A stretch of 64,000 nucleotides of DNA, taken from positions 248,001 to 312,000 of the forward strand of contig NZ_BMDJ01000004.1 of assembly GCF_014635725.1 (NCBI RefSeq), given 5' to 3'. The stretch is from Pedobacter mendelii (GTDB lineage: Bacteria; Bacteroidota; Bacteroidia; Sphingobacteriales; Sphingobacteriaceae). The notes under the pieces are model-generated. The model searched no databases, had not been told where the DNA came from, and saw only the letters and a program-made list of their open reading frames with translations. Positions 1-64,000 of this stretch are shown in pieces. A program made the position numbers and the translations under genes. The first letter of the stretch is position 1. Each line of letters starts with the position of its first letter.

Positions 1-639
1 GCAGCAATTCAGGCTTTAGGTTACAATGCAATTTGGCATGGGCAAAAAAGTTGGAACGGTGTAGCCATACTTGCTAAAAATAGAGATATAAAAGAGTTAA
101 GAAGAGGATTGCCTGATGATGATGAAGATTTGCAAAGCAGATATTTAGAGGCTATGGTTGATGATGTTGTTATCGGTTGTTTATACTTGCCGAATGGAAA
201 TCCTGCTCCCGGACCAAAATTAGATTATAAACTTAATTGGTTTGATAGATTGACTGCTCATGCCGAAAAACTTTTAGCATATAATTTGCCTGTTGTACTT
301 TGTGGTGATTACAATGTAATACCAACAGAGTTAGATGTTTATAAACCTGAAAGGTGGGTTGATGATGCTTTGTTTCGTCCCGAAGTTAGAACGGCTTTTC
401 ATAATTTAATTGATCAGGGCTGGACAGATGCAATTCGTAAGCTTTACCCTGACGAAAGAATTTATACATTTTGGGATTACTTTAGAAATGCTTATGGAAG
501 AGATGCTGGACTTAGAATAGATCATTTTTTGCTAAGTCCGCTACTAGAAATCAGGCTTCAAGCCGCTGGTGTTGATCGCAATGTTAGGGGTTGGGAAAAA
601 ACAAGCGATCATGGTCCTGTATGGATTGAGATTAAATAG
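1..639 (+). CDS. xth: Exodeoxyribonuclease III, 5'-truncated
   Basis: The reading frame is open from base 1, so the start lies outside the window and about 212 codons remain. The protein is a Mg-dependent AP endonuclease and 3'-5' exonuclease of the ExoIII (EEP) superfamily, acting in base-excision repair. Visible family motifs are KSWNGVAIL near the left edge, the metal and catalytic motif GDYNVIP in the middle, RIDHFLLS, and the terminal SDHGPVW with the catalytic Asp-His pair. A TTG at 109 is internal: homology continues upstream of it, so it is not the start. The family assignment is firm. Confidence 0.95.
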   Translation, partial: AAIQALGYNAIWHGQKSWNGVAILAKNRDIKELRRGLPDDDEDLQSRYLEAMVDDVVIGCLYLPNGNPAPGPKLDYKLNWFDRLTAHAEKLLAYNLPVVLCGDYNVIPTELDVYKPERWVDDALFRPEVRTAFHNLIDQGWTDAIRKLYPDERIYTFWDYFRNAYGRDAGLRIDHFLLSPLLEIRLQAAGVDRNVRGWEKTSDHGPVWIEIK

Positions 640-733
640 GTTACCAGTACTGTAAAATTTCTGTATTCTATCTGTTACAGCTGGTTGAGGCGTAAAATAA
701 ATTACTAATTTAAGGCATCAAATCTAAAACCTT

Positions 734-1012
734 ATGGACACCTTAAAAGACGAAAAGAAAATTACGGCTTTCCTAAATAAAATTAAGACGGAGTGGCCGG
801 GTAAAATCGAAAGATTTGAATTTAAAACGACAACAGTTATTTATGTGCATTTAAAGGAAGGTATTTCTAGTATTGATTTTTTAGGTTCACTTTCTAGAAA
901 AGTTGAGCGTTTTGTAGACTTTACAATACCAATAATTTTATATCATATTGAAAGTGATGGAATGAATCTTCGTTCTCATCCAATTAACTGGTATTCATCA
1001 TTTAGTAAATAG
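734..1012 (+). CDS. Hypothetical protein, 92 aa
   Basis: This small ORF starts with ATG 94 bp after exonuclease III and on the same strand. The product is mixed charged and aromatic, with no signal peptide, transmembrane segment or recognisable catalytic motif. An early KIKTEWPGKIERFEF stretch followed by alternating hydrophobic residues (TTTVIYVHL, FTIPIILYHI) suggests a small alpha/beta fold. I do not recognise the family. It is probably a real gene, because codon use resembles its neighbours and nothing overlaps it on the other strand. Its function is unknown. Confidence 0.6.
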   Translation: MDTLKDEKKITAFLNKIKTEWPGKIERFEFKTTTVIYVHLKEGISSIDFLGSLSRKVERFVDFTIPIILYHIESDGMNLRSHPINWYSSFSK

Positions 1013-1340
1013 AAATTAGTTACTGAAATTTATCTACAAAATGTATGTGAAAAGAGATAGTTATGAGGTTCCCTATGGGTGTTAAAATATAATTTAACGT
1101 GCATATATATTTAAATTTTTGAACAGTATATAATAAACCAAATTTCGAGAATTAAAAATGCAGGATAAATAATTACCCTGCATTTAACAAACAATTAACA
1201 AATGCATATTTACAAAAATTAATTAATGTAATACTAAGTAAATTTACTCATACATGGAAAGTAATTTAAATTCTAATTAGGAGTAAATTAAAAATGCAGC
1301 AATAAATTTTGCTATTTTATTTTTATCATTTTAACGCAAA
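1013..1340. other. AT-rich intergenic region
   Basis: These 328 bases separate the 92-aa ORF from the convergent RRM gene. I see no credible coding frame; a 14-codon ATG ORF near 1041 is not convincing. The only structure noted is a hairpin at 1156-1185, listed separately. Confidence 0.6.
1156..1185 (-). terminator. Candidate terminator of the RRM gene
   Basis: The arms AAATGCAGG and CCTGCATTT are perfect 9-bp complements. Read on the minus strand, the hairpin runs into TTTTTAATT, as expected for a weak intrinsic terminator. It lies about 155 bp beyond the stop codon of the RRM gene, which is rather far. Confidence 0.4.
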
Positions 1341-1640
1341 CTACCTTTCAGGTTTCTTAGCAATGTATTTTTTTGGAAATTTTGAAGGCTTAGGTGCTTC
1401 TTCTACTGATATTTTTATGGTAAGTGTGTTGCCTTTAAATGATTCTCCGTTTAGAAATGAAATTACTTTTTGAGCATCATCGACTTTCAATGTTTCCACA
1501 AAAGCATAACCCTTACATTTATGAGTAACTCTGTCTCTAACAACTTTAATTGTTTCGATATTGCAATAAAGGCCAATTAGCATTGCCAAGTCCATTTCAC
1601 TTACGTCGGGCCTAAGCCCGCCGACAAAGAGCTTCGTCAT
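1341..1640 (-). CDS. RRM-domain RNA-binding protein
   Basis: This 99-aa protein consists of a single RNA recognition motif. RNP2 is KLFVGGL at residues 3-9 and RNP1 is KCKGYAFVET around residues 42-51, with the aromatic residues that stack on RNA bases. A short basic tail (PKKYIAKKPER) follows. Such free-standing bacterial RRM proteins occur in Cyanobacteria and Bacteroidota and are thought to bind single-stranded RNA, often with cold or stress roles. That role is family knowledge and nothing here shows the target. The gene is monocistronic, with AT-rich flanks on both sides. Confidence 0.92.
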   Translation of the reverse strand: MTKLFVGGLRPDVSEMDLAMLIGLYCNIETIKVVRDRVTHKCKGYAFVETLKVDDAQKVISFLNGESFKGNTLTIKISVEEAPKPSKFPKKYIAKKPER

Positions 1641-1960
1641 TATTAGGGTTTCTTTTCAGGTATTAAAATAGTGCAAGTTAATTTATTTGAACAGATAAAT
1701 CAAGCTACTATGTCAAATCAATTAATTATTTCGTTAAACAGACGATTTACATACCAATTAGCTTAAAAAAACAAAAATTTCAGTTGAATTTTTCTTTTTA
1801 ATTTTTCTCGCATGCTAACTTCTCATAAAAATTCCTTTTAAAATTTCCATAGTTTGCTAAATATATTTTATTGTATTATACCCTAAACGTTTCGTGCGTT
1901 TAAACCTTAAATTAATCCTTAAAATCTCATTTTCTTAAAACTGCTGTTAGTAGTAGTTTT
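1641..1960. other. AT-rich intergenic region between two minus-strand genes
   Basis: These 320 bases lie between the SDR gene (upstream in transcription) and the RRM gene. They should hold the RRM promoter and leader. I found no coding frame and no exact TAnnTTTG box on the minus strand close to the RRM start. The stretch beside the SDR stop (1936-1960) can form a weak AAAACT/AGTTTT hairpin. Confidence 0.5.
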
Positions 1961-2686
1961 TTACCAAGTAAGTTCACCATCTCTACTAGAAAATTTCCCT
2001 GTCGGTCCATCATTGTCTATTGTTGCATATTTTATAATTACTGCAACTCCTTGCTCTACTTTTTGTGTTCCTTGATAATTATTGAGATTGGTTGATGTAT
2101 AGCCTGGTTCAACACAATTTATTTTGAAATTTGTGTTTAAAAATTCTTTTGCTAGCATTACAGTAAAAGCATTCAAGGCAGTTTTAGAGCAACTATATGC
2201 TGCATAAATTGCAAAGTCAGTTGAACTGCTATGATAGGTTAGAGAAGCTAATCCGCTCGAAACATTTATAATTCGTGGCTCGTTTGATTTTTTTAATAAG
2301 TCAATAAACTGCTGTGTCGTTTGCACTGCTCCAAAAAAATTAGTTTCAAATACTTTTCGCAAATTACCAATGTCACCTGTGGACATGTTTTGTGGTTGTT
2401 CCCCTGCAATACCTGCATTATTGACTAATAGGTCTAATTTTTCTGTTTTAGTTTCCAATACATGTTTTGCTGATTTTATCGAACTGATTTTAGTTACATC
2501 TATCTCAATAAATTCAACATTATTAAATCCTAATTCATTCAATTTTTCTATTGCTGAATTCCCTTTTGATTTACTACGGGATCCAATGTAAACGTAATAG
2601 CCAAGTTCGGCTAATTGTTTGGCTGTTTCAAAGCCAAGTCCTTGATTTGCACCTGTAATTAAGGCTGTTTTTTTTGCTATATTCAT
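1961..2686 (-). CDS. Short-chain dehydrogenase/reductase
   Basis: The product is a 241-aa classical SDR, an NAD(P)-dependent oxidoreductase with a Rossmann fold. Motifs in order are the cofactor loop TGANQGLG at residues 11-18, NNAG near residue 89, the catalytic Ser in INVSSGLASL, and the YxxxK pair in YAAYSCSK, followed by the PG motif in VEPGYTST. An Arg-rich segment (SRSKSKG) after beta-2 hints at NADPH preference, as an inference. Substrate cannot be told from sequence. It lies 63 bp downstream of an AraC-type regulator on the same strand, and a minus-strand TACCTTTG box at 2704-2711 gives it a likely promoter of its own. Confidence 0.93.
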   Translation of the reverse strand: MNIAKKTALITGANQGLGFETAKQLAELGYYVYIGSRSKSKGNSAIEKLNELGFNNVEFIEIDVTKISSIKSAKHVLETKTEKLDLLVNNAGIAGEQPQNMSTGDIGNLRKVFETNFFGAVQTTQQFIDLLKKSNEPRIINVSSGLASLTYHSSSTDFAIYAAYSCSKTALNAFTVMLAKEFLNTNFKINCVEPGYTSTNLNNYQGTQKVEQGVAVIIKYATIDNDGPTGKFSSRDGELTW

Positions 2687-2703
2687 CTTTATATTATCTT
2701 ACA

Positions 2704-2711
2704 CAAAGGTA
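2704..2711 (-). promoter_or_regulatory. -7 promoter box of the SDR gene
   Basis: The minus strand reads TACCTTTG, an exact match to the Bacteroidota consensus TAnnTTTG, 17 bases upstream of the SDR start codon. No convincing -33 TTTG lies at the usual spacing. Confidence 0.5.
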
Positions 2712-2730
2712 GAATGTAACTTATCAAAGG

Positions 2731-2772
2731 AAATGGTGATGTATCCTGTTTAAATGGTGATGTTTCCTGTTT
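2731..2772. repeat. Tandem 21-bp duplication across the AraC stop codon
   Basis: Two adjacent 21-bp units (2731-2751 and 2752-2772) differ at one position. The stop codon of the AraC-type gene lies at the junction, so the duplication creates or preserves the present C-terminus (TGNITI, then stop, then TGYITI in the same frame). Confidence 0.8.
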
Positions 2773-3139
2773 TTGATTTTCTATAATGAGAAGGTGTTAT
2801 ACTTGTAAAATGTTTAAAGAATTTAGTGAAATTAGAAGGGTCATAATCTAATGTTCTTGCAATTTCATTGATTGGCTTGGTTGAATTTTCAAGCATCTCT
2901 TTTGAAATTTCTACCAATTTATTCTCATAAATTTCACATGGCGATTTGCCAAATACCTCGCTTACCGTGTCACTCATATGATTCGGAACAATAAATAATA
3001 GTTCTGCAATTTCATTAAGTTCAAGTGATTTTTCAACTTGACCCGTTTTTAGTTCTGTAAGGTGTTTGTCAAGTACAGACAAAAACTGATTGGCAATGTC
3101 AATTTTTCTTTTTGAGATGTTTTTTTCTTTGTAATCCAT
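2750..3139 (-). CDS. AraC-family HTH transcriptional regulator
   Basis: This is a short regulator of 129 residues from the ATG at 3139, or 143 from an in-frame ATG at 3181. The first half (KRKIDIANQFLSVLDKHL) is a helical linker. The second half carries the two helix-turn-helix units of the AraC DNA-binding domain: NEIAELLFIVPNHMSDTVSEVFG and INEIARTLDYDPSNFTKFFKHF, ending in TPSHYRK. It lacks the N-terminal cupin or ligand domain of typical 280-aa AraC proteins. It precedes an SDR gene on the same strand and may control it. A 21-bp tandem repeat spans its stop codon. Confidence 0.85.
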   Translation of the reverse strand: MDYKEKNISKRKIDIANQFLSVLDKHLTELKTGQVEKSLELNEIAELLFIVPNHMSDTVSEVFGKSPCEIYENKLVEISKEMLENSTKPINEIARTLDYDPSNFTKFFKHFTSITPSHYRKSKTGNITI

Positions 3140-3373
3140 TGTTTTATTAAATTCGTTATGCTTTCTTAAAATTACTACCAACTTAATTATTGTCTAATAT
3201 AATAATGAATATCTATTTAATATGATTTGATTTTAGTCTGTATAATAATTATCGAAACAGAATTATAATTGATTGATTAAAAGTTAATAAAGTCTAAATC
3301 GTACATTAAAACTTTAAAAGGGATCGGTTGTTGTATTTGATTATTTAATATTTATAATCTTAAAATAAGAAGT

Positions 3374-4246
3374 ATGAAACTTTACAAATCAATCCCAATA
3401 ATGTTGCTGTCAATTATACTGATTTCAGGTTGTGTTAGCAATAAAAAATATACCGAATTGCAATCAACATTTGATAAGTTGCGTGAAAGAAATCAAGAAC
3501 TTAGTAACAAATATCAAGACAGCCAAAGAGAATTAACAGGGGCAACAAGCAGGGTGAAAAGTCTTGAAGAGCAAATTGCTTCAGAAAAAGCTAATACAGC
3601 AGCCTTGCAAGATGCATTGAATAAATGTTTAAGCTCTAGTAATCAGGGAAATGTTAATATTTCGAAATTAGTTGATGAAATTAATAGTTCTAACAAATAC
3701 ATTAAACAGTTAATAAACGCAAAAAACAAAAGCGATTCGCTTAATATGGTGTTAACCAATAACCTAACTCGTTCACTTAGTAAAGAAGAATTGGGTGATG
3801 TTGATGTTCAGGTACTTAAAGGTGTAGTATATATTTCATTGGCTGATAATATGCTTTATAAATCAGGAAGTTATGAAGTATCTGATAAAGCTGGAGAAAC
3901 CTTGAGTAAAATCGCGAAAATTATTAAAGATTATGATACTTATGATGTGTTAATTGAAGGCAATACAGATAATGTACCTATAGCGCAAACCAATATTAGA
4001 AATAATTGGGATTTAAGTGCTTTAAGAGCATCTTCAGTAGTACAGGTATTACAAACAAAATATGCGGTTGACCCTAAAAGATTAACTGCAGGTGGTAGAG
4101 GTGAATTTAATCCTGTTGCCGATAATAGTACGCCTGCTGGTAAAACTAAAAACAGACGTACGCAAATTATTATCACACCGAAATTAGATCAATTTATGGA
4201 ACTAATTGGTAAGGCTCCTGAGCCAACAACAGCACCAAAACAATAG
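3374..4246 (+). CDS. OmpA-family outer-membrane lipoprotein
   Basis: A 290-aa envelope protein. Residues 1-20 form a lipoprotein signal peptide ending in the lipobox ISGC. Residues 25-100 are a charged coiled coil (repeated E/K/Q heptads), and residues 160-275 are an OmpA-like peptidoglycan-binding domain. In the latter, LIEGNTDNVP, LSALRASSVVQVL and the C-terminal NRRTQIIITP are the typical TDxxG, LSxxRA and NRR elements. It probably tethers the outer membrane to peptidoglycan. A hairpin terminator follows 22 bp after the stop, so the gene is likely transcribed alone. Confidence 0.93.
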   Translation: MKLYKSIPIMLLSIILISGCVSNKKYTELQSTFDKLRERNQELSNKYQDSQRELTGATSRVKSLEEQIASEKANTAALQDALNKCLSSSNQGNVNISKLVDEINSSNKYIKQLINAKNKSDSLNMVLTNNLTRSLSKEELGDVDVQVLKGVVYISLADNMLYKSGSYEVSDKAGETLSKIAKIIKDYDTYDVLIEGNTDNVPIAQTNIRNNWDLSALRASSVVQVLQTKYAVDPKRLTAGGRGEFNPVADNSTPAGKTKNRRTQIIITPKLDQFMELIGKAPEPTTAPKQ

Positions 4247-4267
4247 TCTCAAATAAATATAATTATT

Positions 4268-4297
4268 AAAGCCCTGACATTGTTGGGGCTTTATTTG
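4268..4297 (+). terminator. Intrinsic terminator after the OmpA-family gene
   Basis: Perfect 7-bp arms AAAGCCC and GGGCTTT enclose an 11-nt loop and are followed by ATTTG. It lies 22 bp after the stop codon. Confidence 0.7.
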
Positions 4298-4383
4298 TTT
4301 AAGCCTCTAGGCTCGAAGTTAAAATAATTGATACATAGAAAAATCTAAAATATTTTAAAATATATTTGATTGAAAATTATCTG

Positions 4384-5202
4384 ATGAATAAATCTAGCCT
4401 GGTAAACATTTTTTTAAAAATGAATTTTTTTTTATTTTCGGTAATATTAATTGCCCCATTCTTTACTAAAGCGCAAACCGTAACTGTTGACGGATACTTT
4501 AATCAGGAGTCAAAAAAGGATAAATCAGGAAATTTAGTAAGGTTTCACTACACATGGGATGATATTGAAAGTTCAGGATTTTCTAAATTTGGTGAAGCTT
4601 TTAAAGTAAACGGTGCTAAAAATTTAAAAAGGTTAGATGAAGCTCCAACTGCTATAAATTTAAAAGAGACAAACGTTTACATCATTGTTGATCCTGATAA
4701 TTTAAAAGATAATCCTAAACCGAATTATATTAACGATAATGATGCAAAAGAAATCGCTAATTGGGTTTATAAAGGAGGTGTACTTTTTATTATGGCCAAT
4801 GATAGTGCAAATACAGATTTACATCATTTAAATATATTGGGCTCAAAATTTGGATTTAAATTTAATAGAGATATAACTCTTCATGTAGTTGACGATGAGC
4901 ACTTTGCTAATGGTGGTTTAAGTACAGCGTCAGCTAAATTCTTATTCAAAACGTCAAAAAAAGTTTTTTTAAAGGATGCTTGTTCAATTTCTATTGAAAA
5001 ACCAGGCAAAGCTATTTTGAAAGATAAAAATGGGGCTAATGTACTTGTTTCTTCAAAATACGGCAAAGGTATAGTTTTAGCGGTAGGCGACCCTTGGCTT
5101 TACAATGAGTATGTTAATGGTAGACTTCCGAAGGAGTACGAGAACGATAAAGCAATGAATGATATTGCTGCGTGGTTAATTGCTAAAACCAAAAAAAAAT
5201 AG
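4384..5202 (+). CDS. Secreted DUF4350-like protein
   Basis: The chosen ATG at 4384 gives 272 residues; ATG 4420 would also leave a good signal peptide (MNFFLFSVILIAPFFTKA, cleaved before QTV), while TTG 4366 is unlikely. The mature part resembles DUF4350/ThuA-like modules with a class I glutamine-amidotransferase-like fold: YIIVDPDN, then a NYINDNDAKEIANWVYKGGVLFIMAND segment, and a late GKGIVLAVGDPWLYNEY. In Bacteroidota such modules occur near unsaturated-glucuronyl hydrolases of family GH105, but none is adjacent here. The family link is from memory of motifs; the biochemical role is unknown. Confidence 0.7.
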   Translation: MNKSSLVNIFLKMNFFLFSVILIAPFFTKAQTVTVDGYFNQESKKDKSGNLVRFHYTWDDIESSGFSKFGEAFKVNGAKNLKRLDEAPTAINLKETNVYIIVDPDNLKDNPKPNYINDNDAKEIANWVYKGGVLFIMANDSANTDLHHLNILGSKFGFKFNRDITLHVVDDEHFANGGLSTASAKFLFKTSKKVFLKDACSISIEKPGKAILKDKNGANVLVSSKYGKGIVLAVGDPWLYNEYVNGRLPKEYENDKAMNDIAAWLIAKTKKK

Positions 5203-5498
5203 TTGTTTAATTTTAAAGAACATATAAAAAACACTGTGCTTTTGCTTCAAAAGAAAATAATAATAAGCTAAACTCTCTTTAAGTTTATACTTAATCTATA
5301 TAATAATACAATGTAAAGTATTATTACATAGTATTATTTAGTAAGCTTAGTGTAGTTATCCATCATTTATTAGAAAAAATTTAAAGTATTCACTATTTTA
5401 ATTTATTGCTAATCAATATTTTGAGTAATGTCAATAAAAATAAACGTGTATTTTTAATGATTTAACACTTAACAATTATCTTTTTTTAAAAATATATA
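5203..5498. other. AT-rich intergenic region before the candidate small RNA
   Basis: I see no coding frame in these 296 bases. They are extremely AT-rich and hold short repeats such as AGTATTATTA. The next 80 bases contain the candidate small RNA, listed separately. Confidence 0.5.
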
Positions 5499-5506
5499 TA
5501 TATTTG
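5499..5506 (+). promoter_or_regulatory. -7 promoter box of the candidate small RNA
   Basis: TATATTTG exactly matches TAnnTTTG. The predicted transcription start, about five bases downstream, coincides with the first base of a stable hairpin at 5511. No clear -33 TTTG is present; the region at that spacing is a T/A run. Confidence 0.5.
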
Positions 5507-5510
5507 TTCT

Positions 5511-5577
5511 TACCCTTTCGAGGGTATGTTTTTCATAGGTAGATGTAGGGTCGAATACTTGTATTCGGCCCTTTTTT
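5511..5577 (+). ncRNA. Candidate small structured RNA with terminator
   Basis: This 67-nt interval begins with a perfect hairpin, TACCCT-TTCG-AGGGTA (5511-5526), capped by a UUCG tetraloop. A 21-nt single-stranded linker follows. A strong intrinsic terminator then closes it: GGGTCGAATAC and GTATTCGGCCC (5548-5571) pair over 11 positions with one G-U, followed by six T. A -7 box ends five bases before it. Promoter, hairpin and terminator together suggest a free small RNA, not a protein gene. It ends 37 bp before ubiX, so a leader or attenuator of ubiX is an alternative. I cannot assign an Rfam family; Flavo-1-type Bacteroidota RNAs would be the first to test. Confidence 0.5.
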
Positions 5578-5614
5578 GATTCGTCTATTTTTAAACCCCT
5601 AATTTGCTTTTATA

Positions 5615-6181
5615 ATGAATAGAAAAAAAGTAATTATCGCCATAACTGGTGCAAGCGGATCAGTTTATGCAAAGGTTATTCTTGATCAGTTAATGAAACT
5701 TGAAAATCAAATAGAAGCCGTTGGTATTGTAATGAGTGATAATGCCAAAGAAGTCTGGCAGTTCGAATTAGGAAATCAAAATTATAATGATTACAATTTT
5801 ACTTTTTATAATAAAAATGATTTCAATGCACCATTTGCTTCAGGTTCTGCAAAATATGATACAATGATAATTATTCCTTGTTCAATGGGTACTTTAGGAA
5901 GAATAGCGCATGGTATATCTAATGACTTAATATCTAGGGCTGCAGATGTAGTTTTAAAAGAACGCAGAAAGTTGATTGCTGTGGTTAGAGACACACCTTT
6001 CAGTCTGATTCATATAAATAATATGAAGGCAATTACCGAGGCTGGTGGAATCATTTGCCCCGCGAATCCTTCATTTTATAGCTTACCAAAATCGATAGAA
6101 GAAGTTGCTGGGACAGTTATTAGCCGCGTTTTGGATTTGGCAGGTTTTGAGCAAGAAAGTTATCGATGGCAAGAAAAGTAA
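5615..6181 (+). CDS. ubiX: Flavin prenyltransferase UbiX
   Basis: The 188-aa product prenylates FMN with dimethylallyl phosphate to make prFMN, the cofactor of UbiD-type decarboxylases. Evidence is the N-terminal flavoprotein motif IAITGASGSVYAKV (residues 7-20), the central MIIIPCSMGTLGRIAHGISNDLISRAADVVLKERRKLIAVVRDTPFS block and PANPSFYSLP. All are standard for the UbiX/Pad1 family, and the length is normal. A UbiD-family gene in this window (28777-30612) is the likely partner. The start ATG lies 37 bp after the terminator of the candidate small RNA. Confidence 0.96.
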   Translation: MNRKKVIIAITGASGSVYAKVILDQLMKLENQIEAVGIVMSDNAKEVWQFELGNQNYNDYNFTFYNKNDFNAPFASGSAKYDTMIIIPCSMGTLGRIAHGISNDLISRAADVVLKERRKLIAVVRDTPFSLIHINNMKAITEAGGIICPANPSFYSLPKSIEEVAGTVISRVLDLAGFEQESYRWQEK

Positions 6182-6284
6182 GTTATCAATTACGGTTTTC
6201 AGTCTGTAATTTGCAGTTAACTAAAAATTGACAAACCACCAACTGAGTGGGAACTGAAAATTGCCAACTGAAAGCTAATTTTGC

Positions 6285-6292
6285 TATCTTTG
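6285..6292 (+). promoter_or_regulatory. -7 box of mtaB, very short leader
   Basis: TATCTTTG is an exact TAnnTTTG match, only eight bases before the mtaB ATG at 6301. A TTG at 6261-6263 is a possible -33 partial match. Transcription would start within a few bases of the ATG, so the mRNA is nearly leaderless. Confidence 0.6.
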
Positions 6293-6300
6293 CGTGCTAA

Positions 6301-7620
6301 ATGAAAAAGGTCGCATTTTACACATTAGGTTGTAAATTAAATTTCTCTGAAACATCAACAATTGGTAGGTTATTTACCGATGCCGGTTATGCTGTAGTCG
6401 AATTTCAGGATGCAGCTGATGTTTATGTTATTAATACTTGCTCGGTAACAGATCACGCCGATAAAAAATGTCGGAAAGTTGTTAAGGAAGCTTTAAAGCA
6501 CTCTCCAAATGCATATATTACAATTGTAGGTTGTTATGCGCAATTAAAACCACAGGAAATTGCCGAAATAGAAGGTGTTGATATGGTTTTAGGTGCTGCA
6601 GAAAAGTTTAGAATAGTTGAATATATTTCTGATTTAACTAAAAATCCTAAAGCAATTGTTCATCAGCAAAGTATAGAAAAGGTAAATCATAATTTCATTG
6701 CATCTTATTCAATAGGTGATAGGACTCGCACATTTTTAAAAGTTCAAGATGGTTGCGATTATCCTTGTACTTATTGTACAATTCCATTGGCTCGTGGTGC
6801 AAGCCGTAGCGATACCATTGAAAACGTTGTTAATCGTGCTAAAATGATTGCCGAAAGCGGTGTAAAAGAAATCGTTTTAACTGGTGTGAATCTAGGTGAT
6901 TTTGGAATACGTAACGGAGAACGCGAAGATAAGTTTTTTGATTTAGTTAAAGCTTTAGATGAAGTTGAAGGAATAGAAAGAATTCGTATTTCATCAATCG
7001 AACCAAATTTACTTAGCAACGAAATTATTGCATTTGTATCAACCTCAAAACGTTTCGTTCCACATTTTCATATTCCTCTACAATCAGGTTCTGATAAGAT
7101 TTTAGGATTAATGCGCCGCCGTTATCGTAGAGAATTATATGTAGAAAGGGTTGCGAAAATAAAGGAAGTAATGCCAAATTGCTGTATCGGTGTGGATGTT
7201 ATTGTTGGTTTTCCCGGAGAAACAAAAGAAGATTTCTTGGATACATATCAATTTTTAAATCAACTTGATATTTCTTATTTGCATGTATTTACTTATTCAG
7301 AAAGAGAACTAACAGCGGCTGCAGAAATGAAAGGTGTTGTTGCCGGTAGCGAAAGAAATGAACGCAGCAAAATGCTTCATATTTTATCTGATAAAAAACG
7401 AAGAGCTTTTTACCAATCTCAAATTGGCACGGAAGGTGAAGTGCTTTTTGAATCTGATCAAAAAATGGGTTACATGCATGGTTTTACTAAAAACTATGTT
7501 AAGGTACGTGCTAAATACGATCCAGTAATGGTTAATGAACTTAAAGCAGTAAAGCTTTTAGAGATGACGGCTGAAGGTGAGGTTGAAGTTGCTGAACTGG
7601 AAACCACTTATGCTCATTAA
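6301..7620 (+). CDS. mtaB: tRNA t6A37 methylthiotransferase MtaB
   Basis: The 439-aa radical-SAM enzyme converts t6A to ms2t6A at position 37 of tRNAs reading ANN codons. Its order of domains is the N-terminal UPF0004 domain (starting VAFYTLGCKLN with Cys11, and further conserved Cys in NTCSVTDHAD and VGCYAQ), the radical-SAM core with C152-x3-C156-x2-C159 in GCDYPCTYCTIP, and a C-terminal TRAM domain. The motif YCTIPLARGASRS favours MtaB over MiaB or RimO. The ATG lies eight bases after a -7 box, so translation likely starts on an almost leaderless mRNA. Confidence 0.96.
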   Translation: MKKVAFYTLGCKLNFSETSTIGRLFTDAGYAVVEFQDAADVYVINTCSVTDHADKKCRKVVKEALKHSPNAYITIVGCYAQLKPQEIAEIEGVDMVLGAAEKFRIVEYISDLTKNPKAIVHQQSIEKVNHNFIASYSIGDRTRTFLKVQDGCDYPCTYCTIPLARGASRSDTIENVVNRAKMIAESGVKEIVLTGVNLGDFGIRNGEREDKFFDLVKALDEVEGIERIRISSIEPNLLSNEIIAFVSTSKRFVPHFHIPLQSGSDKILGLMRRRYRRELYVERVAKIKEVMPNCCIGVDVIVGFPGETKEDFLDTYQFLNQLDISYLHVFTYSERELTAAAEMKGVVAGSERNERSKMLHILSDKKRRAFYQSQIGTEGEVLFESDQKMGYMHGFTKNYVKVRAKYDPVMVNELKAVKLLEMTAEGEVEVAELETTYAH

Positions 7621-7735
7621 TAATAGCATATAGAAATTATCGAACATCAAAATTTGTCATTTAGCTTGAGTCTTTCAGCTTTTACCTTAACTCTGGCTTA
7701 TACCTTTTAGTCTTTCAGCTTCAAGCTTTCTTTAC

Positions 7736-7743
7736 TATCTTCG
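7736..7743 (+). promoter_or_regulatory. Probable -7 box of lgt
   Basis: TATCTTCG differs from TAnnTTTG at one position and lies 15 bases before the lgt start. A 12-bp direct repeat (GTCTTTCAGCTT, at about 7670 and 7710) lies just upstream. Confidence 0.4.
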
Positions 7744-7758
7744 CATCAAAATATTTGT

Positions 7759-8913
7759 ATGTTTCCTACCGTTTCGCATTTTTTAGAATACCTTTTTGGT
7801 ATTAATTTACCACTTCCTTTCAACACTTTCGGCGTTTTTGTAGCAATTGCCTTTGTAGCGGGTTACTGGGCTTTTACACAAGAGTTAAAGCGCAAGGAAG
7901 CTTTAGGTATTCTTCATCCTTTTAAAAAAACGATAACAGTTGGTCAGCCTGCAACAACCTCCGAATTATTCTTAAACGGTCTTTTCGGTTTTATTATCGG
8001 TTATAAATTAATTTATGCACTTCTAAATTATAAACTTTTTGTAAGCGATGCACAAAGCATATTAATGTCTACAAAAGGAAACATTATTGGTGGTTTACTT
8101 TTAGCAGCATTATTTGCTTATTGGGACTATAAAGAAAAAGACAAACATAAATTAGCAAAGCCGCAAGAAGCAACAGTTACTGTTCATCCATATCAATTAA
8201 TGAGCAATTTAATTGTTTGGGCTGCAGTTTGGGGATTTTTAGGGGCGAAGTTTTTCGATAACTTAGAATATTGGGACGATTTTGTTCAACATCCGGTAGA
8301 GAGATTGCTTTCATTTAGTGGTTTGACTTTTTATGGTGGATTAATTTGCGGAGGTGCGGCTGTTCTCGTTATAGCAAAAAGAAATGGTATAAAACCATTG
8401 CACATGCTTGATGTTGGTGGCCCAGGTATGATGCTGGCTTACGCAGTTGGCCGCATTGGTTGTCATTTATCTGGCGACGGTGATTGGGGGATCGTAAATT
8501 CAAATCCTAAACCATTTTCTTGGTTGCCCGATTGGCTTTGGTCTTATAAATACCCTAACAATGTAGTTGGTGAAGGTATTCCGATTCCGGGTTGTACTTC
8601 TGGTAAATTCTGTAATGAATTAGCTCAAGGTGTTTATCCCACCCCAATTTACGAAGTAATAGTGTGTTTAATTTTATTCGCTTTTTTATGGAGCATTAGA
8701 GATAAAATTAAGGCCCCAGGATTAATGTTCGGTATTTATATGATTTTAAATGGGATAGAGCGTTTCTGCATCGAATTGATTCGTGTAAATTCTAAATATC
8801 ATGTTTTTGGCTTGCCGCCATTTACTCAAGCCGAAATGATTTCTACCTTTCTGATTGTAGGTGGCATCGCACTATGTATTTATGCCTTAAGGAATAAGAA
8901 TAAATTGGCTTAA
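7759..8913 (+). CDS. lgt: Prolipoprotein diacylglyceryl transferase
   Basis: This polytopic inner-membrane enzyme of 384 residues transfers diacylglyceryl from phosphatidylglycerol to the lipobox Cys of prolipoproteins, the first step of lipoprotein maturation. The Lgt core is visible as FYGGLICGG followed by the signature AVGRIGCHLSGDGDWG with the essential Arg. The C-terminal helix carries GIERFCIELIRVN. It is longer than E. coli Lgt (about 290 aa), with an insertion after the signature (PKPFSWLPDWLWSYKYPNN and following), as is usual in Bacteroidota. Several lipoproteins in this window are its expected substrates. Confidence 0.95.
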   Translation: MFPTVSHFLEYLFGINLPLPFNTFGVFVAIAFVAGYWAFTQELKRKEALGILHPFKKTITVGQPATTSELFLNGLFGFIIGYKLIYALLNYKLFVSDAQSILMSTKGNIIGGLLLAALFAYWDYKEKDKHKLAKPQEATVTVHPYQLMSNLIVWAAVWGFLGAKFFDNLEYWDDFVQHPVERLLSFSGLTFYGGLICGGAAVLVIAKRNGIKPLHMLDVGGPGMMLAYAVGRIGCHLSGDGDWGIVNSNPKPFSWLPDWLWSYKYPNNVVGEGIPIPGCTSGKFCNELAQGVYPTPIYEVIVCLILFAFLWSIRDKIKAPGLMFGIYMILNGIERFCIELIRVNSKYHVFGLPPFTQAEMISTFLIVGGIALCIYALRNKNKLA

Positions 8914-8969
8914 ATTATCTCAATTTTTATTTTATATCAATAACCGAACTTATTAGCTGTTAAAACACT

Positions 8970-9761
8970 ATGAACTACGAATTACTATGTACTAAAGTTA
9001 TTTCGATTGTAAAGCTTACAGGGAATTTCATCCGTAAAGAAGCTATGCAATTCGATGCGAATAAAATTGAATATAAAGGCTTGAACGATATGGTTTCTTA
9101 TGTGGATAAAACTGCAGAAAAAAAACTGGTTCAAAATTTAGAAAAATTAATCCCGGATGCCGGTTTTATCACCGAGGAAAAAACAATAAATAGGGAAGGT
9201 AAAACATATAAATGGATTATCGATCCTTTAGATGGTACCACTAATTTTATTCATGGTATTCCTACTTATGGTATAAGCGTTGCACTTTATGAAGATGAAT
9301 TACCTGTTTTAGGCGTAGTTTACGAATTGAATAGAGGTGAAATGTTTTATTCTTATCAGGGTGGATGCGCATTTCTGAACAAGAAGGAAATCCATGTATC
9401 TGTAAATCCTGATCTTAAATCAAGCTTATTGGCTACAGGTTTTCCATACTATAAGTTTGATAAGCAGACCCAATATTTGAAATTGTTGGAAGAAATGATG
9501 CAAAAAAGCCATGGAGTTCGACGAATTGGGGCAGCAGCAATTGATTTAGTTTATACTGCTTGTGGTCGTTTCGATGCTTTTTTTGAATATAATTTACAGC
9601 AATGGGATTTTGCAGCAGGCTGTTATATTGTTCAGCAAGCAGGTGGAGAAGTTTTTGATTTTTCTGGCGGGAATGAGTATTTTGCTAAAAGAGAAATTTT
9701 AGCTACCAATGGCAAGCTAACTGGCGAAATGCTTGAAGCAATTAAAAGGCATTTTAGTTAG
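8970..9761 (+). CDS. suhB: Inositol-monophosphatase family phosphatase (SuhB-like)
   Basis: The 263-aa Mg-dependent sugar-phosphatase-fold protein carries the family signatures: the metal-binding DAGFITEEKT (Glu), WIIDPLDGTTNFIHGIP (DPLDGT core, residues 85-100) and the C-terminal WDFAAGCYIVQQAGGEV. It hydrolyses inositol-1-phosphate or related sugar phosphates; SuhB relatives also act in rRNA biogenesis. The exact substrate cannot be read from sequence. It follows lgt by 56 bp and may be co-transcribed. A 21-bp perfect stem-loop after the stop terminates it against the convergent nfu gene. Confidence 0.93.
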   Translation: MNYELLCTKVISIVKLTGNFIRKEAMQFDANKIEYKGLNDMVSYVDKTAEKKLVQNLEKLIPDAGFITEEKTINREGKTYKWIIDPLDGTTNFIHGIPTYGISVALYEDELPVLGVVYELNRGEMFYSYQGGCAFLNKKEIHVSVNPDLKSSLLATGFPYYKFDKQTQYLKLLEEMMQKSHGVRRIGAAAIDLVYTACGRFDAFFEYNLQQWDFAAGCYIVQQAGGEVFDFSGGNEYFAKREILATNGKLTGEMLEAIKRHFS

Positions 9762-9824
9762 GGCATTTTATCTGCGTTAATCTCCGAAATCAGCGGAGAA
9801 ATAACTGCGCAACAAAGAAAATAT

Positions 9825-9871
9825 CTTTAATAAGAATGGCTCGCTAAATCAGCGAGCCATTCTTATTAAAG
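9825..9871. terminator. Bidirectional terminator, 21-bp perfect stem
   Basis: The arms 9825-9845 and 9851-9871 are perfectly complementary over 21 bp around the 5-nt loop AAATC. The GC-rich core is GGCTCGCT, with A/T outer pairs supplying U-runs in both directions. It sits between convergent suhB and nfu. Confidence 0.9.
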
Positions 9872-9889
9872 ACTCTGAAAAATATGCAA

Positions 9890-10441
9890 TTAAAGTGCTT
9901 CTGAAACTACTTCAGTAACTTCAGGAACCATTCTTTGTAATAAGTTTTGAATACCAGATTTTAATGTAATTGTAGAAGATGGGCAGCCACTGCAAGAACC
10001 ACGCAGCTCAACAGTTACAATGCCTTCATCGAAAGATTTATAGGTAATTGCTCCACCATCTTGCTCTACAGCAGGACGAACATAATCGTGCAAAATTTGT
10101 TGAATTTTAATTTCAGTTTCAGAACCTTCAAAAGCCGGCGCTTCTTCCGCAGTTGCTTCTTTAATTTTTAATTCAGATTCTACTGCACCCTTAACAAATT
10201 CTTTCAAAATAGCTTCAATATCAGCCCACTCAGCATCTTCTGTTTTAGTAACAGTTACAAAATTACTCGCGAAAAATACACCAGTAACAAAATTGAATTT
10301 AAACAACTCTTTAGCAAATGGAGAATGTTCTGCACTTTCTTTTGTAGCAAAGTCTTCACTTCCGTTAATTAATAACTTATTCACCATAAATTTCATGGTG
10401 GCAGGGTTAGGAGTTTGTTCTGTATATACGTTAATGGTCAT
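9890..10441 (-). CDS. NFU-type iron-sulfur cluster carrier
   Basis: The 183-aa protein has an N-terminal Nfu_N domain (VYTEQTPNPATMKFMVN, about residues 5-21) and a C-terminal NifU domain ending in GSCSGCPSS, whose C150-x2-C153 pair binds a bridging Fe-S cluster between two subunits. It delivers clusters to apo-proteins. The fusion of both domains resembles mitochondrial NFU1. It is transcribed toward suhB and ends at the shared terminator. purB lies 87 bp upstream on the same strand. MtaB, encoded nearby, is a possible client, but only by inference. Confidence 0.95.
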   Translation of the reverse strand: MTINVYTEQTPNPATMKFMVNKLLINGSEDFATKESAEHSPFAKELFKFNFVTGVFFASNFVTVTKTEDAEWADIEAILKEFVKGAVESELKIKEATAEEAPAFEGSETEIKIQQILHDYVRPAVEQDGGAITYKSFDEGIVTVELRGSCSGCPSSTITLKSGIQNLLQRMVPEVTEVVSEAL

Positions 10442-10528
10442 GTCTTAATCAATTAGAATAAACAAAATTAACAAATACTGTTTAATAAAGCTTTTATACG
10501 CTGTCTGTTTAGCGTCAATTTAATTCTA

Positions 10529-11875
10529 CTAGAAAACGCCGGTATAGTTAAACGGTGTAATTGTTCGCAGTTGAACTTTAACAGATTCAGAAACATTTAA
10601 GCCTTCAATAAATTCAGCAATACTTACGGCATTAATTTTCGAGTTAGTTCTAGTCAACTCCTTTAAAGCTTCATAAGGGTTCGGATAGTTCTCTCTTCTT
10701 AATACGGTTTGAATTGCTTCTGCAACCACAGCCCAGTTATCATCTAGGTCTGCATTTAAAGCTTGCTCATTTAAAATAATTTTATTCAAACCTCGTAAAG
10801 TAGAATTTATAGCAATTAAAGTATGCGCTAAAGGGACACCAACATTTCTTAAAACCGTAGAATCGGTTAAATCTCGCTGCAATCTGGAAATTGGCAATTT
10901 AGCTGCAAAAAATTCAAATAGGGCATTTGCAATTCCAGCATTTCCTTCTGCATTCTCAAAGTCAATCGGGTTAACTTTGTGTGGCATTGCCGATGAACCG
11001 ATTTCTCCTGCCTTAATTTTTTGTTTAAAGTAATTTTTAGAAATATATGTCCAGATATCTCTATCTAAATCGATGATGATATTGTTAATGCGCTTTAAAG
11101 CATCACATTGGGCAGCAAATTGATCATAGTGTTCAATTTGTGTAGTATGTTGGGCTCTGGTTAAGCCTAAAGTTTCATTTACAAAACTGTTAGAAAAATC
11201 TATCCAATTCACTTTAGGATATGCAATATGATGTGCATTGAAATTTCCAGTTGCACCACCAAATTTTGCACTATTAGGAATTACCTTTAAAACTTCAAGC
11301 TGAATACTAATTCTTTCTGCGAAAACCAGAAATTCTTTGCCTAATTTTGTTGGAGAAGCAGGCTGACCGTGGGTAAATGCCAACATTGGGATGTGTTTCC
11401 ATTCGACAGCTAAAGCATTAATTTTATCTATTAATGATGTAATTACCGGGTAATAACTTTCATTAAGTGCTAACTTTATAGAATAAGGTATTGCAGTATT
11501 ATTGATGTCTTGAGATGTTAATCCAAAGTGAATAAATTCTTTATAATCTTGTAATGATAGCTTATCGAATTTACTTTTGATGAAATATTCTACGGCTTTT
11601 ACATCATGATTTGTTACCTTTTCGGTTTCTTTGATTTCAAGTGCATCAGTCTCTGAAAAATTCTCATAAATTTTTCTTAGTTCAGTATAAAAATTTTTGT
11701 CAAAGTTTTCTAATCCTGGTAAGTTGATTTCACAAAGAGCGATGAAGTATTCTATTTCTACAAAAACACGGTATTTAATTAATGCCTCTTCTGAAAAGTA
11801 AGCAGCTAAACCTTCGGTTGTTTTTCTATAACGACCATCAATGGGTGAAATAGCTTGTAGTGTTGTTAAATTCAT
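10529..11875 (-). CDS. purB: Adenylosuccinate lyase
   Basis: The 448-aa enzyme of the fumarase/aspartase superfamily cleaves SAICAR and adenylosuccinate in purine synthesis. The superfamily signature is clear: GSSAMPHKVNPIDFENAEGN (flexible catalytic loop). Also visible are HFGLTSQDINNTA and the early SPIDGRYR, typical of the E. coli-type PurB. The length matches the family (456 in E. coli). Start and stop are unambiguous. Confidence 0.97.
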   Translation of the reverse strand: MNLTTLQAISPIDGRYRKTTEGLAAYFSEEALIKYRVFVEIEYFIALCEINLPGLENFDKNFYTELRKIYENFSETDALEIKETEKVTNHDVKAVEYFIKSKFDKLSLQDYKEFIHFGLTSQDINNTAIPYSIKLALNESYYPVITSLIDKINALAVEWKHIPMLAFTHGQPASPTKLGKEFLVFAERISIQLEVLKVIPNSAKFGGATGNFNAHHIAYPKVNWIDFSNSFVNETLGLTRAQHTTQIEHYDQFAAQCDALKRINNIIIDLDRDIWTYISKNYFKQKIKAGEIGSSAMPHKVNPIDFENAEGNAGIANALFEFFAAKLPISRLQRDLTDSTVLRNVGVPLAHTLIAINSTLRGLNKIILNEQALNADLDDNWAVVAEAIQTVLRRENYPNPYEALKELTRTNSKINAVSIAEFIEGLNVSESVKVQLRTITPFNYTGVF

Positions 11876-11960
11876 TATTTGGAATATAATTTTGGCGCAA
11901 ATTTACTACAATTGATGGATTTTGAGGTTAATTCTTTAATAAACAATTATGGTCAATAAA

Positions 11961-11990
11961 AAAAGGCATTGAAATTAATCAATGCCTTTT
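11961..11990 (-). terminator. Terminator of the first small lipoprotein gene
   Basis: Arms AAAAGGCATTG and CAATGCCTTTT pair perfectly over 11 bp with an 8-nt loop. The A-run at the left gives a U-run on the minus strand. It lies 20 bp after the lipoprotein stop codon. Confidence 0.85.
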
Positions 11991-12010
11991 CCATTAAGAG
12001 TAAAGTTAGA

Positions 12011-12193
12011 CTACATTTTTTTAGTCGTGTCCGTCATCATAGTGTCTTTAGCCATAGTATCTTTTACAGTAGTATCAACAACAGAAGAATCAACGGTTGT
12101 AGAATCAGTACTCTCAGCTTTTTTTTCTGAGCAAGCAACTACTGATAGAGATAAAGCTAAAGCTAAAAAGCCTAATTTGAATGCATTTTTCAT
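12011..12193 (-). CDS. Small Asp/Thr/Ser-rich lipoprotein, paralog 1
   Basis: The ATG at 12193 gives 60 residues. An upstream in-frame ATG at 12223 would add ten charged residues before the signal peptide and is unlikely. The signal peptide MKNAFKLGFLALALSLSV ends in the lipobox VVAC. The mature part is short and unstructured-looking, built from repeats of DTT/VDTTVKDTM/KDTMMTDTT. It is the most diverged of three neighbouring paralogs. Its own ECF-type promoter (12239-12266) and terminator (11961-11990) make it an independent unit. The function is unknown; envelope-stress-induced lipoproteins are the best guess from context. Confidence 0.85.
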   Translation of the reverse strand: MKNAFKLGFLALALSLSVVACSEKKAESTDSTTVDSSVVDTTVKDTMAKDTMMTDTTKKM

Positions 12194-12238
12194 TTTGTTT
12201 TGTTTTTGTTGGTTGGTTTTCAATTAATTAATTATAAA

Positions 12239-12266
12239 TTAATACAATAATTTTGAAAAGGTAACC
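12239..12266 (-). promoter_or_regulatory. ECF-type promoter of lipoprotein paralog 1
   Basis: On the minus strand GGTTAC (12261-12266) is followed after exactly 15 bases by GTATTAA (12239-12245), 46 bases before the start codon at 12193. The same pair and spacing recur at four other sites between 12589 and 13098. Confidence 0.75.
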
Positions 12267-12280
12267 TTTTTTTGTAAAAA

Positions 12281-12312
12281 AAAAGAGTTTAGACAGAAAT
12301 CTAAACTCTTTT
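12281..12312 (-). terminator. Terminator of lipoprotein paralog 2
   Basis: Arms AAAAGAGTTTAGA and TCTAAACTCTTTT are perfect 13-bp complements with a 6-nt loop. A long A-run to the left gives U's on the minus strand. Confidence 0.85.
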
Positions 12313-12332
12313 TTATAAATTAAAGCAAAAAA

Positions 12333-12551
12333 TTAGTGTTTTACTTCAGTTTTTTCAGTTGTAGCTTTAACTGTTGTGTCTTTAACTGTAGAATCTTTAA
12401 CCATAGTGTCTACGGAAGTAGTATCTGTAACGATGGTAGAAGAATCAGTTAAAGTTGTATCAGCTCCGCCTTCTTTTTTTTCTGAGTTACAAGCTGCAAC
12501 TGATAAAGATAAAGCTAAAGCTAAAAAGCCTAATTTGAATGCATTTTTCAT
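12333..12551 (-). CDS. Small Asp/Thr/Ser-rich lipoprotein, paralog 2
   Basis: This 72-aa lipoprotein shares the signal peptide MKNAFKLGFLALALSLSV with its two neighbours, with lipobox VAAC. The mature chain begins NSEKKEGGAD and continues as imperfect repeats (DTTLTDSS, DTTSVDTMVKDSTVKDT), ending TEKTEVKH. It has no Cys after the lipobox, no aromatic residues and no catalytic motif. The 5' third of the gene is almost identical at DNA level to the other copies. It lies between its own ECF-type promoter (12589-12616) and its terminator (12281-12312). Confidence 0.88.
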   Translation of the reverse strand: MKNAFKLGFLALALSLSVAACNSEKKEGGADTTLTDSSTIVTDTTSVDTMVKDSTVKDTTVKATTEKTEVKH

Positions 12552-12588
12552 TTTCGAGATTTTTTTTGTTTTATTTATTAATTATCTC

Positions 12589-12616
12589 TTAATACCTCAA
12601 TATTAAAAAGGTAACC
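12589..12616 (-). promoter_or_regulatory. ECF-type promoter of lipoprotein paralog 2
   Basis: Minus-strand GGGTTAC (GGTTAC at 12611-12616), a 15-base spacer and GTATTAA (12589-12595), 38 bases upstream of the ATG. The spacer is not conserved with the other copies, but both boxes are. Confidence 0.78.
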
Positions 12617-12625
12617 CAAAAAAAC

Positions 12626-12659
12626 AAAAAGGCCTTGAAAAATATTTCAAGGCCTTTTT
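12626..12659 (-). terminator. Terminator of lipoprotein paralog 3
   Basis: Arms AAAAAGGCCTTGAAA and TTTCAAGGCCTTTTT are perfect 15-bp complements with loop AATA. It separates paralog 3 from the promoter of paralog 2. Confidence 0.88.
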
Positions 12660-12676
12660 ATATAAGTAAAATTAAA

Positions 12677-12895
12677 TTAGTTTTTTACCTCTGTTTTTTC
12701 AGTAGTAACTTTAACTGAAGTATCTTTTACTGTTGAATCTTTAACCATAGTATCTACAGTAGTAGTATCAGTAACCATAGTAGAAGAATCAGTCATTGTA
12801 GTATCAGCACCATCAGCTTTTTTTTCTGAATTACAAGCTGCAACTGATAAAGATAAAGCTAAAGCTAAAAAGCCTAATTTGAATGCATTTTTCAT
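12677..12895 (-). CDS. Small Asp/Thr/Ser-rich lipoprotein, paralog 3
   Basis: This 72-aa lipoprotein is close to paralog 2 along its whole length: same signal peptide and VAAC lipobox, then NSEKKADGAD and repeats DTTMTDSS and DTTTVDTMVKDSTVKDT, ending TEKTEVKN. It is the copy nearest the divergent ECF sigma gene. Its promoter motif (12929-12956) lies back to back with the sigma-gene promoters, so one short intergenic region holds three copies of the motif. No function can be assigned from sequence. The high acidic, Thr and Ser content suggests a flexible, surface-exposed chain. Confidence 0.88.
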   Translation of the reverse strand: MKNAFKLGFLALALSLSVAACNSEKKADGADTTMTDSSTMVTDTTTVDTMVKDSTVKDTSVKVTTEKTEVKN

Positions 12896-12928
12896 GTCGA
12901 ATTTTTTTTAAGTTTTAATTATTTACTC

Positions 12929-12956
12929 TTAATGCTGCAAAGGTAAAAAGGTAACC
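12929..12956 (-). promoter_or_regulatory. ECF-type promoter of lipoprotein paralog 3
   Basis: Minus-strand GGGTTAC (GGTTAC at 12951-12956), a 15-base spacer and GCATTAA (12929-12935), which has one change from the other -10 boxes. It ends 33 bases upstream of the ATG. Confidence 0.75.
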
Positions 12957-12999
12957 CGACAATTTTAAAAAAAATAAAAATATTTTTTTTTACCGTTTG

Positions 13000-13028
13000 G
13001 GTTACTGTTTTAATGTGGATAGTATTAA
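13000..13028 (+). promoter_or_regulatory. ECF-type promoter upstream of the sigma gene, distal copy
   Basis: Plus-strand GGGTTAC (GGTTAC at 13000-13005), a 16-base spacer and GTATTAA (13022-13028). Transcription from here would give a leader of roughly 65-70 bases before the sigma-factor start, so this is the more plausible autoregulatory promoter. Confidence 0.65.
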
Positions 13029-13070
13029 TCTACAGTTAGTAGCTATAAATATTTTTTTTATCTAATATTG

Positions 13071-13098
13071 GGTTACTATTTACAGAAAAAAGTATTAA
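13071..13098 (+). promoter_or_regulatory. ECF-type motif abutting the sigma-factor start
   Basis: Plus-strand GGGTTAC (GGTTAC at 13071-13076), a 15-base spacer and GTATTAA (13092-13098). The -10 box ends directly at the TTG/GTG start-codon region (13099-13104). If active, it could only give a leaderless mRNA or one starting inside the gene. Confidence 0.5.
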
Positions 13099-13101
13099 TT
13101 G

Positions 13102-13674
13102 GTGAATAACGGTTTAAAGAGTTCAGTTCCAACAGATAGAGAGGTAATTTTAGGTATTCTAAATAACTCTGGTGATACACTTAATAAATTATACAAGGCT
13201 CATTTTGCAATGATATTGCAATTTATCCTGAATAATAATGGCAACGAAGATGACGCAAAAGATGTTTATCAGGAAGCTATTATTATTTTATACAATAAAG
13301 TTAAAGAAGGAGATTTTGAACTTAGCAGCAAACTCAAAACATATATTTATTCAGTTTGCCGTCGTATTTGGTTAAAAAAATTAGCACAGAATAGTAAAAA
13401 GACTGGCAATATAACCGATTATGAAGATGTGTTTATTGTTGATGAAGATGTAGAGCATCACGAAGAAAAAGACGCAGCTTTTGTTAAAATGCAATCTGCG
13501 CTTGAAAATTTAGGAGAGCCTTGCAAAACCATTATTCAGGACTTTTACATAAATAATTTATCCATGCAGGATATTTGCGATAAGTTTGGTTATACCAATA
13601 CAGATAATGCAAAAACACAGAAGTATAAATGCCTGCAGCGATTAAAGAAGATATTTTTTAACACTATTAATTGA
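13102..13674 (+). CDS. ECF-type RNA polymerase sigma factor
   Basis: The product is about 190 residues, with region 2 (LYKAHFAMILQFIL through DDAKDVYQEAIIILYNKV and KTYIYSVCRRIWLKKL, the core-binding and -10 recognition helices) and region 4 (LGEPCKTIIQDFYINNLSMQDICDKFGY, the -35-binding HTH). No ATG exists near the N-terminus, so the start is GTG 13102 or TTG 13099. The stop is one base before the ATG of the protease/anti-sigma gene, so the two are translationally coupled. Two copies of the motif GGTTAC-N15/16-GTATTAA lie upstream, and the same motif precedes three divergent lipoprotein genes. Autoregulation is inferred from this. Confidence 0.93.
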   Translation: MNNGLKSSVPTDREVILGILNNSGDTLNKLYKAHFAMILQFILNNNGNEDDAKDVYQEAIIILYNKVKEGDFELSSKLKTYIYSVCRRIWLKKLAQNSKKTGNITDYEDVFIVDEDVEHHEEKDAAFVKMQSALENLGEPCKTIIQDFYINNLSMQDICDKFGYTNTDNAKTQKYKCLQRLKKIFFNTIN

Positions 13675-13675
13675 G

Positions 13676-14770
13676 ATGAGAAACGATTTAGATTTGGATG
13701 CAATTATTGAAGATTATCTTCTGGGTAAACTCAATTCTCAGGAAACTGAAGCCTTTGAGCAGTTACGTCTTAATGACGCCACAGTAGATCATAAGGTTGT
13801 ATCGCATAAAGTATTTCTTCATACAATGGAAGAATATGCTCAGCAATTGCGTTTAAAAGAGCAATTAGATATTTTTCATAGTGAAATTGATGTAGAAACT
13901 TTATCATCTCAACTGGGTCCTCATCCTTCACGTATCGTTCAGTTGTGGCGTAGACATAAATCTGCTATTGCGGTCGCAGCCTCATTTATAGCTTTATCTT
14001 TTGTCTCTATTTATTCTATTCAACACAATAGCCAGCAAGCTGATAAATTTGTGCAATTAAGTAAGAATGTAACAAATGCTGTGAAAACTCAGAATAATTT
14101 GATTAGAAAAATTAGCAGTGATAATTTACCTACAAATAAGCAATCTAATCCAGGTAATTTTGGTGGAACTGGTTTTGCAGTATCTACTAATGGATATATT
14201 GCTACAAATCTTCATGTAATAAAAGATGCTGATTCTGTATATATTCAAAATAGCGAAGGTGAATCTTTTAAAGTGAAAGTTGTTCATAGAGATTCTGAAT
14301 ACGATATTGCGATTTTAAAAATAGATGATAAGCATTTCAAAAATTTAGCAGCATTGCCTTATACAATTAAAAAGAACAGTACAGGCGTTGGAGAAAATGT
14401 TTATACTTGGGGTTACCCAAAAGATGATGCAGTGTTAGGAGAAGGTTATGTAAGTTCTAAAAGTGGTTTTATTGGCGATACAACGCAATATCAGGTTGCA
14501 ATTCCTTTAAACCCTGGAAACAGTGGCGGGCCATTGTTAGATAATAATGGTAACCTGGTTGGCATTATAAGTGGAAAAGAAACTTCTGCAGAAGGTGCTT
14601 CATTTGCAATAAAATCTAAATATATTTTAGAAGCAATGCGAGCAATTCCCCAAGATTCTTTAGGAAGAAAGCTTACTGTAGATAAAAAAAGTATTTTATC
14701 AGGAATGAAGCGTGCTAAGCAAATTCAAAAATTGCAGGATTACGTGTTTATGATTAAAGTTTATAATTAA
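13676..14770 (+). CDS. Membrane anti-sigma-like/trypsin-like serine protease fusion
   Basis: A 364-aa protein with three parts. Residues 1-90 resemble an anti-sigma cytoplasmic domain (IIEDYLLGKLNSQETEAFE followed by a helical stretch). Residues 95-115 form one transmembrane segment (AIAVAASFIALSFVSIYSI) after basic WRRHK, which places the N-terminus inside. Residues 155-340 are an HtrA/S1C-like protease with triad H180 (TNLHVI), D210 (YDIAIL) and S283 (NPGNSGGPLL), facing the periplasm. No PDZ domain follows, unlike DegP or DegS. The gene is one base after the ECF sigma gene. It likely holds the sigma factor at the membrane and senses envelope stress with its own protease. The fusion role is inference. 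Confidence 0.85.
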   Translation: MRNDLDLDAIIEDYLLGKLNSQETEAFEQLRLNDATVDHKVVSHKVFLHTMEEYAQQLRLKEQLDIFHSEIDVETLSSQLGPHPSRIVQLWRRHKSAIAVAASFIALSFVSIYSIQHNSQQADKFVQLSKNVTNAVKTQNNLIRKISSDNLPTNKQSNPGNFGGTGFAVSTNGYIATNLHVIKDADSVYIQNSEGESFKVKVVHRDSEYDIAILKIDDKHFKNLAALPYTIKKNSTGVGENVYTWGYPKDDAVLGEGYVSSKSGFIGDTTQYQVAIPLNPGNSGGPLLDNNGNLVGIISGKETSAEGASFAIKSKYILEAMRAIPQDSLGRKLTVDKKSILSGMKRAKQIQKLQDYVFMIKVYN

Positions 14771-14809
14771 TTTACCCAAACAAATTGATATGCTTAAAGC
14801 CTTGTTGGT

Positions 14810-14832
14810 AAAAACCTTCAAGGTTTTTTTTA
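14810..14832 (+). terminator. Terminator of the sigma/protease operon
   Basis: AAAAACC and GGTTTTT pair around the 5-nt loop TTCAA and are followed by a T-run. It lies 40 bp after the protease stop codon. Confidence 0.55.
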
Positions 14833-14923
14833 TTTATTATTTATATCTAAAAATAATATTATGTCTATGTATTTAGTATACTATTTGTTAGATTTGTTAG
14901 AATCAACTTAAAAAAATAATATT

Positions 14924-15559
14924 ATGAGCATAAGATTAGGCGATACAGCACCAAACTTCCAGGCAAATACTTCAATTGGTGATATTGATTTTTACGATTA
15001 TTTAGGTGATAACTGGGGTGTTCTATTTTCCCATCCTGCAGATTACACACCTGTTTGTACAACAGAGTTAGGTCGCACCGCGGCATTAAAAGGTGAGTTT
15101 GAAAAACGTAATGTTAAAGTTTTAGCCATAAGTGTAGATACTGCTGAATCACATAATGGCTGGATTAATGATATAAATGAAACTCAAAATACATCAGTTG
15201 AATTTCCAATAATTGCTGATTCTGATAAAACAGTTGCAAATCTGTACGATATGATTCATCCCAATGCATCAGAAACATTAACAGTAAGATCGTTATTTGT
15301 TATCAGTCCTGATAAAAAAGTGAAACTGATTATAACATATCCTGCATCTACAGGAAGAAATTTTAATGAAGTTTTAAGGGTGATTGATTCGCTTCAATTA
15401 ACTGCCAATTACAGTGTTGCAACACCGGCCGACTGGAAAGATGGGGAAGATGTAATTGTTATCAATAGCATTAAAACAGAAGATATTCCTGCTAAATTTC
15501 CTAAAGGACATAAAGTTATCAAACCATATCTGCGTACAACACCCCAGCCTAATAAATAA
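14924..15559 (+). CDS. 1-Cys peroxiredoxin (Prx6-type)
   Basis: The 211-aa thiol peroxidase reduces H2O2 and organic peroxides in the cytoplasm. The peroxidatic Cys45 sits in HPADYTPVCTTELGR, the Prx6 signature. It is the only cysteine in the chain, so there is no resolving Cys and the enzyme must use an external thiol. A long C-terminal arm (ATPADWKDGEDVIV through FPKGHKVIKPYLR) is characteristic of Prx6 dimers. It lies directly after the ECF sigma/protease operon, but its upstream region lacks the GGTTAC-N15-GTATTAA motif, so it is probably not part of that regulon. Confidence 0.95.
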   Translation: MSIRLGDTAPNFQANTSIGDIDFYDYLGDNWGVLFSHPADYTPVCTTELGRTAALKGEFEKRNVKVLAISVDTAESHNGWINDINETQNTSVEFPIIADSDKTVANLYDMIHPNASETLTVRSLFVISPDKKVKLIITYPASTGRNFNEVLRVIDSLQLTANYSVATPADWKDGEDVIVINSIKTEDIPAKFPKGHKVIKPYLRTTPQPNK

Positions 15560-15610
15560 AATTTATGGCAAGTTTAAAAGGTAATTATATTATAACTTGG
15601 CTTAAAATCG

Positions 15611-15641
15611 ATTGTATTATATATGTAAATTATTATATTTG
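15611..15641 (+). promoter_or_regulatory. Promoter of the cold-shock gene
   Basis: The -7 box TATATTTG (15634-15641) is exact, with a TTG at 15612-15614 about 19 bases upstream as the -33 element. The predicted mRNA has a leader of about 115-120 nt, as is common for cold-shock genes controlled through their 5' UTR. Confidence 0.6.
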
Positions 15642-15764
15642 GTAGTTTTGTTTCAATATTAACGCTTATTCTGATTGTTTTGAGTAATTTAAATTTCAAT
15701 TAGTTGTAGAAAATTAGAAACAAAGCTATAAGGGTTTATTTTTCATACAATTTTTTATTTTTTT

Positions 15765-15962
15765 ATGGCTAAAGGAAAAGTTAAATGGTTTAACACTCAA
15801 AAAGGCTTTGGATTTATTGTTCAAGAAGACAATAAAGATTTATTTGTACATTTTAAAGATGTTTTAGGCGGAATTGAGAGTTTAAAAGAAAACGATCAGG
15901 TAGAATTTGAAGTAGCTGAAGGCAGAAAAGGTTTACAAGCTGTAAACGTTAAGAAAGTTTAA
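15765..15962 (+). CDS. Cold-shock-domain protein
   Basis: A 65-aa OB-fold RNA/DNA chaperone of the CspA family. RNP1 (KGFGFI, residues 13-18) and RNP2 (DLFVHF) are intact, preceded by the canonical KGKVKWFN. It melts mRNA secondary structure, typically after temperature downshift. The gene has its own promoter with a leader of about 120 nt and ends at a strong hairpin shared with the convergent methyltransferase gene. The name cspA is avoided because several paralogs usually exist in such genomes. Confidence 0.96.
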   Translation: MAKGKVKWFNTQKGFGFIVQEDNKDLFVHFKDVLGGIESLKENDQVEFEVAEGRKGLQAVNVKKV

Positions 15963-15989
15963 GCATAAATTATACATCCCTAAAAGCGA

Positions 15990-16020
15990 AAAGGCTTTCC
16001 ATAATTTGGAAAGCCTTTTT
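15990..16020. terminator. Terminator after the cold-shock gene
   Basis: Arms AAAGGCTTTCC and GGAAAGCCTTT are perfect 11-bp complements followed by a T-run. The right end touches the stop codon of the convergent gene at 16019. Confidence 0.85.
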
Positions 16021-17203
16021 AATAATATTGAATTATTGAAGCCTTGATTACGATATTCTGATTTTGATAGTTTTTAGTGAATATTAGAAACTTATCATTG
16101 CTACTGCTAATTTTGTATTTCTTGATTAAATCTTCTGCTTTGGCTGGGTAATTTCTTACGATAATATTTCCCTTCAATAGTTTTTTAGTTTTTAATTCAC
16201 CACCCGAAATAATTTCATCTATTTCAAATATCCTTCCTGGGAAACTATTATTTATCGTTTGTGATATATATAACTGAGTTCGTTGCTGTAACTTTTTTAA
16301 ATTGTAATGCGTAGCGATTAAATTAAATGCACCCGATTTTAATAAAGCTGCATCGGGCTCATATAGATATTTTTCTAAATTTAAGTCTTCAGCGAAATTA
16401 ACAGGTCCTGCCAATTGTGATTTTGAAAAACTGAATTCCTTTTCCTGCTCGTTTATAGTAACGGCAACAATTTTAATATCCTTGTCGTAGCCTTTATCGA
16501 TAACCCAAAGCAATTCTTTGCATTCATTTTTTACACTGATGATATGAATTTCGCTTACGTTTGTTAGCTCTGATAGTCCTGCCGTAATATCCAACAATGG
16601 AGCTGTTTTAATAATTACTCTTTGTGATTTTGCAAGTAATAGATTAAGATTGGAAACGACATCAGGTGTACAATCTTTTAGCATAAATACTTTGCCTTTT
16701 TCAGCTCTACGGGCAGGATCTATGTATATCGTATCAAATGTTTGGTTTGAGGTATTTATAAATTCTAAACCATCACCTGCAATGAAATCAATATTATTAG
16801 CACCTAAAATATTAGCATTATGTTCAGCAGCTGCTGATAGTTCGGCATTAATTTCGCAATGAACAACATGATGTATATTTTTCACAAAATAAAACGAATC
16901 TACACCAAAACCTCCAGTTAAGTCAATCAGCGATTTTCCTTTAACTAACTTAGATTTATATTTGGCTGTAATTTCTGATGAAGTTTGCTCTATAGAAAGT
17001 GCTTGTGGGTAATAAATATTTTCTGCGACATACCAAGAAGGTAATTTCTTCTCAGCTTTCTTTTTTGCATTAATTTGGTTTGCTAATTCAGCAGCAGTAA
17101 CGTTATTAAATGGGCTTTTAGCTAAAGCAATTTGATTTACATCTGCATTTAAATTTGCATTGATGTAATTCTGAACGGCTTTATCTAAAATATTGTTATT
17201 CAT
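16019..17203 (-). CDS. THUMP-like domain class I SAM-dependent methyltransferase
   Basis: This 394-aa protein has an N-terminal helical region (LDKAVQNYINANLNADVN), a Rossmann methyltransferase core and a C-terminal THUMP-like domain. In the core, LIDLTGGFGVDSFYF (residues about 91-105) is the SAM-binding motif I, with CEINAEL as the acidic motif and YIDPARR as motif IV. The DPARR variant is typical of an uncharacterised Bacteroidota family annotated as THUMP-like methyltransferase. The substrate is probably RNA, but this is inference. It is 75 bp downstream of the aspartate kinase gene on the same strand. Confidence 0.88.
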   Translation of the reverse strand: MNNNILDKAVQNYINANLNADVNQIALAKSPFNNVTAAELANQINAKKKAEKKLPSWYVAENIYYPQALSIEQTSSEITAKYKSKLVKGKSLIDLTGGFGVDSFYFVKNIHHVVHCEINAELSAAAEHNANILGANNIDFIAGDGLEFINTSNQTFDTIYIDPARRAEKGKVFMLKDCTPDVVSNLNLLLAKSQRVIIKTAPLLDITAGLSELTNVSEIHIISVKNECKELLWVIDKGYDKDIKIVAVTINEQEKEFSFSKSQLAGPVNFAEDLNLEKYLYEPDAALLKSGAFNLIATHYNLKKLQQRTQLYISQTINNSFPGRIFEIDEIISGGELKTKKLLKGNIIVRNYPAKAEDLIKKYKISSSNDKFLIFTKNYQNQNIVIKASIIQYY

Positions 17204-17278
17204 TTCTAATTTGTTTTTCGGTTCAAAACAGTTCTAGTTAAACATAGACATATTGTTTTTAACCAAATAACATTTTTA

Positions 17279-18544
17279 TTAAACTTTGTTTTTCATAACC
17301 ATTTGGCAAGTGTGTCTGCTTTTAACTTCTAGCAAGATATCTTTATTTATAGCTACTCGATCTATTGTTTGTTGGTTGTAATACCTTATCGTCACCAATT
17401 CGAGTCCTTTATTGTATTTAACAGTAAACTGAATGGAAAGTGCAGCAATCAGTTTTGTAATTTTTTCTTCATTATCATCCACACTAACAGAAAAACTAAT
17501 GGCAGAGTTAAGCATTGTGTTAATCTTAATTTTGTGCTGGTGGAAAAGTTCAAAAATGTTACTTAGATTTTCCTCGATAATAAAAGAATAATCTTTAGGG
17601 AAAATAGAAATTAAAGCCTGGTTTATTTTGAATATAAAAGAAGGAACAGGCAGGGGATTGCTCTCCTTTGTAATTGCGGTTCCGCTTGCTTCAGGCTGTA
17701 AAAATGAACGTACAAATAGTGGTATGCCTTTATTTTGTAATGGTTTTATGGTTTTTGGATGAATAACGGTTGCACCATAATAGGTCAACTCAATCGCATC
17801 GTGATAAGATAGTTGAGGAATCTTTTCTGTTTCATCAAACCATTTTGGGTCGGCATTTAGCACGCCTGGTACATCTTTCCAAATGGTTAAAGCAGTAGCA
17901 TTTAAGCATGAAGCAAAAATGGCGGCCGAATAATCAGAGCCTTCTCTGCCCAAAGTAGTTGTATAGTTTTCGCTGGTACCACCAATAAAGCCTTGTGTAA
18001 CGATAATATTTTGATGCAAAAGACCAACCAAATCTCTTTGGATTAGCTGATTGGTTTTGTCCCAATCAACTTTACCTTCACGATAAGTATTGTCTGTTTG
18101 TATATAATTTCTTGCATCAATCCAAAGTGTTTTAATATTGGTTTCATTTAACCATGCAGCTACAATTTTAGTAGAAACCACTTCTCCGATTGATACAATC
18201 TGGTCGTAAATATAATCTGGATCATTATCAGGCTCATCCTCCAATAGCCAGTCTATTTCTACAAATGTATTGGCTACATCATCGTAAACTGGATTATTGG
18301 TTCCTTTAAAAAGTTCTTCAATCAGATTAAAGTGAAAATGTTTTACCTCATCAAAAATCGAATGGGCAGTATCGCTATGCAGTAAGTAAGCTTGTGTAAG
18401 TTCTTCGAGTTTGTTGGTCATTTTGCCCATTGCAGATACTACAATTAGCAATTCACCTTTCTTATAATCGCTAACAATATTGGCCAGGTTTTTTACACCT
18501 TCAACATCTTTAACAGAAGCACCCCCGAATTTAAAAATATCCAT
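17279..18544 (-). CDS. lysC: Aspartate kinase (monofunctional)
   Basis: The 421-aa enzyme phosphorylates aspartate, the first step toward Lys, Thr and Met. The kinase domain begins FKFGGASVKD (KFGG motif) and includes TQGFIGGT and TTLGREGSDYSAA. The C-terminal third has ACT-type regulatory repeats (FSVSVDDNEEKITKLIAAL). Length excludes a fused homoserine dehydrogenase. It follows the GNAT gene by three bases and is third in a minus-strand operon starting with the YggS-family gene. Feedback control by the ACT domains is expected from the family. Confidence 0.94.
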   Translation of the reverse strand: MDIFKFGGASVKDVEGVKNLANIVSDYKKGELLIVVSAMGKMTNKLEELTQAYLLHSDTAHSIFDEVKHFHFNLIEELFKGTNNPVYDDVANTFVEIDWLLEDEPDNDPDYIYDQIVSIGEVVSTKIVAAWLNETNIKTLWIDARNYIQTDNTYREGKVDWDKTNQLIQRDLVGLLHQNIIVTQGFIGGTSENYTTTLGREGSDYSAAIFASCLNATALTIWKDVPGVLNADPKWFDETEKIPQLSYHDAIELTYYGATVIHPKTIKPLQNKGIPLFVRSFLQPEASGTAITKESNPLPVPSFIFKINQALISIFPKDYSFIIEENLSNIFELFHQHKIKINTMLNSAISFSVSVDDNEEKITKLIAALSIQFTVKYNKGLELVTIRYYNQQTIDRVAINKDILLEVKSRHTCQMVMKNKV

Positions 18545-18547
18545 AAA

Positions 18548-19018
18548 TTAAAATTCTTTAATCTGTTCTTTTGAAAAAGAAGCATTTAGCCAGCCCTCTT
18601 CTAGCTGAGCTTTATATTTATTATAAAAATTTATTGCCGGTTCATTCCAATCTAAAACTTGCCAAACCATTCCGCTATAATTACCGTTTTTAGTGGTTTC
18701 GATTACCTTTTCAAAAAGAATTTTACCAATGCCTTTGCCTCTATATTCTTCAGTTACAATAAAATCCTCCAAATATAATCTGCATCCTTTCCAGGTAGAA
18801 TAACGGGTGTAATATAGCGCAAAACCAACAATTATATTATCAACTTCTGCAACAAAAGCTCTCCAAACTGGTTTTGAGCCAAATCCGGCATCAATAAAAT
18901 GTTCTAATGTGACGGTTACTTCTTCGGGAGCACGCTCGTAAACGGCTAATTCGTTAATTAATTCTAATAGTCGAACACAATCATCTGCAACTGCGTCTCT
19001 TACATTTAAGTTCGTCAT
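18548..19018 (-). CDS. GNAT-family N-acetyltransferase
   Basis: This 156-aa enzyme shows the acetyl-CoA-binding motif A, EEYRGKGIGKILFEKV (Q/RxxGxG/A), preceded by RLYLEDFIV and followed by WQVLDWNEPAINFYNKYKA. It resembles spermidine/spermine (diamine) acetyltransferases of the SSAT subgroup, which share the LEDFIV...WxVLDWN pattern, so a small amine is a plausible substrate. The gene sits between the YggS-family and aspartate kinase genes with gaps of only 3-5 bases, so the three are translationally linked. Confidence 0.93.
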   Translation of the reverse strand: MTNLNVRDAVADDCVRLLELINELAVYERAPEEVTVTLEHFIDAGFGSKPVWRAFVAEVDNIIVGFALYYTRYSTWKGCRLYLEDFIVTEEYRGKGIGKILFEKVIETTKNGNYSGMVWQVLDWNEPAINFYNKYKAQLEEGWLNASFSKEQIKEF

Positions 19019-19023
19019 TTTAA

Positions 19024-19725
19024 TTAATTGGCTGAAACATCAGCTTTAAAGTGTTTAATTATTCTTTTACCAAAAATTCCACTGCCTATTCTTACCATAG
19101 TGCTACCTTCATCTATGGCAATTTTATAGTCTGCACTCATTCCTGTCGATATTTCTTTAAAATAATCTTCTTTGGTGAAGAAGCTTAGTTTAAGTCCCTC
19201 AAAAAATACTTTCAGTTCGTTAAATTCTACAGTAATTTGTTTTTCGTTTTTTGTATTTGTTGCAATACCCATTAAACCTAAAATACGAACGTTTTTCAGC
19301 TCAGTGTATGCTTCAGAACGCAGAATTTCTATTATTTCATCAAAAGCCAAACCAAATTTTGTTTCTTCATCAGCAATATAAACCTGTAAAAGACAATCGA
19401 TTATGCGTTTGTTCTTAAAAGCTTGTTTATTAATTTCCTGCAGAAGTTTAAGGCTATCAACTCCGTGTATTAACTTAACAAACGGAGCTATATATTTCAC
19501 TTTATTGGTTTGTAAATGTCCAATAAGGTGCCATTCAATATCCTTTGGTAGTTGCAATTGCTTATCAACTATTTCTTGTACATGGTTTTCGCCAAAAACT
19601 CTTTGCCCTGCATTATAAGCTTCCAGAATTGCTTCATTTGTTTGTGTTTTAGAGACGGCAATAAGTTTAACCTTGTCGGTTTCTATCTCACTTTTATATT
19701 GTTTAAGATTATCAGCTATGCTCAT
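19024..19725 (-). CDS. YggS/PLPBP-family PLP-homeostasis protein
   Basis: The 233-aa single-domain PLP-binding barrel protein has the alanine-racemase fold. The PLP Lys lies in KLIAVSKTQ (residue 27), followed by VFGENHVQEI, HLIGHLQTNKVK and the phosphate-binding tail MSADYKIAIDEGSTMVRIGSGIFG. Family members control vitamin B6 and amino-acid homeostasis and have no known catalytic activity. It is first in the operon with the GNAT and aspartate kinase genes. The divergent DUF4296 lipoprotein gene shares its upstream region. Confidence 0.96.
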   Translation of the reverse strand: MSIADNLKQYKSEIETDKVKLIAVSKTQTNEAILEAYNAGQRVFGENHVQEIVDKQLQLPKDIEWHLIGHLQTNKVKYIAPFVKLIHGVDSLKLLQEINKQAFKNKRIIDCLLQVYIADEETKFGLAFDEIIEILRSEAYTELKNVRILGLMGIATNTKNEKQITVEFNELKVFFEGLKLSFFTKEDYFKEISTGMSADYKIAIDEGSTMVRIGSGIFGKRIIKHFKADVSAN

Positions 19726-19732
19726 TTATAAC

Positions 19733-19740
19733 TATTTTTG
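19733..19740 (+). promoter_or_regulatory. -7 box upstream of the DUF4296 gene
   Basis: TATTTTTG exactly matches TAnnTTTG, 54 bases before the ATG at 19795, in the short region between divergent genes. Confidence 0.5.
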
Positions 19741-19794
19741 CGTAAAATTAACAACCTTGCCGCAATTTGGGCAAAAAATAATATTTTAATTGAA

Positions 19795-20175
19795 ATGAGA
19801 AGATTGATATGGGTTTTAGCGGCAGGAATTATATTGTTTGCTTGTAAACCCAAAAGACCAGCAAACATTATTGAGCCAGATAAAATGCAAAATATTTTAT
19901 ACGATATACATGTTGTTGATGGTTATGTTTCAACTATTCCAACGCCAGATTCTACCAGGAAAGTAAGTGCTGCGTATTACAATGGTATTTATAAAAAATT
20001 TGGAATTGATTCTGCAAAGTATGCTCAAAGCATGAATTATTATTATTCACATCCAGCTGATTTAGATAAAATTTACAAAAATATTTCCCGAATTTTAGAG
20101 AAGCAAAAAAGATTTATGGAAAGAGCCGACTCATTAAAAAAATCAAAAATAAAAGTACTTCCCGCCGTTAAATAA
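19795..20175 (+). CDS. DUF4296 lipoprotein
   Basis: The ATG at 19795 gives 126 residues with a clean lipoprotein signal (MRRLIWVLAAGIILFAC). The TTG at 19738 overlaps the promoter box and would bury the signal. The mature part has the DUF4296 pattern: IIEPDKMQNILYDIHVVDGY, then YNGIYKKFGIDSAKYAQSMNYYYSHPADLDKIYKNI. DUF4296 is confined to Bacteroidota and its function is unknown. The gene ends two bases before mutS2, so the two are co-transcribed. Confidence 0.9.
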   Translation: MRRLIWVLAAGIILFACKPKRPANIIEPDKMQNILYDIHVVDGYVSTIPTPDSTRKVSAAYYNGIYKKFGIDSAKYAQSMNYYYSHPADLDKIYKNISRILEKQKRFMERADSLKKSKIKVLPAVK

Positions 20176-20177
20176 AT

Positions 20178-22556
20178 ATGCTATATCCCGAAAATTGTTT
20201 AGAGCGTTTAGGCTTTATAGAAATCAGGCAGCTTATTAGTAAGCATTGTTTAAGTTCGATGGGGCAAACAATGGTTCAAAAGATGCAGGTGATGAATCGT
20301 TTTGACCAAATTGATAAATTTCTGCGTCAAACAAACGAATTCAAAAGTATTATCCAAAACCAAGAACCTTTACAAATTAATACCTTTTTTGATATTAAAT
20401 CTTTGATAGAAAAAATTAGGGTTGAAGGTACTTATTTACTTGAAGATGAATGGTTCCAGATTTATACTTCGTTGCAAACTGTTTTTTCTGTTCTTCGGTT
20501 TTTTGAAGAAAGGGCAGAAGTCTACCCAACTTTAGAAGCTCTGTTTGAACATTTGCCTATTGAAAAAAATATTCTGCGTAAGGTAGAAAATGTGATTGAT
20601 GTTAAAGGTAAAATCAAACCAAATGCATCCAAAGAATTACAGGAAATTTCATCATCAATTGCCAAAGCCGAGCAAGATGTTAGAAAGAGAATGGATTCTA
20701 TTTATAAGCAAGCAGTTGCTAATAATTGGGTTGCAGATGGAAGTTTAACCATTCGTGATGGAAGAATGTGTATCCCGGTTTTGGCAGAAAATAAACGGAA
20801 ACTGAAAGGTTTTGTTCATGATGAATCGGCATCCGGACAAACGGTTTATATAGAACCTGAAGAAGTTTTTACACTCAATAATAAACTCCGGGATTTAGAA
20901 TTTGATAAAAGAAGAGAAATTATTAAGATTCTAATCGCACTAACTGATGAATTGCGACCTTATTCGCCATTGCTATTATCCTATCATGGATTTTTAACCA
21001 AACTTGATTTTGTTAGAGCAAAGGCATTATTTGCCATCGAAATAGAAGGGGAGATGCCCGGTTTATTGAAGGAGCCTAAAACAAAATTGATTAACGCAAG
21101 GCATCCTTTATTAACCTTATCATTCGCAGCTGAAAAGAAAACGGTAACGCCACTAAACATTCATATAGATGAATCGACAAGAGTAGTTTTAGTTTCAGGG
21201 CCAAATGCAGGAGGTAAGTCTGTATGCATGAAAACTGTTGGTTTGTTACAGATAATGCTTCAAACCGGTTTATTAATCCCGGTTGATGCCAATAGCGAAG
21301 TTGGGATTTTTGAAAATATTTATGCTGATATTGGTGATGATCAATCTATAGAAAGCGATTTAAGTACGTACAGTGCTCACTTAAAAAAGATGCGCTATTT
21401 TGTAGAACACGCTTCGCCCAAAACAATGGTGCTAATTGATGAATTTGGTACAGGCACCGACCCTCAGTTTGGTGGACCAATGGCTGAAGCTGTTTTAGAA
21501 GTGCTAAACAATAAAAAAGTACGTGGTGTAATTACAACACATTATTCAAATTTAAAACTATTTGCGGGTAATACCCAAGGTTTGGAAAATGCTTCTATGC
21601 TTTTTGATAATTCCAAAATGAAACCACTTTATATTTTGGAGATGGGCAAACCTGGTAGTTCTTATGCATTTGAAATTGCTCAAAATATAGGTTTGCCGAA
21701 AGAAGTTATTCAACTCGCCCGACAAAAAACCGGTTCCAATCAAAACCGGGTTGATACCATGCTGGTAGATTTGGAACGGGAAAAGAAAACCATTTATGAT
21801 ACCAAGGTTAGTTTAGCAAATCAGCAAAATAAAGCCAAAAACCTGGTTGCTGAAAATGAAAAATTAAGGGCTTTTTTGGATGAAAATAGAAGAGTTTTAA
21901 TTAAAGAAGCAAAGCAGGAAGCACAAAATATTATTAAAAATGCCAACAAACTTGTTGAAAATACAATTGCCGAAATTAAAGAAAAGCAAGCCGATAAGGT
22001 TATAACAAAGGAGTTGAGGCAGAATTTGCAAAAAGAGTTGGTTAAAAATGCCATTCCTAAAGATAAACCAAAACCACAACTCATAGTTGTTGATGGTGAA
22101 ATTGCTGTTGGCGATTGGGTTAAATTTACGGATAGCGAAACTACTGCTCAGGTAATGGAAATTAATAGAAACGAGCTGGTTTTGGCTATGGGCGATTTGC
22201 GGTCAAACGTGAAGAAGAATCGTGTTCAAAAAATCAGCAACAAGGAGGCAAAAAAAGTTATTCAAAGTAGTGCTGGTTCTTTTGCCGGTAGGATGAATGA
22301 AGCTGTTTCAGGATTTAGAGCTGAACTTGATTTGAGAGGTAAGCGAACTGAAGATGCGCTTTTTGAAGTTGAAAAGTATTTAGATAAGGCAATAATGCTT
22401 GGCTTTCCGTCCATAAAATTAATTCACGGAAAAGGTGATGGCATTTTAAGAAAAATGATTCGTGAATATTTAAAGAAATATAGTCAGGTAAATAGGATGG
22501 AAGATGAACATGCAGATAGAGGTGGCGATGGTATAACCTATGTATATCTGAATTGA
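20178..22556 (+). CDS. mutS2: MutS2 ATPase/endonuclease
   Basis: The 792-aa protein has MutS-like core and clamp helices, an ABC-type ATPase with Walker A GPNAGGKS (residues 341-348) and Walker B TMVLIDEFGTGTDP, a long coiled coil (about 520-630) and a C-terminal Smr nuclease domain (ELDLRGKRTEDALFEV, LIHGKGDGILRK). It lacks the mismatch-reading MutS I domain. MutS2 suppresses recombination or, in other bacteria, splits collided ribosomes. Length and domain order are normal. Confidence 0.97.
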   Translation: MLYPENCLERLGFIEIRQLISKHCLSSMGQTMVQKMQVMNRFDQIDKFLRQTNEFKSIIQNQEPLQINTFFDIKSLIEKIRVEGTYLLEDEWFQIYTSLQTVFSVLRFFEERAEVYPTLEALFEHLPIEKNILRKVENVIDVKGKIKPNASKELQEISSSIAKAEQDVRKRMDSIYKQAVANNWVADGSLTIRDGRMCIPVLAENKRKLKGFVHDESASGQTVYIEPEEVFTLNNKLRDLEFDKRREIIKILIALTDELRPYSPLLLSYHGFLTKLDFVRAKALFAIEIEGEMPGLLKEPKTKLINARHPLLTLSFAAEKKTVTPLNIHIDESTRVVLVSGPNAGGKSVCMKTVGLLQIMLQTGLLIPVDANSEVGIFENIYADIGDDQSIESDLSTYSAHLKKMRYFVEHASPKTMVLIDEFGTGTDPQFGGPMAEAVLEVLNNKKVRGVITTHYSNLKLFAGNTQGLENASMLFDNSKMKPLYILEMGKPGSSYAFEIAQNIGLPKEVIQLARQKTGSNQNRVDTMLVDLEREKKTIYDTKVSLANQQNKAKNLVAENEKLRAFLDENRRVLIKEAKQEAQNIIKNANKLVENTIAEIKEKQADKVITKELRQNLQKELVKNAIPKDKPKPQLIVVDGEIAVGDWVKFTDSETTAQVMEINRNELVLAMGDLRSNVKKNRVQKISNKEAKKVIQSSAGSFAGRMNEAVSGFRAELDLRGKRTEDALFEVEKYLDKAIMLGFPSIKLIHGKGDGILRKMIREYLKKYSQVNRMEDEHADRGGDGITYVYLN

Positions 22557-22617
22557 TAAATCATTGATTATTAAAACTCTAGGCAATTATTTTTGTTGTT
22601 ATTTAAACCCTATAATT

Positions 22618-23706
22618 ATGAAAGCAATTTTTACCTGTTTGGTTGTGCTACTGATGTGTACAAGCTGCAAAAAAAATAAAAGCGATGATGGTGATACAGG
22701 AAATTTACCCGATGTTGAGTTAAAAAATAGAGTTGCTATTTCCGGTTTACGATTTCCATGGGGAATGGTTTATGGCTCTGATAATTTTATTTGGTTTACT
22801 GAAAGAGGTGGTAAAATTAGTCGTCTAAATCCTGCCACCGGACAAATAGTTCCATTACTTACCATATCGGAAGTACGTGAAAATGGAGAAGGTGGTTTAC
22901 TTGGCATTGCTCTAAACCCTGATTTTACTACAAATGCATGGGTTTTTGTTGCATACAATTATGGTAGTAGCTATAAAGAGAAGATTGTTCGTTATACTTA
23001 TTCAGGAGGAATATTAAATAATCCATTAACAATTATTGATAATATTGGTGCGTCTTCTACACACAACGGTTCGCGTTTATTGATTAGTGGAGGGAAACTT
23101 TTTATTTCAACCGGTGATGCCGCAGATACCAATACACCACAAAATATAAATTCTACTTCGGGTAAAATTCTAAGATTAAATTTAGATGGTTCAGTACCAT
23201 CAGATAATCCATATCCCAACAACCCGCTTTGGTCATACGGGCATCGGAATCCTCAAGGTTTGGTACAGGTGGGTAATAAAATTTTCTCTTCGGAGCATGG
23301 ACCTGATTCGGATGACGAAATCAATGTCATTGAAAAAAACAGAAATTACGGCTGGCCTAATATTAAGGGTTTATGTAACGAAAGTGGAGAGCAGGGTTTT
23401 TGCTCAACTAATAATGTTGCGGTTCCATTAATTACCTGGACACCAACCATTGCGCCTAGTGGAGTGGCTTATTACAATTCTGATTATATTCCTCAGTTTA
23501 AAAATTCATTATTATTAGCAGTGTTGAAAAACACCAAGCTTATGCAGCTGAAATTAGATGATGCTCAAACTAAAATTGATGGAACGAGGGATTTCTTTGT
23601 GAATACTTATGGCAGAATGAGAGATGTCTGTGTATCGCCAGAGGGAAAAATCTATGTGTGTACGAGTAACGGAAGCGATGATAAAATAATCGAAATTTAT
23701 AAATAA
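22618..23706 (+). CDS. PQQ-dependent sugar dehydrogenase-like lipoprotein
   Basis: The ATG at 22618 gives 362 residues with a lipoprotein signal (MKAIFTCLVVLLMCTSC). The rest is a six-bladed propeller of the soluble aldose/glucose-sorbosone dehydrogenase family: FPWGMVYGSDNFIWFTERGGKI, GLLGIALNPDF, the catalytic-His region HNGSRLLISGGKLFISTGDA, GHRNPQGLV and the Ca-binding SSEHGPDSDDEINVI. It probably oxidises sugars in the periplasm, if PQQ is available. It directly abuts, tail to tail, a small minus-strand gene. Confidence 0.92.
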   Translation: MKAIFTCLVVLLMCTSCKKNKSDDGDTGNLPDVELKNRVAISGLRFPWGMVYGSDNFIWFTERGGKISRLNPATGQIVPLLTISEVRENGEGGLLGIALNPDFTTNAWVFVAYNYGSSYKEKIVRYTYSGGILNNPLTIIDNIGASSTHNGSRLLISGGKLFISTGDAADTNTPQNINSTSGKILRLNLDGSVPSDNPYPNNPLWSYGHRNPQGLVQVGNKIFSSEHGPDSDDEINVIEKNRNYGWPNIKGLCNESGEQGFCSTNNVAVPLITWTPTIAPSGVAYYNSDYIPQFKNSLLLAVLKNTKLMQLKLDDAQTKIDGTRDFFVNTYGRMRDVCVSPEGKIYVCTSNGSDDKIIEIYK

Positions 23707-23868
23707 TTATTTTTTATCCTTACCAGGACATTTCTTACATCGTTTTCCTTTTTTATATTTTTCGCAGCATTTTTTGTGTTCGGCAGTGCAGCTGAATATA
23801 AAACCCATCCCTTTTTGAAATTCTGGGTCTGTTGGAATTCTTAAATCATCGTTATCATTAAATATCAC
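23707..23868 (-). CDS. 53-aa cysteine-rich protein, probable leaderless GTG start
   Basis: A GTG at 23868 opens a 53-codon frame ending at TAA 23707-23709, exactly adjacent to the stop of the convergent sugar dehydrogenase gene. The product has an acidic N-terminus, then FSCTAEHKKCCEKYKKGKR and CKKCPGKDKK, giving a Cys pattern C-x6-CC-x8-C-x2-C that could bind zinc or iron. A minus-strand -7 box TACCTTTG (23873-23880) lies four bases upstream, so the mRNA would start at or near the GTG. Coding character, the Cys pattern and promoter placement support a real gene. The family is not recognised. Confidence 0.62.
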   Translation of the reverse strand: MIFNDNDDLRIPTDPEFQKGMGFIFSCTAEHKKCCEKYKKGKRCKKCPGKDKK

Positions 23869-23872
23869 GTTG

Positions 23873-23880
23873 CAAAGGTA
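23873..23880 (-). promoter_or_regulatory. -7 box of the 53-aa cysteine-rich gene
   Basis: Minus-strand TACCTTTG exactly matches TAnnTTTG and ends four bases before the GTG start. Confidence 0.5.
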
Positions 23881-23980
23881 ATTGTTATTTAGATTAATTC
23901 CAATTAATTATTCTTTAAAGGAGTGTTGAAGTTATGTTCAAATCCTGCATCAAATATTTTAAAAAGCTATCTGCTTTCTG

Positions 23981-24002
23981 TACTTTAGCGGCCTAACCAA
24001 AA
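23981..24002 (+). promoter_or_regulatory. scoA promoter with 18-bp block shared with the thiolase gene
   Basis: A TAnnTTAG -7-like box (TACTTTAG, 23981-23988) overlaps TTAGCGGCCTAACCAAAA (23985-24002). The same 18 bases, also preceded by a TAnn pair, lie upstream of the thiolase gene at 51246-51263 on the other strand. The TTAG and CTAA ends form a short dyad. Confidence 0.6.
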
Positions 24003-24012
24003 TATTCATAAA

Positions 24013-24711
24013 ATGATAAATAAAGTTGTATCAGGCGCTGAAGAAGCCATCCATGATATATCTGATGGCGTTACCATTATGCTTGGCGGATTCGGATTAT
24101 GTGGCATTCCCGAAAATTGTATTAATGCTTTGGTTGAGAAGAAAATCAGTAATTTAACTTGTATCTCAAATAATGCTGGTGTAGATGATTTTGGAATAGG
24201 ATTGATGTTAAAGCAACGTCAGGTTAAAAAAATGATATCTTCTTATGTTGGTGAAAATGCTGAATTTGAAAGACAACTTTTAAGTGGCGAACTTGAAGTT
24301 GATTTAATACCTCAAGGAACACTTGCAACCAGATGTTTAGCTGCTGGTTACGGTATGCCTGCGATATTTACACCTGCTGGTGTGGGTACCGAAGTTGCAG
24401 AAGGAAAGGAAATCAGAAATTTTGATGGGAAGGATTATCTGATGGAATATGCTTTTGACGCTGATTTTGCGTTGGTAAAAGCCTGGAAAGGGGACACCGC
24501 AGGTAATTTAATTTTTCGTTCTACGAGTAGAAATTTCAATCCGGTAATGGCAATGGCGGGCAAAACTACTATCGCTGAAGTTGAGGAATTGGTAGAAGCT
24601 GGTGAGTTGGATCCCGACCACATACACACTCCCGGAATTTATGTTCATCGCATTTTTCAAGGCAAGGATTATGAAAAAAGAATTGAACAACGAACTGTTA
24701 GACAGAAATAG
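24013..24711 (+). CDS. scoA: 3-oxoacid CoA-transferase subunit A
   Basis: The 232-aa alpha subunit of succinyl-CoA:3-ketoacid CoA-transferase, which activates acetoacetate using succinyl-CoA. Conserved blocks are [23 protein letters not shown] (CoA-transferase signature 1), [30 protein letters not shown] and [14 protein letters not shown]. The beta subunit gene follows after 193 bp of degenerate repeats, an unusually long gap for subunits of one enzyme. An 18-bp promoter block is shared with a thiolase gene in this window, whose product would cleave the acetoacetyl-CoA formed here. Confidence 0.95.
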
Positions 24712-24904
24712 GTTATTGGTCATTGGTTTATTGGTCATTAGTTGATTGGTTCATTAGTCATTAGCTTCATTCACTCAATATTTACTAATTCTCTCATTCA
24801 AAATTCACTCATTCATACTCTTTCATTTAATATTTAATGTTATTTATTCACTAATTCACTAATTCTCTCATTCAAAATTCACTAATTCACTCATTTTTAA
24901 AAAC
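24712..24904. repeat. Degenerate short-period repeats between scoA and scoB
   Basis: The 193-bp gap is almost wholly built of variants of ATTGGTCATT and then TTCACTAATTC/TTCACTCATTC. One 26-bp stretch (ACTAATTCTCTCATTC plus AAAATTCACT) occurs twice, at about 24784 and 24852. No gene or hairpin terminator is visible. Confidence 0.8.
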
Positions 24905-25567
24905 ATGGCATTTTCAAAAGAAGAAATCGCACAACGTATTGCTAAAGAAATAAAAGATGGTTACTATGTAAACCTTGGTATCGGAATTCCAACACTGGTT
25001 GCAAATTATATTCCACAAGGAATAAATATTGTTTTACAATCAGAAAATGGCTTATTAGGTATGGGGCCATTTCCATTTGATGGAGAAGAAGATGCTGATT
25101 TAATTAATGCAGGTAAACAGACGATAACAACTTTACCAGGCTCATCAATATTCGATTCGGCGATGAGTTTCGGAATGATTAGAGCTCAAAAAGTTGATTT
25201 AACCATATTGGGTGCTATGGAAGTATCTGAAAACGGAGACATAGCAAACTGGAAAATTCCGGGCAAAATGGTAAAAGGAATGGGCGGAGCGATGGATTTG
25301 GTTGCATCGGCAAAAAATATCATTGTTGCTATGCAGCATATAAACAAAGCTGGTGAAAGTAAATTATTACAAAAATGTACTTTGCCTTTAACAGGTATAA
25401 AATGTATCAAAAAAGTTGTAACAGAATTGGCCGTTTTGGATATTCTGCCAGAAGGTGGATTTAAACTTTTAGAACGTGCCCCAGGTGTGAGTGTTGATTT
25501 TATTAGGCAATCTACTTTAGGAAGATTGGTTGTAGAAGGGGAAATCCTGGAAATGCGACTGGATTAA
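24905..25567 (+). CDS. scoB: 3-oxoacid CoA-transferase subunit B
   Basis: The 220-aa beta subunit carries the catalytic Glu in LQSENGLLGMGPFP (SENG motif, CoA-transferase signature 2), which forms the glutamyl-CoA thioester. Other conserved parts are GYYVNLGIGIPTLVANYIP at the N-terminus and GAMEVSENGDIANWKIPGKMVKGMGGAMDLV. The length is normal. It must pair with the scoA product despite the repeat-filled gap between the genes. Confidence 0.95.
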   Translation: MAFSKEEIAQRIAKEIKDGYYVNLGIGIPTLVANYIPQGINIVLQSENGLLGMGPFPFDGEEDADLINAGKQTITTLPGSSIFDSAMSFGMIRAQKVDLTILGAMEVSENGDIANWKIPGKMVKGMGGAMDLVASAKNIIVAMQHINKAGESKLLQKCTLPLTGIKCIKKVVTELAVLDILPEGGFKLLERAPGVSVDFIRQSTLGRLVVEGEILEMRLD

Positions 25568-25744
25568 ATTATTGATTCGTTAGGACTTAAATCACGCGGT
25601 TAAATTGGTTATAGCGAAAGAAGCATAACACAACTAAGTAAATCTTTCCTGCTTTAAACAAATATTCCTTGAGCCAATAAAAGACAGACTTTTGTAATGA
25701 AGAATTAAAGCTAAATCTTTTATCTTCATAAGTCTCCATTTTTT

Positions 25745-26395
25745 TTAATTTATATCAACTAGAATACTATTTCTTAAATTATTTGAAATGTCTTCCGTGA
25801 TTGTGATAATTTCATCGGGTTCATTTGTATTATTCATTACAATTTTATGGCAATCATTTTTATACGGTAATAGATATTCTTTATAAGCCGGTACAACATG
25901 ATTATGCCATTTATATAAAACATCTTCTTCCGGGTAGCCGCGTTCCAAACCATCACGTTTTACACGTCGATCAAGAGCAACTTGCTCATCTGCATCAACA
26001 AAAATCATGTGATCCAATAATGCAGCTATTTCTTTAAAATGAAGAATAAATAATCCTTCAACAATAATTATGGGTGCTGATTTTATTTCTAGGATTTTAA
26101 CAACGGCTAAAGGGTTATTAAAATTGTATTCTTTTTTGTAGACCACTTCACCCGCCAGGAGCTGTTTAATGTCTTTTAAAAACTGCTGACTATCGATTGT
26201 TGATGGTAAATCAAAATTAAAAAGTTTGTTTTCTTCTTGAGACATATCTCCGGCAGGGATATAATAATCATCCTGAGAAACTAAAGTAACCTCATCTTGT
26301 TTAAAATGATGAAGGAAACAGTTTAAGAAAAAAGTCTTGCCCGAACCACTTCCTCCGGCAATTCCAATTATAAATGGTTTCTTATTCAAGCTCAT
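25745..26395 (-). CDS. udk: Uridine kinase
   Basis: The P-loop kinase of 216 residues (from ATG 26395; ATG 26401 adds two) phosphorylates uridine/cytidine in pyrimidine salvage. Walker A is GIAGGSGSGKTFF (residues about 11-23). DDYYIP, FDLPSTID, IIVEGLFILH and the lid RRVKRDGLERGYPEEDVL follow as in Udk. The start overlaps the end of the LysM-protein gene by 14 bases (ATG inside its last codons), so the two are translationally coupled, although no functional link is evident. Confidence 0.93.
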   Translation of the reverse strand: MSLNKKPFIIGIAGGSGSGKTFFLNCFLHHFKQDEVTLVSQDDYYIPAGDMSQEENKLFNFDLPSTIDSQQFLKDIKQLLAGEVVYKKEYNFNNPLAVVKILEIKSAPIIIVEGLFILHFKEIAALLDHMIFVDADEQVALDRRVKRDGLERGYPEEDVLYKWHNHVVPAYKEYLLPYKNDCHKIVMNNTNEPDEIITITEDISNNLRNSILVDIN

Positions 26396-27917
26396 GTACA
26401 CCGTACGTTAAATTGCAAAAAAATCTTTTGTCTAAAGCACCCAAAGAGTCGGCTACAGCTTTAGTCATTACAATTATAACATCTTTTGTGGATTCGTTCT
26501 CGGTAAATTTACCAACAACCTTTGCCAATGCAGTACGATTAGTCATTGGGTTGGTTAACTTAATTATCGTACCAATAGGGGCGGTGCGGTGTAAAACTAA
26601 CATTTTCGACGCATCTAAATCTACATCGGTAATGGAAACTGCCGTTCCTTTTTCTTCAATTTGGTTCAATCCATATTTACTTGGTGCGCCACGGAGTTTA
26701 GGGTCTTTAAATGCTGTACTATCTGGATTTACTTCTTGTTCTTGCTTAGATAAATCATTAACCGATTTTGGTTCAGGTGGTTTTGGGATAATTAACTTCT
26801 GACCAACTGCTATCGCATTATCGTTTAGTTTATTTGCCGTTCTAATTTGATAAGCCGTTAAATTAAACTTCTTTGCAATATTAAAAATAGTTTCTCCGGC
26901 TCCTACTGTGTAAAGAAAACCTTCGCTTGTAGCAGTATCTTTTACAATAACTTCTACTGTTTTCTCTTTAACAACAGGAATTTCGGTTGTAATCCCGGTA
27001 GGTATTTTCAAAACCTGACCAGTATTTAGGGTATTATCACTTAAATTGTTTAAACGCCTGATTTGATATGCCGTAATGCCATATTGCTGAGCGATTTTAA
27101 ATATACTTTCGCCTTTTTTTACCGTGTGAGTACCTGTAGCATCTTTAACTTCTGTTGCAATTTGAACAGTCTCTACTGTTGTTACAACCTTATCTTCTTG
27201 GATATTTTTTGTGGCAGGAATTTTTAATTTTTGACCAATTCGTAAGTTATTCCCCGAAAGATTATTCAGTTTCTTTATTTCTTCAACCGTTGTTCCGTAT
27301 TTCTCTGCAATTTTGCCTAAAAATTCTTTCGGTTGAACAGCATGCTCTATCAATGTTTGGCTAACAGCATCAGTAGTTTGCTGAACGGGAATTTGTTCTA
27401 CAGGTTTTTGTTGCTCTTTTGATGCAAAAGGTACCGTAGAGTTTTGAACTTGTAAATTTTCAGCATTTTTTACAGGAATTTTTAATACTTGACCAATTCT
27501 TAAATTACTGTTTGTTAAATTATTTAATGCCTTTAATTCATTAATAGATGTACCATACTTTTCGGCCAGCATATTCAAATTGTCTTTTGGCACTACAATA
27601 TGCTCGCTTACATTTATTGAGGTAGAAGCGGTTCGCTGAACATCATTTCCTGAAGAAATAAAAGGAATATTTGTAGGTACTTTTATTATAACACCAATTT
27701 TTAGGTATTTATTTTCATTAAAAGCCATGATTTCTTTTGGCTGAACATTGTATCTTCTTCCAATAGAATAATAGGTATCTTTTGTAGCTGTTTGATGAAT
27801 AATTAATTTTTTACCGTTATTATTTTCTACTCCTATAGAGTCGATCACTGCGTTTGCTTTAGTATTTGTTGCATTTAAAGCAATTAAAACTAAAGCAGTT
27901 AAGCCTATCTTATACAT
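26382..27917 (-). CDS. Secreted multi-LysM protein with C-terminal beta-barrel domain
   Basis: This 511-aa protein has a signal peptide (MYKIGLTALVLIALNATNTKA) and five LysM repeats spread over residues 40-390. Repeat signatures are YSIGRRYNVQPKEIMAFN, LNMLAEKYGTSINELKALN, LGKIAEKYGTTVEEIKKLN, IFKIAQQYGITAYQIRRLN and IFNIAKKFNLTAYQIRTAN, each ending near GQ(V/K)LKIP. The last 100 residues (LHRTAPIGTIIKLTNPMTNRTALAKVVGKF) resemble an RlpA-type double-psi beta barrel. It likely binds peptidoglycan in the periplasm. udk overlaps its 3' end. Confidence 0.9.
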   Translation of the reverse strand: MYKIGLTALVLIALNATNTKANAVIDSIGVENNNGKKLIIHQTATKDTYYSIGRRYNVQPKEIMAFNENKYLKIGVIIKVPTNIPFISSGNDVQRTASTSINVSEHIVVPKDNLNMLAEKYGTSINELKALNNLTNSNLRIGQVLKIPVKNAENLQVQNSTVPFASKEQQKPVEQIPVQQTTDAVSQTLIEHAVQPKEFLGKIAEKYGTTVEEIKKLNNLSGNNLRIGQKLKIPATKNIQEDKVVTTVETVQIATEVKDATGTHTVKKGESIFKIAQQYGITAYQIRRLNNLSDNTLNTGQVLKIPTGITTEIPVVKEKTVEVIVKDTATSEGFLYTVGAGETIFNIAKKFNLTAYQIRTANKLNDNAIAVGQKLIIPKPPEPKSVNDLSKQEQEVNPDSTAFKDPKLRGAPSKYGLNQIEEKGTAVSITDVDLDASKMLVLHRTAPIGTIIKLTNPMTNRTALAKVVGKFTENESTKDVIIVMTKAVADSLGALDKRFFCNLTYGVHELE

Positions 27918-28198
27918 TTATTTTTATCTAAATTATTTTATCAGGGGAAGCAATTATACGAATATATTATAAAACCACAGGATTTTAAAACGAAGGCCAC
28001 TGTTGATTATTTAATGATTTTAGTATAGTTGAATCCTCATTTTATTAATAAACAAATACTTGTAATTATATCCGTCGATGTAATCACGTTTATTAAACGA
28101 TAGGATAAATAAGGTATTGTTTAAATGCGGTTTTACGCGAAACTTTTCTTTTAATAATTTGTTACAATGGCATATATTTAACACAAAATTAAATTAAA

Positions 28199-28678
28199 AT
28201 GGACGCTAAAGAAATCAGCTTAAACGAGAAAGAAGTTAAACCAGTTGTGGATTTATTAAATGACTACCTCGCTAATTACCATATTCATTATCAAAAGTTA
28301 AGAGGTTGTCATTGGAATATTAAAGGACAAAATTTTTTCACGCTACACATTAAGTTTGAAGAGCTATATACCAACGCTCAATTAACAATTGATGAAATAG
28401 CAGAACGTGTTTTAACTTTGGGTAAACCACCACATAGCCGCTTCGCAGATTACATTCAAGAATCGAAAATAAAAGAAGTTAATACCATTGGAATGAAAGA
28501 TTTGGATATGGTTGATGCCTTATTGGATGATATGTCTACTTTGATTGAAATTGAAAGAGAAGTTATGGAAGCGTCCGATCAAGCTGGCGATGACGGTACC
28601 AATGATATGGTAAATAAATTTATGCAATTCAAAGAAAAAAATACTTGGATGTTACGCTCTTTCGCAGGAAAGAAATAA
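28199..28678 (+). CDS. dps: Dps-family ferritin-like DNA-protection protein
   Basis: The 159-aa protein forms dodecamers that oxidise and store iron with H2O2. The ferroxidase residues are visible: HWNIKGQNFFTLHIKFEELY (His and Glu of the intersubunit site) and DEIAERVLTLGKPP (Asp/Glu pair). There is no long basic N-terminal tail, so DNA binding may be weak. The promoter region is AT-rich and has no ECF-type motif. A very strong terminator follows immediately. Confidence 0.95.
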   Translation: MDAKEISLNEKEVKPVVDLLNDYLANYHIHYQKLRGCHWNIKGQNFFTLHIKFEELYTNAQLTIDEIAERVLTLGKPPHSRFADYIQESKIKEVNTIGMKDLDMVDALLDDMSTLIEIEREVMEASDQAGDDGTNDMVNKFMQFKEKNTWMLRSFAGKK

Positions 28679-28693
28679 TAATCTTTTAATTGT

Positions 28694-28741
28694 AAAAAGC
28701 CGTAGATATATAGCATTTAAGCTGTATATCTACGGCTTTTT
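28694..28741 (+). terminator. Terminator of dps
   Basis: The 17-bp arms 28694-28710 and 28725-28741 are perfectly complementary (core GCCGTAGATATA), with inner TAGC/GCTG pairs, and run into T's. Confidence 0.9.
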
Positions 28742-28765
28742 TGTTTTACAGATATACTAAATATA

Positions 28766-28773
28766 TATCTTTG
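28766..28773 (+). promoter_or_regulatory. -7 box abutting the ubiD start codon
   Basis: TATCTTTG matches TAnnTTTG exactly and ends three bases before ATG 28777, so the mRNA should be leaderless. Confidence 0.6.
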
Positions 28774-28776
28774 GAT

Positions 28777-30612
28777 ATGGCATACAAAAGTTTAGCAGAA
28801 TGTGTTAATGATTTAGAAAAACATGGTCATTTAATCAGAATTAAAGAAGAAGTAGATCCATACCTGGAAATGTCCACTATTCATTTACGTGTTTATGAAA
28901 ATAACGGACCAGCAATTTTATTTGAAAATGTTAAAGGCAGTTCCTTTCCTGCGCTTTCTAATTTATTTGGTACGTTAGAGCGCTCTAAATTCATTTTTAG
29001 AGATACGCTGCCTAAAGTGCAGCAACTCGTTTCTTTACGTAACGATCCGATGAAAGCTTTAAAGAACCCATTTAAATATGTTGGTTCTGCAATGTCTGCT
29101 TTATCAGCTTTGCCATTAAAAACACCATCAGCAAAAAATAAATTTTTAAAAACATCAATCAGTAAATTACCACAAATTGTAAACTGGCCAATGGATGGTG
29201 GTCCATTTGTAACCATGCCTCAGGTTTACACGGAAGATGTAGAAAAACCAGGTATTTTAAATGCTAATTTGGGTATGTATAGAATTCAGCTTGGCGGAAA
29301 CGATTACATTCAGGATAAAGAAATTGGCTTACATTATCAAATTCATCGCGGTATTGGGGTTCATCAATCAAAGGCAAATGCTTTAGGCAAGCCTTTAAAA
29401 GTTAGTGTTTTTGTTGGTGGTCCGCCTTCGCATCCTTTGGCAGCTGTTATGCCATTGCCCGAAGGTTTATCTGAAATGACTTTTGCAGGTGCTTTAGGCG
29501 ATAGAAGATTCAGGTATTTCTATGATGATGAAGGTTTTTGTATTTCTGCAGATGCTGATTTCATCATCACAGGTATGGTTTATCCTAATGAAAATAAATC
29601 TGAAGGACCTTTTGGCGATCATCTGGGCTATTATAGTTTGGCACATCCATTCCCTTTGATGAAAGTTCATAATGTTTATCACAAGAAGGATGCTATTTGG
29701 TCATTTACAGTTGTTGGTCGGCCACCACAAGAAGATACCAGTTTTGGTGCCTTAATTCACGAGATTACAGGTTCAGCCATTCCACAAGAAATTCATGGAT
29801 TAAAAGAAGTACATGCCGTTGATGCCGCAGGCGTTCACCCATTACTATTTGCTATTGGAAGTGAACGTTATACCCCTTATCTAAAAGAAAGAAAACCACA
29901 GGAAATTTTAACTATTGCCAACCATATTTTGGGTAAAAACCAATTAAGTCTTGCGAAATATCTATTTATTGCTGCTCGTGAGGATGATGAAAACTTAAGT
30001 ACACATCATGTGTCTGAATTCTTGCAACACATATTAGAGAGAATAGATTTTAAAACAGATTTGCACTTTTATACAAACACAACGATTGATACGCTAGATT
30101 ATAGCGGCGATGGTTTAAATAGTGGTTCTAAGGTTGTTTTTGCTGCCGCTGGAGGTATAAAAAGAAAGCTTTGGGATAAACTTTCTGAGAATTTGAGTTT
30201 TCCAGATGGATTTAAAAATGCAGAAATCGCAATTCCAGGTGTTTTTACATTACAAGCCGAACCTTACAAAAATGCAGAGAAAACAGCCGCAGAGATTGCC
30301 TTGTTAAATATTGCATTAAGAGATGTAGATTTATCAGGACTACCTTTAATCGTGTTGTGCGATGACGCAAAGTTTACTGCAAAAAGTATTAATAATATAG
30401 TTTGGGTTACATTCACTAGAAGCAATCCTGCTGCAGATATTTATGGTATAAATGATTTTACCATCAACAAACATTGGGGGTGTAAAGGTTCATTAATTAT
30501 AGATGCGAGGAAAAAACCACATCATGCGCCTGAATTAATTAAGGATGCAGTGGTAGAGGCGAAGGTTGATGAAATGGTTAAGGAACATGGGGAATTACAA
30601 CGAATTTTTTAG
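28777..30612 (+). CDS. UbiD-family decarboxylase
   Basis: From ATG 28777 the protein has 611 residues; the TTG at 28741 lies within the dps terminator and is rejected. It is an Mn/K- and prFMN-dependent (de)carboxylase of the UbiD family: KEEVDPYLEMSTIHLRV at the N-terminus, ENKSEGPFGDHLGYYS with the catalytic E-x-P-FG-x-H region, and FTVVGRPPQEDTSFGALIHEITG. The size and C-terminal extension fit the Bacteroidota long form annotated as menaquinone-pathway decarboxylase, but substrate is not provable here. UbiX, which makes its cofactor, is encoded at 5615-6181. Confidence 0.93.
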   Translation: MAYKSLAECVNDLEKHGHLIRIKEEVDPYLEMSTIHLRVYENNGPAILFENVKGSSFPALSNLFGTLERSKFIFRDTLPKVQQLVSLRNDPMKALKNPFKYVGSAMSALSALPLKTPSAKNKFLKTSISKLPQIVNWPMDGGPFVTMPQVYTEDVEKPGILNANLGMYRIQLGGNDYIQDKEIGLHYQIHRGIGVHQSKANALGKPLKVSVFVGGPPSHPLAAVMPLPEGLSEMTFAGALGDRRFRYFYDDEGFCISADADFIITGMVYPNENKSEGPFGDHLGYYSLAHPFPLMKVHNVYHKKDAIWSFTVVGRPPQEDTSFGALIHEITGSAIPQEIHGLKEVHAVDAAGVHPLLFAIGSERYTPYLKERKPQEILTIANHILGKNQLSLAKYLFIAAREDDENLSTHHVSEFLQHILERIDFKTDLHFYTNTTIDTLDYSGDGLNSGSKVVFAAAGGIKRKLWDKLSENLSFPDGFKNAEIAIPGVFTLQAEPYKNAEKTAAEIALLNIALRDVDLSGLPLIVLCDDAKFTAKSINNIVWVTFTRSNPAADIYGINDFTINKHWGCKGSLIIDARKKPHHAPELIKDAVVEAKVDEMVKEHGELQRIF

Positions 30613-30694
30613 TTGAAATTTAAACTAGTTATTTCGCGGAGAATAGAAAAATTAGTGGTTTAAATAGTAATAACAATCGATATTAAAAGGCAAT

Positions 30695-30723
30695 AAAAAA
30701 GTCCCGATTTTTATGTCGGGACT
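30695..30723 (-). terminator. Terminator of the FadL-family porin operon
   Basis: AGTCCCGA and TCGGGACT pair over 8 bp with an 8-nt loop. The adjacent A-run at 30695-30700 gives U's on the minus strand. Confidence 0.8.
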
Positions 30724-30746
30724 ACATATATTATAATTTGTTATTT

Positions 30747-32276
30747 TTAAAATTTAACTCCGAATGTTAAAAATACGTTGTTTCTATTACTTTTTATATC
30801 GGCAACAGGTTCTGAAAAGTCATCTAATAAATAGGGACTAGAATTAAAGTTAGTTTTATAGTTTTGGTAAGCTAAATCAAAATAATAGTTATCAACACGG
30901 TAACCGATACCTCCTGTATAATATTGGCCTTGGTAGAATGAATTGTCGCCACCTTTAATGCCGTTTCCATTTACGCCATAGCCACCTCTTAAACTAATTT
31001 CAGGGCTAACTTTAAATTCTGCTCCAACTCTGTAATTTATAGCTTCTTTATATGATGCTTTTATAAAAGCATTATTATCACTAATTGTTGAAGGACTAGA
31101 GCCATTATCTGATGAAAATTGCATTGAGGCGTAATCAATATAATCTACATCTGCAGATATTAATGCTGTTCCACCAATAATGTAACTTAATCCTGCTGAT
31201 GCTTTTAGTGGAGTTCTTAAATTGTAGCTAAAATCATAATATTTACTCGGGTTGTTAGATGTTGTAGCTGCGTTATTTGAATTACCTGATAGACTAGCTT
31301 GTAATGTTTCTGTTGTGCCATCTTGTATATTCATCCACGTAGGTGTTTGAAAATTTATGCCTATTCTAAGTTCGCTAACAGGTCTAAAAATCATTCCTAA
31401 TTTTAAATTGAAGCCACCACCCTTTGTCTCTTGATATCTAGATTGATTAAGAGTATAATTTTCATTTCCTGTATAAGCAGGAACTGCTAATTGATCATCA
31501 AAAGAATTCACAATACCACTTTCAGTAAATATTGCATCGCTAGTATAATTTACATTAACAAAACTGGCAGTAGCACCTAAATATAATTTATTTGAAAAAT
31601 TTAAAGCTCCAGCAATATTAAATTCAGAAGTAGAGCCTAATCTTGTTTCAATCCAATTTTGTTTGAAATTTGCATTATTATAAGGTTCAGCAGAAAATCT
31701 ATTTGGATAATTGGTAGCATTTTTATTAATCAAATAACTATTGTAAGCATCACCTGCTACAGAATTTTCAATTCCAAAATTATTAGCCTGGTCGACGTAT
31801 GAATCTCTGATCGAACTATTGGCATTAGTTCCGTTATAATCTATATTATTTAAAAAATCATTGTTTCTGGTATAGCTTACCCCAAATACTGTGCTAACTA
31901 AACCTTTGTTCAAATCCGATCCCTTTATTTTTGACGCTGGACTGTAAAAAACAACTCCAATATTATTTAGATTAATCTGGCTTTTATTGGCTTTTGTATC
32001 ATTTCCCAAATATGAACTTTGATTAGAAACAGAATTAAATTCGGGAGTAATACTGAATTCAGATTTAGTAAATAGACCTAAACCTGCAGGATTAGCATTT
32101 ATAGAGCCAATATCGCCGCCTACACCAATCTGGGCACCGCCCATACCTTTAAATCTTGCAGAACTACCGTAATTTGTTTGAGAAAAACGAAAGGCATCGG
32201 GAGCATAACTCTGAGCATATGCTGTTCCCATAGTAGCTACTATAGCTATTATGGAACTTAAAATGTATTTTTTCAT
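30747..32276 (-). CDS. FadL/OmpP1-family outer-membrane porin
   Basis: The 509-aa protein has a signal peptide (MKKYILSSIIAIVATMGTAYA). The N-terminal hatch region, YGSSARFKGMGGAQIGVGGDIGSINANPAGLG, is characteristic of OMPP1/FadL/TodX transporters of hydrophobic compounds. The remainder is alternating beta strands, and the chain ends in phenylalanine (FLTFGVKF), as required for BAM insertion. The transported substrate is unknown. It lies 19 bp downstream of the Gly/Tyr/Asn-rich lipoprotein gene and shares its transcript. Confidence 0.92.
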   Translation of the reverse strand: MKKYILSSIIAIVATMGTAYAQSYAPDAFRFSQTNYGSSARFKGMGGAQIGVGGDIGSINANPAGLGLFTKSEFSITPEFNSVSNQSSYLGNDTKANKSQINLNNIGVVFYSPASKIKGSDLNKGLVSTVFGVSYTRNNDFLNNIDYNGTNANSSIRDSYVDQANNFGIENSVAGDAYNSYLINKNATNYPNRFSAEPYNNANFKQNWIETRLGSTSEFNIAGALNFSNKLYLGATASFVNVNYTSDAIFTESGIVNSFDDQLAVPAYTGNENYTLNQSRYQETKGGGFNLKLGMIFRPVSELRIGINFQTPTWMNIQDGTTETLQASLSGNSNNAATTSNNPSKYYDFSYNLRTPLKASAGLSYIIGGTALISADVDYIDYASMQFSSDNGSSPSTISDNNAFIKASYKEAINYRVGAEFKVSPEISLRGGYGVNGNGIKGGDNSFYQGQYYTGGIGYRVDNYYFDLAYQNYKTNFNSSPYLLDDFSEPVADIKSNRNNVFLTFGVKF

Positions 32277-32295
32277 TTAATGTGTATGTAAGTAA

Positions 32296-33261
32296 TTACC
32301 CTCTTCCAGCTCTAGATGGTCTTGAGCCACCTCCAGAACTACTTCCTGATGAACCGCTATTGCCACCGCCATTTGATGGAGCGGAGTAGGTAGGTCTGCT
32401 TTCTTGTCTTTGAGGTTGTTGAGGAGTATAATTTTCGTTTCTTGTAGGTCTGCTGCTTTGAGTTCCTTGAGGTCGTGAATAACCGTTAGACTGCTGAATT
32501 CTTGTTGGTCTACCGGCATTGTTATTACTTGGATTATAACCCTGAGTGGCTAAACCATTAGAGTTATTGACACCAGATCTACTTGGTCGCCCCAAATTTC
32601 CAACAGTTCCGTTTGTACTTCTAGGAACTCCTCTGTCGTTACTTCCTGGTCTTGGCCTATAATTATTGTTAGTATATACGCCTCCACCATAATATCCACC
32701 ACCTATACCATAGCCGCCACCGTAAAAGCCACCGCCCCAACCAAATCTATCGTAATATGAGTATGGACCCCATCCCCCAAATCCGTAAGGACTATATCCA
32801 AAATAACCATAATTGTATGGATTATTCCAAATGCTTCCGTAACCTAAACCATATCCGAAACCACCGCCCCAGCCGCCTAAACCATAACCACTATTCCAAC
32901 CCAAACCATAACCTAAAAAGTTTGAATTGCCATAACTGTTTCCGTAATAATAATTATCATAATATGGGTCGTAGTAGCCCCTAAATGTAGAACCATTATA
33001 GAAACGATTTATTCTTGATGAATAATCCATATCGTAATAAGGATTACTAGTTCCGTAATACTCATCATATTCCTGGTTGTTTTGTGCTTGTTGCTGCTGC
33101 TGTTGTGGAGCAGGAGCGACATATTCTACCTCTCTGGCTTTTGCCACGGTATTATAAACATCATCAGTGGTGGTGGTAGAAGCCATTTTTGATGTAGAGC
33201 ATGATGCAACCAGCACTGCGGCTGCTATCATAATAACGGGTAAAAATTTTAATGGTTTCAT
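32296..33261 (-). CDS. Gly/Tyr/Asn-rich low-complexity lipoprotein
   Basis: This 321-aa lipoprotein has a signal (MKPLKFLPVIMIAAAVLVAS, lipobox VASC) and a compositionally extreme mature part. Residues 55-75 are Q/N/E/Y rich, 80-200 are a Gly-Tyr-Trp-Phe-rich segment (GYGLGWNSGYGLGGWGGGF-type repeats), and 200-321 are Ser/Arg/Asn/Pro/Gln rich, ending in SGSSSGGGSRPSRAGRG. There is no folded-domain motif. Similar glycine/tyrosine-rich chains form sticky or phase-separating surface layers, but this is analogy only. It is co-transcribed with a FadL-family porin gene. Confidence 0.85.
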   Translation of the reverse strand: MKPLKFLPVIMIAAAVLVASCSTSKMASTTTTDDVYNTVAKAREVEYVAPAPQQQQQQAQNNQEYDEYYGTSNPYYDMDYSSRINRFYNGSTFRGYYDPYYDNYYYGNSYGNSNFLGYGLGWNSGYGLGGWGGGFGYGLGYGSIWNNPYNYGYFGYSPYGFGGWGPYSYYDRFGWGGGFYGGGYGIGGGYYGGGVYTNNNYRPRPGSNDRGVPRSTNGTVGNLGRPSRSGVNNSNGLATQGYNPSNNNAGRPTRIQQSNGYSRPQGTQSSRPTRNENYTPQQPQRQESRPTYSAPSNGGGNSGSSGSSSGGGSRPSRAGRG

Positions 33262-33387
33262 TGTGTTTATATTTAGTTGTGTGTGTCAAAAACTATAAAA
33301 CAACATTTATAAAAATGTCGATAATCAACTATTTATCATTTAAAATTAATGACTTTGGTTGATAATCGTTTTGTAGGCATAAATTTA

Positions 33388-33395
33388 TAAATTTG
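33388..33395 (+). promoter_or_regulatory. Candidate -7 box of proS
   Basis: TAAATTTG exactly matches TAnnTTTG, 51 bases upstream of the proS ATG at 33447. Confidence 0.45.
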
Positions 33396-33446
33396 TGGCT
33401 TAATTTCACATTATTTAACACACAATTTACGTTCCAAATACATAAG

Positions 33447-34919
33447 ATGAGCAAAGAAATTACAAGCAGAGCAGCAGATTATTCACAATGGTATAATGAT
33501 ATTGTTATAAAAGCCGATTTGGCAGAGCATTCAGCAGTAAGAGGTTGTATGGTTATTAAGCCAAATGGCTATGCTATATGGGAAAAAATGCAAGCAGTAT
33601 TAGATAAAATGTTTAAAGATACAGGTCATCAAAATGCTTATTTTCCATTGTTCATTCCTAAGTCATTTTTTTCTAAGGAAGCTTCTCACGTAGAAGGCTT
33701 TGCGACAGAATGTGCCGTAGTTACACACTATCGTTTAAAAAATGACGGTAATGGAAACATAATTGTTGATGAAACAGCAAAATTAGAGGAAGAATTAATT
33801 GTTCGTCCAACTTCAGAAACCATAATTTGGAATACATATAGAGGTTGGATACAATCTTATCGTGATTTACCAATTCTAATCAACCAGTGGGCAAATGTTG
33901 TGCGTTGGGAAATGCGTACCCGTTTATTTTTACGAACTGCAGAATTTTTGTGGCAAGAAGGCCATACGGCTCATGCAACTGCTCAGGAAGCCATTGAGGA
34001 AACAGAACGTATGCTTCATATTTATGCTGATTTTGCCGAAAACTGGTTAGCCGTTCCGGTTATAAGAGGTAAAAAAACTGCAAATGAACGTTTTGCCGGT
34101 GCTTTAGATACGTATTGTATTGAGGCTTTAATGCAAGATGGAAAAGCTTTACAGGCAGGTACTTCACACTTTTTAGGTCAAAATTTTGCGAAAGCTTTTG
34201 ATGTTAAGTTTACGGGTAAAGATGGAAAGTTGGATCACGTTTGGGCTTCATCATGGGGTGTTTCTACCCGATTAATGGGCGCACTTGTTATGGCACATAG
34301 TGATGATTCTGGTTTGATTATTCCTCCAAAATTGGCACCTATACAAGTTGTAATTGTTCCTATTTATAAAAGTGATGAAGATTTAGCAAAAATTACTGCT
34401 TATGTAAATGAGCTTTCAATGAGGTTAAAAGGTTTAGGTGTTTCAATTAAATATGATGACAGGGATACGCAACGACCAGGTTTTAAATTTGCTGATTACG
34501 AGCTAAAAGGTGTTCCAATTCGTATTGCAATAGGAGGTAGAGATTTAGAAAATAAAACAGTTGAAGTAGCTAGAAGAGATACTAAGGTTAAACAAACCAT
34601 TCCGCAAGATGGATTAGATATTTATATCATTAAACTATTGGAAGATATGCAGAAAGCGATGTTTAATAAAGCTTTAGCTTACAGAGACGAACACATTACT
34701 GAAGCAGATAGCTATGAAGAATTTAAATCGATACTAGATGGAAAAACAGGTTTTATTTCTGCCCACTGGGATGGAACTCCAGAAACGGAACAAAAAATTA
34801 AAGAAGAAACAAAAGCAACAATTCGCTGTATTCCTTTAGATAACAAACTGGAAGATGGTGTTTGTATTTATTCTGGCAAGCCATCAACGCAAAGGGTGTT
34901 GTTTGCAAGGGCTTACTAA
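33447..34919 (+). CDS. proS: Prolyl-tRNA synthetase (archaeal/eukaryotic type)
   Basis: ATG 33447 gives 490 residues; the upstream TTG at 33393 would add an untypical tail. This class II synthetase charges tRNA-Pro. Motif 2 is [24 protein letters not shown] and motif 3 is [22 protein letters not shown], followed by the anticodon-binding domain. The absence of the YbaK-like editing insertion and the sequence type mark it as the short ProS3-like form common in Bacteroidota. Two tRNA-Pro(TGG) genes, its substrates, lie at 55390 and 55517. Confidence 0.96.
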
Positions 34920-34976
34920 GGTTAAGACTGAGTTAAGGTTACAGATGGAGGTTAAGGCTGAGAAGGTAAAGTGTAA

Positions 34977-35095
34977 TCTCGGTATTTGATACTCACATCG
35001 TGATACTATAAATGAAATATTAATGTAAAAAGGTCGAGTTAAGATGATGTACTAAAAATCTTATCTCGATACTTGATACTCACATCTCGATACTA
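34977..35095. repeat. Imperfect 32-bp direct repeats upstream of the trans-sulfuration gene
   Basis: Two 32-bp copies (34977-35008 and 35064-35095) share the cores TTGATACTCACATC and GATACTA, with four differences. They sit in a 181-bp gap that also holds repeated GTTAAGGTTA/GTTAAGGCTG elements. No gene or riboswitch-like fold was seen. Confidence 0.8.
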
Positions 35096-35100
35096 TTAAA

Positions 35101-36240
35101 ATGAAATTCGCAACAAAAGCTATACATGCAGGTCAAGAACCTGATCCAACAACAGGTGCAGTAATGACACCTATTTATCAAACTTCAACATATTGGCAAA
35201 AATCTCCTGGCGATAATAAAGGTTATGAATATTCAAGAGGTACAAATCCTACACGTAAAGCATTAGAAGATTGTTTAGCTGCTTTGGAGAATGCTAAATA
35301 TGGTTTAGCCTTTTCAAGTGGAATGGGTGCTACTGATGCCGTTTTAAAATTATTACAACCTGGCGATGAAGTAATTACAGGCAACGATTTATACGGAGGT
35401 TCTTATAGGATTTTCACCAAAATTTTCACCAAGTATGGCATCAAATTTCACTTTTTAGATTTATCTAAGCCTGAGAATATGCTGCCCTATATTAACGATA
35501 AAACTAGATTGGTTTGGATTGAAACACCAACAAATCCAACGATGCAGATTATCGATATTGAAGGCGTTGCTAAAATTACAAAAGAGAAAAAATTGATTTT
35601 AACAGTTGATAATACTTTTGCTTCTCCATATTTACAAAACCCGATTGATTTAGGTGCCGATATTGTAATGCATTCGGTTACCAAATATATTGGTGGTCAC
35701 TCTGATGTAGTTATGGGTGCCTTGGTTACAAATGACGAAGTTTTATACAAAGAGCTTTGGTTTATTTATAATGCATGTGGCGCAACGCCAGGTCCACAAG
35801 ATGCATTTTTGGTTTTAAGAGGCATAAAAACTTTGCATCTTCGGATGAAAGCACATTGTGAAAACGGAGAAAAAATTGCTCATTACTTAAAAAATCATCC
35901 CAAAGTAGATAAAATTTACTGGCCGGGTTTTGAAGATCATCCCAATCATGATATAGCTAAAAAGCAAATGCGTGGCTTTGGCGGAATGATTTCCATTACT
36001 TTAAAAGGAGCAGATTTGCAGGAAACTTTTAGAATCTCATCTAGCTTTAAAGTTTTTACCTTGGCCGAATCATTAGGTGGTGTAGAGTCGTTAATCAACC
36101 ATCCTGCAACAATGACTCATGGTTCAATTCCAAAAGAAGAACGTGAAAAAGTTGGTGTTACAGATAATTTGCTACGTATAAGTGTTGGTGTAGAGGATAT
36201 TGAAGATTTGCTTGAAGATTTGGAAAATGCTTTGAAGTAA
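35101..36240 (+). CDS. Cystathionine gamma-synthase/lyase-type PLP enzyme
   Basis: The 379-aa Cys/Met-metabolism PLP enzyme has the PLP-phosphate loop SGMGATDAV, DLYGGSYRIF, WIETPTNPTMQI with the cofactor Asp in TVDNTFASPYLQ, and the Schiff-base Lys in MHSVTKYIGGHSDVVMGA. The C-terminus ends with LLRISVGVEDIEDLLEDLENAL. Gamma-synthase (MetB) and gamma-lyase cannot be separated safely by eye. The short chain and YSRGTNPTR motif fit both. Confidence 0.92.
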   Translation: MKFATKAIHAGQEPDPTTGAVMTPIYQTSTYWQKSPGDNKGYEYSRGTNPTRKALEDCLAALENAKYGLAFSSGMGATDAVLKLLQPGDEVITGNDLYGGSYRIFTKIFTKYGIKFHFLDLSKPENMLPYINDKTRLVWIETPTNPTMQIIDIEGVAKITKEKKLILTVDNTFASPYLQNPIDLGADIVMHSVTKYIGGHSDVVMGALVTNDEVLYKELWFIYNACGATPGPQDAFLVLRGIKTLHLRMKAHCENGEKIAHYLKNHPKVDKIYWPGFEDHPNHDIAKKQMRGFGGMISITLKGADLQETFRISSSFKVFTLAESLGGVESLINHPATMTHGSIPKEEREKVGVTDNLLRISVGVEDIEDLLEDLENALK

Positions 36241-36254
36241 AATATTTTTTTCTT

Positions 36255-36307
36255 TAGTCCGATGATTTAAATAGTAAATAACCATTTAAATCATCGGACT
36301 ATTTTTT
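36255..36307 (+). terminator. Terminator of the trans-sulfuration gene
   Basis: The 18-bp arms 36255-36272 and 36284-36301 are perfectly complementary (core GTCCGATGATTTAAAT) with an 11-nt loop and a T6 tail. Confidence 0.9.
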
Positions 36308-36316
36308 GCATAATAA

Positions 36317-37168
36317 ATGGATTTTTTAGATCTCAAAAATTTTCTTGATGCCAAAGTAGATCAATATAATCGACCAGATTTTATTCTGAATGATCCAATT
36401 TGCATTCCACATCTTTTTACTCAAAAGCAAGACATCGAAATTGCAGGTTTTTTTGCAGCAGTTTTGGCTTGGGGGCAACGTAAAACAATTATCAATAAGT
36501 GTAAGGAATTGTTAAATAGAATGGATAATGCACCTTTCGATTTTGTTTTAAATCACCAGGATAATGACTTAAAAAGGTTGTTGGATTTTAAGCATAGAAC
36601 ATTTAACGATACTGATTTGCTTTATTTTATATCATTTTTCAAATTTCATTATGCTAATCACATTAGCTTAGAAAATGCTTTTGTCACTAAGCAAAATATT
36701 TCTTTAACTGAATATGCCAAATTAACATCAGATTATTATGATGTTGATTTTTCTACAGAAATTTGCCTTTCTCTTCAGCCAGATTTCACCATTGAGCATG
36801 CCTTAAATCATTTTAGAAGTTATTTTTTTTCGCTAGAAGATTTTCCTCATCGTACAAAAAAGCACATTTCATCACCTAAACAAAAATCTACGTGCAAACG
36901 CCTAAATATGTTTTTACGTTGGATGGTTCGCAATGATGATAAAGGGGTCGATTTCGGAATTTGGAATGCTTTAAAGCCTTCTGAACTGATTTGTCCCTGC
37001 GATGTTCATGTAGACAGAGTAGGTCGTTTGCTTGGATTGATTAATCGTAAACAAACGGATTGGCAAACAGCTTTAGAATTAACTCAAAATTTAAAATCAT
37101 TTGATAACTCTGATCCCGTTAAATACGATTTTGCACTATTTGGTTTGGGCGTAGAAAAAGTTTTTTAA
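36317..37168 (+). CDS. TIGR02757/DUF2400 family protein
   Basis: This 283-aa protein matches the TIGR02757 pattern: YNRPDFILNDPICIPHLFTQKQD, then IAGFFAAVLAWGQRKTIINKCKEL, and C-terminally FLRWMVRNDDKGVDFGIW, CPCDVHVDRVGRLLGL and DPVKYDFALFGLG. The second half recalls HhH-GPD DNA-glycosylase-like proteins (a D-x-H-V-x-R-V core), so a nucleic-acid role is plausible, but the function is not established. It starts ten bases after the previous terminator. Confidence 0.9.
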   Translation: MDFLDLKNFLDAKVDQYNRPDFILNDPICIPHLFTQKQDIEIAGFFAAVLAWGQRKTIINKCKELLNRMDNAPFDFVLNHQDNDLKRLLDFKHRTFNDTDLLYFISFFKFHYANHISLENAFVTKQNISLTEYAKLTSDYYDVDFSTEICLSLQPDFTIEHALNHFRSYFFSLEDFPHRTKKHISSPKQKSTCKRLNMFLRWMVRNDDKGVDFGIWNALKPSELICPCDVHVDRVGRLLGLINRKQTDWQTALELTQNLKSFDNSDPVKYDFALFGLGVEKVF

Positions 37169-37189
37169 CAACATATAGTTGTTAAAAAA
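37161..37189 (+). terminator. A/T-rich inverted repeat at the end of the TIGR02757 gene
   Basis: TTTTTTAACAAC and GTTGTTAAAAAA form a perfect 12-bp stem with loop ATATA, overlapping the stop codon. It has few GC pairs, so termination would be weak. Confidence 0.4.
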
Positions 37190-37282
37190 CTAAAATAACT
37201 TCTTTTTTAAAATCAATCTCATTATACTTACATCGTAATACTTTTAACTAGCGAAAATATTACTACTCCCTATTTTAATATT

Positions 37283-37897
37283 ATGATTTCAGTTAACGTA
37301 TCTGATGAAGATAGGTGGAAGATGTATAAAAACTCTTCGCCTTTAATTTTGGTATTTAAGCAGTTCAATCCACTTAATGAAGAGATAGAGAACTACATAA
37401 ATAAGCATACTTTTCCGGTAAGCTTTAAGAAAAATAAATTCATAATTTCTCCTATTGATAGGAATAAGTTTCTTTTTTTAATCGTTAAAGGTGTTGTTAG
37501 AGGTTATATTAAAGATGGCAAAACAGAAATTACTACCTGGATAGCCAAAGAAAATGAAATAGTAGGAACGATAAGGAATTTATGGTTAGAAGGAGATTCT
37601 GAAGAATACCTTCAGGCTTTGGAAGATGTAGAATTAATTGCAATTCCTCATGCACTTTCAGATTACTTATATGAAAATTTTCCCGAAGCAAATATAGTTG
37701 GTCGTAAAATGATGGAAATTTATTATCGCTCTGCCGAAGAGCGAGCCTACTTATGTCGTATTTCCTCAGCAGAAAAAAGATATAAAAGATTTTTAGTTTC
37801 GTTCCCCGACTTAATCAATAGAGTTTCTTTGAAACATATTGCTTCTTTTCTTGCAATAAGGTTAGAAACATTAAGCAGGGTTAGGGCGAAGATGTAG
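37283..37897 (+). CDS. Crp/Fnr-family transcriptional regulator
   Basis: This 204-aa protein has an N-terminal cyclic-nucleotide-binding-like jelly roll (FKKNKFIISPIDRNKFLFLIVKGVVRGYIKDGKTEITTWI) and a C-terminal winged HTH (VSLKHIASFLAIRLETLSRVRAKM). In the place of the cAMP-binding motif RxS there is no match, and no Cys cluster for an Fe-S centre exists, so the signal is unknown. A 26-bp inverted repeat at 38091 lies downstream and could be a target of this or the next regulator. Confidence 0.9.
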   Translation: MISVNVSDEDRWKMYKNSSPLILVFKQFNPLNEEIENYINKHTFPVSFKKNKFIISPIDRNKFLFLIVKGVVRGYIKDGKTEITTWIAKENEIVGTIRNLWLEGDSEEYLQALEDVELIAIPHALSDYLYENFPEANIVGRKMMEIYYRSAEERAYLCRISSAEKRYKRFLVSFPDLINRVSLKHIASFLAIRLETLSRVRAKM

Positions 37898-38214
37898 TTT
37901 TGATTTCGTATGTATTTAAAGCTAATCGAAGATCATTATTGTATATTTAGTTAGATTTTTGTTTTATGAAATAGGTTTAATAATAAAGCACATTGAGCTA
38001 TATCGTTAATATCATCGCTTTTGATGACAAATGTCAAATACTTTTTACAACTTTTAGGTTTTTTTCGAATTTATATGGTTATTAATATTTTGTACATATT
38101 TAATAAAATATGTACATTTACAAATACAAACTTGATTAAACTAGAAAGTCTGTTACAGCTTAAAACTTTTCTTCAGTATAAGTAAGTATAAACAAAATTC
38201 CTATATTCTAAAAA
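37898..38214. other. Intergenic region between two regulator genes
   Basis: The 317 bases are AT-rich and hold no coding frame. The single notable feature is a perfect inverted repeat at 38091-38116, listed separately. Confidence 0.6.
38091..38116. promoter_or_regulatory. Perfect inverted repeat, candidate operator
   Basis: TGTACATATTT (38091-38101) and AAATATGTACA (38106-38116) are perfect 11-bp complements with a 4-nt spacer. The site lies about 100 bases upstream of the NarL-type response-regulator gene. It lacks a T-run and sits before a gene, so an operator is more likely than a terminator. Confidence 0.5.
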
Positions 38215-38862
38215 ATGAAAACTAAAAATATTGTAAGTACTTTTTCGGTACTTATTGCCGATGATCATGAGATCATTCGACGCGGTTTAAAAAGCCTTAT
38301 ATCTGATTATTGGGCAGGAGTTCAAATATTGAATTCATCAACAATGGAACAAACTTTGGTTGAAGCTGAAAAATCGCCGGGTTTAATCATTATAGATGTA
38401 AATTTACCTGGTGGTAATAATTTGAAGGTAATTGATCAGATAAAACTAATACAACCCAACGCTAAAATTTTAGTGTTTTCATCTTTGAATGAAAACATTT
38501 ATGCCGTTCCATATCTAAAAGCAGGAGCATCAGGTTATTTAACTAAAAATGCTGACGAATCTGAAATTGTTACCGCGATTACAACAATTTTAGCAGGAAG
38601 CAGGTATTCAAGTAGAAATGTAAAGGAAAATATGTTTAATAGCATATTAGGCAACGATGCCGATAATCCTTTTACGAAACTGTCTGGGCGGGAATTGGAA
38701 GTTGCAGAATTACTTACAAAAGGAATTGGAGTTTTAGAAATTTCTAATCAATTAAGTCTACAAATGGGAACTGTAAGTACTTACAAATTAAGGCTTTTTC
38801 AGAAATTAAAAATTAAAAGTATAATTGAGCTTGCGGAGAAAATGAGTATTTACGAAAAGTAA
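38215..38862 (+). CDS. NarL/LuxR-family response regulator
   Basis: This 215-aa two-component regulator has a receiver domain with the acidic pocket LIADDHEIIRRGL, phospho-acceptor Asp in LIIIDVNLPGGN (about residue 62), the Ser/Thr in VFSSLN and the Lys in YLTKNADE. A linker follows, then a LuxR-type HTH (LSGRELEVAELLTKGIGVLEISNQLSLQMGTVSTYKLRLFQKL). No cognate histidine kinase is adjacent, so it is an orphan here. A dyad at 38091 may be its operator. Confidence 0.94.
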   Translation: MKTKNIVSTFSVLIADDHEIIRRGLKSLISDYWAGVQILNSSTMEQTLVEAEKSPGLIIIDVNLPGGNNLKVIDQIKLIQPNAKILVFSSLNENIYAVPYLKAGASGYLTKNADESEIVTAITTILAGSRYSSRNVKENMFNSILGNDADNPFTKLSGRELEVAELLTKGIGVLEISNQLSLQMGTVSTYKLRLFQKLKIKSIIELAEKMSIYEK

Positions 38863-38882
38863 TTTTATTAATTTTGAAGCAG

Positions 38883-38918
38883 AAAAGGAGTTTACCTAAG
38901 TGGTAAACTCCTTTTTTT
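38883..38918. terminator. Terminator between the response regulator and the 64-aa gene
   Basis: AAAAGGAGTTTACC and GGTAAACTCCTTTT are perfect 14-bp complements with a 5-nt loop and a T8 tail. It serves the plus-strand gene and probably also the convergent small gene. Confidence 0.9.
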
Positions 38919-38920
38919 TG

Positions 38921-39115
38921 CTATTTTTTATGTTCATTAGTAGTTCCCAAACCATTTTCATCTCCAGCTTCATTCGGTGTTGAGCCGGCTTCTCCATACT
39001 TTTCTGAAGCTCCTTTTCCGTTTTGATCAAAAGATACCTTTTCTTTAGAATTTCCTGAAGTTTTTCTAGTTGATTGATCTTTATTTTTTGGTTCTTTATG
39101 ATTATCGTTTTTCAT
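38921..39115 (-). CDS. Small hydrophilic, probably disordered protein, 64 aa
   Basis: The product is entirely polar, rich in Lys, Glu, Asn, Gly and Ser (KNDNHKEPKNKDQSTRKT near the start, ASEKYGEAGSTPNEAGDENG near the end). It has no signal, no Cys and no hydrophobic core. Such chains resemble small stress or hydrophilin-type proteins. It is 131 bp downstream of the DUF892 ferritin-like gene on the same strand, and both are flanked by stress-type genes. The function is not known. Confidence 0.65.
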   Translation of the reverse strand: MKNDNHKEPKNKDQSTRKTSGNSKEKVSFDQNGKGASEKYGEAGSTPNEAGDENGLGTTNEHKK

Positions 39116-39246
39116 ACCTATTTAAATTATAGTTAGTGGAACAGTCCAAAAAATTAAAAGTTTTTAAAAATTGCTTATGATACTTTGCTAAGTATAATTT
39201 TAAAAAAGCCTTCATTCCTAATTACGTCAGAAATGAAGAATTAAAT

Positions 39247-39807
39247 TTATTCAGCTGCGGCCTCTTCATTAACGAAACTTTCTGCGGCCTGAGTTAGGGC
39301 AATGTCAGTTTCTTTTTCATTATCTAAAGTTTGCTGTAATAAATTCTGAACATCCGTATGTCCCATATTTTCTGCAAAAGTTCTAAGCGTGCCATAGGTA
39401 GCAATTTCATAATGTTCTACTTTTTGTGCAGCCAGAATCAGTCCTGCATCTCTAATCATGGTACCCTTATCCGTATCTCCAATAATTCCGCTTGCTTCTT
39501 CTAGCAAACCTGCCATAGCATCGCATTTTTTAGCTGTTGCTTTTTCCCTCAATAATTCAAAAACTTGTTCCAAACGCTCAATGTGCTGTTGTGTTTCAGT
39601 TGTATGCTTTTCAAATGCTGCTGCGAGTGCTTCACTGGTTGCCGCTTTCTTCATTTTTGGTAAGGCTTTTACCAAATGCTTTTCAGCCCAATAAATATCT
39701 TTAAGTTCATCAACGAAAAATTTATGAAATTCAGAATTTTCCATTTTACCCGTTTTCCCTGTAGTTTTTGATGATTTGGCTGTTGTTGATTTTGTTGCTG
39801 TTTTCAT
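39247..39807 (-). CDS. YciE/YciF-family (DUF892) ferritin-like protein
   Basis: The 186-aa protein has a Lys/Thr/Ser-rich N-terminal tail (about residues 1-20, like a flexible DNA-binding tail) and a four-helix ferritin-like bundle. The metal ligands are visible in FFVDELKDIYWAEKHLVKALPKM, HTTETQQHIERLEQVF, KVEHYEIATYGTL and NEKETDIALTQAAE. The family is induced by osmotic and general stress. It is on the opposite strand to the upstream dinB gene. Confidence 0.93.
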   Translation of the reverse strand: MKTATKSTTAKSSKTTGKTGKMENSEFHKFFVDELKDIYWAEKHLVKALPKMKKAATSEALAAAFEKHTTETQQHIERLEQVFELLREKATAKKCDAMAGLLEEASGIIGDTDKGTMIRDAGLILAAQKVEHYEIATYGTLRTFAENMGHTDVQNLLQQTLDNEKETDIALTQAAESFVNEEAAAE

Positions 39808-39919
39808 GATAATGATGTATTATAAGATTAATTTGAAAATATAACATGCTCTAATCGTTAAAGTTTTTCGGAAATTTTTGTTTTTATACGGTATTTAAAA
39901 GTATTAATACACTAATGTT

Positions 39920-40090
39920 GGTTTATGTGATTTTAAGTTAAAATAAAATTTCAAACTACTATTAAAGGATGATTTTCCAACTGAAAATCGAATAAAAAGC
40001 CTATTTTAAAACTAATAATGTTAGTAATTTGTTAATAAATAAAATGTTAATAAATTAAAATACTAATAATTTTAGTTTAAAATTGCTTAA
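39920..40090 (+). promoter_or_regulatory. Repeated ACTAATAAT elements upstream of dinB
   Basis: The region before dinB holds ACTAATAATGTTAGTAA (with a CTAATA/TAGTA-type dyad), two AATGTTAATAAAT/TTGTTAATAAAT variants and another ACTAATAATTTTAGTT. These may be operator repeats for the mutagenesis cassette, for example for a LexA-like repressor, but no known Bacteroidota SOS box was matched. Confidence 0.3.
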
Positions 40091-40104
40091 TTAATTATTT
40101 GGTT

Positions 40105-41388
40105 ATGAATAAAGACAGGCATATTATTCACATGGATCAGGATGCATTTTTTGTATCTGTCGAAGTAAAAAAAAATTCGAAGCTTATTGGTAAGCCTGTA
40201 ATTATTGGAGGAAGTTCTGATAGAGGTGTGGTTGCATCTTGTAGTTACGAAGCCCGTAAATTTGGAATCCATTCTGCCATGCCCGCTCGAACAGCAAAAA
40301 TGCTTTGTCCTGAAGCTATTTTTTTAAAAGGAAATATGGATGAGTATTCAAAAGCATCACACGAAATTACCGAGATTATAACCCAACGTGTTCCATTATT
40401 TGAAAAAGCAAGTATTGATGAACATTATATAGATATGTCTGGAATGGATCGTTTTTTCGGTTGCATGAAATTCGCTTCAGAATTAAGACAAACCATTATT
40501 AAAGAAATGGGTTTGCCTATCTCTTTTGGTTTATCTGTAAATAAAACTGTTGCCAAAGTAGGTACAAATGAGTGTAAACCGAACGGTGAGCTTGAAATTC
40601 CTTTTCATGAAGTTCGTTCTTTTTTAAATCCCTTAACAGTAAATAAGATTCCTGGTATCGGCAATGCAACTTATCGAAAATTAAGTGAAATGGGTGTTAG
40701 AAAAATTCAAACGCTGGCTGACATCCCTCAAGAACTGATGTTTAAAATTTTAGGTGATCATGGTTTAAGTCTCTGGCAAAAAGCTAACGGTATAGATCTT
40801 TCACCTGTTGTTCCTTATCGGGAGAGAAAATCGATCGGTACACAAACTACTTTTGAAAGTGATAGTATGGACATTAGTAAAATGAAAGCCATACTTACGG
40901 GCATGGTTACTAATTTAACATTCGATCTTAGGAGCCAACAAAAATTAACCGCATGTATAACAGTTACTATACGTTATTCTAATTTCGAAACCGTAACACA
41001 ACAAGCTCGAATTCCTTACACGGCTTTAGATTCTTTTTTAATACTAAAGGCGCACGATTTATTTAAGAAATTGTATAGTAAACGTATGCTATTGCGGCTA
41101 ATTGGTGTTAAACTTTCTCATTTGGTTAGCGGTTTTGAACAAATTGGCCTATACCATACTTCAGAAGAAGAATACGATTTGTATCAGGCAATGGACAAAG
41201 TACGTCAACATTACGGCGTAGAATCGGTAGTAAAAGCTTGTATTGTTGCACCTCCATCTAAAGATGAAAAAAATAGAATAATTAAATACAATCCTCGTAA
41301 AAAAACTGAAGAGGAAAGAAAGAAATCACGGATAAGAACTTTTATTAATTCTGATATATCGTCCGTAAATAAATCAACTGATAGTTAG
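40105..41388 (+). CDS. dinB: Y-family DNA polymerase IV
   Basis: From ATG 40105 the protein has 427 residues. It is a catalytically complete translesion polymerase: the metal ligands D11 (HMDQDAFFVSVE) and D105/E106 (SIDEHYIDM) are present, as are LSVNKTVAKVGT, the HhH segment VNKIPGIGNATYRKLSEMG and a little-finger domain. The tail is basic and hydrophilic. It is followed after five bases by a DnaE2-like polymerase gene, an arrangement like imuB-dnaE2 mutasomes. Unlike ImuB, this one keeps its active site. Confidence 0.94.
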   Translation: MNKDRHIIHMDQDAFFVSVEVKKNSKLIGKPVIIGGSSDRGVVASCSYEARKFGIHSAMPARTAKMLCPEAIFLKGNMDEYSKASHEITEIITQRVPLFEKASIDEHYIDMSGMDRFFGCMKFASELRQTIIKEMGLPISFGLSVNKTVAKVGTNECKPNGELEIPFHEVRSFLNPLTVNKIPGIGNATYRKLSEMGVRKIQTLADIPQELMFKILGDHGLSLWQKANGIDLSPVVPYRERKSIGTQTTFESDSMDISKMKAILTGMVTNLTFDLRSQQKLTACITVTIRYSNFETVTQQARIPYTALDSFLILKAHDLFKKLYSKRMLLRLIGVKLSHLVSGFEQIGLYHTSEEEYDLYQAMDKVRQHYGVESVVKACIVAPPSKDEKNRIIKYNPRKKTEEERKKSRIRTFINSDISSVNKSTDS

Positions 41389-41393
41389 TAGCT

Positions 41394-44300
41394 ATGTTTC
41401 TGAATGTGCATTCATCATATAGTTTAAAATACGGTACGATTGATATTAAAAGAATTGTTGCCCAGGCACGTGCATTAAATATTCACCAATTGGTTTTAAC
41501 GGATATAAATAATTCTACAGGGGCAATGGAATTTATACGTGAGTGTGAAAAACAAAATATAAAAATCGATAAAACAGAACAAGATGAAGGCAACGTACCT
41601 TATTTAATTAAGCCGATTATTGGTATTGAATTCCGTTTGGAACATAAATTACTCTACTTTGGCATTGCAAAAAATAAGGAAGGTATGAAAGAACTGAATG
41701 ATTTTTTAACCTGGCATAATTTAAATCAAGAACCTCTTCCCATTAAAGCACCTGCCTTTAAAAACGCTTTTATAGTTTATCCTTTTTGTAAAGATAAACA
41801 ACCTGCTTTAGCCTCAAATGAGTTTGTAGGCATACGTAGCGAACAGCTCAATCATTTATATACTTATCCTATAAAAAATTTTAAAGATAAGCTAGTGGTT
41901 TGGCATCCGGTTACAATTACTAATAAAGTTGAATATCGTTTGCATGAATATTTAAGAGCAGTTAGCCTAAGTACACTTTTGAGTATGGTTCAGCATGGTG
42001 CAAAATGCACAAAAAAAGAAATTTTTATACCTGAACAGGAAATAAAAGAACAGTATAATCAATATCCCTTTATGCTCGTAAATACCAGTAAACTAATGGA
42101 TGCTTGTAATATGGATGCTTATTTGACTACCGAGAAGTTTTCTAAAAATAAAAAAACATATACAAAAACAGGAACCCATGGTGATAAAATATTGCTTCGC
42201 CGATTAGCGTTTAGGGGTTTAAAATATAGATATGGCTTGGATAATGAAGTAGCAAGGCAACGTGTAGAAAAAGAGTTAAAAGTAATTGAAGCGTTAAACT
42301 ATCATGCATATTTCCTGATTACTTTTGATATTATTCGTTTTGCCATCAATAAATGTAAGTTTTATCATGTAGGCCGTGGTTCGGGTGCAAATAGTATTGT
42401 AGCTTATTGTTTACGGATTACCGATGTAGATCCCATCGAGCTCGATTTATATTTCGAACGCTTTTTAAATGAAAAGAGAACAAGCCCTCCTGATTTTGAT
42501 ATCGACTTTTCCTGGGATGAACGAATCGTTATACAACAATATATATTTGATCGATACCCTAAAGGTGATGTTGCTTTTTTAGGTACCATGAGTACTTTTA
42601 AAGATCGGGCAATTATTCGTGAAATTGGTAAAGTTTTGGGCTTGCCAAAAGATGAGATTGATGGTTTTACCGATCCTACTAAAGAAAGAGAGAATAGATT
42701 AAACCCAACTTATACCAAGTTATTATATGTTCATCAGCTGATGAAAAATATGCCAAATCAACGTTCAATTCATGCAGGAGGAATTTTAATTTCTGAAGAA
42801 CCAATTACCTATTATACAGCTTTAGATTTGCCTCCCAAAGGTTTTCCTACAGTGCAGTGGGATATGTATGAAGCCGAATTTATAGGTTATGAAAAGTTTG
42901 ATATTTTAAGCCAGCGCGGGATAGGGCATATCAGAGAGGCAATTAAAATTATTAAAGAAAATATAGGTGATGAGGTTGATATACATGATTTTAAAACTTT
43001 TAGGCACAACCCTAAATTAAATGCAGAATTGAAAGCGGGGCAGCCTATCGGATGTTTTTATATTGAATCGCCTGCAATGCGGCAATTACTTAAAAAATTA
43101 ACTTGCGAAGATTATTTGACATTGGTTGCCGCAAGTTCTATAATCAGGCCTGGCGTAGCAAGTTCGGGAATGATGAAAATGTATATACAGAGTTATCATG
43201 CGCCTGATAAAGTTGAATATCTACATCCAATAATGAAAGAACAATTAGAAGATACTTATGGCGTAATGGTTTATCAGGAAGATGTGATTAAAATTTGCCA
43301 CCACTATGCAGGTTTGGATTTAGCCGATGCTGATATTTTGCGCAGAGCAATGAGCGGAAAATATCGCTCTAAAGTAGAATTCGACAAGCTCGTTCAACGT
43401 TTTTTTGATAAAGCAAAAGAATTAGGACGAGATGAGGAAATAACTAAAGAAGTTTGGCGGCAGGTTTCATCTTTTGCAGGTTACAGCTTTTCTAAAGCAC
43501 ATTCTGCATCTTTTGCTGTAGAAAGTTATCAGAGTTTATATCTTAAAACTTATTACCCCAAAGAATTTATGGTTGCTGTACTAAATAATTATGGCGGTTT
43601 TTATAGTCGCTGGGTTTATGTTCACGAATTACAAAAAACTGGCGCAAAAGTTCACTTACCTTGCGTAAATAATAGTGATGAAGTTGTAAATATTAAAGGT
43701 AATGATGCTTATTTGGGTTTAATTGGTATTCAAGGTTTGGAAGGGAAATTTATAGAATCTATTCCCAGAGAAAGGCGTTTGAATGGGCTATATGTTGATT
43801 TAGAGCAATTTGTAAAGCGTACGCAAATTACTTTAGAACAGGCAATTTTATTAATTCGGTTAGGTGCTTTACGTTTTACCGGAAAAGATAAAAAGACATT
43901 GCTCTGGGATATTTATACTTATTTGGGTCACAAGCAAAAGAAACTTAATCATGCCGAATTGTTTAAAACAATACATAAAACTTTTAGTTTACCAGAATTG
44001 GAAAATTCTGAAATTGAGGATGCATACGCAGAACTGGAATTATTAGATTTTCCATTGAATTTTAGTATGTTTAATTTACTCAAAACAAATTATCGTGGTG
44101 ATATAATGGCTTCCGATTTACATAATCATATAGGTAAAACTGTTAAAATGGTTGGTAACTATGTTTGCGAGAAAACTGTTCATACCATTAAAAATACAAA
44201 AATGTGGTTTGGCACTTTTTTAGATGCAAAAGGCGATTTTTTCGATACAACGCATTTTCCGAATACAACGCCGATGTATCCTTTTAAAGGTAAAGGCTGT

Positions 44301-44405
44301 TACTTAATTTTAGGGAAAGTTGTAGAAGACTTTAATTTTCCAAGCATAGAAGTTTTGAAGTTTGCCAAACTTGATATCCACATGAATCCTGTAGCTGTTG
44401 ATTAG
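41394..44405 (+). CDS. DnaE2-like DNA polymerase III alpha subunit
   Basis: The 1003-aa C-family polymerase has a PHP domain at the N-terminus (NVHSSYSLKYGTIDI), in which the usual TDH is changed to TDI (VLTDINNSTG), so the PHP metal site looks altered. The palm contains the catalytic D369 and D371 in PDFDIDFSWDER, preceded by GRGSGANSIVAYCL. HAGGILISEEP, YQEDVIKI and FSKAHSASFAVESYQ follow, with an OB-like domain near the end. It is shorter than replicative DnaE (about 1160). The tight link to dinB suggests an error-prone, damage-induced role. Confidence 0.92.
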   Translation: MFLNVHSSYSLKYGTIDIKRIVAQARALNIHQLVLTDINNSTGAMEFIRECEKQNIKIDKTEQDEGNVPYLIKPIIGIEFRLEHKLLYFGIAKNKEGMKELNDFLTWHNLNQEPLPIKAPAFKNAFIVYPFCKDKQPALASNEFVGIRSEQLNHLYTYPIKNFKDKLVVWHPVTITNKVEYRLHEYLRAVSLSTLLSMVQHGAKCTKKEIFIPEQEIKEQYNQYPFMLVNTSKLMDACNMDAYLTTEKFSKNKKTYTKTGTHGDKILLRRLAFRGLKYRYGLDNEVARQRVEKELKVIEALNYHAYFLITFDIIRFAINKCKFYHVGRGSGANSIVAYCLRITDVDPIELDLYFERFLNEKRTSPPDFDIDFSWDERIVIQQYIFDRYPKGDVAFLGTMSTFKDRAIIREIGKVLGLPKDEIDGFTDPTKERENRLNPTYTKLLYVHQLMKNMPNQRSIHAGGILISEEPITYYTALDLPPKGFPTVQWDMYEAEFIGYEKFDILSQRGIGHIREAIKIIKENIGDEVDIHDFKTFRHNPKLNAELKAGQPIGCFYIESPAMRQLLKKLTCEDYLTLVAASSIIRPGVASSGMMKMYIQSYHAPDKVEYLHPIMKEQLEDTYGVMVYQEDVIKICHHYAGLDLADADILRRAMSGKYRSKVEFDKLVQRFFDKAKELGRDEEITKEVWRQVSSFAGYSFSKAHSASFAVESYQSLYLKTYYPKEFMVAVLNNYGGFYSRWVYVHELQKTGAKVHLPCVNNSDEVVNIKGNDAYLGLIGIQGLEGKFIESIPRERRLNGLYVDLEQFVKRTQITLEQAILLIRLGALRFTGKDKKTLLWDIYTYLGHKQKKLNHAELFKTIHKTFSLPELENSEIEDAYAELELLDFPLNFSMFNLLKTNYRGDIMASDLHNHIGKTVKMVGNYVCEKTVHTIKNTKMWFGTFLDAKGDFFDTTHFPNTTPMYPFKGKGCYLILGKVVEDFNFPSIEVLKFAKLDIHMNPVAVD

Positions 44406-44482
44406 TGATAAGCAGAATAACATCGCTAATTGGTTTATAAATTATTTGTTTTTTGAGCCGAAAAAATTGTATATCTTCAAAC

Positions 44483-44992
44483 ATGATCCAATTTAAAGCA
44501 GAAATAGAACGTTTTGAAACAATGGGGGAGAAGACTGGGTGGAGCTATGTTTTTCTTCCAGGTGCTTTAGCAAATGAAATAAAAGAAGGTTGCAAAAAAA
44601 GTTTTCGTGTAAAAGGTAGAATTGATTTATTGGAAATTGCAGGAATTGCAACAATTCCAATGGGTGAAGGCGATTTTATAATTGCGTTAAAAGGGGAGCT
44701 TCGTAAAAAACTTAATAAAAAGGAAGGTGCATTGTTAGAACTTTCTCTCCAAGAAGATAAGGATTTTAAAATTGAAATGCCTGAGGATTTAGAAATATGT
44801 TTATCTGAAGAAGAACATTTGATGCAAAACTTTTTAAAACAACCTAAATCACATCAAAATTATTATATCAATTGGATAAATTCTGCAAAAACGGAACCAA
44901 CCAGAACGAAACGCTTAGTTATGACGGTTAATGCAATGGATAAAAAACAAGATTTCGGAACGATGATTAGAGAAAGTAAGGTAAATAAATAA
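44483..44992 (+). CDS. DUF1905/OmdA (YdeI-like) family protein
   Basis: The ATG at 44483 gives 169 residues. The first 90 match DUF1905 (FKAEIERFETMGEKTGWSYVFLPGALANEIKEG, then KRIDLLEIAG-like and MGEGDFIIALKGELRKKLNKKEG). The C-terminal part, MQNFLKQPKSHQNYYINWINSAKTEPTRTKR, is the OmdA helical domain of YdeI-type proteins, linked in other bacteria to bacteriocin or stress protection. The cellular role is not established. It ends one base from the convergent glycosyltransferase stop. Confidence 0.9.
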   Translation: MIQFKAEIERFETMGEKTGWSYVFLPGALANEIKEGCKKSFRVKGRIDLLEIAGIATIPMGEGDFIIALKGELRKKLNKKEGALLELSLQEDKDFKIEMPEDLEICLSEEEHLMQNFLKQPKSHQNYYINWINSAKTEPTRTKRLVMTVNAMDKKQDFGTMIRESKVNK

Positions 44993-44993
44993 C

Positions 44994-45722
44994 CTATCTT
45001 TTATAACTTCTAAACCAGCTGTTAATTTTCATTTGGATAACGCCAAGAAAAGCTTCTCTAAATATTTTTGTACTCATTTTTGAAGTTCCTTCTGTTCTGT
45101 CAGTAAAAATAATCGGTACTTCAACAACATTAAAACCAAATTTGATAGCGGTAAATTTCATTTCAATTTGAAAGGCATAACCTACAAACTTAATTTTATT
45201 CAGAGGAATTGTTTCTAAAACAATTTTACGATAACATTTGAACCCTGCAGTAGCATCCTGAATATTTATTCTTGTGATAAAACGAACATACATAGATGCA
45301 AAGTACGACATTAAAACCCTGCCCATTGGCCAGTTAACAACATTTACCCCTTTAACATAACGAGAACCAACTGCAACATCAGCACCATTTATGCAAGCTT
45401 CTCTTAAATGAATTAAATCTTTTGGGTTATGAGAAAAGTCTGCATCCATTTCAAAAATATATTCATAAGATCGTTCTAGTGCCCATTTAAAGCCAAAAAT
45501 ATAGGCTGTTCCTAATCCCTGTTTGCCTGCTCTTTCCTGAATAAATAAATGGCCTGAATATTCTTCCTGTAGCAATTTTACAATATCTGCCGTGCCATCG
45601 GGAGAACCATCATCAACAATTAAAATGTGAAAAGGTTGGGTTAAAGAAAATACCTTACGGATAATTTTTTCAATATTTTCCTTTTCATTATATGTTGGAA
45701 TGATAACTAAACTATCGGACAC
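44994..45722 (-). CDS. Dolichol-phosphate-mannose-synthase-like GT2
   Basis: This 242-aa GT-A glycosyltransferase resembles polyprenyl-phosphate mannose synthases. Motifs are VIIPTYNEKENIEKII, the nucleotide-binding ILIVDDGSPDGTADIV, the metal motif DADFSH, AVGSRYVKG and the C-terminal INIQDATAGFKCYRK. It has no transmembrane tail, as in the soluble DPM1 class. The donor is probably GDP-mannose and the acceptor polyprenyl phosphate. It is transcribed convergently with the DUF1905 gene. Confidence 0.93.
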   Translation of the reverse strand: MSDSLVIIPTYNEKENIEKIIRKVFSLTQPFHILIVDDGSPDGTADIVKLLQEEYSGHLFIQERAGKQGLGTAYIFGFKWALERSYEYIFEMDADFSHNPKDLIHLREACINGADVAVGSRYVKGVNVVNWPMGRVLMSYFASMYVRFITRINIQDATAGFKCYRKIVLETIPLNKIKFVGYAFQIEMKFTAIKFGFNVVEVPIIFTDRTEGTSKMSTKIFREAFLGVIQMKINSWFRSYKR

Positions 45723-45854
45723 GCTTATTGTGGTTTAATATATTTGCAATTTTAATCTTTAACCTTTGCTCTTTTCAAAGGGCGAAAGTAAATATTTAAT
45801 ATGAAAAACCCTTATCAATAGTTTTGAAACGGGTTAAATTCTGTTAAAAGTTAA

Positions 45855-47336
45855 TTATCTAACTTCTGCCATTAATTTTTTAATCATTGATGAAATGATG
45901 ATTAATGCTAAACCTGCTATTAATGAATATATTGCCAGCTTTTTATATCCTTCAGTGTACGACATTAATTTAGTCATAAGTGAAGCGTTTTCAATACTCG
46001 ACATTTCTGCACCAAGTTTACCTGCTACTAGCTGTCCGAAAGCGCTTGATAGAAACCAAAGTCCCATCATCATCCCAAACATTTTCTTTGGCGAAAGTTT
46101 AGTAATGATAGACATGCCGATAGGCCCTAAACAGAGTTCTCCGAGGGTTAATAAAAGATACGCTAGTGTGAAAACATTTAAAGAGCTTATTCCTTGCTCA
46201 TTTGCGAAGAATCTGGTTGCGTAGAAAATATAAAAACTTAAAGCAAGTAATATAAAGCCAATCCCAAACTTTACAACTGTATTGGGTTCTATTTTCTTCT
46301 TGTACATCAGTAACCACAAAATACCAACTATCGGACTAAAAATAATCACAAAGAAAGAATTTACGCTATTGTTTACAACGTTAGGATCTATTGATAAAAA
46401 TAAAAGACTATGATCTAAATTATCTTTAGCAAACAATGAAAGTGAACCACCGCTTTGTTCCGAAATTGCCATAAAAATAAAATAGCAAAATATAAATATA
46501 AAGGCAGCCAGTAGTTTATACTGGGCTTTTCTTTCTTTCACAGTAAAAATTTCATAAATGAAGTAAACTAAAGCGACAATACCAATTGTGTACATGAAAT
46601 AATCGGTATATGCGGTGTTTTTAACCATGATAAAAATTAAAGGAATGCACAAAAGTGAACCGACATAAACTACAACTTCGTAAATGGTTCTTTTTGTTTT
46701 CTCTAAATGAAGCAAGGGGGAATTGCCAATCGGACCTAAGTATTTCTTAGTAAAAATAAAGGTGCTTAAGCCAAAAGCCATCACCAGAGCTGCTGATAAA
46801 AAACATAAGTGCCACGAGTAATATTTACCCAGATAAATGCACATTGCTCCTCCTAATAATCCTCCAACATTTATGCCTGCGTAAAATAGTCCATAACCAG
46901 CATCTCTTCGATTATCTTTTTCATGATACAATTCACCAACCATTGATGAAATATTGGGTTTGAAAAAGCCTGTTCCAATAATTGATAGAGTTATACCGGC
47001 ATAAAATAATCCTTGAGGATTAAAAGCAAGAATTAAGTTTCCAATGATCATTAATGAACCACCCCAAAAAAGCGACTTTTTGAACCCCAGAATTTTGTCG
47101 GCAAAAATTCCTCCGATAAATGTAAAGGCGTAAACAAAAGCCTGAATTGCTCCGTATTGAAGGTTGGATTTTTGATCGGATAGGTGTAACTGATCCACCA
47201 TAAAAAAAGCCAAAACACCACGCATGCCATAAAAGCAGAAGCGTTCCCACATTTCTACTAATGATAAATACCAAAGTTGTTTTGGATACTTACCGTCAAA
47301 GTTTTGAATTTCTTCTATAGTTTGTATTTCACTCAT
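45855..47336 (-). CDS. POT-family proton-dependent oligopeptide transporter 1
   Basis: The 493-aa major-facilitator protein has about 12-14 transmembrane helices. PTR signatures are MWERFCFYGMRGVLAFFMVDQL (E-x-x-E-R-F-x-x-Y-G) at the N-terminus, GTGFFKPNISSMVGELYHEKD, and the LYAGINVGGLLG-type loop. It imports di- and tripeptides with protons across the inner membrane. A paralog lies 65 bp upstream on the same strand, separated by a terminator hairpin. Confidence 0.94.
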   Translation of the reverse strand: MSEIQTIEEIQNFDGKYPKQLWYLSLVEMWERFCFYGMRGVLAFFMVDQLHLSDQKSNLQYGAIQAFVYAFTFIGGIFADKILGFKKSLFWGGSLMIIGNLILAFNPQGLFYAGITLSIIGTGFFKPNISSMVGELYHEKDNRRDAGYGLFYAGINVGGLLGGAMCIYLGKYYSWHLCFLSAALVMAFGLSTFIFTKKYLGPIGNSPLLHLEKTKRTIYEVVVYVGSLLCIPLIFIMVKNTAYTDYFMYTIGIVALVYFIYEIFTVKERKAQYKLLAAFIFIFCYFIFMAISEQSGGSLSLFAKDNLDHSLLFLSIDPNVVNNSVNSFFVIIFSPIVGILWLLMYKKKIEPNTVVKFGIGFILLALSFYIFYATRFFANEQGISSLNVFTLAYLLLTLGELCLGPIGMSIITKLSPKKMFGMMMGLWFLSSAFGQLVAGKLGAEMSSIENASLMTKLMSYTEGYKKLAIYSLIAGLALIIISSMIKKLMAEVR

Positions 47337-47353
47337 GGGGTTTGATTAACAGC

Positions 47354-47379
47354 AAAAGCCCGAAATTAATCGGGCTTTT
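47354..47379 (-). terminator. Terminator of the second POT gene
   Basis: AAAAGCCCG and CGGGCTTTT pair perfectly over 9 bp with loop AAATTAAT. It lies between the two POT genes, so they may be separate or only partly read-through units. Confidence 0.8.
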
Positions 47380-47401
47380 AAATTATAGTTTTTTAAAAAT
47401 A

Positions 47402-48985
47402 TTAATGAACTCCATTCATCCATTTCCGTAAAATTGGATTTATTGCAAACATAATTAAACCTGCAACAATTGGAATAAAAGTAAAAATTAAAAAGAATGT
47501 AGAAATTGAATATTCTGAACTTATTTTATCAATAAGACTTCCTGATTTGCCTGCAAGCCAGTTTCCAATAGCTGTACAAGTAAACCAAAAACCAAACATT
47601 AAACCTACGAGCTTAGCAGGAGCTAGTTTACTTACATAAGATAATCCGACAGGAGAAACACAAAGTTCGCCAACGGTATGGAAAAAATAAGCAAATATTA
47701 GCCAGAACATACTTACTTGAGCTGTTGATGCACCACGGGCAATATCCATTCCTCCATAAGCTAAACCTGCAAAACCAATCCCGACAAATACTAATCCCAT
47801 TCCAAATTTTACCGGTCCACCAGGGTTAAATTTAGTTTCCCATAATTTAGAAAAGAATGGAGCAAGTGTTACAATGAAAAAAGAGTTTAAAATGCCAAAC
47901 CAAGAGGCAGGAACTTCTGTATTTAGAGATGTAAACTCTTTTTGTACTTTCCAAATTGCCAGCCCCCATATAATAAGAAAACTTAAAGCTGTGAAGAAAA
48001 TTGTTGCTGGATATTTTTTTGCTATTTTAAACGCAAGGGTTAAAAGAACTATAGTTACAGCCACAAGCGGAAAAATAGTAAGTACTGCATCTACCCATTT
48101 AAAAGTTGTACCTGCTGTTCCGGTTAAATTACGAAGGGTATAATCTTTTGCGAAAATAGTCATTGAACCACCTGCCTGTTCGAAAACCATCCAGAAGAAA
48201 ATTGTAAATATGGATAGAATTGCTACAACCCAAAGTCGCTGATTTACAACTTTTTTAGGTAAAACTTCTTCCGTTGGATCGATTACTTTTTCAACTTTAT
48301 TTACTGCTGCACCTAATACACCAAATATTTTCTGCCCGAAATAAAATTGTAGCATACCAAAGAACATAAAGATACCTGCTAATCCGAATCCGTAGTGCCA
48401 GCCAACTTTTTCTCCAACATAACCACACATTAACATACCTAAAAAAGCACCGCTATTAATTCCCATGTAGAATATGGTGTAAGCTGCATCTTTTTTATCG
48501 CTTGTTGGTGGATAAAGTTTTCCAACAATTGAAGAAATATTTGGTTTAAATAATCCGTTACCTGCAATTAAAAAGAATAATCCGAGGTAAAATAAATTAG
48601 TGCTAACACCTTCCAAAGCCATGGTTGCATGCCCAAGCGTCATAATCAGAGCGCCTAAAATAACTGCTTTTCTGTAACCCGTTATTCTATCGGCAATTAA
48701 TCCACCTATAATCGGTGTAAAATAGGCTAAACCAGTGTACCAGGCATAAAGTTGTAATGCTTCGGGTCTCGTCCAGTTCCAGCCATCTTTACTTGCTTCA
48801 CTTACAAGGAATAAAACCAACAATGATCTCATTCCGTAGTAACTAAATCTTTCCCACATTTCGGTAAAAAATAAAACAAATAACCCAACAGGATGATTTA
48901 GAAGTTTTTGTGTTTCAACACCATTACTTTCCAAATGCACATCGAGTGCTTGATCTTCGTTTAGGGCAACAGTTTCTAATGCCAT
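47402..48985 (-). CDS. POT-family proton-dependent oligopeptide transporter 2
   Basis: The 527-aa protein is a paralog of the downstream transporter. It has MWERFSYYGMRSLLVLFLVSEA, then GNGLFKPNISSIVGKLYPPTSDKKD, a FYMGINSGAFLGMLMCGYVGEK loop and a late ELCVSPVGLSYVSKLAP segment. The slightly longer chain comes from a larger central loop (KVEKVIDPTEEVLPKKV). Two different POT genes side by side suggest complementary peptide specificities, which is inference. Confidence 0.94.
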   Translation of the reverse strand: MALETVALNEDQALDVHLESNGVETQKLLNHPVGLFVLFFTEMWERFSYYGMRSLLVLFLVSEASKDGWNWTRPEALQLYAWYTGLAYFTPIIGGLIADRITGYRKAVILGALIMTLGHATMALEGVSTNLFYLGLFFLIAGNGLFKPNISSIVGKLYPPTSDKKDAAYTIFYMGINSGAFLGMLMCGYVGEKVGWHYGFGLAGIFMFFGMLQFYFGQKIFGVLGAAVNKVEKVIDPTEEVLPKKVVNQRLWVVAILSIFTIFFWMVFEQAGGSMTIFAKDYTLRNLTGTAGTTFKWVDAVLTIFPLVAVTIVLLTLAFKIAKKYPATIFFTALSFLIIWGLAIWKVQKEFTSLNTEVPASWFGILNSFFIVTLAPFFSKLWETKFNPGGPVKFGMGLVFVGIGFAGLAYGGMDIARGASTAQVSMFWLIFAYFFHTVGELCVSPVGLSYVSKLAPAKLVGLMFGFWFTCTAIGNWLAGKSGSLIDKISSEYSISTFFLIFTFIPIVAGLIMFAINPILRKWMNGVH

Positions 48986-49146
48986 ATTAAAAATTTAAAG
49001 AATAATTAGTTTAGTTTTGTCAAAATTTACAATCGAAATTTTTGTTGTTTAGCCAATAAAGTAAGGCGCAATATAGTCAGCGATGTGCATTCTAACAAAT
49101 TTTTAACTTATCTATAATATAATGAATAAGTTACGATAACACGATG

Positions 49147-50040
49147 CTAAAACTTTCTTACTGGTTTTACATTTTTAGTTGGATCAGCGTATAGCGCATC
49201 GCTTGCATTGGCTTCATTTTTCAAGATTACATTTTCTTGTAATTTTAAACGACCACCAACTATTTTAAAGGCATCGGTATTTCCATCTGACCCGTAAAAT
49301 TGAAATTTCCCCACCATTTCAGGATCGAAAGGGGCAAGGTGATCGAAAACAATTAAGCCTGCATTTTTATCTGTTTTTAAGATCATGGCGTTTTGTTTCT
49401 GATATTCAAAAATTACACGATTTTTACCTTTAAGCTCTTTCCCATCAAATACAGGCATGCCGAAATTAACATGTTCATTATCAAAAGATAAAATTTCTAC
49501 CACTTTTTTAGTCGTTTCTAATGTATTACCCTTCCATCCCAATAAAACATAATATGGTAAACGGCCAGATAATGTTACAGGAATAATTTCGTAATACTTT
49601 GCTCCAAACCATTTTTGGTTGTTGGTAATTATATTCTGATCATTAATGTTTTCAGTTTGATCAATCAATGGATACAGCTTAAGTGAACCTTTAGTATTCA
49701 TTTGTATGGTGCCATAGTACCTGTACGTTCCATTTTCTAACTGTACATACCGGGAAATGATTCTGAAAAGCTGATCAGGTGATTTAATAACTGAAACCGT
49801 TTTTAAAGAATCAAAAGTATAATTGAAAGAGTTAGGTTCTTTTAGTGCTTCAACCAAAGTTTTAACAAATCTTCCGTTTTCAGTAAACTTCTTTTCATCA
49901 CTTTGTGCCGAATAAACTGTTTTCGATATGCTGCTTAAGCTATCCTGAAAAACATCAAGTTTATTTACTGTTGTTTGAGCGTTTAAGTTAAAACTCCAAA
50001 GTCCGATAATAGTTAGAAAATAGAATTTGATGTTTTTCAT
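49147..50040 (-). CDS. Secreted protein of unknown function, 297 aa
   Basis: ATG 50040 gives a clear signal peptide (MKNIKFYFLTIIGLWSFNLNA, then QTT); the ORF could open at 50064 but that would overlap the thiolase stop and bury the signal. The mature part is mixed alpha/beta with GTYRYYGTIQMNTKGSLKLYPLIDQ and YYVLLGWKGNTLETTKKVVEIL, and ends in a basic segment (PTKNVKPVRKF). No catalytic motif was recognised. It follows the thiolase gene by ten bases and is probably co-transcribed. Confidence 0.8.
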   Translation of the reverse strand: MKNIKFYFLTIIGLWSFNLNAQTTVNKLDVFQDSLSSISKTVYSAQSDEKKFTENGRFVKTLVEALKEPNSFNYTFDSLKTVSVIKSPDQLFRIISRYVQLENGTYRYYGTIQMNTKGSLKLYPLIDQTENINDQNIITNNQKWFGAKYYEIIPVTLSGRLPYYVLLGWKGNTLETTKKVVEILSFDNEHVNFGMPVFDGKELKGKNRVIFEYQKQNAMILKTDKNAGLIVFDHLAPFDPEMVGKFQFYGSDGNTDAFKIVGGRLKLQENVILKNEANASDALYADPTKNVKPVRKF

Positions 50041-50050
50041 TGAATAGATT

Positions 50051-51226
50051 TTATAATTTCTCAATTACTAATGCACTTGCGCCGCCGCCACCATTACAAA
50101 TGCCGGCAACACCGATTTTACCGTTATTTTGTTCTAATACAGACAATAAGGTAACTACAATTCTTGCACCTGATGCACCAAGAGGATGGCCTAAAGAAAC
50201 GGCACCGCCATTTACGTTTACCTTAGCTTCGTTAAGGTTTAATATTTGATTATTTGCGATTGATACAACAGAAAAAGCTTCGTTAATTTCAAAGAAATCA
50301 ACATTATTTATATCAATATTTGCTTTTTGTAAAGCTAATGGGATTGCTTTAGCAGGTGCGGTTGTAAACCACTCTGGTGCTTGTTGTGCATCTGCGAAGC
50401 CTAAAATTTTTGCTAGCGGTTTTATACCTAATGCTGATGCTTTTTCTGCACTCATTAAAACTAATGCAGCTGCTCCATCATTTAATGTTGATGCATTGGC
50501 GGCAGTTACTGTTCCATCTTTTTTAAATACGGGTTTTAATCCGCGGATTTTTTCGAATTTTACTGCGGTAGGTTCATCATCAGAATTAACCAAAGTAATT
50601 TCGCCTTTGCGGTCTTTAACTTCAATAGCTACAATTTCGCCGGTAAATTTTCCTGCTATTTGAGCAGATTGTGCTCTATTATAGGATTCGATTGCAAAAT
50701 TATCTTGTGCTTCACGATTTATATTACAATCTGTTGCGCAAAGTTCTGCGGCAGCCCCCATGTGGTAATCGTTATAAACATCCCACAGGCCGTCTTTTAC
50801 TAATCCATCTATAATTTGGCCATTACCTAATCTATAACCATTTCTTGCTTTATCTAAATAGTAAGGCACATTGCTCATACTTTCCATGCCGCCTGCAATT
50901 AAAATATCATTATCGCCATTCGCAATACTTTGTGCAGCAAGCATAATCGCTTTTGTGCCTGAAGCGCAAACTTTGTTAATGGTTGTTGCAGGTACATCAG
51001 GTAAGCCTGCAAACTTTGCGGCTTGCGTAGCAGGTGCTTGACCTAGGTTAGCAGAAAGCACGTTTCCCATGTAAACTTCCTGAATCTGATTTAAACTTAA
51101 TCCTGCTTTTTCTATAGCGGCTTTAATGGCAAAACCTCCCAACTGAGTGGCAGAAAATTGAGCTAGTGAACCGCCAAAACTTCCAATAGCCGTTCTTACA
51201 GCTGAAACAATTACAACTTCTCTCAT
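50051..51226 (-). CDS. Acetyl-CoA C-acyltransferase (thiolase)
   Basis: This 391-aa thiolase has the nucleophilic Cys in INKVCASGTKAIMLA (about residue 88), the FFEINEAFSVVS motif with catalytic His region LGHPLGASGARIVV and the C-terminal CNGGGGASALVIE with the second Cys. It catalyses reversible thiolysis of acetoacetyl-CoA or 3-ketoacyl-CoA. An 18-bp promoter block identical to one before scoA suggests joint regulation with acetoacetate activation. AtoB-like and FadA-like roles cannot be separated by sequence alone. Confidence 0.94.
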   Translation of the reverse strand: MREVVIVSAVRTAIGSFGGSLAQFSATQLGGFAIKAAIEKAGLSLNQIQEVYMGNVLSANLGQAPATQAAKFAGLPDVPATTINKVCASGTKAIMLAAQSIANGDNDILIAGGMESMSNVPYYLDKARNGYRLGNGQIIDGLVKDGLWDVYNDYHMGAAAELCATDCNINREAQDNFAIESYNRAQSAQIAGKFTGEIVAIEVKDRKGEITLVNSDDEPTAVKFEKIRGLKPVFKKDGTVTAANASTLNDGAAALVLMSAEKASALGIKPLAKILGFADAQQAPEWFTTAPAKAIPLALQKANIDINNVDFFEINEAFSVVSIANNQILNLNEAKVNVNGGAVSLGHPLGASGARIVVTLLSVLEQNNGKIGVAGICNGGGGASALVIEKL

Positions 51227-51245
51227 GTAAACTAAATTTATAAAT

Positions 51246-51267
51246 TTTTGGTTAGGCCGCTAAGTTA
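51246..51267 (-). promoter_or_regulatory. Thiolase promoter with block shared with scoA
   Basis: The minus strand reads TAAC and then TTAGCGGCCTAACCAAAA (51246-51263), so a TAnnTTAG -7-like box overlaps the block exactly as upstream of scoA (23981-24002). It ends 20 bases before the thiolase ATG. Confidence 0.6.
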
Positions 51268-51394
51268 TACATTTTTTGATACTGGATAAACGTATTAAAT
51301 TGTATATTGGCATTAAAAGACTTTATTACTCTTTAAAAAATTCATAAGAAAAGTATTAGATATAAATTATAATTATGCTTTAAATCTTTTCCTC

Positions 51395-51553
51395 TTAATT
51401 TTTGATTTTCTTCCTTGATTTAATTGCTTGGTTTAATAAAAATTCAATTTGTCCGTTTGTACTCCTAAACTCATATCCAGCCCAGGTTTTAATCTCCTTT
51501 AAAAGAGCAGGGCTTATTCTTAATACAAAAGCTTTTTTATCTTTCTCAACCAT
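51395..51553 (-). CDS. Arc-like ribbon-helix-helix DNA-binding protein, 52 aa
   Basis: An ATG at 51553 opens a 52-codon frame ending at TAA 51395-51397. The product (KKAFVLRISPALLKEIKTW, then GQIEFLLNQAIKSRKK) matches the Arc-type antitoxin/regulator family: a short beta strand followed by two helices, with the conserved residues FRSTNGQIE. It starts four bases after the stop of the split membrane-protein gene and is the last gene in the SPFH operon. It probably binds DNA as a dimer and may autoregulate the operon. No toxin gene is nearby, so it does not look like a toxin-antitoxin pair. Confidence 0.85.
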   Translation of the reverse strand: MVEKDKKAFVLRISPALLKEIKTWAGYEFRSTNGQIEFLLNQAIKSRKKIKN

Positions 51554-51556
51554 TCT

Positions 51557-52078
51557 TTACTTTATTGCTTGAATATTATATTTTGTTTTAATATTATTTA
51601 GAAACGACTCCATTTCATCTAACTTATTGGAACTAAAAAGAAGTTTCTTGCCATTTTTAAATTCTATCTGTAAACCTTTGTTTTTATCGTTCATTAAGTA
51701 TGCTTTATCACTAAATTTAAACCATAACCTTTACCGAACGCCCCATCCACCGTAATTTCCTAATGCATCATAACTATTTATGTAAACTTTTTCCATGTTA
51801 TTCCATTGAAATAACCTTGGTTTTATTTGAAAAGGAAAATACTGATATAAAATTCCTTCATCATTCATACTTGTGGTTAATATATTTTTTTGAATCAAAA
51901 AAATAATAAAAAATGGAAGAAGTACAGCGATTACAGGAGCGAAGTATACTTTTTGTAAATTCTGGTAGCTCATTCCACCGTTATCGAAAAGAAGTATGCT
52001 TAAAACGATAATAGCATCTACACCTAATAAGATGTAAAGCCACCAAAGATTTAAGTTTTGTTTTTCTTCGAATTCCAC
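51557..52078 (-). pseudogene. Membrane protein gene split by an in-frame TAA
   Basis: The first part (52078 to 51731, 115 codons) has two transmembrane helices (WWLYILLGVDAIIVLSILLF and FAPVIAVLLPFFIIFLI), then a PH-like strand region ending VYINSYDALGNYGGWGVR and a TAA at 51731-51733. In the same frame, 12 codons later, an ATG at 51694 opens the remainder (GLQIEFKNGKKLLFSSNKLDEMESFLNNI), ending at 51557. Related Bacteroidota proteins continue from GGWGxR into such a GLQ-x-FKNGKK-LL segment in one chain. The family is thus cut by a nonsense change, or by two small indels. It lies between the SPFH gene (4-bp gap) and the Arc-like gene. Confidence 0.7.
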
Positions 52079-52082
52079 TTCA

Positions 52083-52940
52083 TTAGTTATAAAGCGTTCC
52101 GGTATTTACTACGGGCTGAACATGTCTGTCGCCACAAAGTACAACCAGCAAGTTGCTCACCATTGCTGCTTTACGTTCTTCATCAAGTTCTACAATTCCT
52201 TTTTGCGATAGTTTTTCCAAGGCCATTTCAACCATTCCAACTGCACCTTCAACAATTAACTTACGGGCGGCGATAACGGCTGTTGCTTGTTGTCGCTGCA
52301 GCATGGCGCTTGCAATTTCCGGTGCATAAGCCAAGTGAGAAATTCTTGCTTCCAAAACCTCTATTCCTGCTCGGGATAGGCGTTCGTTTAATTCTTTTTC
52401 AAGAAGCTCGCTTACTTTTTCTGCGCCGTCTTTTAAAGTGATACTTGTTTCTTCACCTTCTGCATGATCATAAGGAAAAATATTTGCTAAATGTCTCACT
52501 GCAGCCTCACTTTGTATATTTACATATTGAAGATAATTTTCTACAGAAAAAATGGCTTTTGCAGTTTCGTTAACTTTCCAAACCACTACTGCTGCTATTT
52601 CTATAGGGTTTCCGAGTTTGTCGTTTACTTTTAGTTGCTGGCCATTTAGGTTGTTTGCTCTTAAAGAAACTTTTCTTTTATTTGTTAGCGGATTTACCCA
52701 AAAAAATCCATCGGTTTTAACTGTACCAACATATTTACCAAAAAGGGTTAAAACTTTAGATTCGTTTGGGTTATTAATTATCAATCCTGGTAAAACAAGA
52801 AAGAAATCAAAAGCGAGGATACAGCTACCCCAAACAAAGCTTTCGGTTACAAAGCAAAAAACTGAAGCACCCAGAAGCACTAAAAATAATGCAAACGTTA
52901 AATACCCTGATGGAGGGCTAATAATTTTTTCCTGATACAT
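52083..52940 (-). CDS. SPFH (band-7/stomatin-like) membrane protein
   Basis: ATG 52940 gives 285 residues; the ORF opens at 52997 but the leading part is unlikely. Two adjacent hydrophobic segments near the N-terminus ([20 protein letters not shown] and [19 protein letters not shown]) anchor it. The SPFH domain follows ([53 protein letters not shown]), with a long helix ([42 protein letters not shown]). Such proteins form membrane scaffold rings. It is first in a conserved operon with a small membrane protein and an Arc-like regulator. Confidence 0.93.
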
Positions 52941-53028
52941 AATTGATATTAATTTAATATCATAAATTGAAATATAAAAAATGGTAATTGCAAACAAAAT
53001 GAGTAAAATGTATATTAGATAAAAATGC

Positions 53029-53036
53029 TATTTTTG
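53029..53036 (+). promoter_or_regulatory. -7 box of the 7TM-HD phosphohydrolase gene
   Basis: TATTTTTG exactly matches TAnnTTTG, 22 bases before the TTG start at 53059. Confidence 0.5.
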
Positions 53037-53058
53037 ACGGCATCATAAATGTATCGTT

Positions 53059-55137
53059 TTGGCCAAAATCAAGAAAAATTCACATAAAATCCTTTATCGT
53101 AAATATTCATCAAATCTTAAATACCTGATGATGATTTTTACGGTCTTTATCATTACTCTTTTTTTACCAAAGCAGCCTCGCTTTAGGTATGAGTTTGAAA
53201 AGAATAAAGTTTGGATGAATAAGGATTTGATATCGCCTTTTCCTTTTGCTATTTTAAAAACAAACCCCCAGGTAAGTACCGATAAAAAAGATGCGTTACG
53301 AGATGTTTTACCTGTTTATCAATTTGATAAAGAAATTACTGATGATGCGCTAGAGGGGTTTTTAAATGAATTTGATATTAAGTGGCATTCTGGTCAATTA
53401 GATGAGAAGGATAAAGCCTTATATAAAAACAGTTCATACAAGCTTTTACAAGGGATTTATCAAAAAGGAATTATAGGGTTAAACGTTAAACATCAAGCTG
53501 GAGGAAAGAATTATGATTTCGCTTTGTTGGATAATAATGTTTCAAAACTAAGAAATACACAGGATATTTTTACCGCTGAAACCGCACTTCAATACTTTAA
53601 ATTAAATTTTAAATCATCTAATCAGGTGATGCAAGATTTGGTTAATAATTTAGCAGAAGATCACATTACGCCAAACATTGTATTTAATGAGCGATTAACG
53701 GAAGTTATCCGAAATAATACAGTTAACGATGTATCTACAACGAAAGGAATGGTGCAAAAAGGGGAATTAATCGTTGCTAAAAATGATGTTATTGATGATG
53801 AGATTTATCAAAAATTAGAATCATATAAAGCTACTTACGAGGCTCAAACCAAAACTATAGGAAGCAGAACGTTGGTTTATTTAGGCCAGGTTGTGCTGGT
53901 TGGTTTTGTTATAAGTATATTAATGTCTTTTCTTTTTCTTTTTAGAAGAGATATTTTTTCTGATAACAGGCAATTGTCTTTAATCTTAATTGTAACTACA
54001 GGAATGTTACTTGCCTTAACTTGGGCGTTAAAAATGAATATTGGAAGCTTATATTACATTCCATTTTGTGTTGTTCCAATAATTATAAGAATTCTATTTG
54101 ATACGCGTTTGGCGCTTTATCTGCATATGCTGGTTATCTTAATAGCAGGATTTTTTGTTGCAAACAGTTTCGAATTTGTATTTTATCAAGTAACTGCAGG
54201 TATGGTTGCTATTTTTAGCATTAAAAATTTCGTTAAAAGGGAGCGTTTTCTGGTGTCGGCATTATTTATTCTTTCGGCATATTTTGTATCCTTTGTAGGT
54301 ATTGCTTTATTGCGTGAAGGAACTTTTAGGGATATTCAATGGATAAATTTTGTTCCATTTATATTTAGCGTATTACTTTCATTATTGGCTTATCCATTAA
54401 TCTATATTTTTGAAAGAGTTTTCGGTATAACATCAGATGTTGCCTTAATAGAGTTAACGAACACCAATAACAAACTTCTCCGCGAGTTGGCATTTAAAGC
54501 GCCCGGAACTTTTCAGCATTCGTTACAGGTTGCGAACCTGGCCGAGGCGGCAATATTTAAAATAGGCGGAAATTCCGTTCTGGTTAGGGCAGGGGCGCTG
54601 TATCATGATATTGGTAAGGTTGATAATCCTCAATATTTTATTGAAAACCAGAATACGGCTGTTAGCCCTCACGATAAATTACCTTATGAGCAAAGTGCAC
54701 AAATTATTATTCAGCATGTACATAAAGGAATTGAGATTTTACGAAAAAATCAGATGCCTGAAGCTATTATCGATTTCATAAGAACACATCATGGCAACAC
54801 AAGGGTTGATTATTTTTATCAATCGTTTTTAAAAAATTCACCAGAAAAATTTGTCGACGAAAATATTTTCCGCTACCCTGGCCCCATTCCTTTTAGCAAA
54901 GAAACCGGTGTATTAATGTTGGCAGATTCTGTAGAAGCTGCGTCAAGAAGTCTTAAAAATCCCGATGCTCAGAATATAAATGACCTAGTAGAAAGGATAA
55001 TTAACTACAAATTAGAGCAAAATCAATTGGATAATTGCGATTTAACATTAAAAGATATTGAGACTATCAAATTGATTTTCAAGACAATGCTGATGAGTAT
55101 CTATCACGTTCGCATAGATTATCAACAAGTTTTATAA
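53059..55137 (+). CDS. 7TM-HD (PgpH-like) phosphohydrolase
   Basis: The 692-aa membrane protein has one N-terminal transmembrane helix, a periplasmic 7TMR-HDED domain (about 45-265), seven transmembrane helices (about 270-450) and a cytoplasmic HD domain. The metal motif is ALYHDIGKVDNPQYF, with HGNTRVDYFYQ and MLADSVEAASRSL following. Relatives such as PgpH hydrolyse cyclic di-AMP, so second-messenger turnover is the likely role. The start is TTG 53059, because no in-frame ATG lies upstream and the promoter box is close. Confidence 0.92.
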   Translation: MAKIKKNSHKILYRKYSSNLKYLMMIFTVFIITLFLPKQPRFRYEFEKNKVWMNKDLISPFPFAILKTNPQVSTDKKDALRDVLPVYQFDKEITDDALEGFLNEFDIKWHSGQLDEKDKALYKNSSYKLLQGIYQKGIIGLNVKHQAGGKNYDFALLDNNVSKLRNTQDIFTAETALQYFKLNFKSSNQVMQDLVNNLAEDHITPNIVFNERLTEVIRNNTVNDVSTTKGMVQKGELIVAKNDVIDDEIYQKLESYKATYEAQTKTIGSRTLVYLGQVVLVGFVISILMSFLFLFRRDIFSDNRQLSLILIVTTGMLLALTWALKMNIGSLYYIPFCVVPIIIRILFDTRLALYLHMLVILIAGFFVANSFEFVFYQVTAGMVAIFSIKNFVKRERFLVSALFILSAYFVSFVGIALLREGTFRDIQWINFVPFIFSVLLSLLAYPLIYIFERVFGITSDVALIELTNTNNKLLRELAFKAPGTFQHSLQVANLAEAAIFKIGGNSVLVRAGALYHDIGKVDNPQYFIENQNTAVSPHDKLPYEQSAQIIIQHVHKGIEILRKNQMPEAIIDFIRTHHGNTRVDYFYQSFLKNSPEKFVDENIFRYPGPIPFSKETGVLMLADSVEAASRSLKNPDAQNINDLVERIINYKLEQNQLDNCDLTLKDIETIKLIFKTMLMSIYHVRIDYQQVL

Positions 55138-55143
55138 TTTTTT

Positions 55144-55173
55144 TTTGTGGAATAGGTTGTTTTACTATATTTG
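55144..55173 (+). promoter_or_regulatory. Promoter of the tRNA cluster
   Basis: TTTG (55144-55147) and TATATTTG (55166-55173) with an 18-base spacer match the Bacteroidota -33/-7 consensus. It precedes tRNA-Ser by 42 bases. Confidence 0.65.
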
Positions 55174-55215
55174 CAAACCTCAAAACAAGGTTGGTATAAC
55201 AAATTTTGAGATAAC

Positions 55216-55303
<88 letters not shown>

Positions 55304-55389
55304 AAAATAAATTGGCAATTTTAAATGGATTTATCATTTTAAAACCGTTACTTTGCCAGCCCTTGCGAAAGGGAAACAGATACCAAGTT

Positions 55390-55463
55390 CGGGGTGTAGC
55401 GTAGCCCGGTATCGCGCCTGCTTTGGGAGCAGGAGGTCGTAGGTTCGAATCCTGCCACCCCGA
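55390..55463 (+). tRNA. tRNA-Pro(TGG), copy 1
   Basis: Acceptor CGGGGTG pairs with CACCCCG and the discriminator is A. The anticodon stem CCTGC/GCAGG encloses TTTGGGA, giving anticodon TGG at 55424-55426. The T-loop GGTTCGAATCC is standard. It is identical to the copy 127 bp downstream. CCA is not encoded. Confidence 0.97.
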
Positions 55464-55516
55464 CAAAATTTGCAGATGTAATTGCAAGTTTATTTTTAAA
55501 AGATCGATGCCTTTTT

Positions 55517-55590
55517 CGGGGTGTAGCGTAGCCCGGTATCGCGCCTGCTTTGGGAGCAGGAGGTCGTAGGTTCGAATCCTGCCACCCCGA
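55517..55590 (+). tRNA. tRNA-Pro(TGG), copy 2
   Basis: This 74-nt gene is base-for-base identical to the first copy, with anticodon TGG at 55551-55553. The spacers differ, so only the tRNA body and a few flanking bases are duplicated. Confidence 0.97.
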
Positions 55591-55615
55591 CATACACAGT
55601 ATATGTTGTATTAAG

Positions 55616-55651
55616 AATCCTCTAAATGATAAATTTAGAGGATTTTGTTTT
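55616..55651 (+). terminator. Terminator of the tRNA cluster
   Basis: AATCCTCTAAAT and ATTTAGAGGATT pair over 12 bp with a 5-nt loop, followed by TTTTGTTTTTT. Confidence 0.85.
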
Positions 55652-55801
55652 TTAAGATGGGGCAATATGGATCAATATATATCAACCATTTTGTCACTAA
55701 CTCAACTACCAAATTTTCGCTGTATTTTTGAAGTCTATACAAAGCTGAAATTTTCTTGTAATCAATTGTAAACTAACTCCAACCAGATTTACGGGATTTT
55801 T

Positions 55802-56089
55802 TTGTGGTTCTTAGTAGTCGCTATCGAAATCTTTTTTAGTGCGTCTAAGAAAACGGTAACCAGCAGTATTAAGAACAATGATGAAGGAATCAAAGAAGAA
55901 GACCAAAAAAAACCTTTTGATAGCTATTACCGGGCTGATAACATACAGACTCGTAAAGTGTCGGGATTTGGTCTTGGACTATACCTTTCAGCTGAGCTAG
56001 TAAAATTGCACAATGGAAAGATCTGGATGGAAAGTGAATTGGGGAAAGGCTCCAGGTTTTCTTTTAGTTTGCTTTTAAAACAAGTTTAA
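55802..56089 (+). pseudogene. Sensor histidine kinase remnant (C-terminal ATPase fragment)
   Basis: About the last 75 codons encode the end of a HATPase domain: NNDEGIKEEDQKKPFDSYYRAD (G1 box region), VSGFGLGLYLSAELVKLHNGKIW (G2 box GFGLGLYL) and SELGKGSRFSFSLLLKQV. The N box, the dimerisation domain and any sensor are missing, and the first 17 codons are unrelated. The G1 box is altered (NDEG where DNGEG is usual). It is therefore a dead fragment next to the tRNA cluster. No partner regulator adjoins it. Confidence 0.8.
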
Positions 56090-56550
56090 AAAATATTGTT
56101 CAAAAACAAGTTACAGCGCTGCCTTTAAACGGAAATATGTCTGAAGCATGTTTTGAAGTAAAATGATTTTGGTTTAAAATCTTATTGCCTATGGAACATT
56201 CTTATATTTTTTTGCGGGCTTTTTGGTAGCTGCTCAAAAAAGAAGTGATTAAGTTGGAAAACATTATTTTTTTTATCTGCGGTTTTCCTGCAAAGGCCCG
56301 ATAGACTTTTATTTCAGTGCTGAGCATATTCGATTGATTTAAAGAAGTTTCCATATCGTAAATTTTAGTTTCCGGTATAGCCTATACAATATTCAAGCCT
56401 ACTTATTTTTACACGCAGAGGGTAGCGTGGTGAAGCTGAATCGTGCATCAATATTGTAAATGTCAGATTAGTGTCCGATTGGTACTAATAAGTGTATCTT
56501 TTTGTTGCCTGTCGATTTTGCTTTGATGGTATCAAATTTGCTTCTACGCC
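56090..56550. other. Non-coding, probably decayed DNA
   Basis: I found no intact frame or convincing gene fragment in these 461 bases on either strand. Base composition is less uniformly AT-rich than the intergenic regions elsewhere in the window, which fits eroded coding sequence. Confidence 0.45.
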
Positions 56551-56618
56551 ACGTCTTGCTGAATTTATTTCAGCATCTTTCCTGCAAAGAAGACCCTGAA
56601 ATAAATTCAGGGTGACGT
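56551..56618. repeat. REP-like element with two hairpins
   Basis: The 68-bp unit is bounded by ACGTC and GACGT. Inside are two hairpins: GCTGAA-TTTAT-TTCAGC and CCCTGAA-ATAAA-TTCAGGG, separated by CATCTTTCCTGCAAAGAAGA. The loops carry variants of the same ATTTATT core, so the element is a paired palindrome. This looks like the interspersed CCTGAATTTATTTCAGG repeats known to me from Sphingobacteriaceae genomes. Only one copy occurs in this window. Confidence 0.65.
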
Positions 56619-56716
56619 TAACTAAAAAAAAGCAGCTTATTAATCATGTGAAGAAAAATTAATAATCGAAGGTTAAAAATATCTCTTTGATGTAAAAATG
56701 ATTTAGGATAATCATA

Positions 56717-56750
56717 ACAAAACCCGGGGACGTGGGTCGGGTTTTGTTTC
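56717..56750. terminator. Terminator-like hairpin
   Basis: ACAAAACCCG and CGGGTTTTGT pair perfectly over 10 bp with an 11-nt loop, and T-rich sequence follows on the plus strand. It lies just after the minus-strand pseudogene's stop, so it likely served that gene. Confidence 0.65.
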
Positions 56751-56971
56751 TTAACTGATGGCTAAAGTACAAGCCAAAGACAGCATCAAACAAATTTTCT
56801 GAATCAATTCTACATCGATGCCAGAAAAATTGGCGTATTCATCAAATGTAATGTATTGATCTTTACGCTTATTGAGTACAAATTTTAAATTTCTAAGAAC
56901 TCTCTATGCTGGCGCTAAACTTTTTCCAGTTAAGATGCTAGATCTTTCGGATAAATACATACTCTTTTCAT
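56751..56971 (-). pseudogene. Broken small Bacteroidota protein gene
   Basis: From an ATG at 56971 the minus strand encodes MKRVCIYPKDLAS, then needs a one-base frame change to read LTGKSLAPA. A TAG interrupts, and then RVLRNLKFVLNKRKDQYITF and DEYANFSGIDVELIQKIC follow to a TAA at 56751. The MKRxCIYPKD...TGKS...FDEYxxYxGxxxE layout matches a small family I know from Sphingobacteriaceae genomes, but its function is unknown to me. One frameshift and one nonsense codon make it a pseudogene. Confidence 0.65.
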
Positions 56972-57485
56972 GTGTTGTTTGGTTAAACCGCAACAAGTTG
57001 GGAGGTGCCATAGCTATTCAATTTGATTTACCGAGTTAAGCCCTTAATAGCGGATCATCTGCGCTTCAACTACGCTTCATCTACCGATGGAGACTAAAGG
57101 AAAAGCCAATTGAAAAACTATCCTCCCCGAGCAGTGATTCAATGAATGATAATTGTTAAGCCTAATATCTGAAAAAATAGGTTTTTTGACAAGAGACAAA
57201 AAGAGAGCTGTGTTAAGTTTTAAGGTCTAGCGTTAATTTTCAGCAATTGATGCTTTTTCTATACCTATTATTTATTTAAAACATTCTTCTAACTGACTAA
57301 TTAATATTGAAATACATAAATTTTATGAAATTTAATAAAGGTTATAACACAAGAAAAGGACATTAATATTTTTTTTTTCTTACACTTATTTAAAAGAAAG
57401 GAGTTTAATTGTATCTTTATCCGTTTTTGTAACATCTCATATTTAAATTCAAAAATAAAACCTATATAAATCAACACTATTATTA
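56972..57485. other. Non-coding region before the exopolysaccharide cluster
   Basis: The first half (to about 57150) has non-repetitive, fairly GC-richer sequence with short broken frames that I could not identify. The second half is strongly AT-rich and must carry the promoter of the exopolysaccharide operon. TATCTTTA near 57413 is a near match to TAnnTTTG about 70 bases upstream of the first gene. I saw no operator or attenuator. Confidence 0.45.
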
Positions 57486-58166
57486 ATGAAAACTTTACTA
57501 AAAATTACGCTCGCATGCTTAATCTTTTTAAGCGTGAATGCTTATTCGCAAGAAACAATTATTCCGGAAATAAAATATGCTGATTTAGAAAAGTATATTG
57601 AATTGGCGAAACAAAATTTTCCACGTGCAAAATCCTATCAGTTACGTTCTGATGGTGTGAAAATTGGAATTACTACGGCTAGTTTATCTTATTTAGATAT
57701 TTTCAATGCTTCGTATTTTTACAGACCAGGTGACAGAGCAGTATTAGATCCTGTTAATCCGTATAATGTTAATGGTGTTCAATTTGGTGTTGGTATTAAT
57801 TTAGGTAATTTACTTACAAAACCTTTTTTAGTTAAAAAGGCAAAAATAGATTATGAAATTGCAAAACTTGAGCAAAAAGATTTTGAACTTTTGTTAATTA
57901 ATGATGTTAAAGTAAGGTACTACGATTACATTCAACAATTAAGTTTGTTGAAAATTAGTTCTCAAATGGCACAAGACAATAAAGGTGTAGCCGAAAGTTT
58001 GAGATTAAGATTTGAAAAGGGAGAAATTACTTTGGATGCATATAATCAATCTCGTATTAATCAATTCGCATCTTTCCAACAAAAAATTCAAGCAGAATCT
58101 TTGTATTTAAAATCTAAGGATTTATTGGAACAAATTATTGGTATGAAGTTAAGCGAAGTTAAATAA
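57486..58166 (+). CDS. Short TolC-like outer-membrane protein
   Basis: The 226-aa protein has a signal peptide (MKTLLKITLACLIFLSVNAYS, then QET) and one TolC-type repeat: KYADLEKYIELAKQNFPRAKSYQLR at the N-terminus, a two-strand beta hairpin region (SYLDIFNASYFYRPGDR, VNGVQFGVGINLGNLL) and two long helices (VKKAKIDYEIAKLEQKDFELLLINDVKVRYYDYIQQ, LRLRFEKGEITLDAYNQSR). It has half the usual TolC length. It is first in the exopolysaccharide cluster, so it may help polymer export across the outer membrane. Confidence 0.8.
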   Translation: MKTLLKITLACLIFLSVNAYSQETIIPEIKYADLEKYIELAKQNFPRAKSYQLRSDGVKIGITTASLSYLDIFNASYFYRPGDRAVLDPVNPYNVNGVQFGVGINLGNLLTKPFLVKKAKIDYEIAKLEQKDFELLLINDVKVRYYDYIQQLSLLKISSQMAQDNKGVAESLRLRFEKGEITLDAYNQSRINQFASFQQKIQAESLYLKSKDLLEQIIGMKLSEVK

Positions 58167-58186
58167 GAGAAATCAAAATTCTTTAA

Positions 58187-60325
58187 ATGGATATAAAATC
58201 ACTTTTAAAACTGATTAATAAATATAAATGGGTGCTAATTCTAGTACCCATTATTGCTGTAACAATTACTTACTTTTTGGTTCAAAATTTACCCAAACAG
58301 TATAGTTCAGAAGTTCAAATATCTACGGGACTTTTAGATCCTTCGAAAAAAGTTATTTCTAACGAGAATACTGATTTTTTTCAAGTTAGTCAACAATTTA
58401 ACCAAATTATGGAAAAATTCAAGATGAAAAAAATCATGAATATTCTTGCCTATAATTTGATGATTCATGATTTAGAAAATCCAAAAAAGTCATTTAGAAA
58501 ATATAGTGAAAAGCTTGATTCGTTAAATGCTCAAAATCGAGCTGAATTGATCCAGATATTTAAAGAAAAACTTGCCACTAAATCAATACTAACATTATCC
58601 GATAATAATGGTAAATACAAACTTTACAATTTGGTCGGTTCGATGGGATATGGTGAGGAAACACTGAGAAAGCAAATTGAAATTAACCATGCAGATAACA
58701 GTGATTTAATAACTTTAGAATATGTTTCTGAAAACCCAGAACTTTCTGCTTATGTTGTAAATACATTAGCTGCTGACTTTATTAGTAATTATAGCAGTGA
58801 AATAAGCTTCAATCAAAATAATTCCATAGTTCTTTTAGATTCATTACTGAAACAAAAGGAAGCTACTATGAATGAGAAAAATAACGCTCTGGCAGCTTTT
58901 AAAAAAAATAAGGGGTTTTTAAATCTTGATGAGCAATCTGGTTCTGTATATGGTCAGATTACCCAATATGAAGCACAACGGGCTGATGCATTAACAAAAA
59001 TTCAATCCAACCAGGGTGCACTTTCGGTTATACGAAGTAAACTAAATGGTAATGACTCATACACTGCAGGAAGTACCCAAGCCGATAATCGCGAACTCAT
59101 TCGTTTAAAAGGCGACCTCAAAATTGCTACAGATAGGTACGTAGACAACGGATTTAAGGCTTCAGATCAATTAAAGATTGATTCTATTAATAGAATCATA
59201 GTTAGAAGAAGTAATCAGAATGCTGATGAAAATGTAGTAGATCCGCGTGCTTCTAGACAAACCTTAATTGCGCAAAAAACTGCCCTTGAAATATCACTTG
59301 AAGAGCAAAAAAGAAGCTTGACGATAATTAATCAGCAGTTAGGTATTTTAAGAGCGAAATATAGCAGTATGGTTCCTTATGATGCTGATATTCAAAATTA
59401 TCAGAGAGAGGCTGATTTAGCCATCAAAGAATATACAACTGCTTTAGATCAGGTTAATCAAAATAGGGCAGGACAAAGCTTAGGACTAAGATTGCAGATT
59501 GAACAACTTGGCTTGCCAGGTAATCCTGAACCATCTAAAAAGATTTTTTACCTATTAGGTGCTGGTGCAGGAAGTTTTATTGCAAGTTTTGGATTTGTAT
59601 TATTAATATTCTTTCTCGATCATAAAATTATTAGTGCGCAACAATTGGCAAATGCAACAAGGTCTAAAACGCTTGGTGTATTAAATAAAATCGAAAGTAA
59701 CGAAAGAAACATTAGAGATATTTGGAACGATAAAGATGGGAATCAAAACTTCGAGCTTTATAGAGATATGCTTAGGTCGTTGCGTTTCGAAATCAATAAC
59801 CAAATGGATGCAGATGGTAGTAAGATTTTGGGTATTACAAGTTTGGTAGCTGGGGAGGGAAAAACTTTCTTATGTTACAGTCTAGCTTACGCTTTTGCAA
59901 TGACTGGTAAAAAGGTTCTTTTAATCGCTGATGAACTGCCTGTTATTAAATCTGATAGTAAGGCCCTTGCTACAAGTCAAAATTTCCAAACATTTTTAAT
60001 CAAAAAGGAGATTCATACAGAAGATCTGATAACGATTATGAATAAAAGTAAAGCCCGAGAATCACTTTTGGAAATTCAAAGCATAAAAAGCCTTCAGGCT
60101 GGTTTTGACGTATTAAAAGATGAATTTGATACAATTATTGTTGATGTAAATGCACTCCAGGATATAAACATCGCTAAGGAGTGGCTTCTATTTACTGAGA
60201 AAAATATTTCAGTTTTCGAAGCCGGTAATACCATTAAAGATTCTAATAAAGAGTTTGTAGATTATATTAAAAAACTGCCTGGATTTTTAGGTTGGGTATT
60301 AAATAAAACTCAGGTTCAGAGCTAA
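58187..60325 (+). CDS. Wzc-like polysaccharide co-polymerase with degenerate kinase domain
   Basis: This 712-aa inner-membrane protein has an N-terminal Wzz domain with a transmembrane helix (WVLILVPIIAVTITYFLV), a long periplasmic coiled coil (residues about 210-420), a second helix (IFYLLGAGAGSFIASFGFVLLIFFL) and a C-terminal P-loop domain. Walker A is present (VAGEGKTF, K559), but Walker A' reads LLIADEL in place of the D-x-D pattern and Walker B reads TIIVDVNAL. There is no C-terminal tyrosine cluster. It probably controls polymer length; autokinase activity looks doubtful. Confidence 0.88.
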   Translation: MDIKSLLKLINKYKWVLILVPIIAVTITYFLVQNLPKQYSSEVQISTGLLDPSKKVISNENTDFFQVSQQFNQIMEKFKMKKIMNILAYNLMIHDLENPKKSFRKYSEKLDSLNAQNRAELIQIFKEKLATKSILTLSDNNGKYKLYNLVGSMGYGEETLRKQIEINHADNSDLITLEYVSENPELSAYVVNTLAADFISNYSSEISFNQNNSIVLLDSLLKQKEATMNEKNNALAAFKKNKGFLNLDEQSGSVYGQITQYEAQRADALTKIQSNQGALSVIRSKLNGNDSYTAGSTQADNRELIRLKGDLKIATDRYVDNGFKASDQLKIDSINRIIVRRSNQNADENVVDPRASRQTLIAQKTALEISLEEQKRSLTIINQQLGILRAKYSSMVPYDADIQNYQREADLAIKEYTTALDQVNQNRAGQSLGLRLQIEQLGLPGNPEPSKKIFYLLGAGAGSFIASFGFVLLIFFLDHKIISAQQLANATRSKTLGVLNKIESNERNIRDIWNDKDGNQNFELYRDMLRSLRFEINNQMDADGSKILGITSLVAGEGKTFLCYSLAYAFAMTGKKVLLIADELPVIKSDSKALATSQNFQTFLIKKEIHTEDLITIMNKSKARESLLEIQSIKSLQAGFDVLKDEFDTIIVDVNALQDINIAKEWLLFTEKNISVFEAGNTIKDSNKEFVDYIKKLPGFLGWVLNKTQVQS

Positions 60326-60354
60326 TTAACAAAATATAACTACCTTTTGTATTT

Positions 60355-61638
60355 ATGGTTGCTAAAGTTGTCGTTTACATATTATTAATATATTGCTTTG
60401 TTTACTGGCTTATTTCAAGAGAATTAGGAATAATGTTTCCTATTGGTATTCTCATCGAAGTAATCATGTTAATTGCTTTTATATGCGCAATTTTTTCAGT
60501 TCCTAAAGAAAATTGGAAGAACTTAAATAACGACCTGTTTTATCTTTTTCTATTTTGGTTTTTTTTAAGTGTACTCGAAGTAGCTAATCCGGCAGGTGCA
60601 AGCACAATTGGATGGTTAAAAGAAATTAGGTCTGCTGCAGAATACCCTCTACTAATTGTTATGCTGTATTTCTTAGTTTTTAAAACCAATAAGGATTTAG
60701 ATTATTTCTTACTAATTGTTATTGTATTATCAACTGTTGCAGCTTTAGATGGTATTAAGCAATTGCATTTTGGTTTATCAAAAGGTGATAGAATATTTTT
60801 AGACAATGGAGGTGCAGTAACGCATGTACTTTGGGGCAGATTAAGAGTATTCTCATTCTACTCTGAAGCAGCACAATTTGGCGCATCGCAAGCTCACATT
60901 GGTTTGCTTACATTAATATTGGCATTAGGTCCGGTTAAAAGGAAGGTGAGAATTATATTATTAACATGTTCAGCTTTAATGTTATATGGTATGTTAATCT
61001 CTGGAACGAGAGGTGCTATGTTTGCTTTAGTACCCGGAGCCTTTGTTGCAATATTACTTAGTAAAAAATTCAAAGTACTATTTTTAGGAGGTGCATTAGC
61101 AATACTATTTCTATGTTTTTTAAAGTTTACTAATATTGGAAATGGAAATTATAACATCTACAGATTTAGAAGTTCTTTAAATCCGGATGATCCTTCTTTA
61201 AATGTAAGATTAGCTTCTCAAAGGGTTTTAAAAGAATATATGAGTGGTATTCCATTTGGTGGTGGTTTAGGTGTTGTTGGCTCGAATGGAATGGCCTATA
61301 ACGCAGATAAATTTTTGTCAAAAGTACAACCCGATAGCTACTGGGTTAAAGTTTGGGCAATGTATGGCATAGTTGGTTTTACCATCTGGATATGTATGAT
61401 GGTTTACATTCTCGGGCGATGTTGTGGTATTGTATGGGATATAGAAGATGAGGGTTTAAAGATAAAGGCAATTGCATTAACATCAGGTTTTGCAGGCATT
61501 CTTTTTTGTAGTTACGGTAATGAGGTTATTAATACTATGCCCACAACGATTATAGTATATGCGTCAATTGTTTTTGTATATATGATGCCCAAGCTAGATC
61601 AAGAATTAAAAGAAAAAAAATTAATTAAAATAGCCTGA
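60355..61638 (+). CDS. Wzy/O-antigen ligase-like polysaccharide polymerase
   Basis: The 427-aa polytopic protein has about ten to eleven transmembrane helices and a large loop after YNIYRFRSSLNPDDPSLNVRLASQRVLKEYMSGIPFGGGLGVVG. This RxxSL...R-plus-GxGxG loop is typical of WaaL/Wzy polymerases (PF04932-like). It should polymerise or ligate undecaprenyl-linked repeat units in the periplasm. It is translationally coupled to a 32-aa microprotein whose ATG begins two bases after its stop codon. Confidence 0.88.
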   Translation: MVAKVVVYILLIYCFVYWLISRELGIMFPIGILIEVIMLIAFICAIFSVPKENWKNLNNDLFYLFLFWFFLSVLEVANPAGASTIGWLKEIRSAAEYPLLIVMLYFLVFKTNKDLDYFLLIVIVLSTVAALDGIKQLHFGLSKGDRIFLDNGGAVTHVLWGRLRVFSFYSEAAQFGASQAHIGLLTLILALGPVKRKVRIILLTCSALMLYGMLISGTRGAMFALVPGAFVAILLSKKFKVLFLGGALAILFLCFLKFTNIGNGNYNIYRFRSSLNPDDPSLNVRLASQRVLKEYMSGIPFGGGLGVVGSNGMAYNADKFLSKVQPDSYWVKVWAMYGIVGFTIWICMMVYILGRCCGIVWDIEDEGLKIKAIALTSGFAGILFCSYGNEVINTMPTTIIVYASIVFVYMMPKLDQELKEKKLIKIA

Positions 61639-61639
61639 T

Positions 61640-61738
61640 ATGCCATGGGAAATATTTAGTATACCTGCTATAATTTTCTTTATAATTGGTTTTTTTAGAG
61701 GAAGAAAAAAACCGAATACTGAAGATTTTAACGAATAA
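61640..61738 (+). CDS. 32-aa single-span membrane microprotein
   Basis: ATG 61640 opens 32 codons to TAA 61736-61738. It starts one base after the polymerase stop and ends four bases before the acyltransferase ATG, filling the gap exactly. The product is MPWEIFSIPAIIFFIIGFF followed by RGRKKPNTEDFNE: one hydrophobic helix, then a basic stretch that should stay in the cytoplasm, giving an N-out/C-in topology. Its tight packing between two exopolysaccharide genes argues for a real coding gene. The function is unknown; a small partner of the polymerase is one possibility. Confidence 0.65.
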   Translation: MPWEIFSIPAIIFFIIGFFRGRKKPNTEDFNE

Positions 61739-61742
61739 AATA

Positions 61743-62366
61743 ATGACCTCAATCATCTCCAAAATAAAATCGAATCCTAAATTAAAAAGCTTGGCACTAA
61801 GTATGCTAATGGCATCTAATGATAATAAACCACGGCTATGGGTACGATTGTTTTTAAATCCTTTTAAACATAAAAGAGGTAAAGGCTCTATTGTTAGGTT
61901 CAATACCAGGCTTGACGTTTTTCCATTTAACGATTTTCGCTTAGGCAATAAATCTATTATTGAAGATTTTGCAACAATTAATAATGGTGTTGGTGATGTT
62001 ATTATAGGCGACAAAACCATTGTTGGTATGGGCAATGTTATCATTGGGCCAGTTACTATTGGAAACCATGTTATGATGGCTCAAAATATCGTAATATCTG
62101 GTCTGAACCACGGTTACGAAGACGTAAATATCCCGCCATCTCTTCAAAAAGTTTCCTGCAAACCCATCGTAATTGCTGATGATGTATGGATTGGTGCAAA
62201 TAGCGTAATTACCTCAGGAGTTGTACTTGGCAAACATTGCATAATTGGTGCAGGGAGCGTAGTTACCAAAAATATTCCCGAATTTTCTGTAGCAGTAGGT
62301 AATCCTGCAAAAGTAATTAAGCAATATAATAAACTAACTTCCTCATGGGAGAAAATATCCCTTTAA
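61743..62366 (+). CDS. Left-handed beta-helix acyltransferase
   Basis: The ATG at 61743 gives 207 residues; an upstream in-frame opening at 61686 would overlap the microprotein and is rejected. The chain is dominated by hexapeptide repeats (VIIGDKTIVGMGNVIIGPVTIGNHVMMAQNIVISGLNHGY, then IVIADDVWIGANSVITSGVVLGKHCIIGAGSVVTKNIP) ending in VGNPAKVIKQYN. The family O-acetylates sugars (Wbb/maltose O-acetyltransferase group). It probably decorates the exopolysaccharide encoded here. Confidence 0.92.
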   Translation: MTSIISKIKSNPKLKSLALSMLMASNDNKPRLWVRLFLNPFKHKRGKGSIVRFNTRLDVFPFNDFRLGNKSIIEDFATINNGVGDVIIGDKTIVGMGNVIIGPVTIGNHVMMAQNIVISGLNHGYEDVNIPPSLQKVSCKPIVIADDVWIGANSVITSGVVLGKHCIIGAGSVVTKNIPEFSVAVGNPAKVIKQYNKLTSSWEKISL

Positions 62367-62375
62367 CTAAAGCAA

Positions 62376-63161
62376 ATGGAAACCACAACGAAGGTTGCAT
62401 ATTTTGACGATATAACTCTAATGATTACGCATTACAATCGTAGTAAATCTTTAGAGCGTTTGCTTTCCGAATTGAAGAAGGCTAATTGTGCTTTTAAAGA
62501 AATTATTATATCAGATGATTGCAGTTCGGTTGAACACATTGATTATATTAATAGTTTAAGCAACCAATACGATTTTAAGTTGATTACTACACCTGTTAAT
62601 AAAGGTTTAGGAAATAATTTAAATAAGGGTTTAGATGCTGTAAAAACGCTATTCACTTTGTACATACAAGAAGATTTTATCCCATTAGATAACTTTGCGC
62701 AAAATTTAAAAAATGGTCATTCCCTTTTAATGGAGCGTTCGGATTTTGATGTTGTTCGCTTTTATGCTTACGAAAAATACCCTTACCTAAAGAGTTACAA
62801 ATACGGTTTTTCTGAAATGCTTTTTAAATGGTGGTATCCTGGATTAAATAAATTTGCTTTGTATAGCGACCATCCTCATTTAAAAAGAAGTACTTATTTT
62901 CAAAAATTCGGGAGATATATCGAGGGAACATCTGGTGATAAAACAGAATTTGGCATGATGATGTCTTTTATCAAACATGGAGGTAAGGCTTTTTTTTTCG
63001 ATGCACATAAATCTGTTTTAGAACAAGTTAACTCCTCTTCTGAGCCAAGTACTATGCATAGAAACATGTGGCGTAATAGTGATAATTTTTTTGTTAGGCA
63101 TTTGAGGACTGCTTATAGATATGTTAACTGTTATTCTGGTCTTTATTTAAGAAAATTTTAA
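62376..63161 (+). CDS. GT2-family glycosyltransferase
   Basis: This 261-aa GT-A fold enzyme begins with LMITHYNRSKSLERLL, then IIISDDCSSVEHIDYI (nucleotide-binding Asp) and a short NKGLGNNLNKGLDAVKTLFTLYIQEDFIPLDN segment in which EDF replaces the usual DxD metal motif. The rest (YLKSYKYGFSEMLFKWWYPG) is specific. It probably adds one sugar of the exopolysaccharide repeat unit. The donor is not predictable. The gene is ten bases after the acyltransferase gene, in the same operon. Confidence 0.88.
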   Translation: METTTKVAYFDDITLMITHYNRSKSLERLLSELKKANCAFKEIIISDDCSSVEHIDYINSLSNQYDFKLITTPVNKGLGNNLNKGLDAVKTLFTLYIQEDFIPLDNFAQNLKNGHSLLMERSDFDVVRFYAYEKYPYLKSYKYGFSEMLFKWWYPGLNKFALYSDHPHLKRSTYFQKFGRYIEGTSGDKTEFGMMMSFIKHGGKAFFFDAHKSVLEQVNSSSEPSTMHRNMWRNSDNFFVRHLRTAYRYVNCYSGLYLRKF

Positions 63162-63171
63162 TCAACCAAAA

Positions 63172-64000
63172 TTGGAAGGAATAGATTTTGTAATTGTTGG
63201 GCAACAACCTTGGGATACTGAAATTGGAAGCAATTGCAAGAACATTGCAATAGAAATTAGTAAAAAAAATAGAGTTTTGTATATTAACTCTCCTTTAGAT
63301 AGAATTACACTTTATCGAGATAAAAATAATCCTAAAACTAAGCGTAGATTAGATATTATAAAAGGGAAAGCCAATGGCTTGATTGAAGTTCAAGATAATT
63401 TATGGAATTTATACCCCGATTGCATGGTAGAATCTATCAATTGGATTCCTAGCACAGCTATATTCAATCTTATAAATTATTACAATAATAAAAAGCTATC
63501 TAAATCTATATTAAAAGCTACAGAAAAGTTAGGTTTTAAACATTTCATTCTTTTTAATGATAACGAGATGTTTAAAGGTTATTTCTTAAATGATTTTCTG
63601 AAACCAAAAGCAAGTGTTTATTATTCAAGAGATTACATGATTGCTGTTGACTATTGGAAAAAACACGGGGAGCAGTTAGAACCTAAGTTAATTGCAAAAA
63701 ATACTCTATGTGTAGCAAACTCTACTTTCCTTGCTGATTACTGCAGAAAATACAACCCAAATTCCTTTTATATCGGGCAAGGCTGTGATTTAGATATATT
63801 TTTTAGGAAGAAAACTCAGCCTGAAGCATTAGGTTTGGCCAATATTAAACGACCAATTATTGGTTATGTTGGTGCAATACAAAGCATCCGTTTAGATAAA
63901 GATATTATTGCTTATATAGCGTTAACAAAACCAGAATGGACAATTATTTTGGTAGGGCAGGAAGACGATATTTTCAAAGCCAGCGATTTACATAATTATA
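63172..64000 (+). CDS. Glycosyltransferase, 3'-truncated
   Basis: An open frame from a TTG at 63172 runs to the window edge without a stop (276 codons seen). No ATG lies near the N-terminus, so TTG is the probable start, ten bases after the GT2 stop. The N-terminal half (EGIDFVIVGQQPWDTEIGSNCKNIAIEISK, VLYINSPLDR) and the C-terminal start IKRPIIGYVGAIQSIRLDKDII...WTIILVGQEDDIF match GT-B (GT4-like) transferases. The first domain is the acceptor side and the second the start of the nucleotide-sugar domain. The donor and acceptor are unknown. Confidence 0.85.
   Translation, partial: MEGIDFVIVGQQPWDTEIGSNCKNIAIEISKKNRVLYINSPLDRITLYRDKNNPKTKRRLDIIKGKANGLIEVQDNLWNLYPDCMVESINWIPSTAIFNLINYYNNKKLSKSILKATEKLGFKHFILFNDNEMFKGYFLNDFLKPKASVYYSRDYMIAVDYWKKHGEQLEPKLIAKNTLCVANSTFLADYCRKYNPNSFYIGQGCDLDIFFRKKTQPEALGLANIKRPIIGYVGAIQSIRLDKDIIAYIALTKPEWTIILVGQEDDIFKASDLHNY

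Follow-up and report, generated by a model that had tools for sequence, protein, structure and literature searches.

Why should one two-box signal precede both an ECF sigma factor gene and three small lipoprotein genes that diverge from it, which protein reads that signal, and how might the reader be held in check? This arrangement occurs in the window, the 64,000-nucleotide stretch of Pedobacter mendelii DNA analysed here (contig NZ_BMDJ01000004.1, positions 248,001 to 312,000), for which a preliminary description had proposed a self-regulated sigma regulon from five copies of GGTTAC-N15/16-GYATTAA. All five copies were found again on the strands assigned to them (minus strand, 12239-12266, 12589-12616 and 12929-12956; plus strand, 13000-13028 and 13071-13098), and with the base preceding GGTTAC included they take their place among the following features:

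12011-12193, minus strand: lipoprotein 3, 60 aa from the ATG at 12193 (NF050142, 39.9 bits)
12239-12267, minus strand: predicted lipoprotein 3 promoter, AGGTTAC-N15-GTATTAA
12333-12551, minus strand: lipoprotein 2, 72 aa, 90% identical to lipoprotein 1 (NF050142, 47.7 bits)
12589-12617, minus strand: predicted lipoprotein 2 promoter, GGGTTAC-N15-GTATTAA
12624-12661, minus strand: terminator-like hairpin, 17 pairs and a T tail, 3' of lipoprotein 1 and ahead of the lipoprotein 2 promoter (one hairpin against 0.8 expected from shuffled sequence; weak when taken alone)
12677-12895, minus strand: lipoprotein 1, 72 aa, PG1828-like (NF050142, 47.4 bits; cut-off 50)
12929-12957, minus strand: predicted lipoprotein 1 promoter, GGGTTAC-N15-GCATTAA
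12999-13028, plus strand: P1, predicted distal sigma promoter, GGGTTAC-N16-GTATTAA
13070-13098, plus strand: P2, predicted proximal sigma promoter, GGGTTAC-N15-GTATTAA, 3 nt upstream of the GTG start
13102-13674, plus strand: ECF sigma factor gene, GTG start, 190 aa (Pfam Sigma70_r2, 32.7 bits, cut-off 24; TIGR02937 sigma70-ECF, 75 bits, cut-off 42.9)
13676-14770, plus strand: putative anti-sigma factor fused to a DegS/HtrA-type serine protease, 364 aa (Trypsin_2, 93.3 bits, cut-off 27.6)

The details given for the five sites held as well. GGGTTAC stands at four of them, the exception being AGGTTAC at 12267-12261, and the boxes are separated by 15 bases at four sites and by 16 once (13000-13028). 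The -10 boxes lie 33, 37 and 45 bases from the ATG codons at 12895, 12551 and 12193, respectively, within the 33-46 bases originally claimed; the last of these codons replaces the TTG at 12223 with which the mechanically called ORF of lipoprotein 3 had begun. A mean of 0.01 matches was expected per shuffled window, and none of the 100 dinucleotide shuffles of the window contained five. A scan of the organism's own genome (4.51 Mb, GGTTAC-N14..17-GYATTAA) returned seven matches, five of which are those at the locus; both of the others are N14 pairs within ORFs. A peroxiredoxin (AhpC/TSA) gene at 14924-15559 and a cold-shock protein gene at 15765-15962 lie downstream of the sigma operon, and GGTTAC-N15/16-GYATTAA is absent upstream of both.

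If the signal serves the sigma gene, it should accompany that gene in other species. We compared 70 related sigma loci, mostly from Pedobacter and Mucilaginibacter and also from Daejeonella, Sphingobacterium, Flavihumibacter, Pollutibacter and unclassified bins, among which the closest relative is Pedobacter jejuensis (sigma protein 96% identical). GGGTTAC-N15-GTATTAA adjoins the sigma gene in all 70, and its 14 box positions are unchanged over 45 distinct sequences; the loci come from related species, and 70 of 70 does not stand for 70 independent events. The -35 box that had been said to differ from the classic one is thus invariant at this position. Within 1,800 bases upstream of the related sigma genes, the two boxes are 15 bases apart in 167 pairs, 16 apart in 21 and never 14 or 17 apart, as expected from the claim that their spacing is conserved; the remaining nine pairs have distances of 6, 7, 23 or 24 (range examined, 5-30). 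Downstream of the same genes, 503,596 strand-bases contain no match. Among the 30 best same-genus loci, the window's own included and with possible overlap with the set of 70, P2 is invariant and is followed by GTG at 3 nt in every case.

The further claim that the spacers are not conserved stood for part of their length. In the P2 alignment, little is kept in columns 13-17 and 21-22 (0.02-0.63 bit), but the bases adjoining the -35 box and columns 18-20 are kept, the A/T columns 9-11 and 18-20 carrying 1.0-1.85 bit (1.0-1.7 bit for 18-20). The sigma-proximal spacer begins with ATT followed by T or C in 42-44 of 45 distinct sites, and at the lipoprotein sites CTTTT lies next to the -35 box in 59-62 of 62 distinct sites. 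The distal promoter is less regular: 23 of the 70 loci have an exact P1-like site on the plus strand, 19 of the 24 sites of this kind have a 16-nt spacer, and 47 loci have no exact P1. Pedobacter nototheniae has two identical copies of P1, one 161 and the other 93 bases ahead of the sigma match (a distance of 68 bases), as if a promoter segment had been duplicated. A divergent site lies at most 700 bases away in 59 of the 70 loci; the sequence is cut or masked in two of the remaining 11.

When lipoprotein-like ORFs in the related loci were picked by a lipobox rule and a site was defined as at least 12 of 13 box positions with N15, 72 of 85 ORFs carried the site, mostly with the ATG 34-37 bases beyond it. 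Several of the 13 ORFs without a site encode a different small lipoprotein (MKK..LSGCSVI), one looks like a chance ORF in the frame of another gene, and in P. jejuensis the third lipoprotein copy belongs to the family but has no good site (10 of 13 box positions). Six Mucilaginibacter loci (L046, L047, L048, L050, L054 and L076) have a different, tiny lipoprotein of 53-56 aa with a hydrophobic tail, whose gene lacks the motif. The window lipoproteins share with the PG1828 family (NF050142) their short length, an MKN-type signal and a lipobox, and all three score below the curated cut-off of 50 bits (39.9-47.7 bits).

As the three lipoprotein genes are adjacent paralogues and two of the proteins are 90% identical, their matching upstream boxes could be by-products of recent tandem duplication. 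We consider this explanation to have a negligible chance of being correct, since the same site precedes genes unrelated to these paralogues (sigma, DUF4349, DUF2459 and DUF4294; see below), with unrelated spacers. In Sphingobacterium multivorum and bacterium A37T11, moreover, the site is present at lipoprotein genes that lie on contigs other than that of the sigma gene, which favours action in trans over copying by local duplication. The invariant site at the sigma gene and the recurrence of the same signal at linked and unlinked lipoprotein genes support the self-regulated regulon originally suggested. An unlinked lipoprotein relative encoding a longer protein in the window's own genome (contig C1) has no GGTTAC in the 130 bases upstream.

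Sites beyond the locus indicate which other genes the signal may serve. GGTTAC-N15/16-GTATTAA has 172 matches in 36 same-genus genomes, compared with 30 for the reversed pattern, and 2 compared with 6 in 23 genomes of other families; in 11 chosen genomes, the counts are 42 for the site and 4 for the reversed pattern. Four recurring genes account for 26 of 33 distal places chosen among the matches listed: the site precedes a gene for a DUF4349 lipoprotein at 16 of them, for a DUF2459 protein at 5, for a small membrane protein at 3 and for a membrane protein of 450 aa at 2. Longer mechanical ORFs overrun three of these 26 sites (L179, L192 and L196), and the remaining seven places are mostly inside ORFs. 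An additional target in Daejeonella and Flavihumibacter is a DUF4294 protein, with the promoter 40-42 bases ahead of the start (L218, L219 and L240); the Pfam assignment rests on L218, and the other two are called DUF4294-type.

We also searched in the opposite direction, starting from the DUF4349 gene. Orthologues are present in 26 of 30 chosen same-genus genomes, and a site lies upstream in all 26, the window's own genome included, 14 of these genomes being those that had pointed to the family and the other twelve forming the independent part. Scored by script, 19 of 23 DUF4349 sites have 13 of 13 box positions and four have 12 of 13, with none of 200 shuffles reaching the score in each case; three further sites, missed by the script, were read separately, two of them having GCATTAA. 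In the window's own genome, the site (C9:137372, GGGTTACCTAAAACACTTTTTTGTATAAA) lies 97 bases upstream of the ATG and is the only other convincing one in a one-mismatch N15 search. With one mismatch allowed, this genome holds no excess over the reversed pattern (N15, 13 versus 18; N16, 15 versus 20, with 14 outside the locus). The extended motif (N15) with up to three mismatches gave 36 matches versus 42 for the reversed pattern, and the nearest candidates outside the locus, C15:38072, C1:169638 and C5:337829, were rejected as lying inside ORFs. The regulon visible in this genome by such patterns therefore looks to comprise the sigma operon, the three lipoproteins and DUF4349, and either is small or includes sites too degenerate to see.

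Conservation of this kind marks a bound site and leaves the binding protein unnamed, so the sites could instead be operators at which another DNA-binding regulator acts, or could be used as promoters by a different sigma factor with control over this sigma gene as well. One genome, G014, lends itself to that explanation in that it has the site before its DUF4349 gene and a close sigma orthologue was not found there (best E 3.4e-20), perhaps owing to a gap in an assembly of 620 contigs; with its DUF4349 site retained and its assembly so fragmented, we rejected it as a natural sigma-minus control. Against another regulator, the two boxes are unlike, non-palindromic, 15 or 16 bases apart and directed at the starts of the sigma and lipoprotein genes, which is the build of an ECF promoter, and the site precedes the sigma gene itself at every one of the 70 loci.

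Comparison of more distant homologues bears on the same question, as the part of the sigma factor that varies together with the site is region 4.2. In 11 divergent orthologues having the GGGTTAC site, 22-31 of 30-31 window-protein residues of region 4.2 are kept. In six homologues that come from other families and are 43-55% identical (L246-L251), 22-26 of these residues are kept, compared with about half over the whole protein; read by eye, they have GGGTTAC with G[TAG]ATTAA, GTATAAA or GATATAA at 15-16 bases, and in four of them (L247-L250) a divergent small lipoprotein gene starts 29-42 bases past a GGTTACCTTTT site with a looser -10 box. Region 4.2 retains 10-17 of 30-31 residues in four remoter homologues (L252-L255), of which L252 has GTTTAC-N16-GTATTA and L253, outside the branch, has AGGTTAC with GTATAC at 17 bases; the same scan found neither box at L254 and L255. 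In these comparisons the site fades together with region 4.2, and the link is graded, without a sharp edge. Short of experiment, this co-variation is the best support for the predicted reader being this sigma factor and, together with the build and position of the sites, it makes a different regulator quite unlikely. We consider it highly probable, judging from the DNA and the encoded proteins, that the locus specifies a small autoregulated ECF regulon.

The sigma gene itself is well defined. The 13102-13674 product is an ECF (group 4) sigma factor by its length and by model scores above cut-off; a sequence search against the PDB gave no match at E 0.01. In the window, the TAA within the -10 box of P2 is a stop codon in frame with the sigma ORF, which excludes any start upstream of 13099, and TTG 13099 and GTG 13102 are the only start codons ahead of region 2, the latter being the one kept in relatives. 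The start codon lies 2-4 nt past the P2 box in 64 of the 70 loci, being GTG in 62, and further downstream in six. Because 47 of the 70 loci lack an exact P1, P2 is presumably the working promoter there, and because P2 ends 2-4 nt before the conserved GTG, a sigma mRNA made from P2 probably has that codon at or next to its 5' end, i.e., is leaderless; we predict transcription to begin at 13102, give or take about one base. The preliminary description had expected starts 5-8 bases downstream of the GTATTAA boxes, which for P2 would be 13103-13106, within or beyond the conserved GTG, and this expectation is less simply fitted here. In Flavobacterium psychrophilum, leaderless mRNAs make up 5.5% of mapped mRNAs according to PMC9723704; a leaderless sigma mRNA would therefore be uncommon, yet precedented.

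How the sigma factor might be controlled is suggested by the gene that begins one base past its stop codon, which the preliminary description had left unmentioned. A second gene with the motif GNSG[GS][PA] adjoins the sigma gene in 65 of the 70 loci; in the other five, the record stops within the sigma gene or shortly beyond it. In the partner, an N-terminal domain some 95 residues long is followed by basic residues (WRRHK), a predicted membrane helix and a protease domain whose triad (H180, D210 and S283) is invariant in 24 of 24 aligned sequences. Judged by its Trypsin_2 match and intact triad, the 13676-14770 product carries a DegS/HtrA serine protease domain. An AlphaFold2 model (mean pLDDT 75.7, pTM 0.55) has MucD and DegS as its best fold matches, and a PDB profile search agrees. 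No PDZ match was found in the partner (Pfam, E 0.001), and a whole PDZ domain is unlikely because 47 to 67 residues remain past the trypsin-type match.

The N-terminal domain is less readily placed. Modelled alone, it is helical (pLDDT 88.7; helices 2-15, 21-33, 35-70, 73-80 and 86-94), and it has no family match at cut-off. The zf-HC2 family weakly matches 14 of 29 such domains (E up to 0.1, best 0.0003), not including that of the window protein at the same threshold, and NCBIfam anti-sigma models give weak matches in four and two of the 29. A PDB sequence search with the domain returned 12 matches (best E 0.058), none of them named as an anti-sigma factor, and Foldseek with its model returned four (E up to 10), none significant; two of the four are RslA (E 7.3, non-significant; VIA Z 5.7, rmsd 5.5, 63 residues aligned). 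The partners of the six nearer homologues (L246-L251) have the protease part when read by eye. The genes following the four remoter sigma homologues have the N-terminal domain in common (hhalign 97.6%, E 3.3e-12) and no protease motif, and one such partner has a weak RseA_N match (E 0.035). Because the N-terminal domain stays with the sigma gene and the protease joins in the GGGTTAC branch, we read the protein as an anti-sigma domain with an exchangeable sensor; the partner is thus probably an anti-sigma factor and a sensor protease in one chain, the anti-sigma role being the part drawn from context.

A protein with this layout could also be an effector. degP and mucD are well-known members of sigma-E-type systems, and if the regulon is real and the second gene likewise encodes an induced, membrane-anchored periplasmic protease, the sigma factor would be controlled in some other way. 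The failure of the N-terminal domain to match any family at cut-off is compatible with such a role, to which we give a minor share of the probability. It does not explain why the N-terminal domain, and not the protease, is what remains beside the sigma gene in the remoter homologues, and the scattered weak resemblances to zf-HC2, to anti-sigma models and to RseA_N point the other way. The full statement, of an autoregulated regulon that includes DUF4349, a fused anti-sigma/sensor protease and a leaderless start at P2, is in our view likely.

We infer the following pathway. The sigma factor (13102-13674), with specificity for the two-box site, would transcribe its own operon, comprising its gene and that of the fused partner, from P1 and P2, together with the three divergent small lipoproteins and the distant DUF4349 lipoprotein; its targets in other species would extend to a few further envelope proteins. 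At rest, the cytoplasmic N-terminal helical domain of the partner would bind and inhibit the sigma factor, holding it at the inner membrane. Envelope damage would be sensed by the periplasmic DegS/HtrA-type protease on the same chain, and the activated protease might cut its own chain, a neighbouring copy or another partner, thereby freeing the sigma factor; more sigma factor and small lipoproteins would then be made.

The proposed system resembles the sigma-E/RseA/DegS pathway of Escherichia coli and AlgU/MucA/AlgW, with MucD, of Pseudomonas, having in common with them an ECF sigma factor, a membrane protein encoded in the same operon, a DegS-type protease domain and an autoregulated two-box promoter. 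The sigma-E consensus is GGAACTT at -35 and GTCTAA at -10, whereas the window has GGGTTAC and GTATTAA, and the window targets are small lipoproteins. Unlike sigma-E/RseA/DegS, the window system has the anti-sigma-like domain and the protease on one chain, with no PDZ match. By this analogy the system would work like the sigma-E/RseA/DegS pathway and differ from it in its fused parts, promoter sequence and targets. Its most specific form would be a one-chain sigma-E pathway, in which one membrane protein combines the anti-sigma factor with its own site-1 protease, senses periplasmic damage, frees the sigma factor by cleaving itself or its neighbour and so drives a Bacteroidota envelope regulon from GGGTTAC-N15-GTATTAA, with a leaderless GTG sigma mRNA; this we offer tentatively, as somewhat short of an even bet.

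Within Bacteroidota, the closest described parallel for the promoter is the ECF motif SM6 of F. psychrophilum, which, according to PMC9723704, is likewise an ECF-type promoter with one site upstream of an ECF/anti-sigma pair; it differs in that its -10 region is described by a CGT box and its targets belong to T9SS, and GTTAC as a string is absent from the text of that paper. PMC7406223 describes ECF03 as the RpoE-like group of Bacteroidetes, in which a conserved nearby anti-sigma gene is absent, and places class I anti-sigma domains beside only 6% of Bacteroidetes ECFs. The window sigma factor is also a Bacteroidota ECF and, unlike ECF03 as described there, is of a type whose partner gene adjoins it in 65 of 70 loci, with the other five records cut off. 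The titles and abstracts searched, in which subscription journals are thinly covered, gave no description of the GGGTTAC-N15-GTATTAA motif or of the sigma/partner family.

ECF regulation in Bacteroidota is thinly mapped, and if the partner is an anti-sigma factor, the fused protein would shorten the classic chain of sensing, cleavage and release to one protein. The promoter is near-invariant over Pedobacter, Mucilaginibacter, Daejeonella and Sphingobacterium and has recognisable forms in more distant families, such that a pattern search can list candidate targets across many species, and GGGTTAC-N15-GTATTAA is a candidate expression tool for these bacteria.
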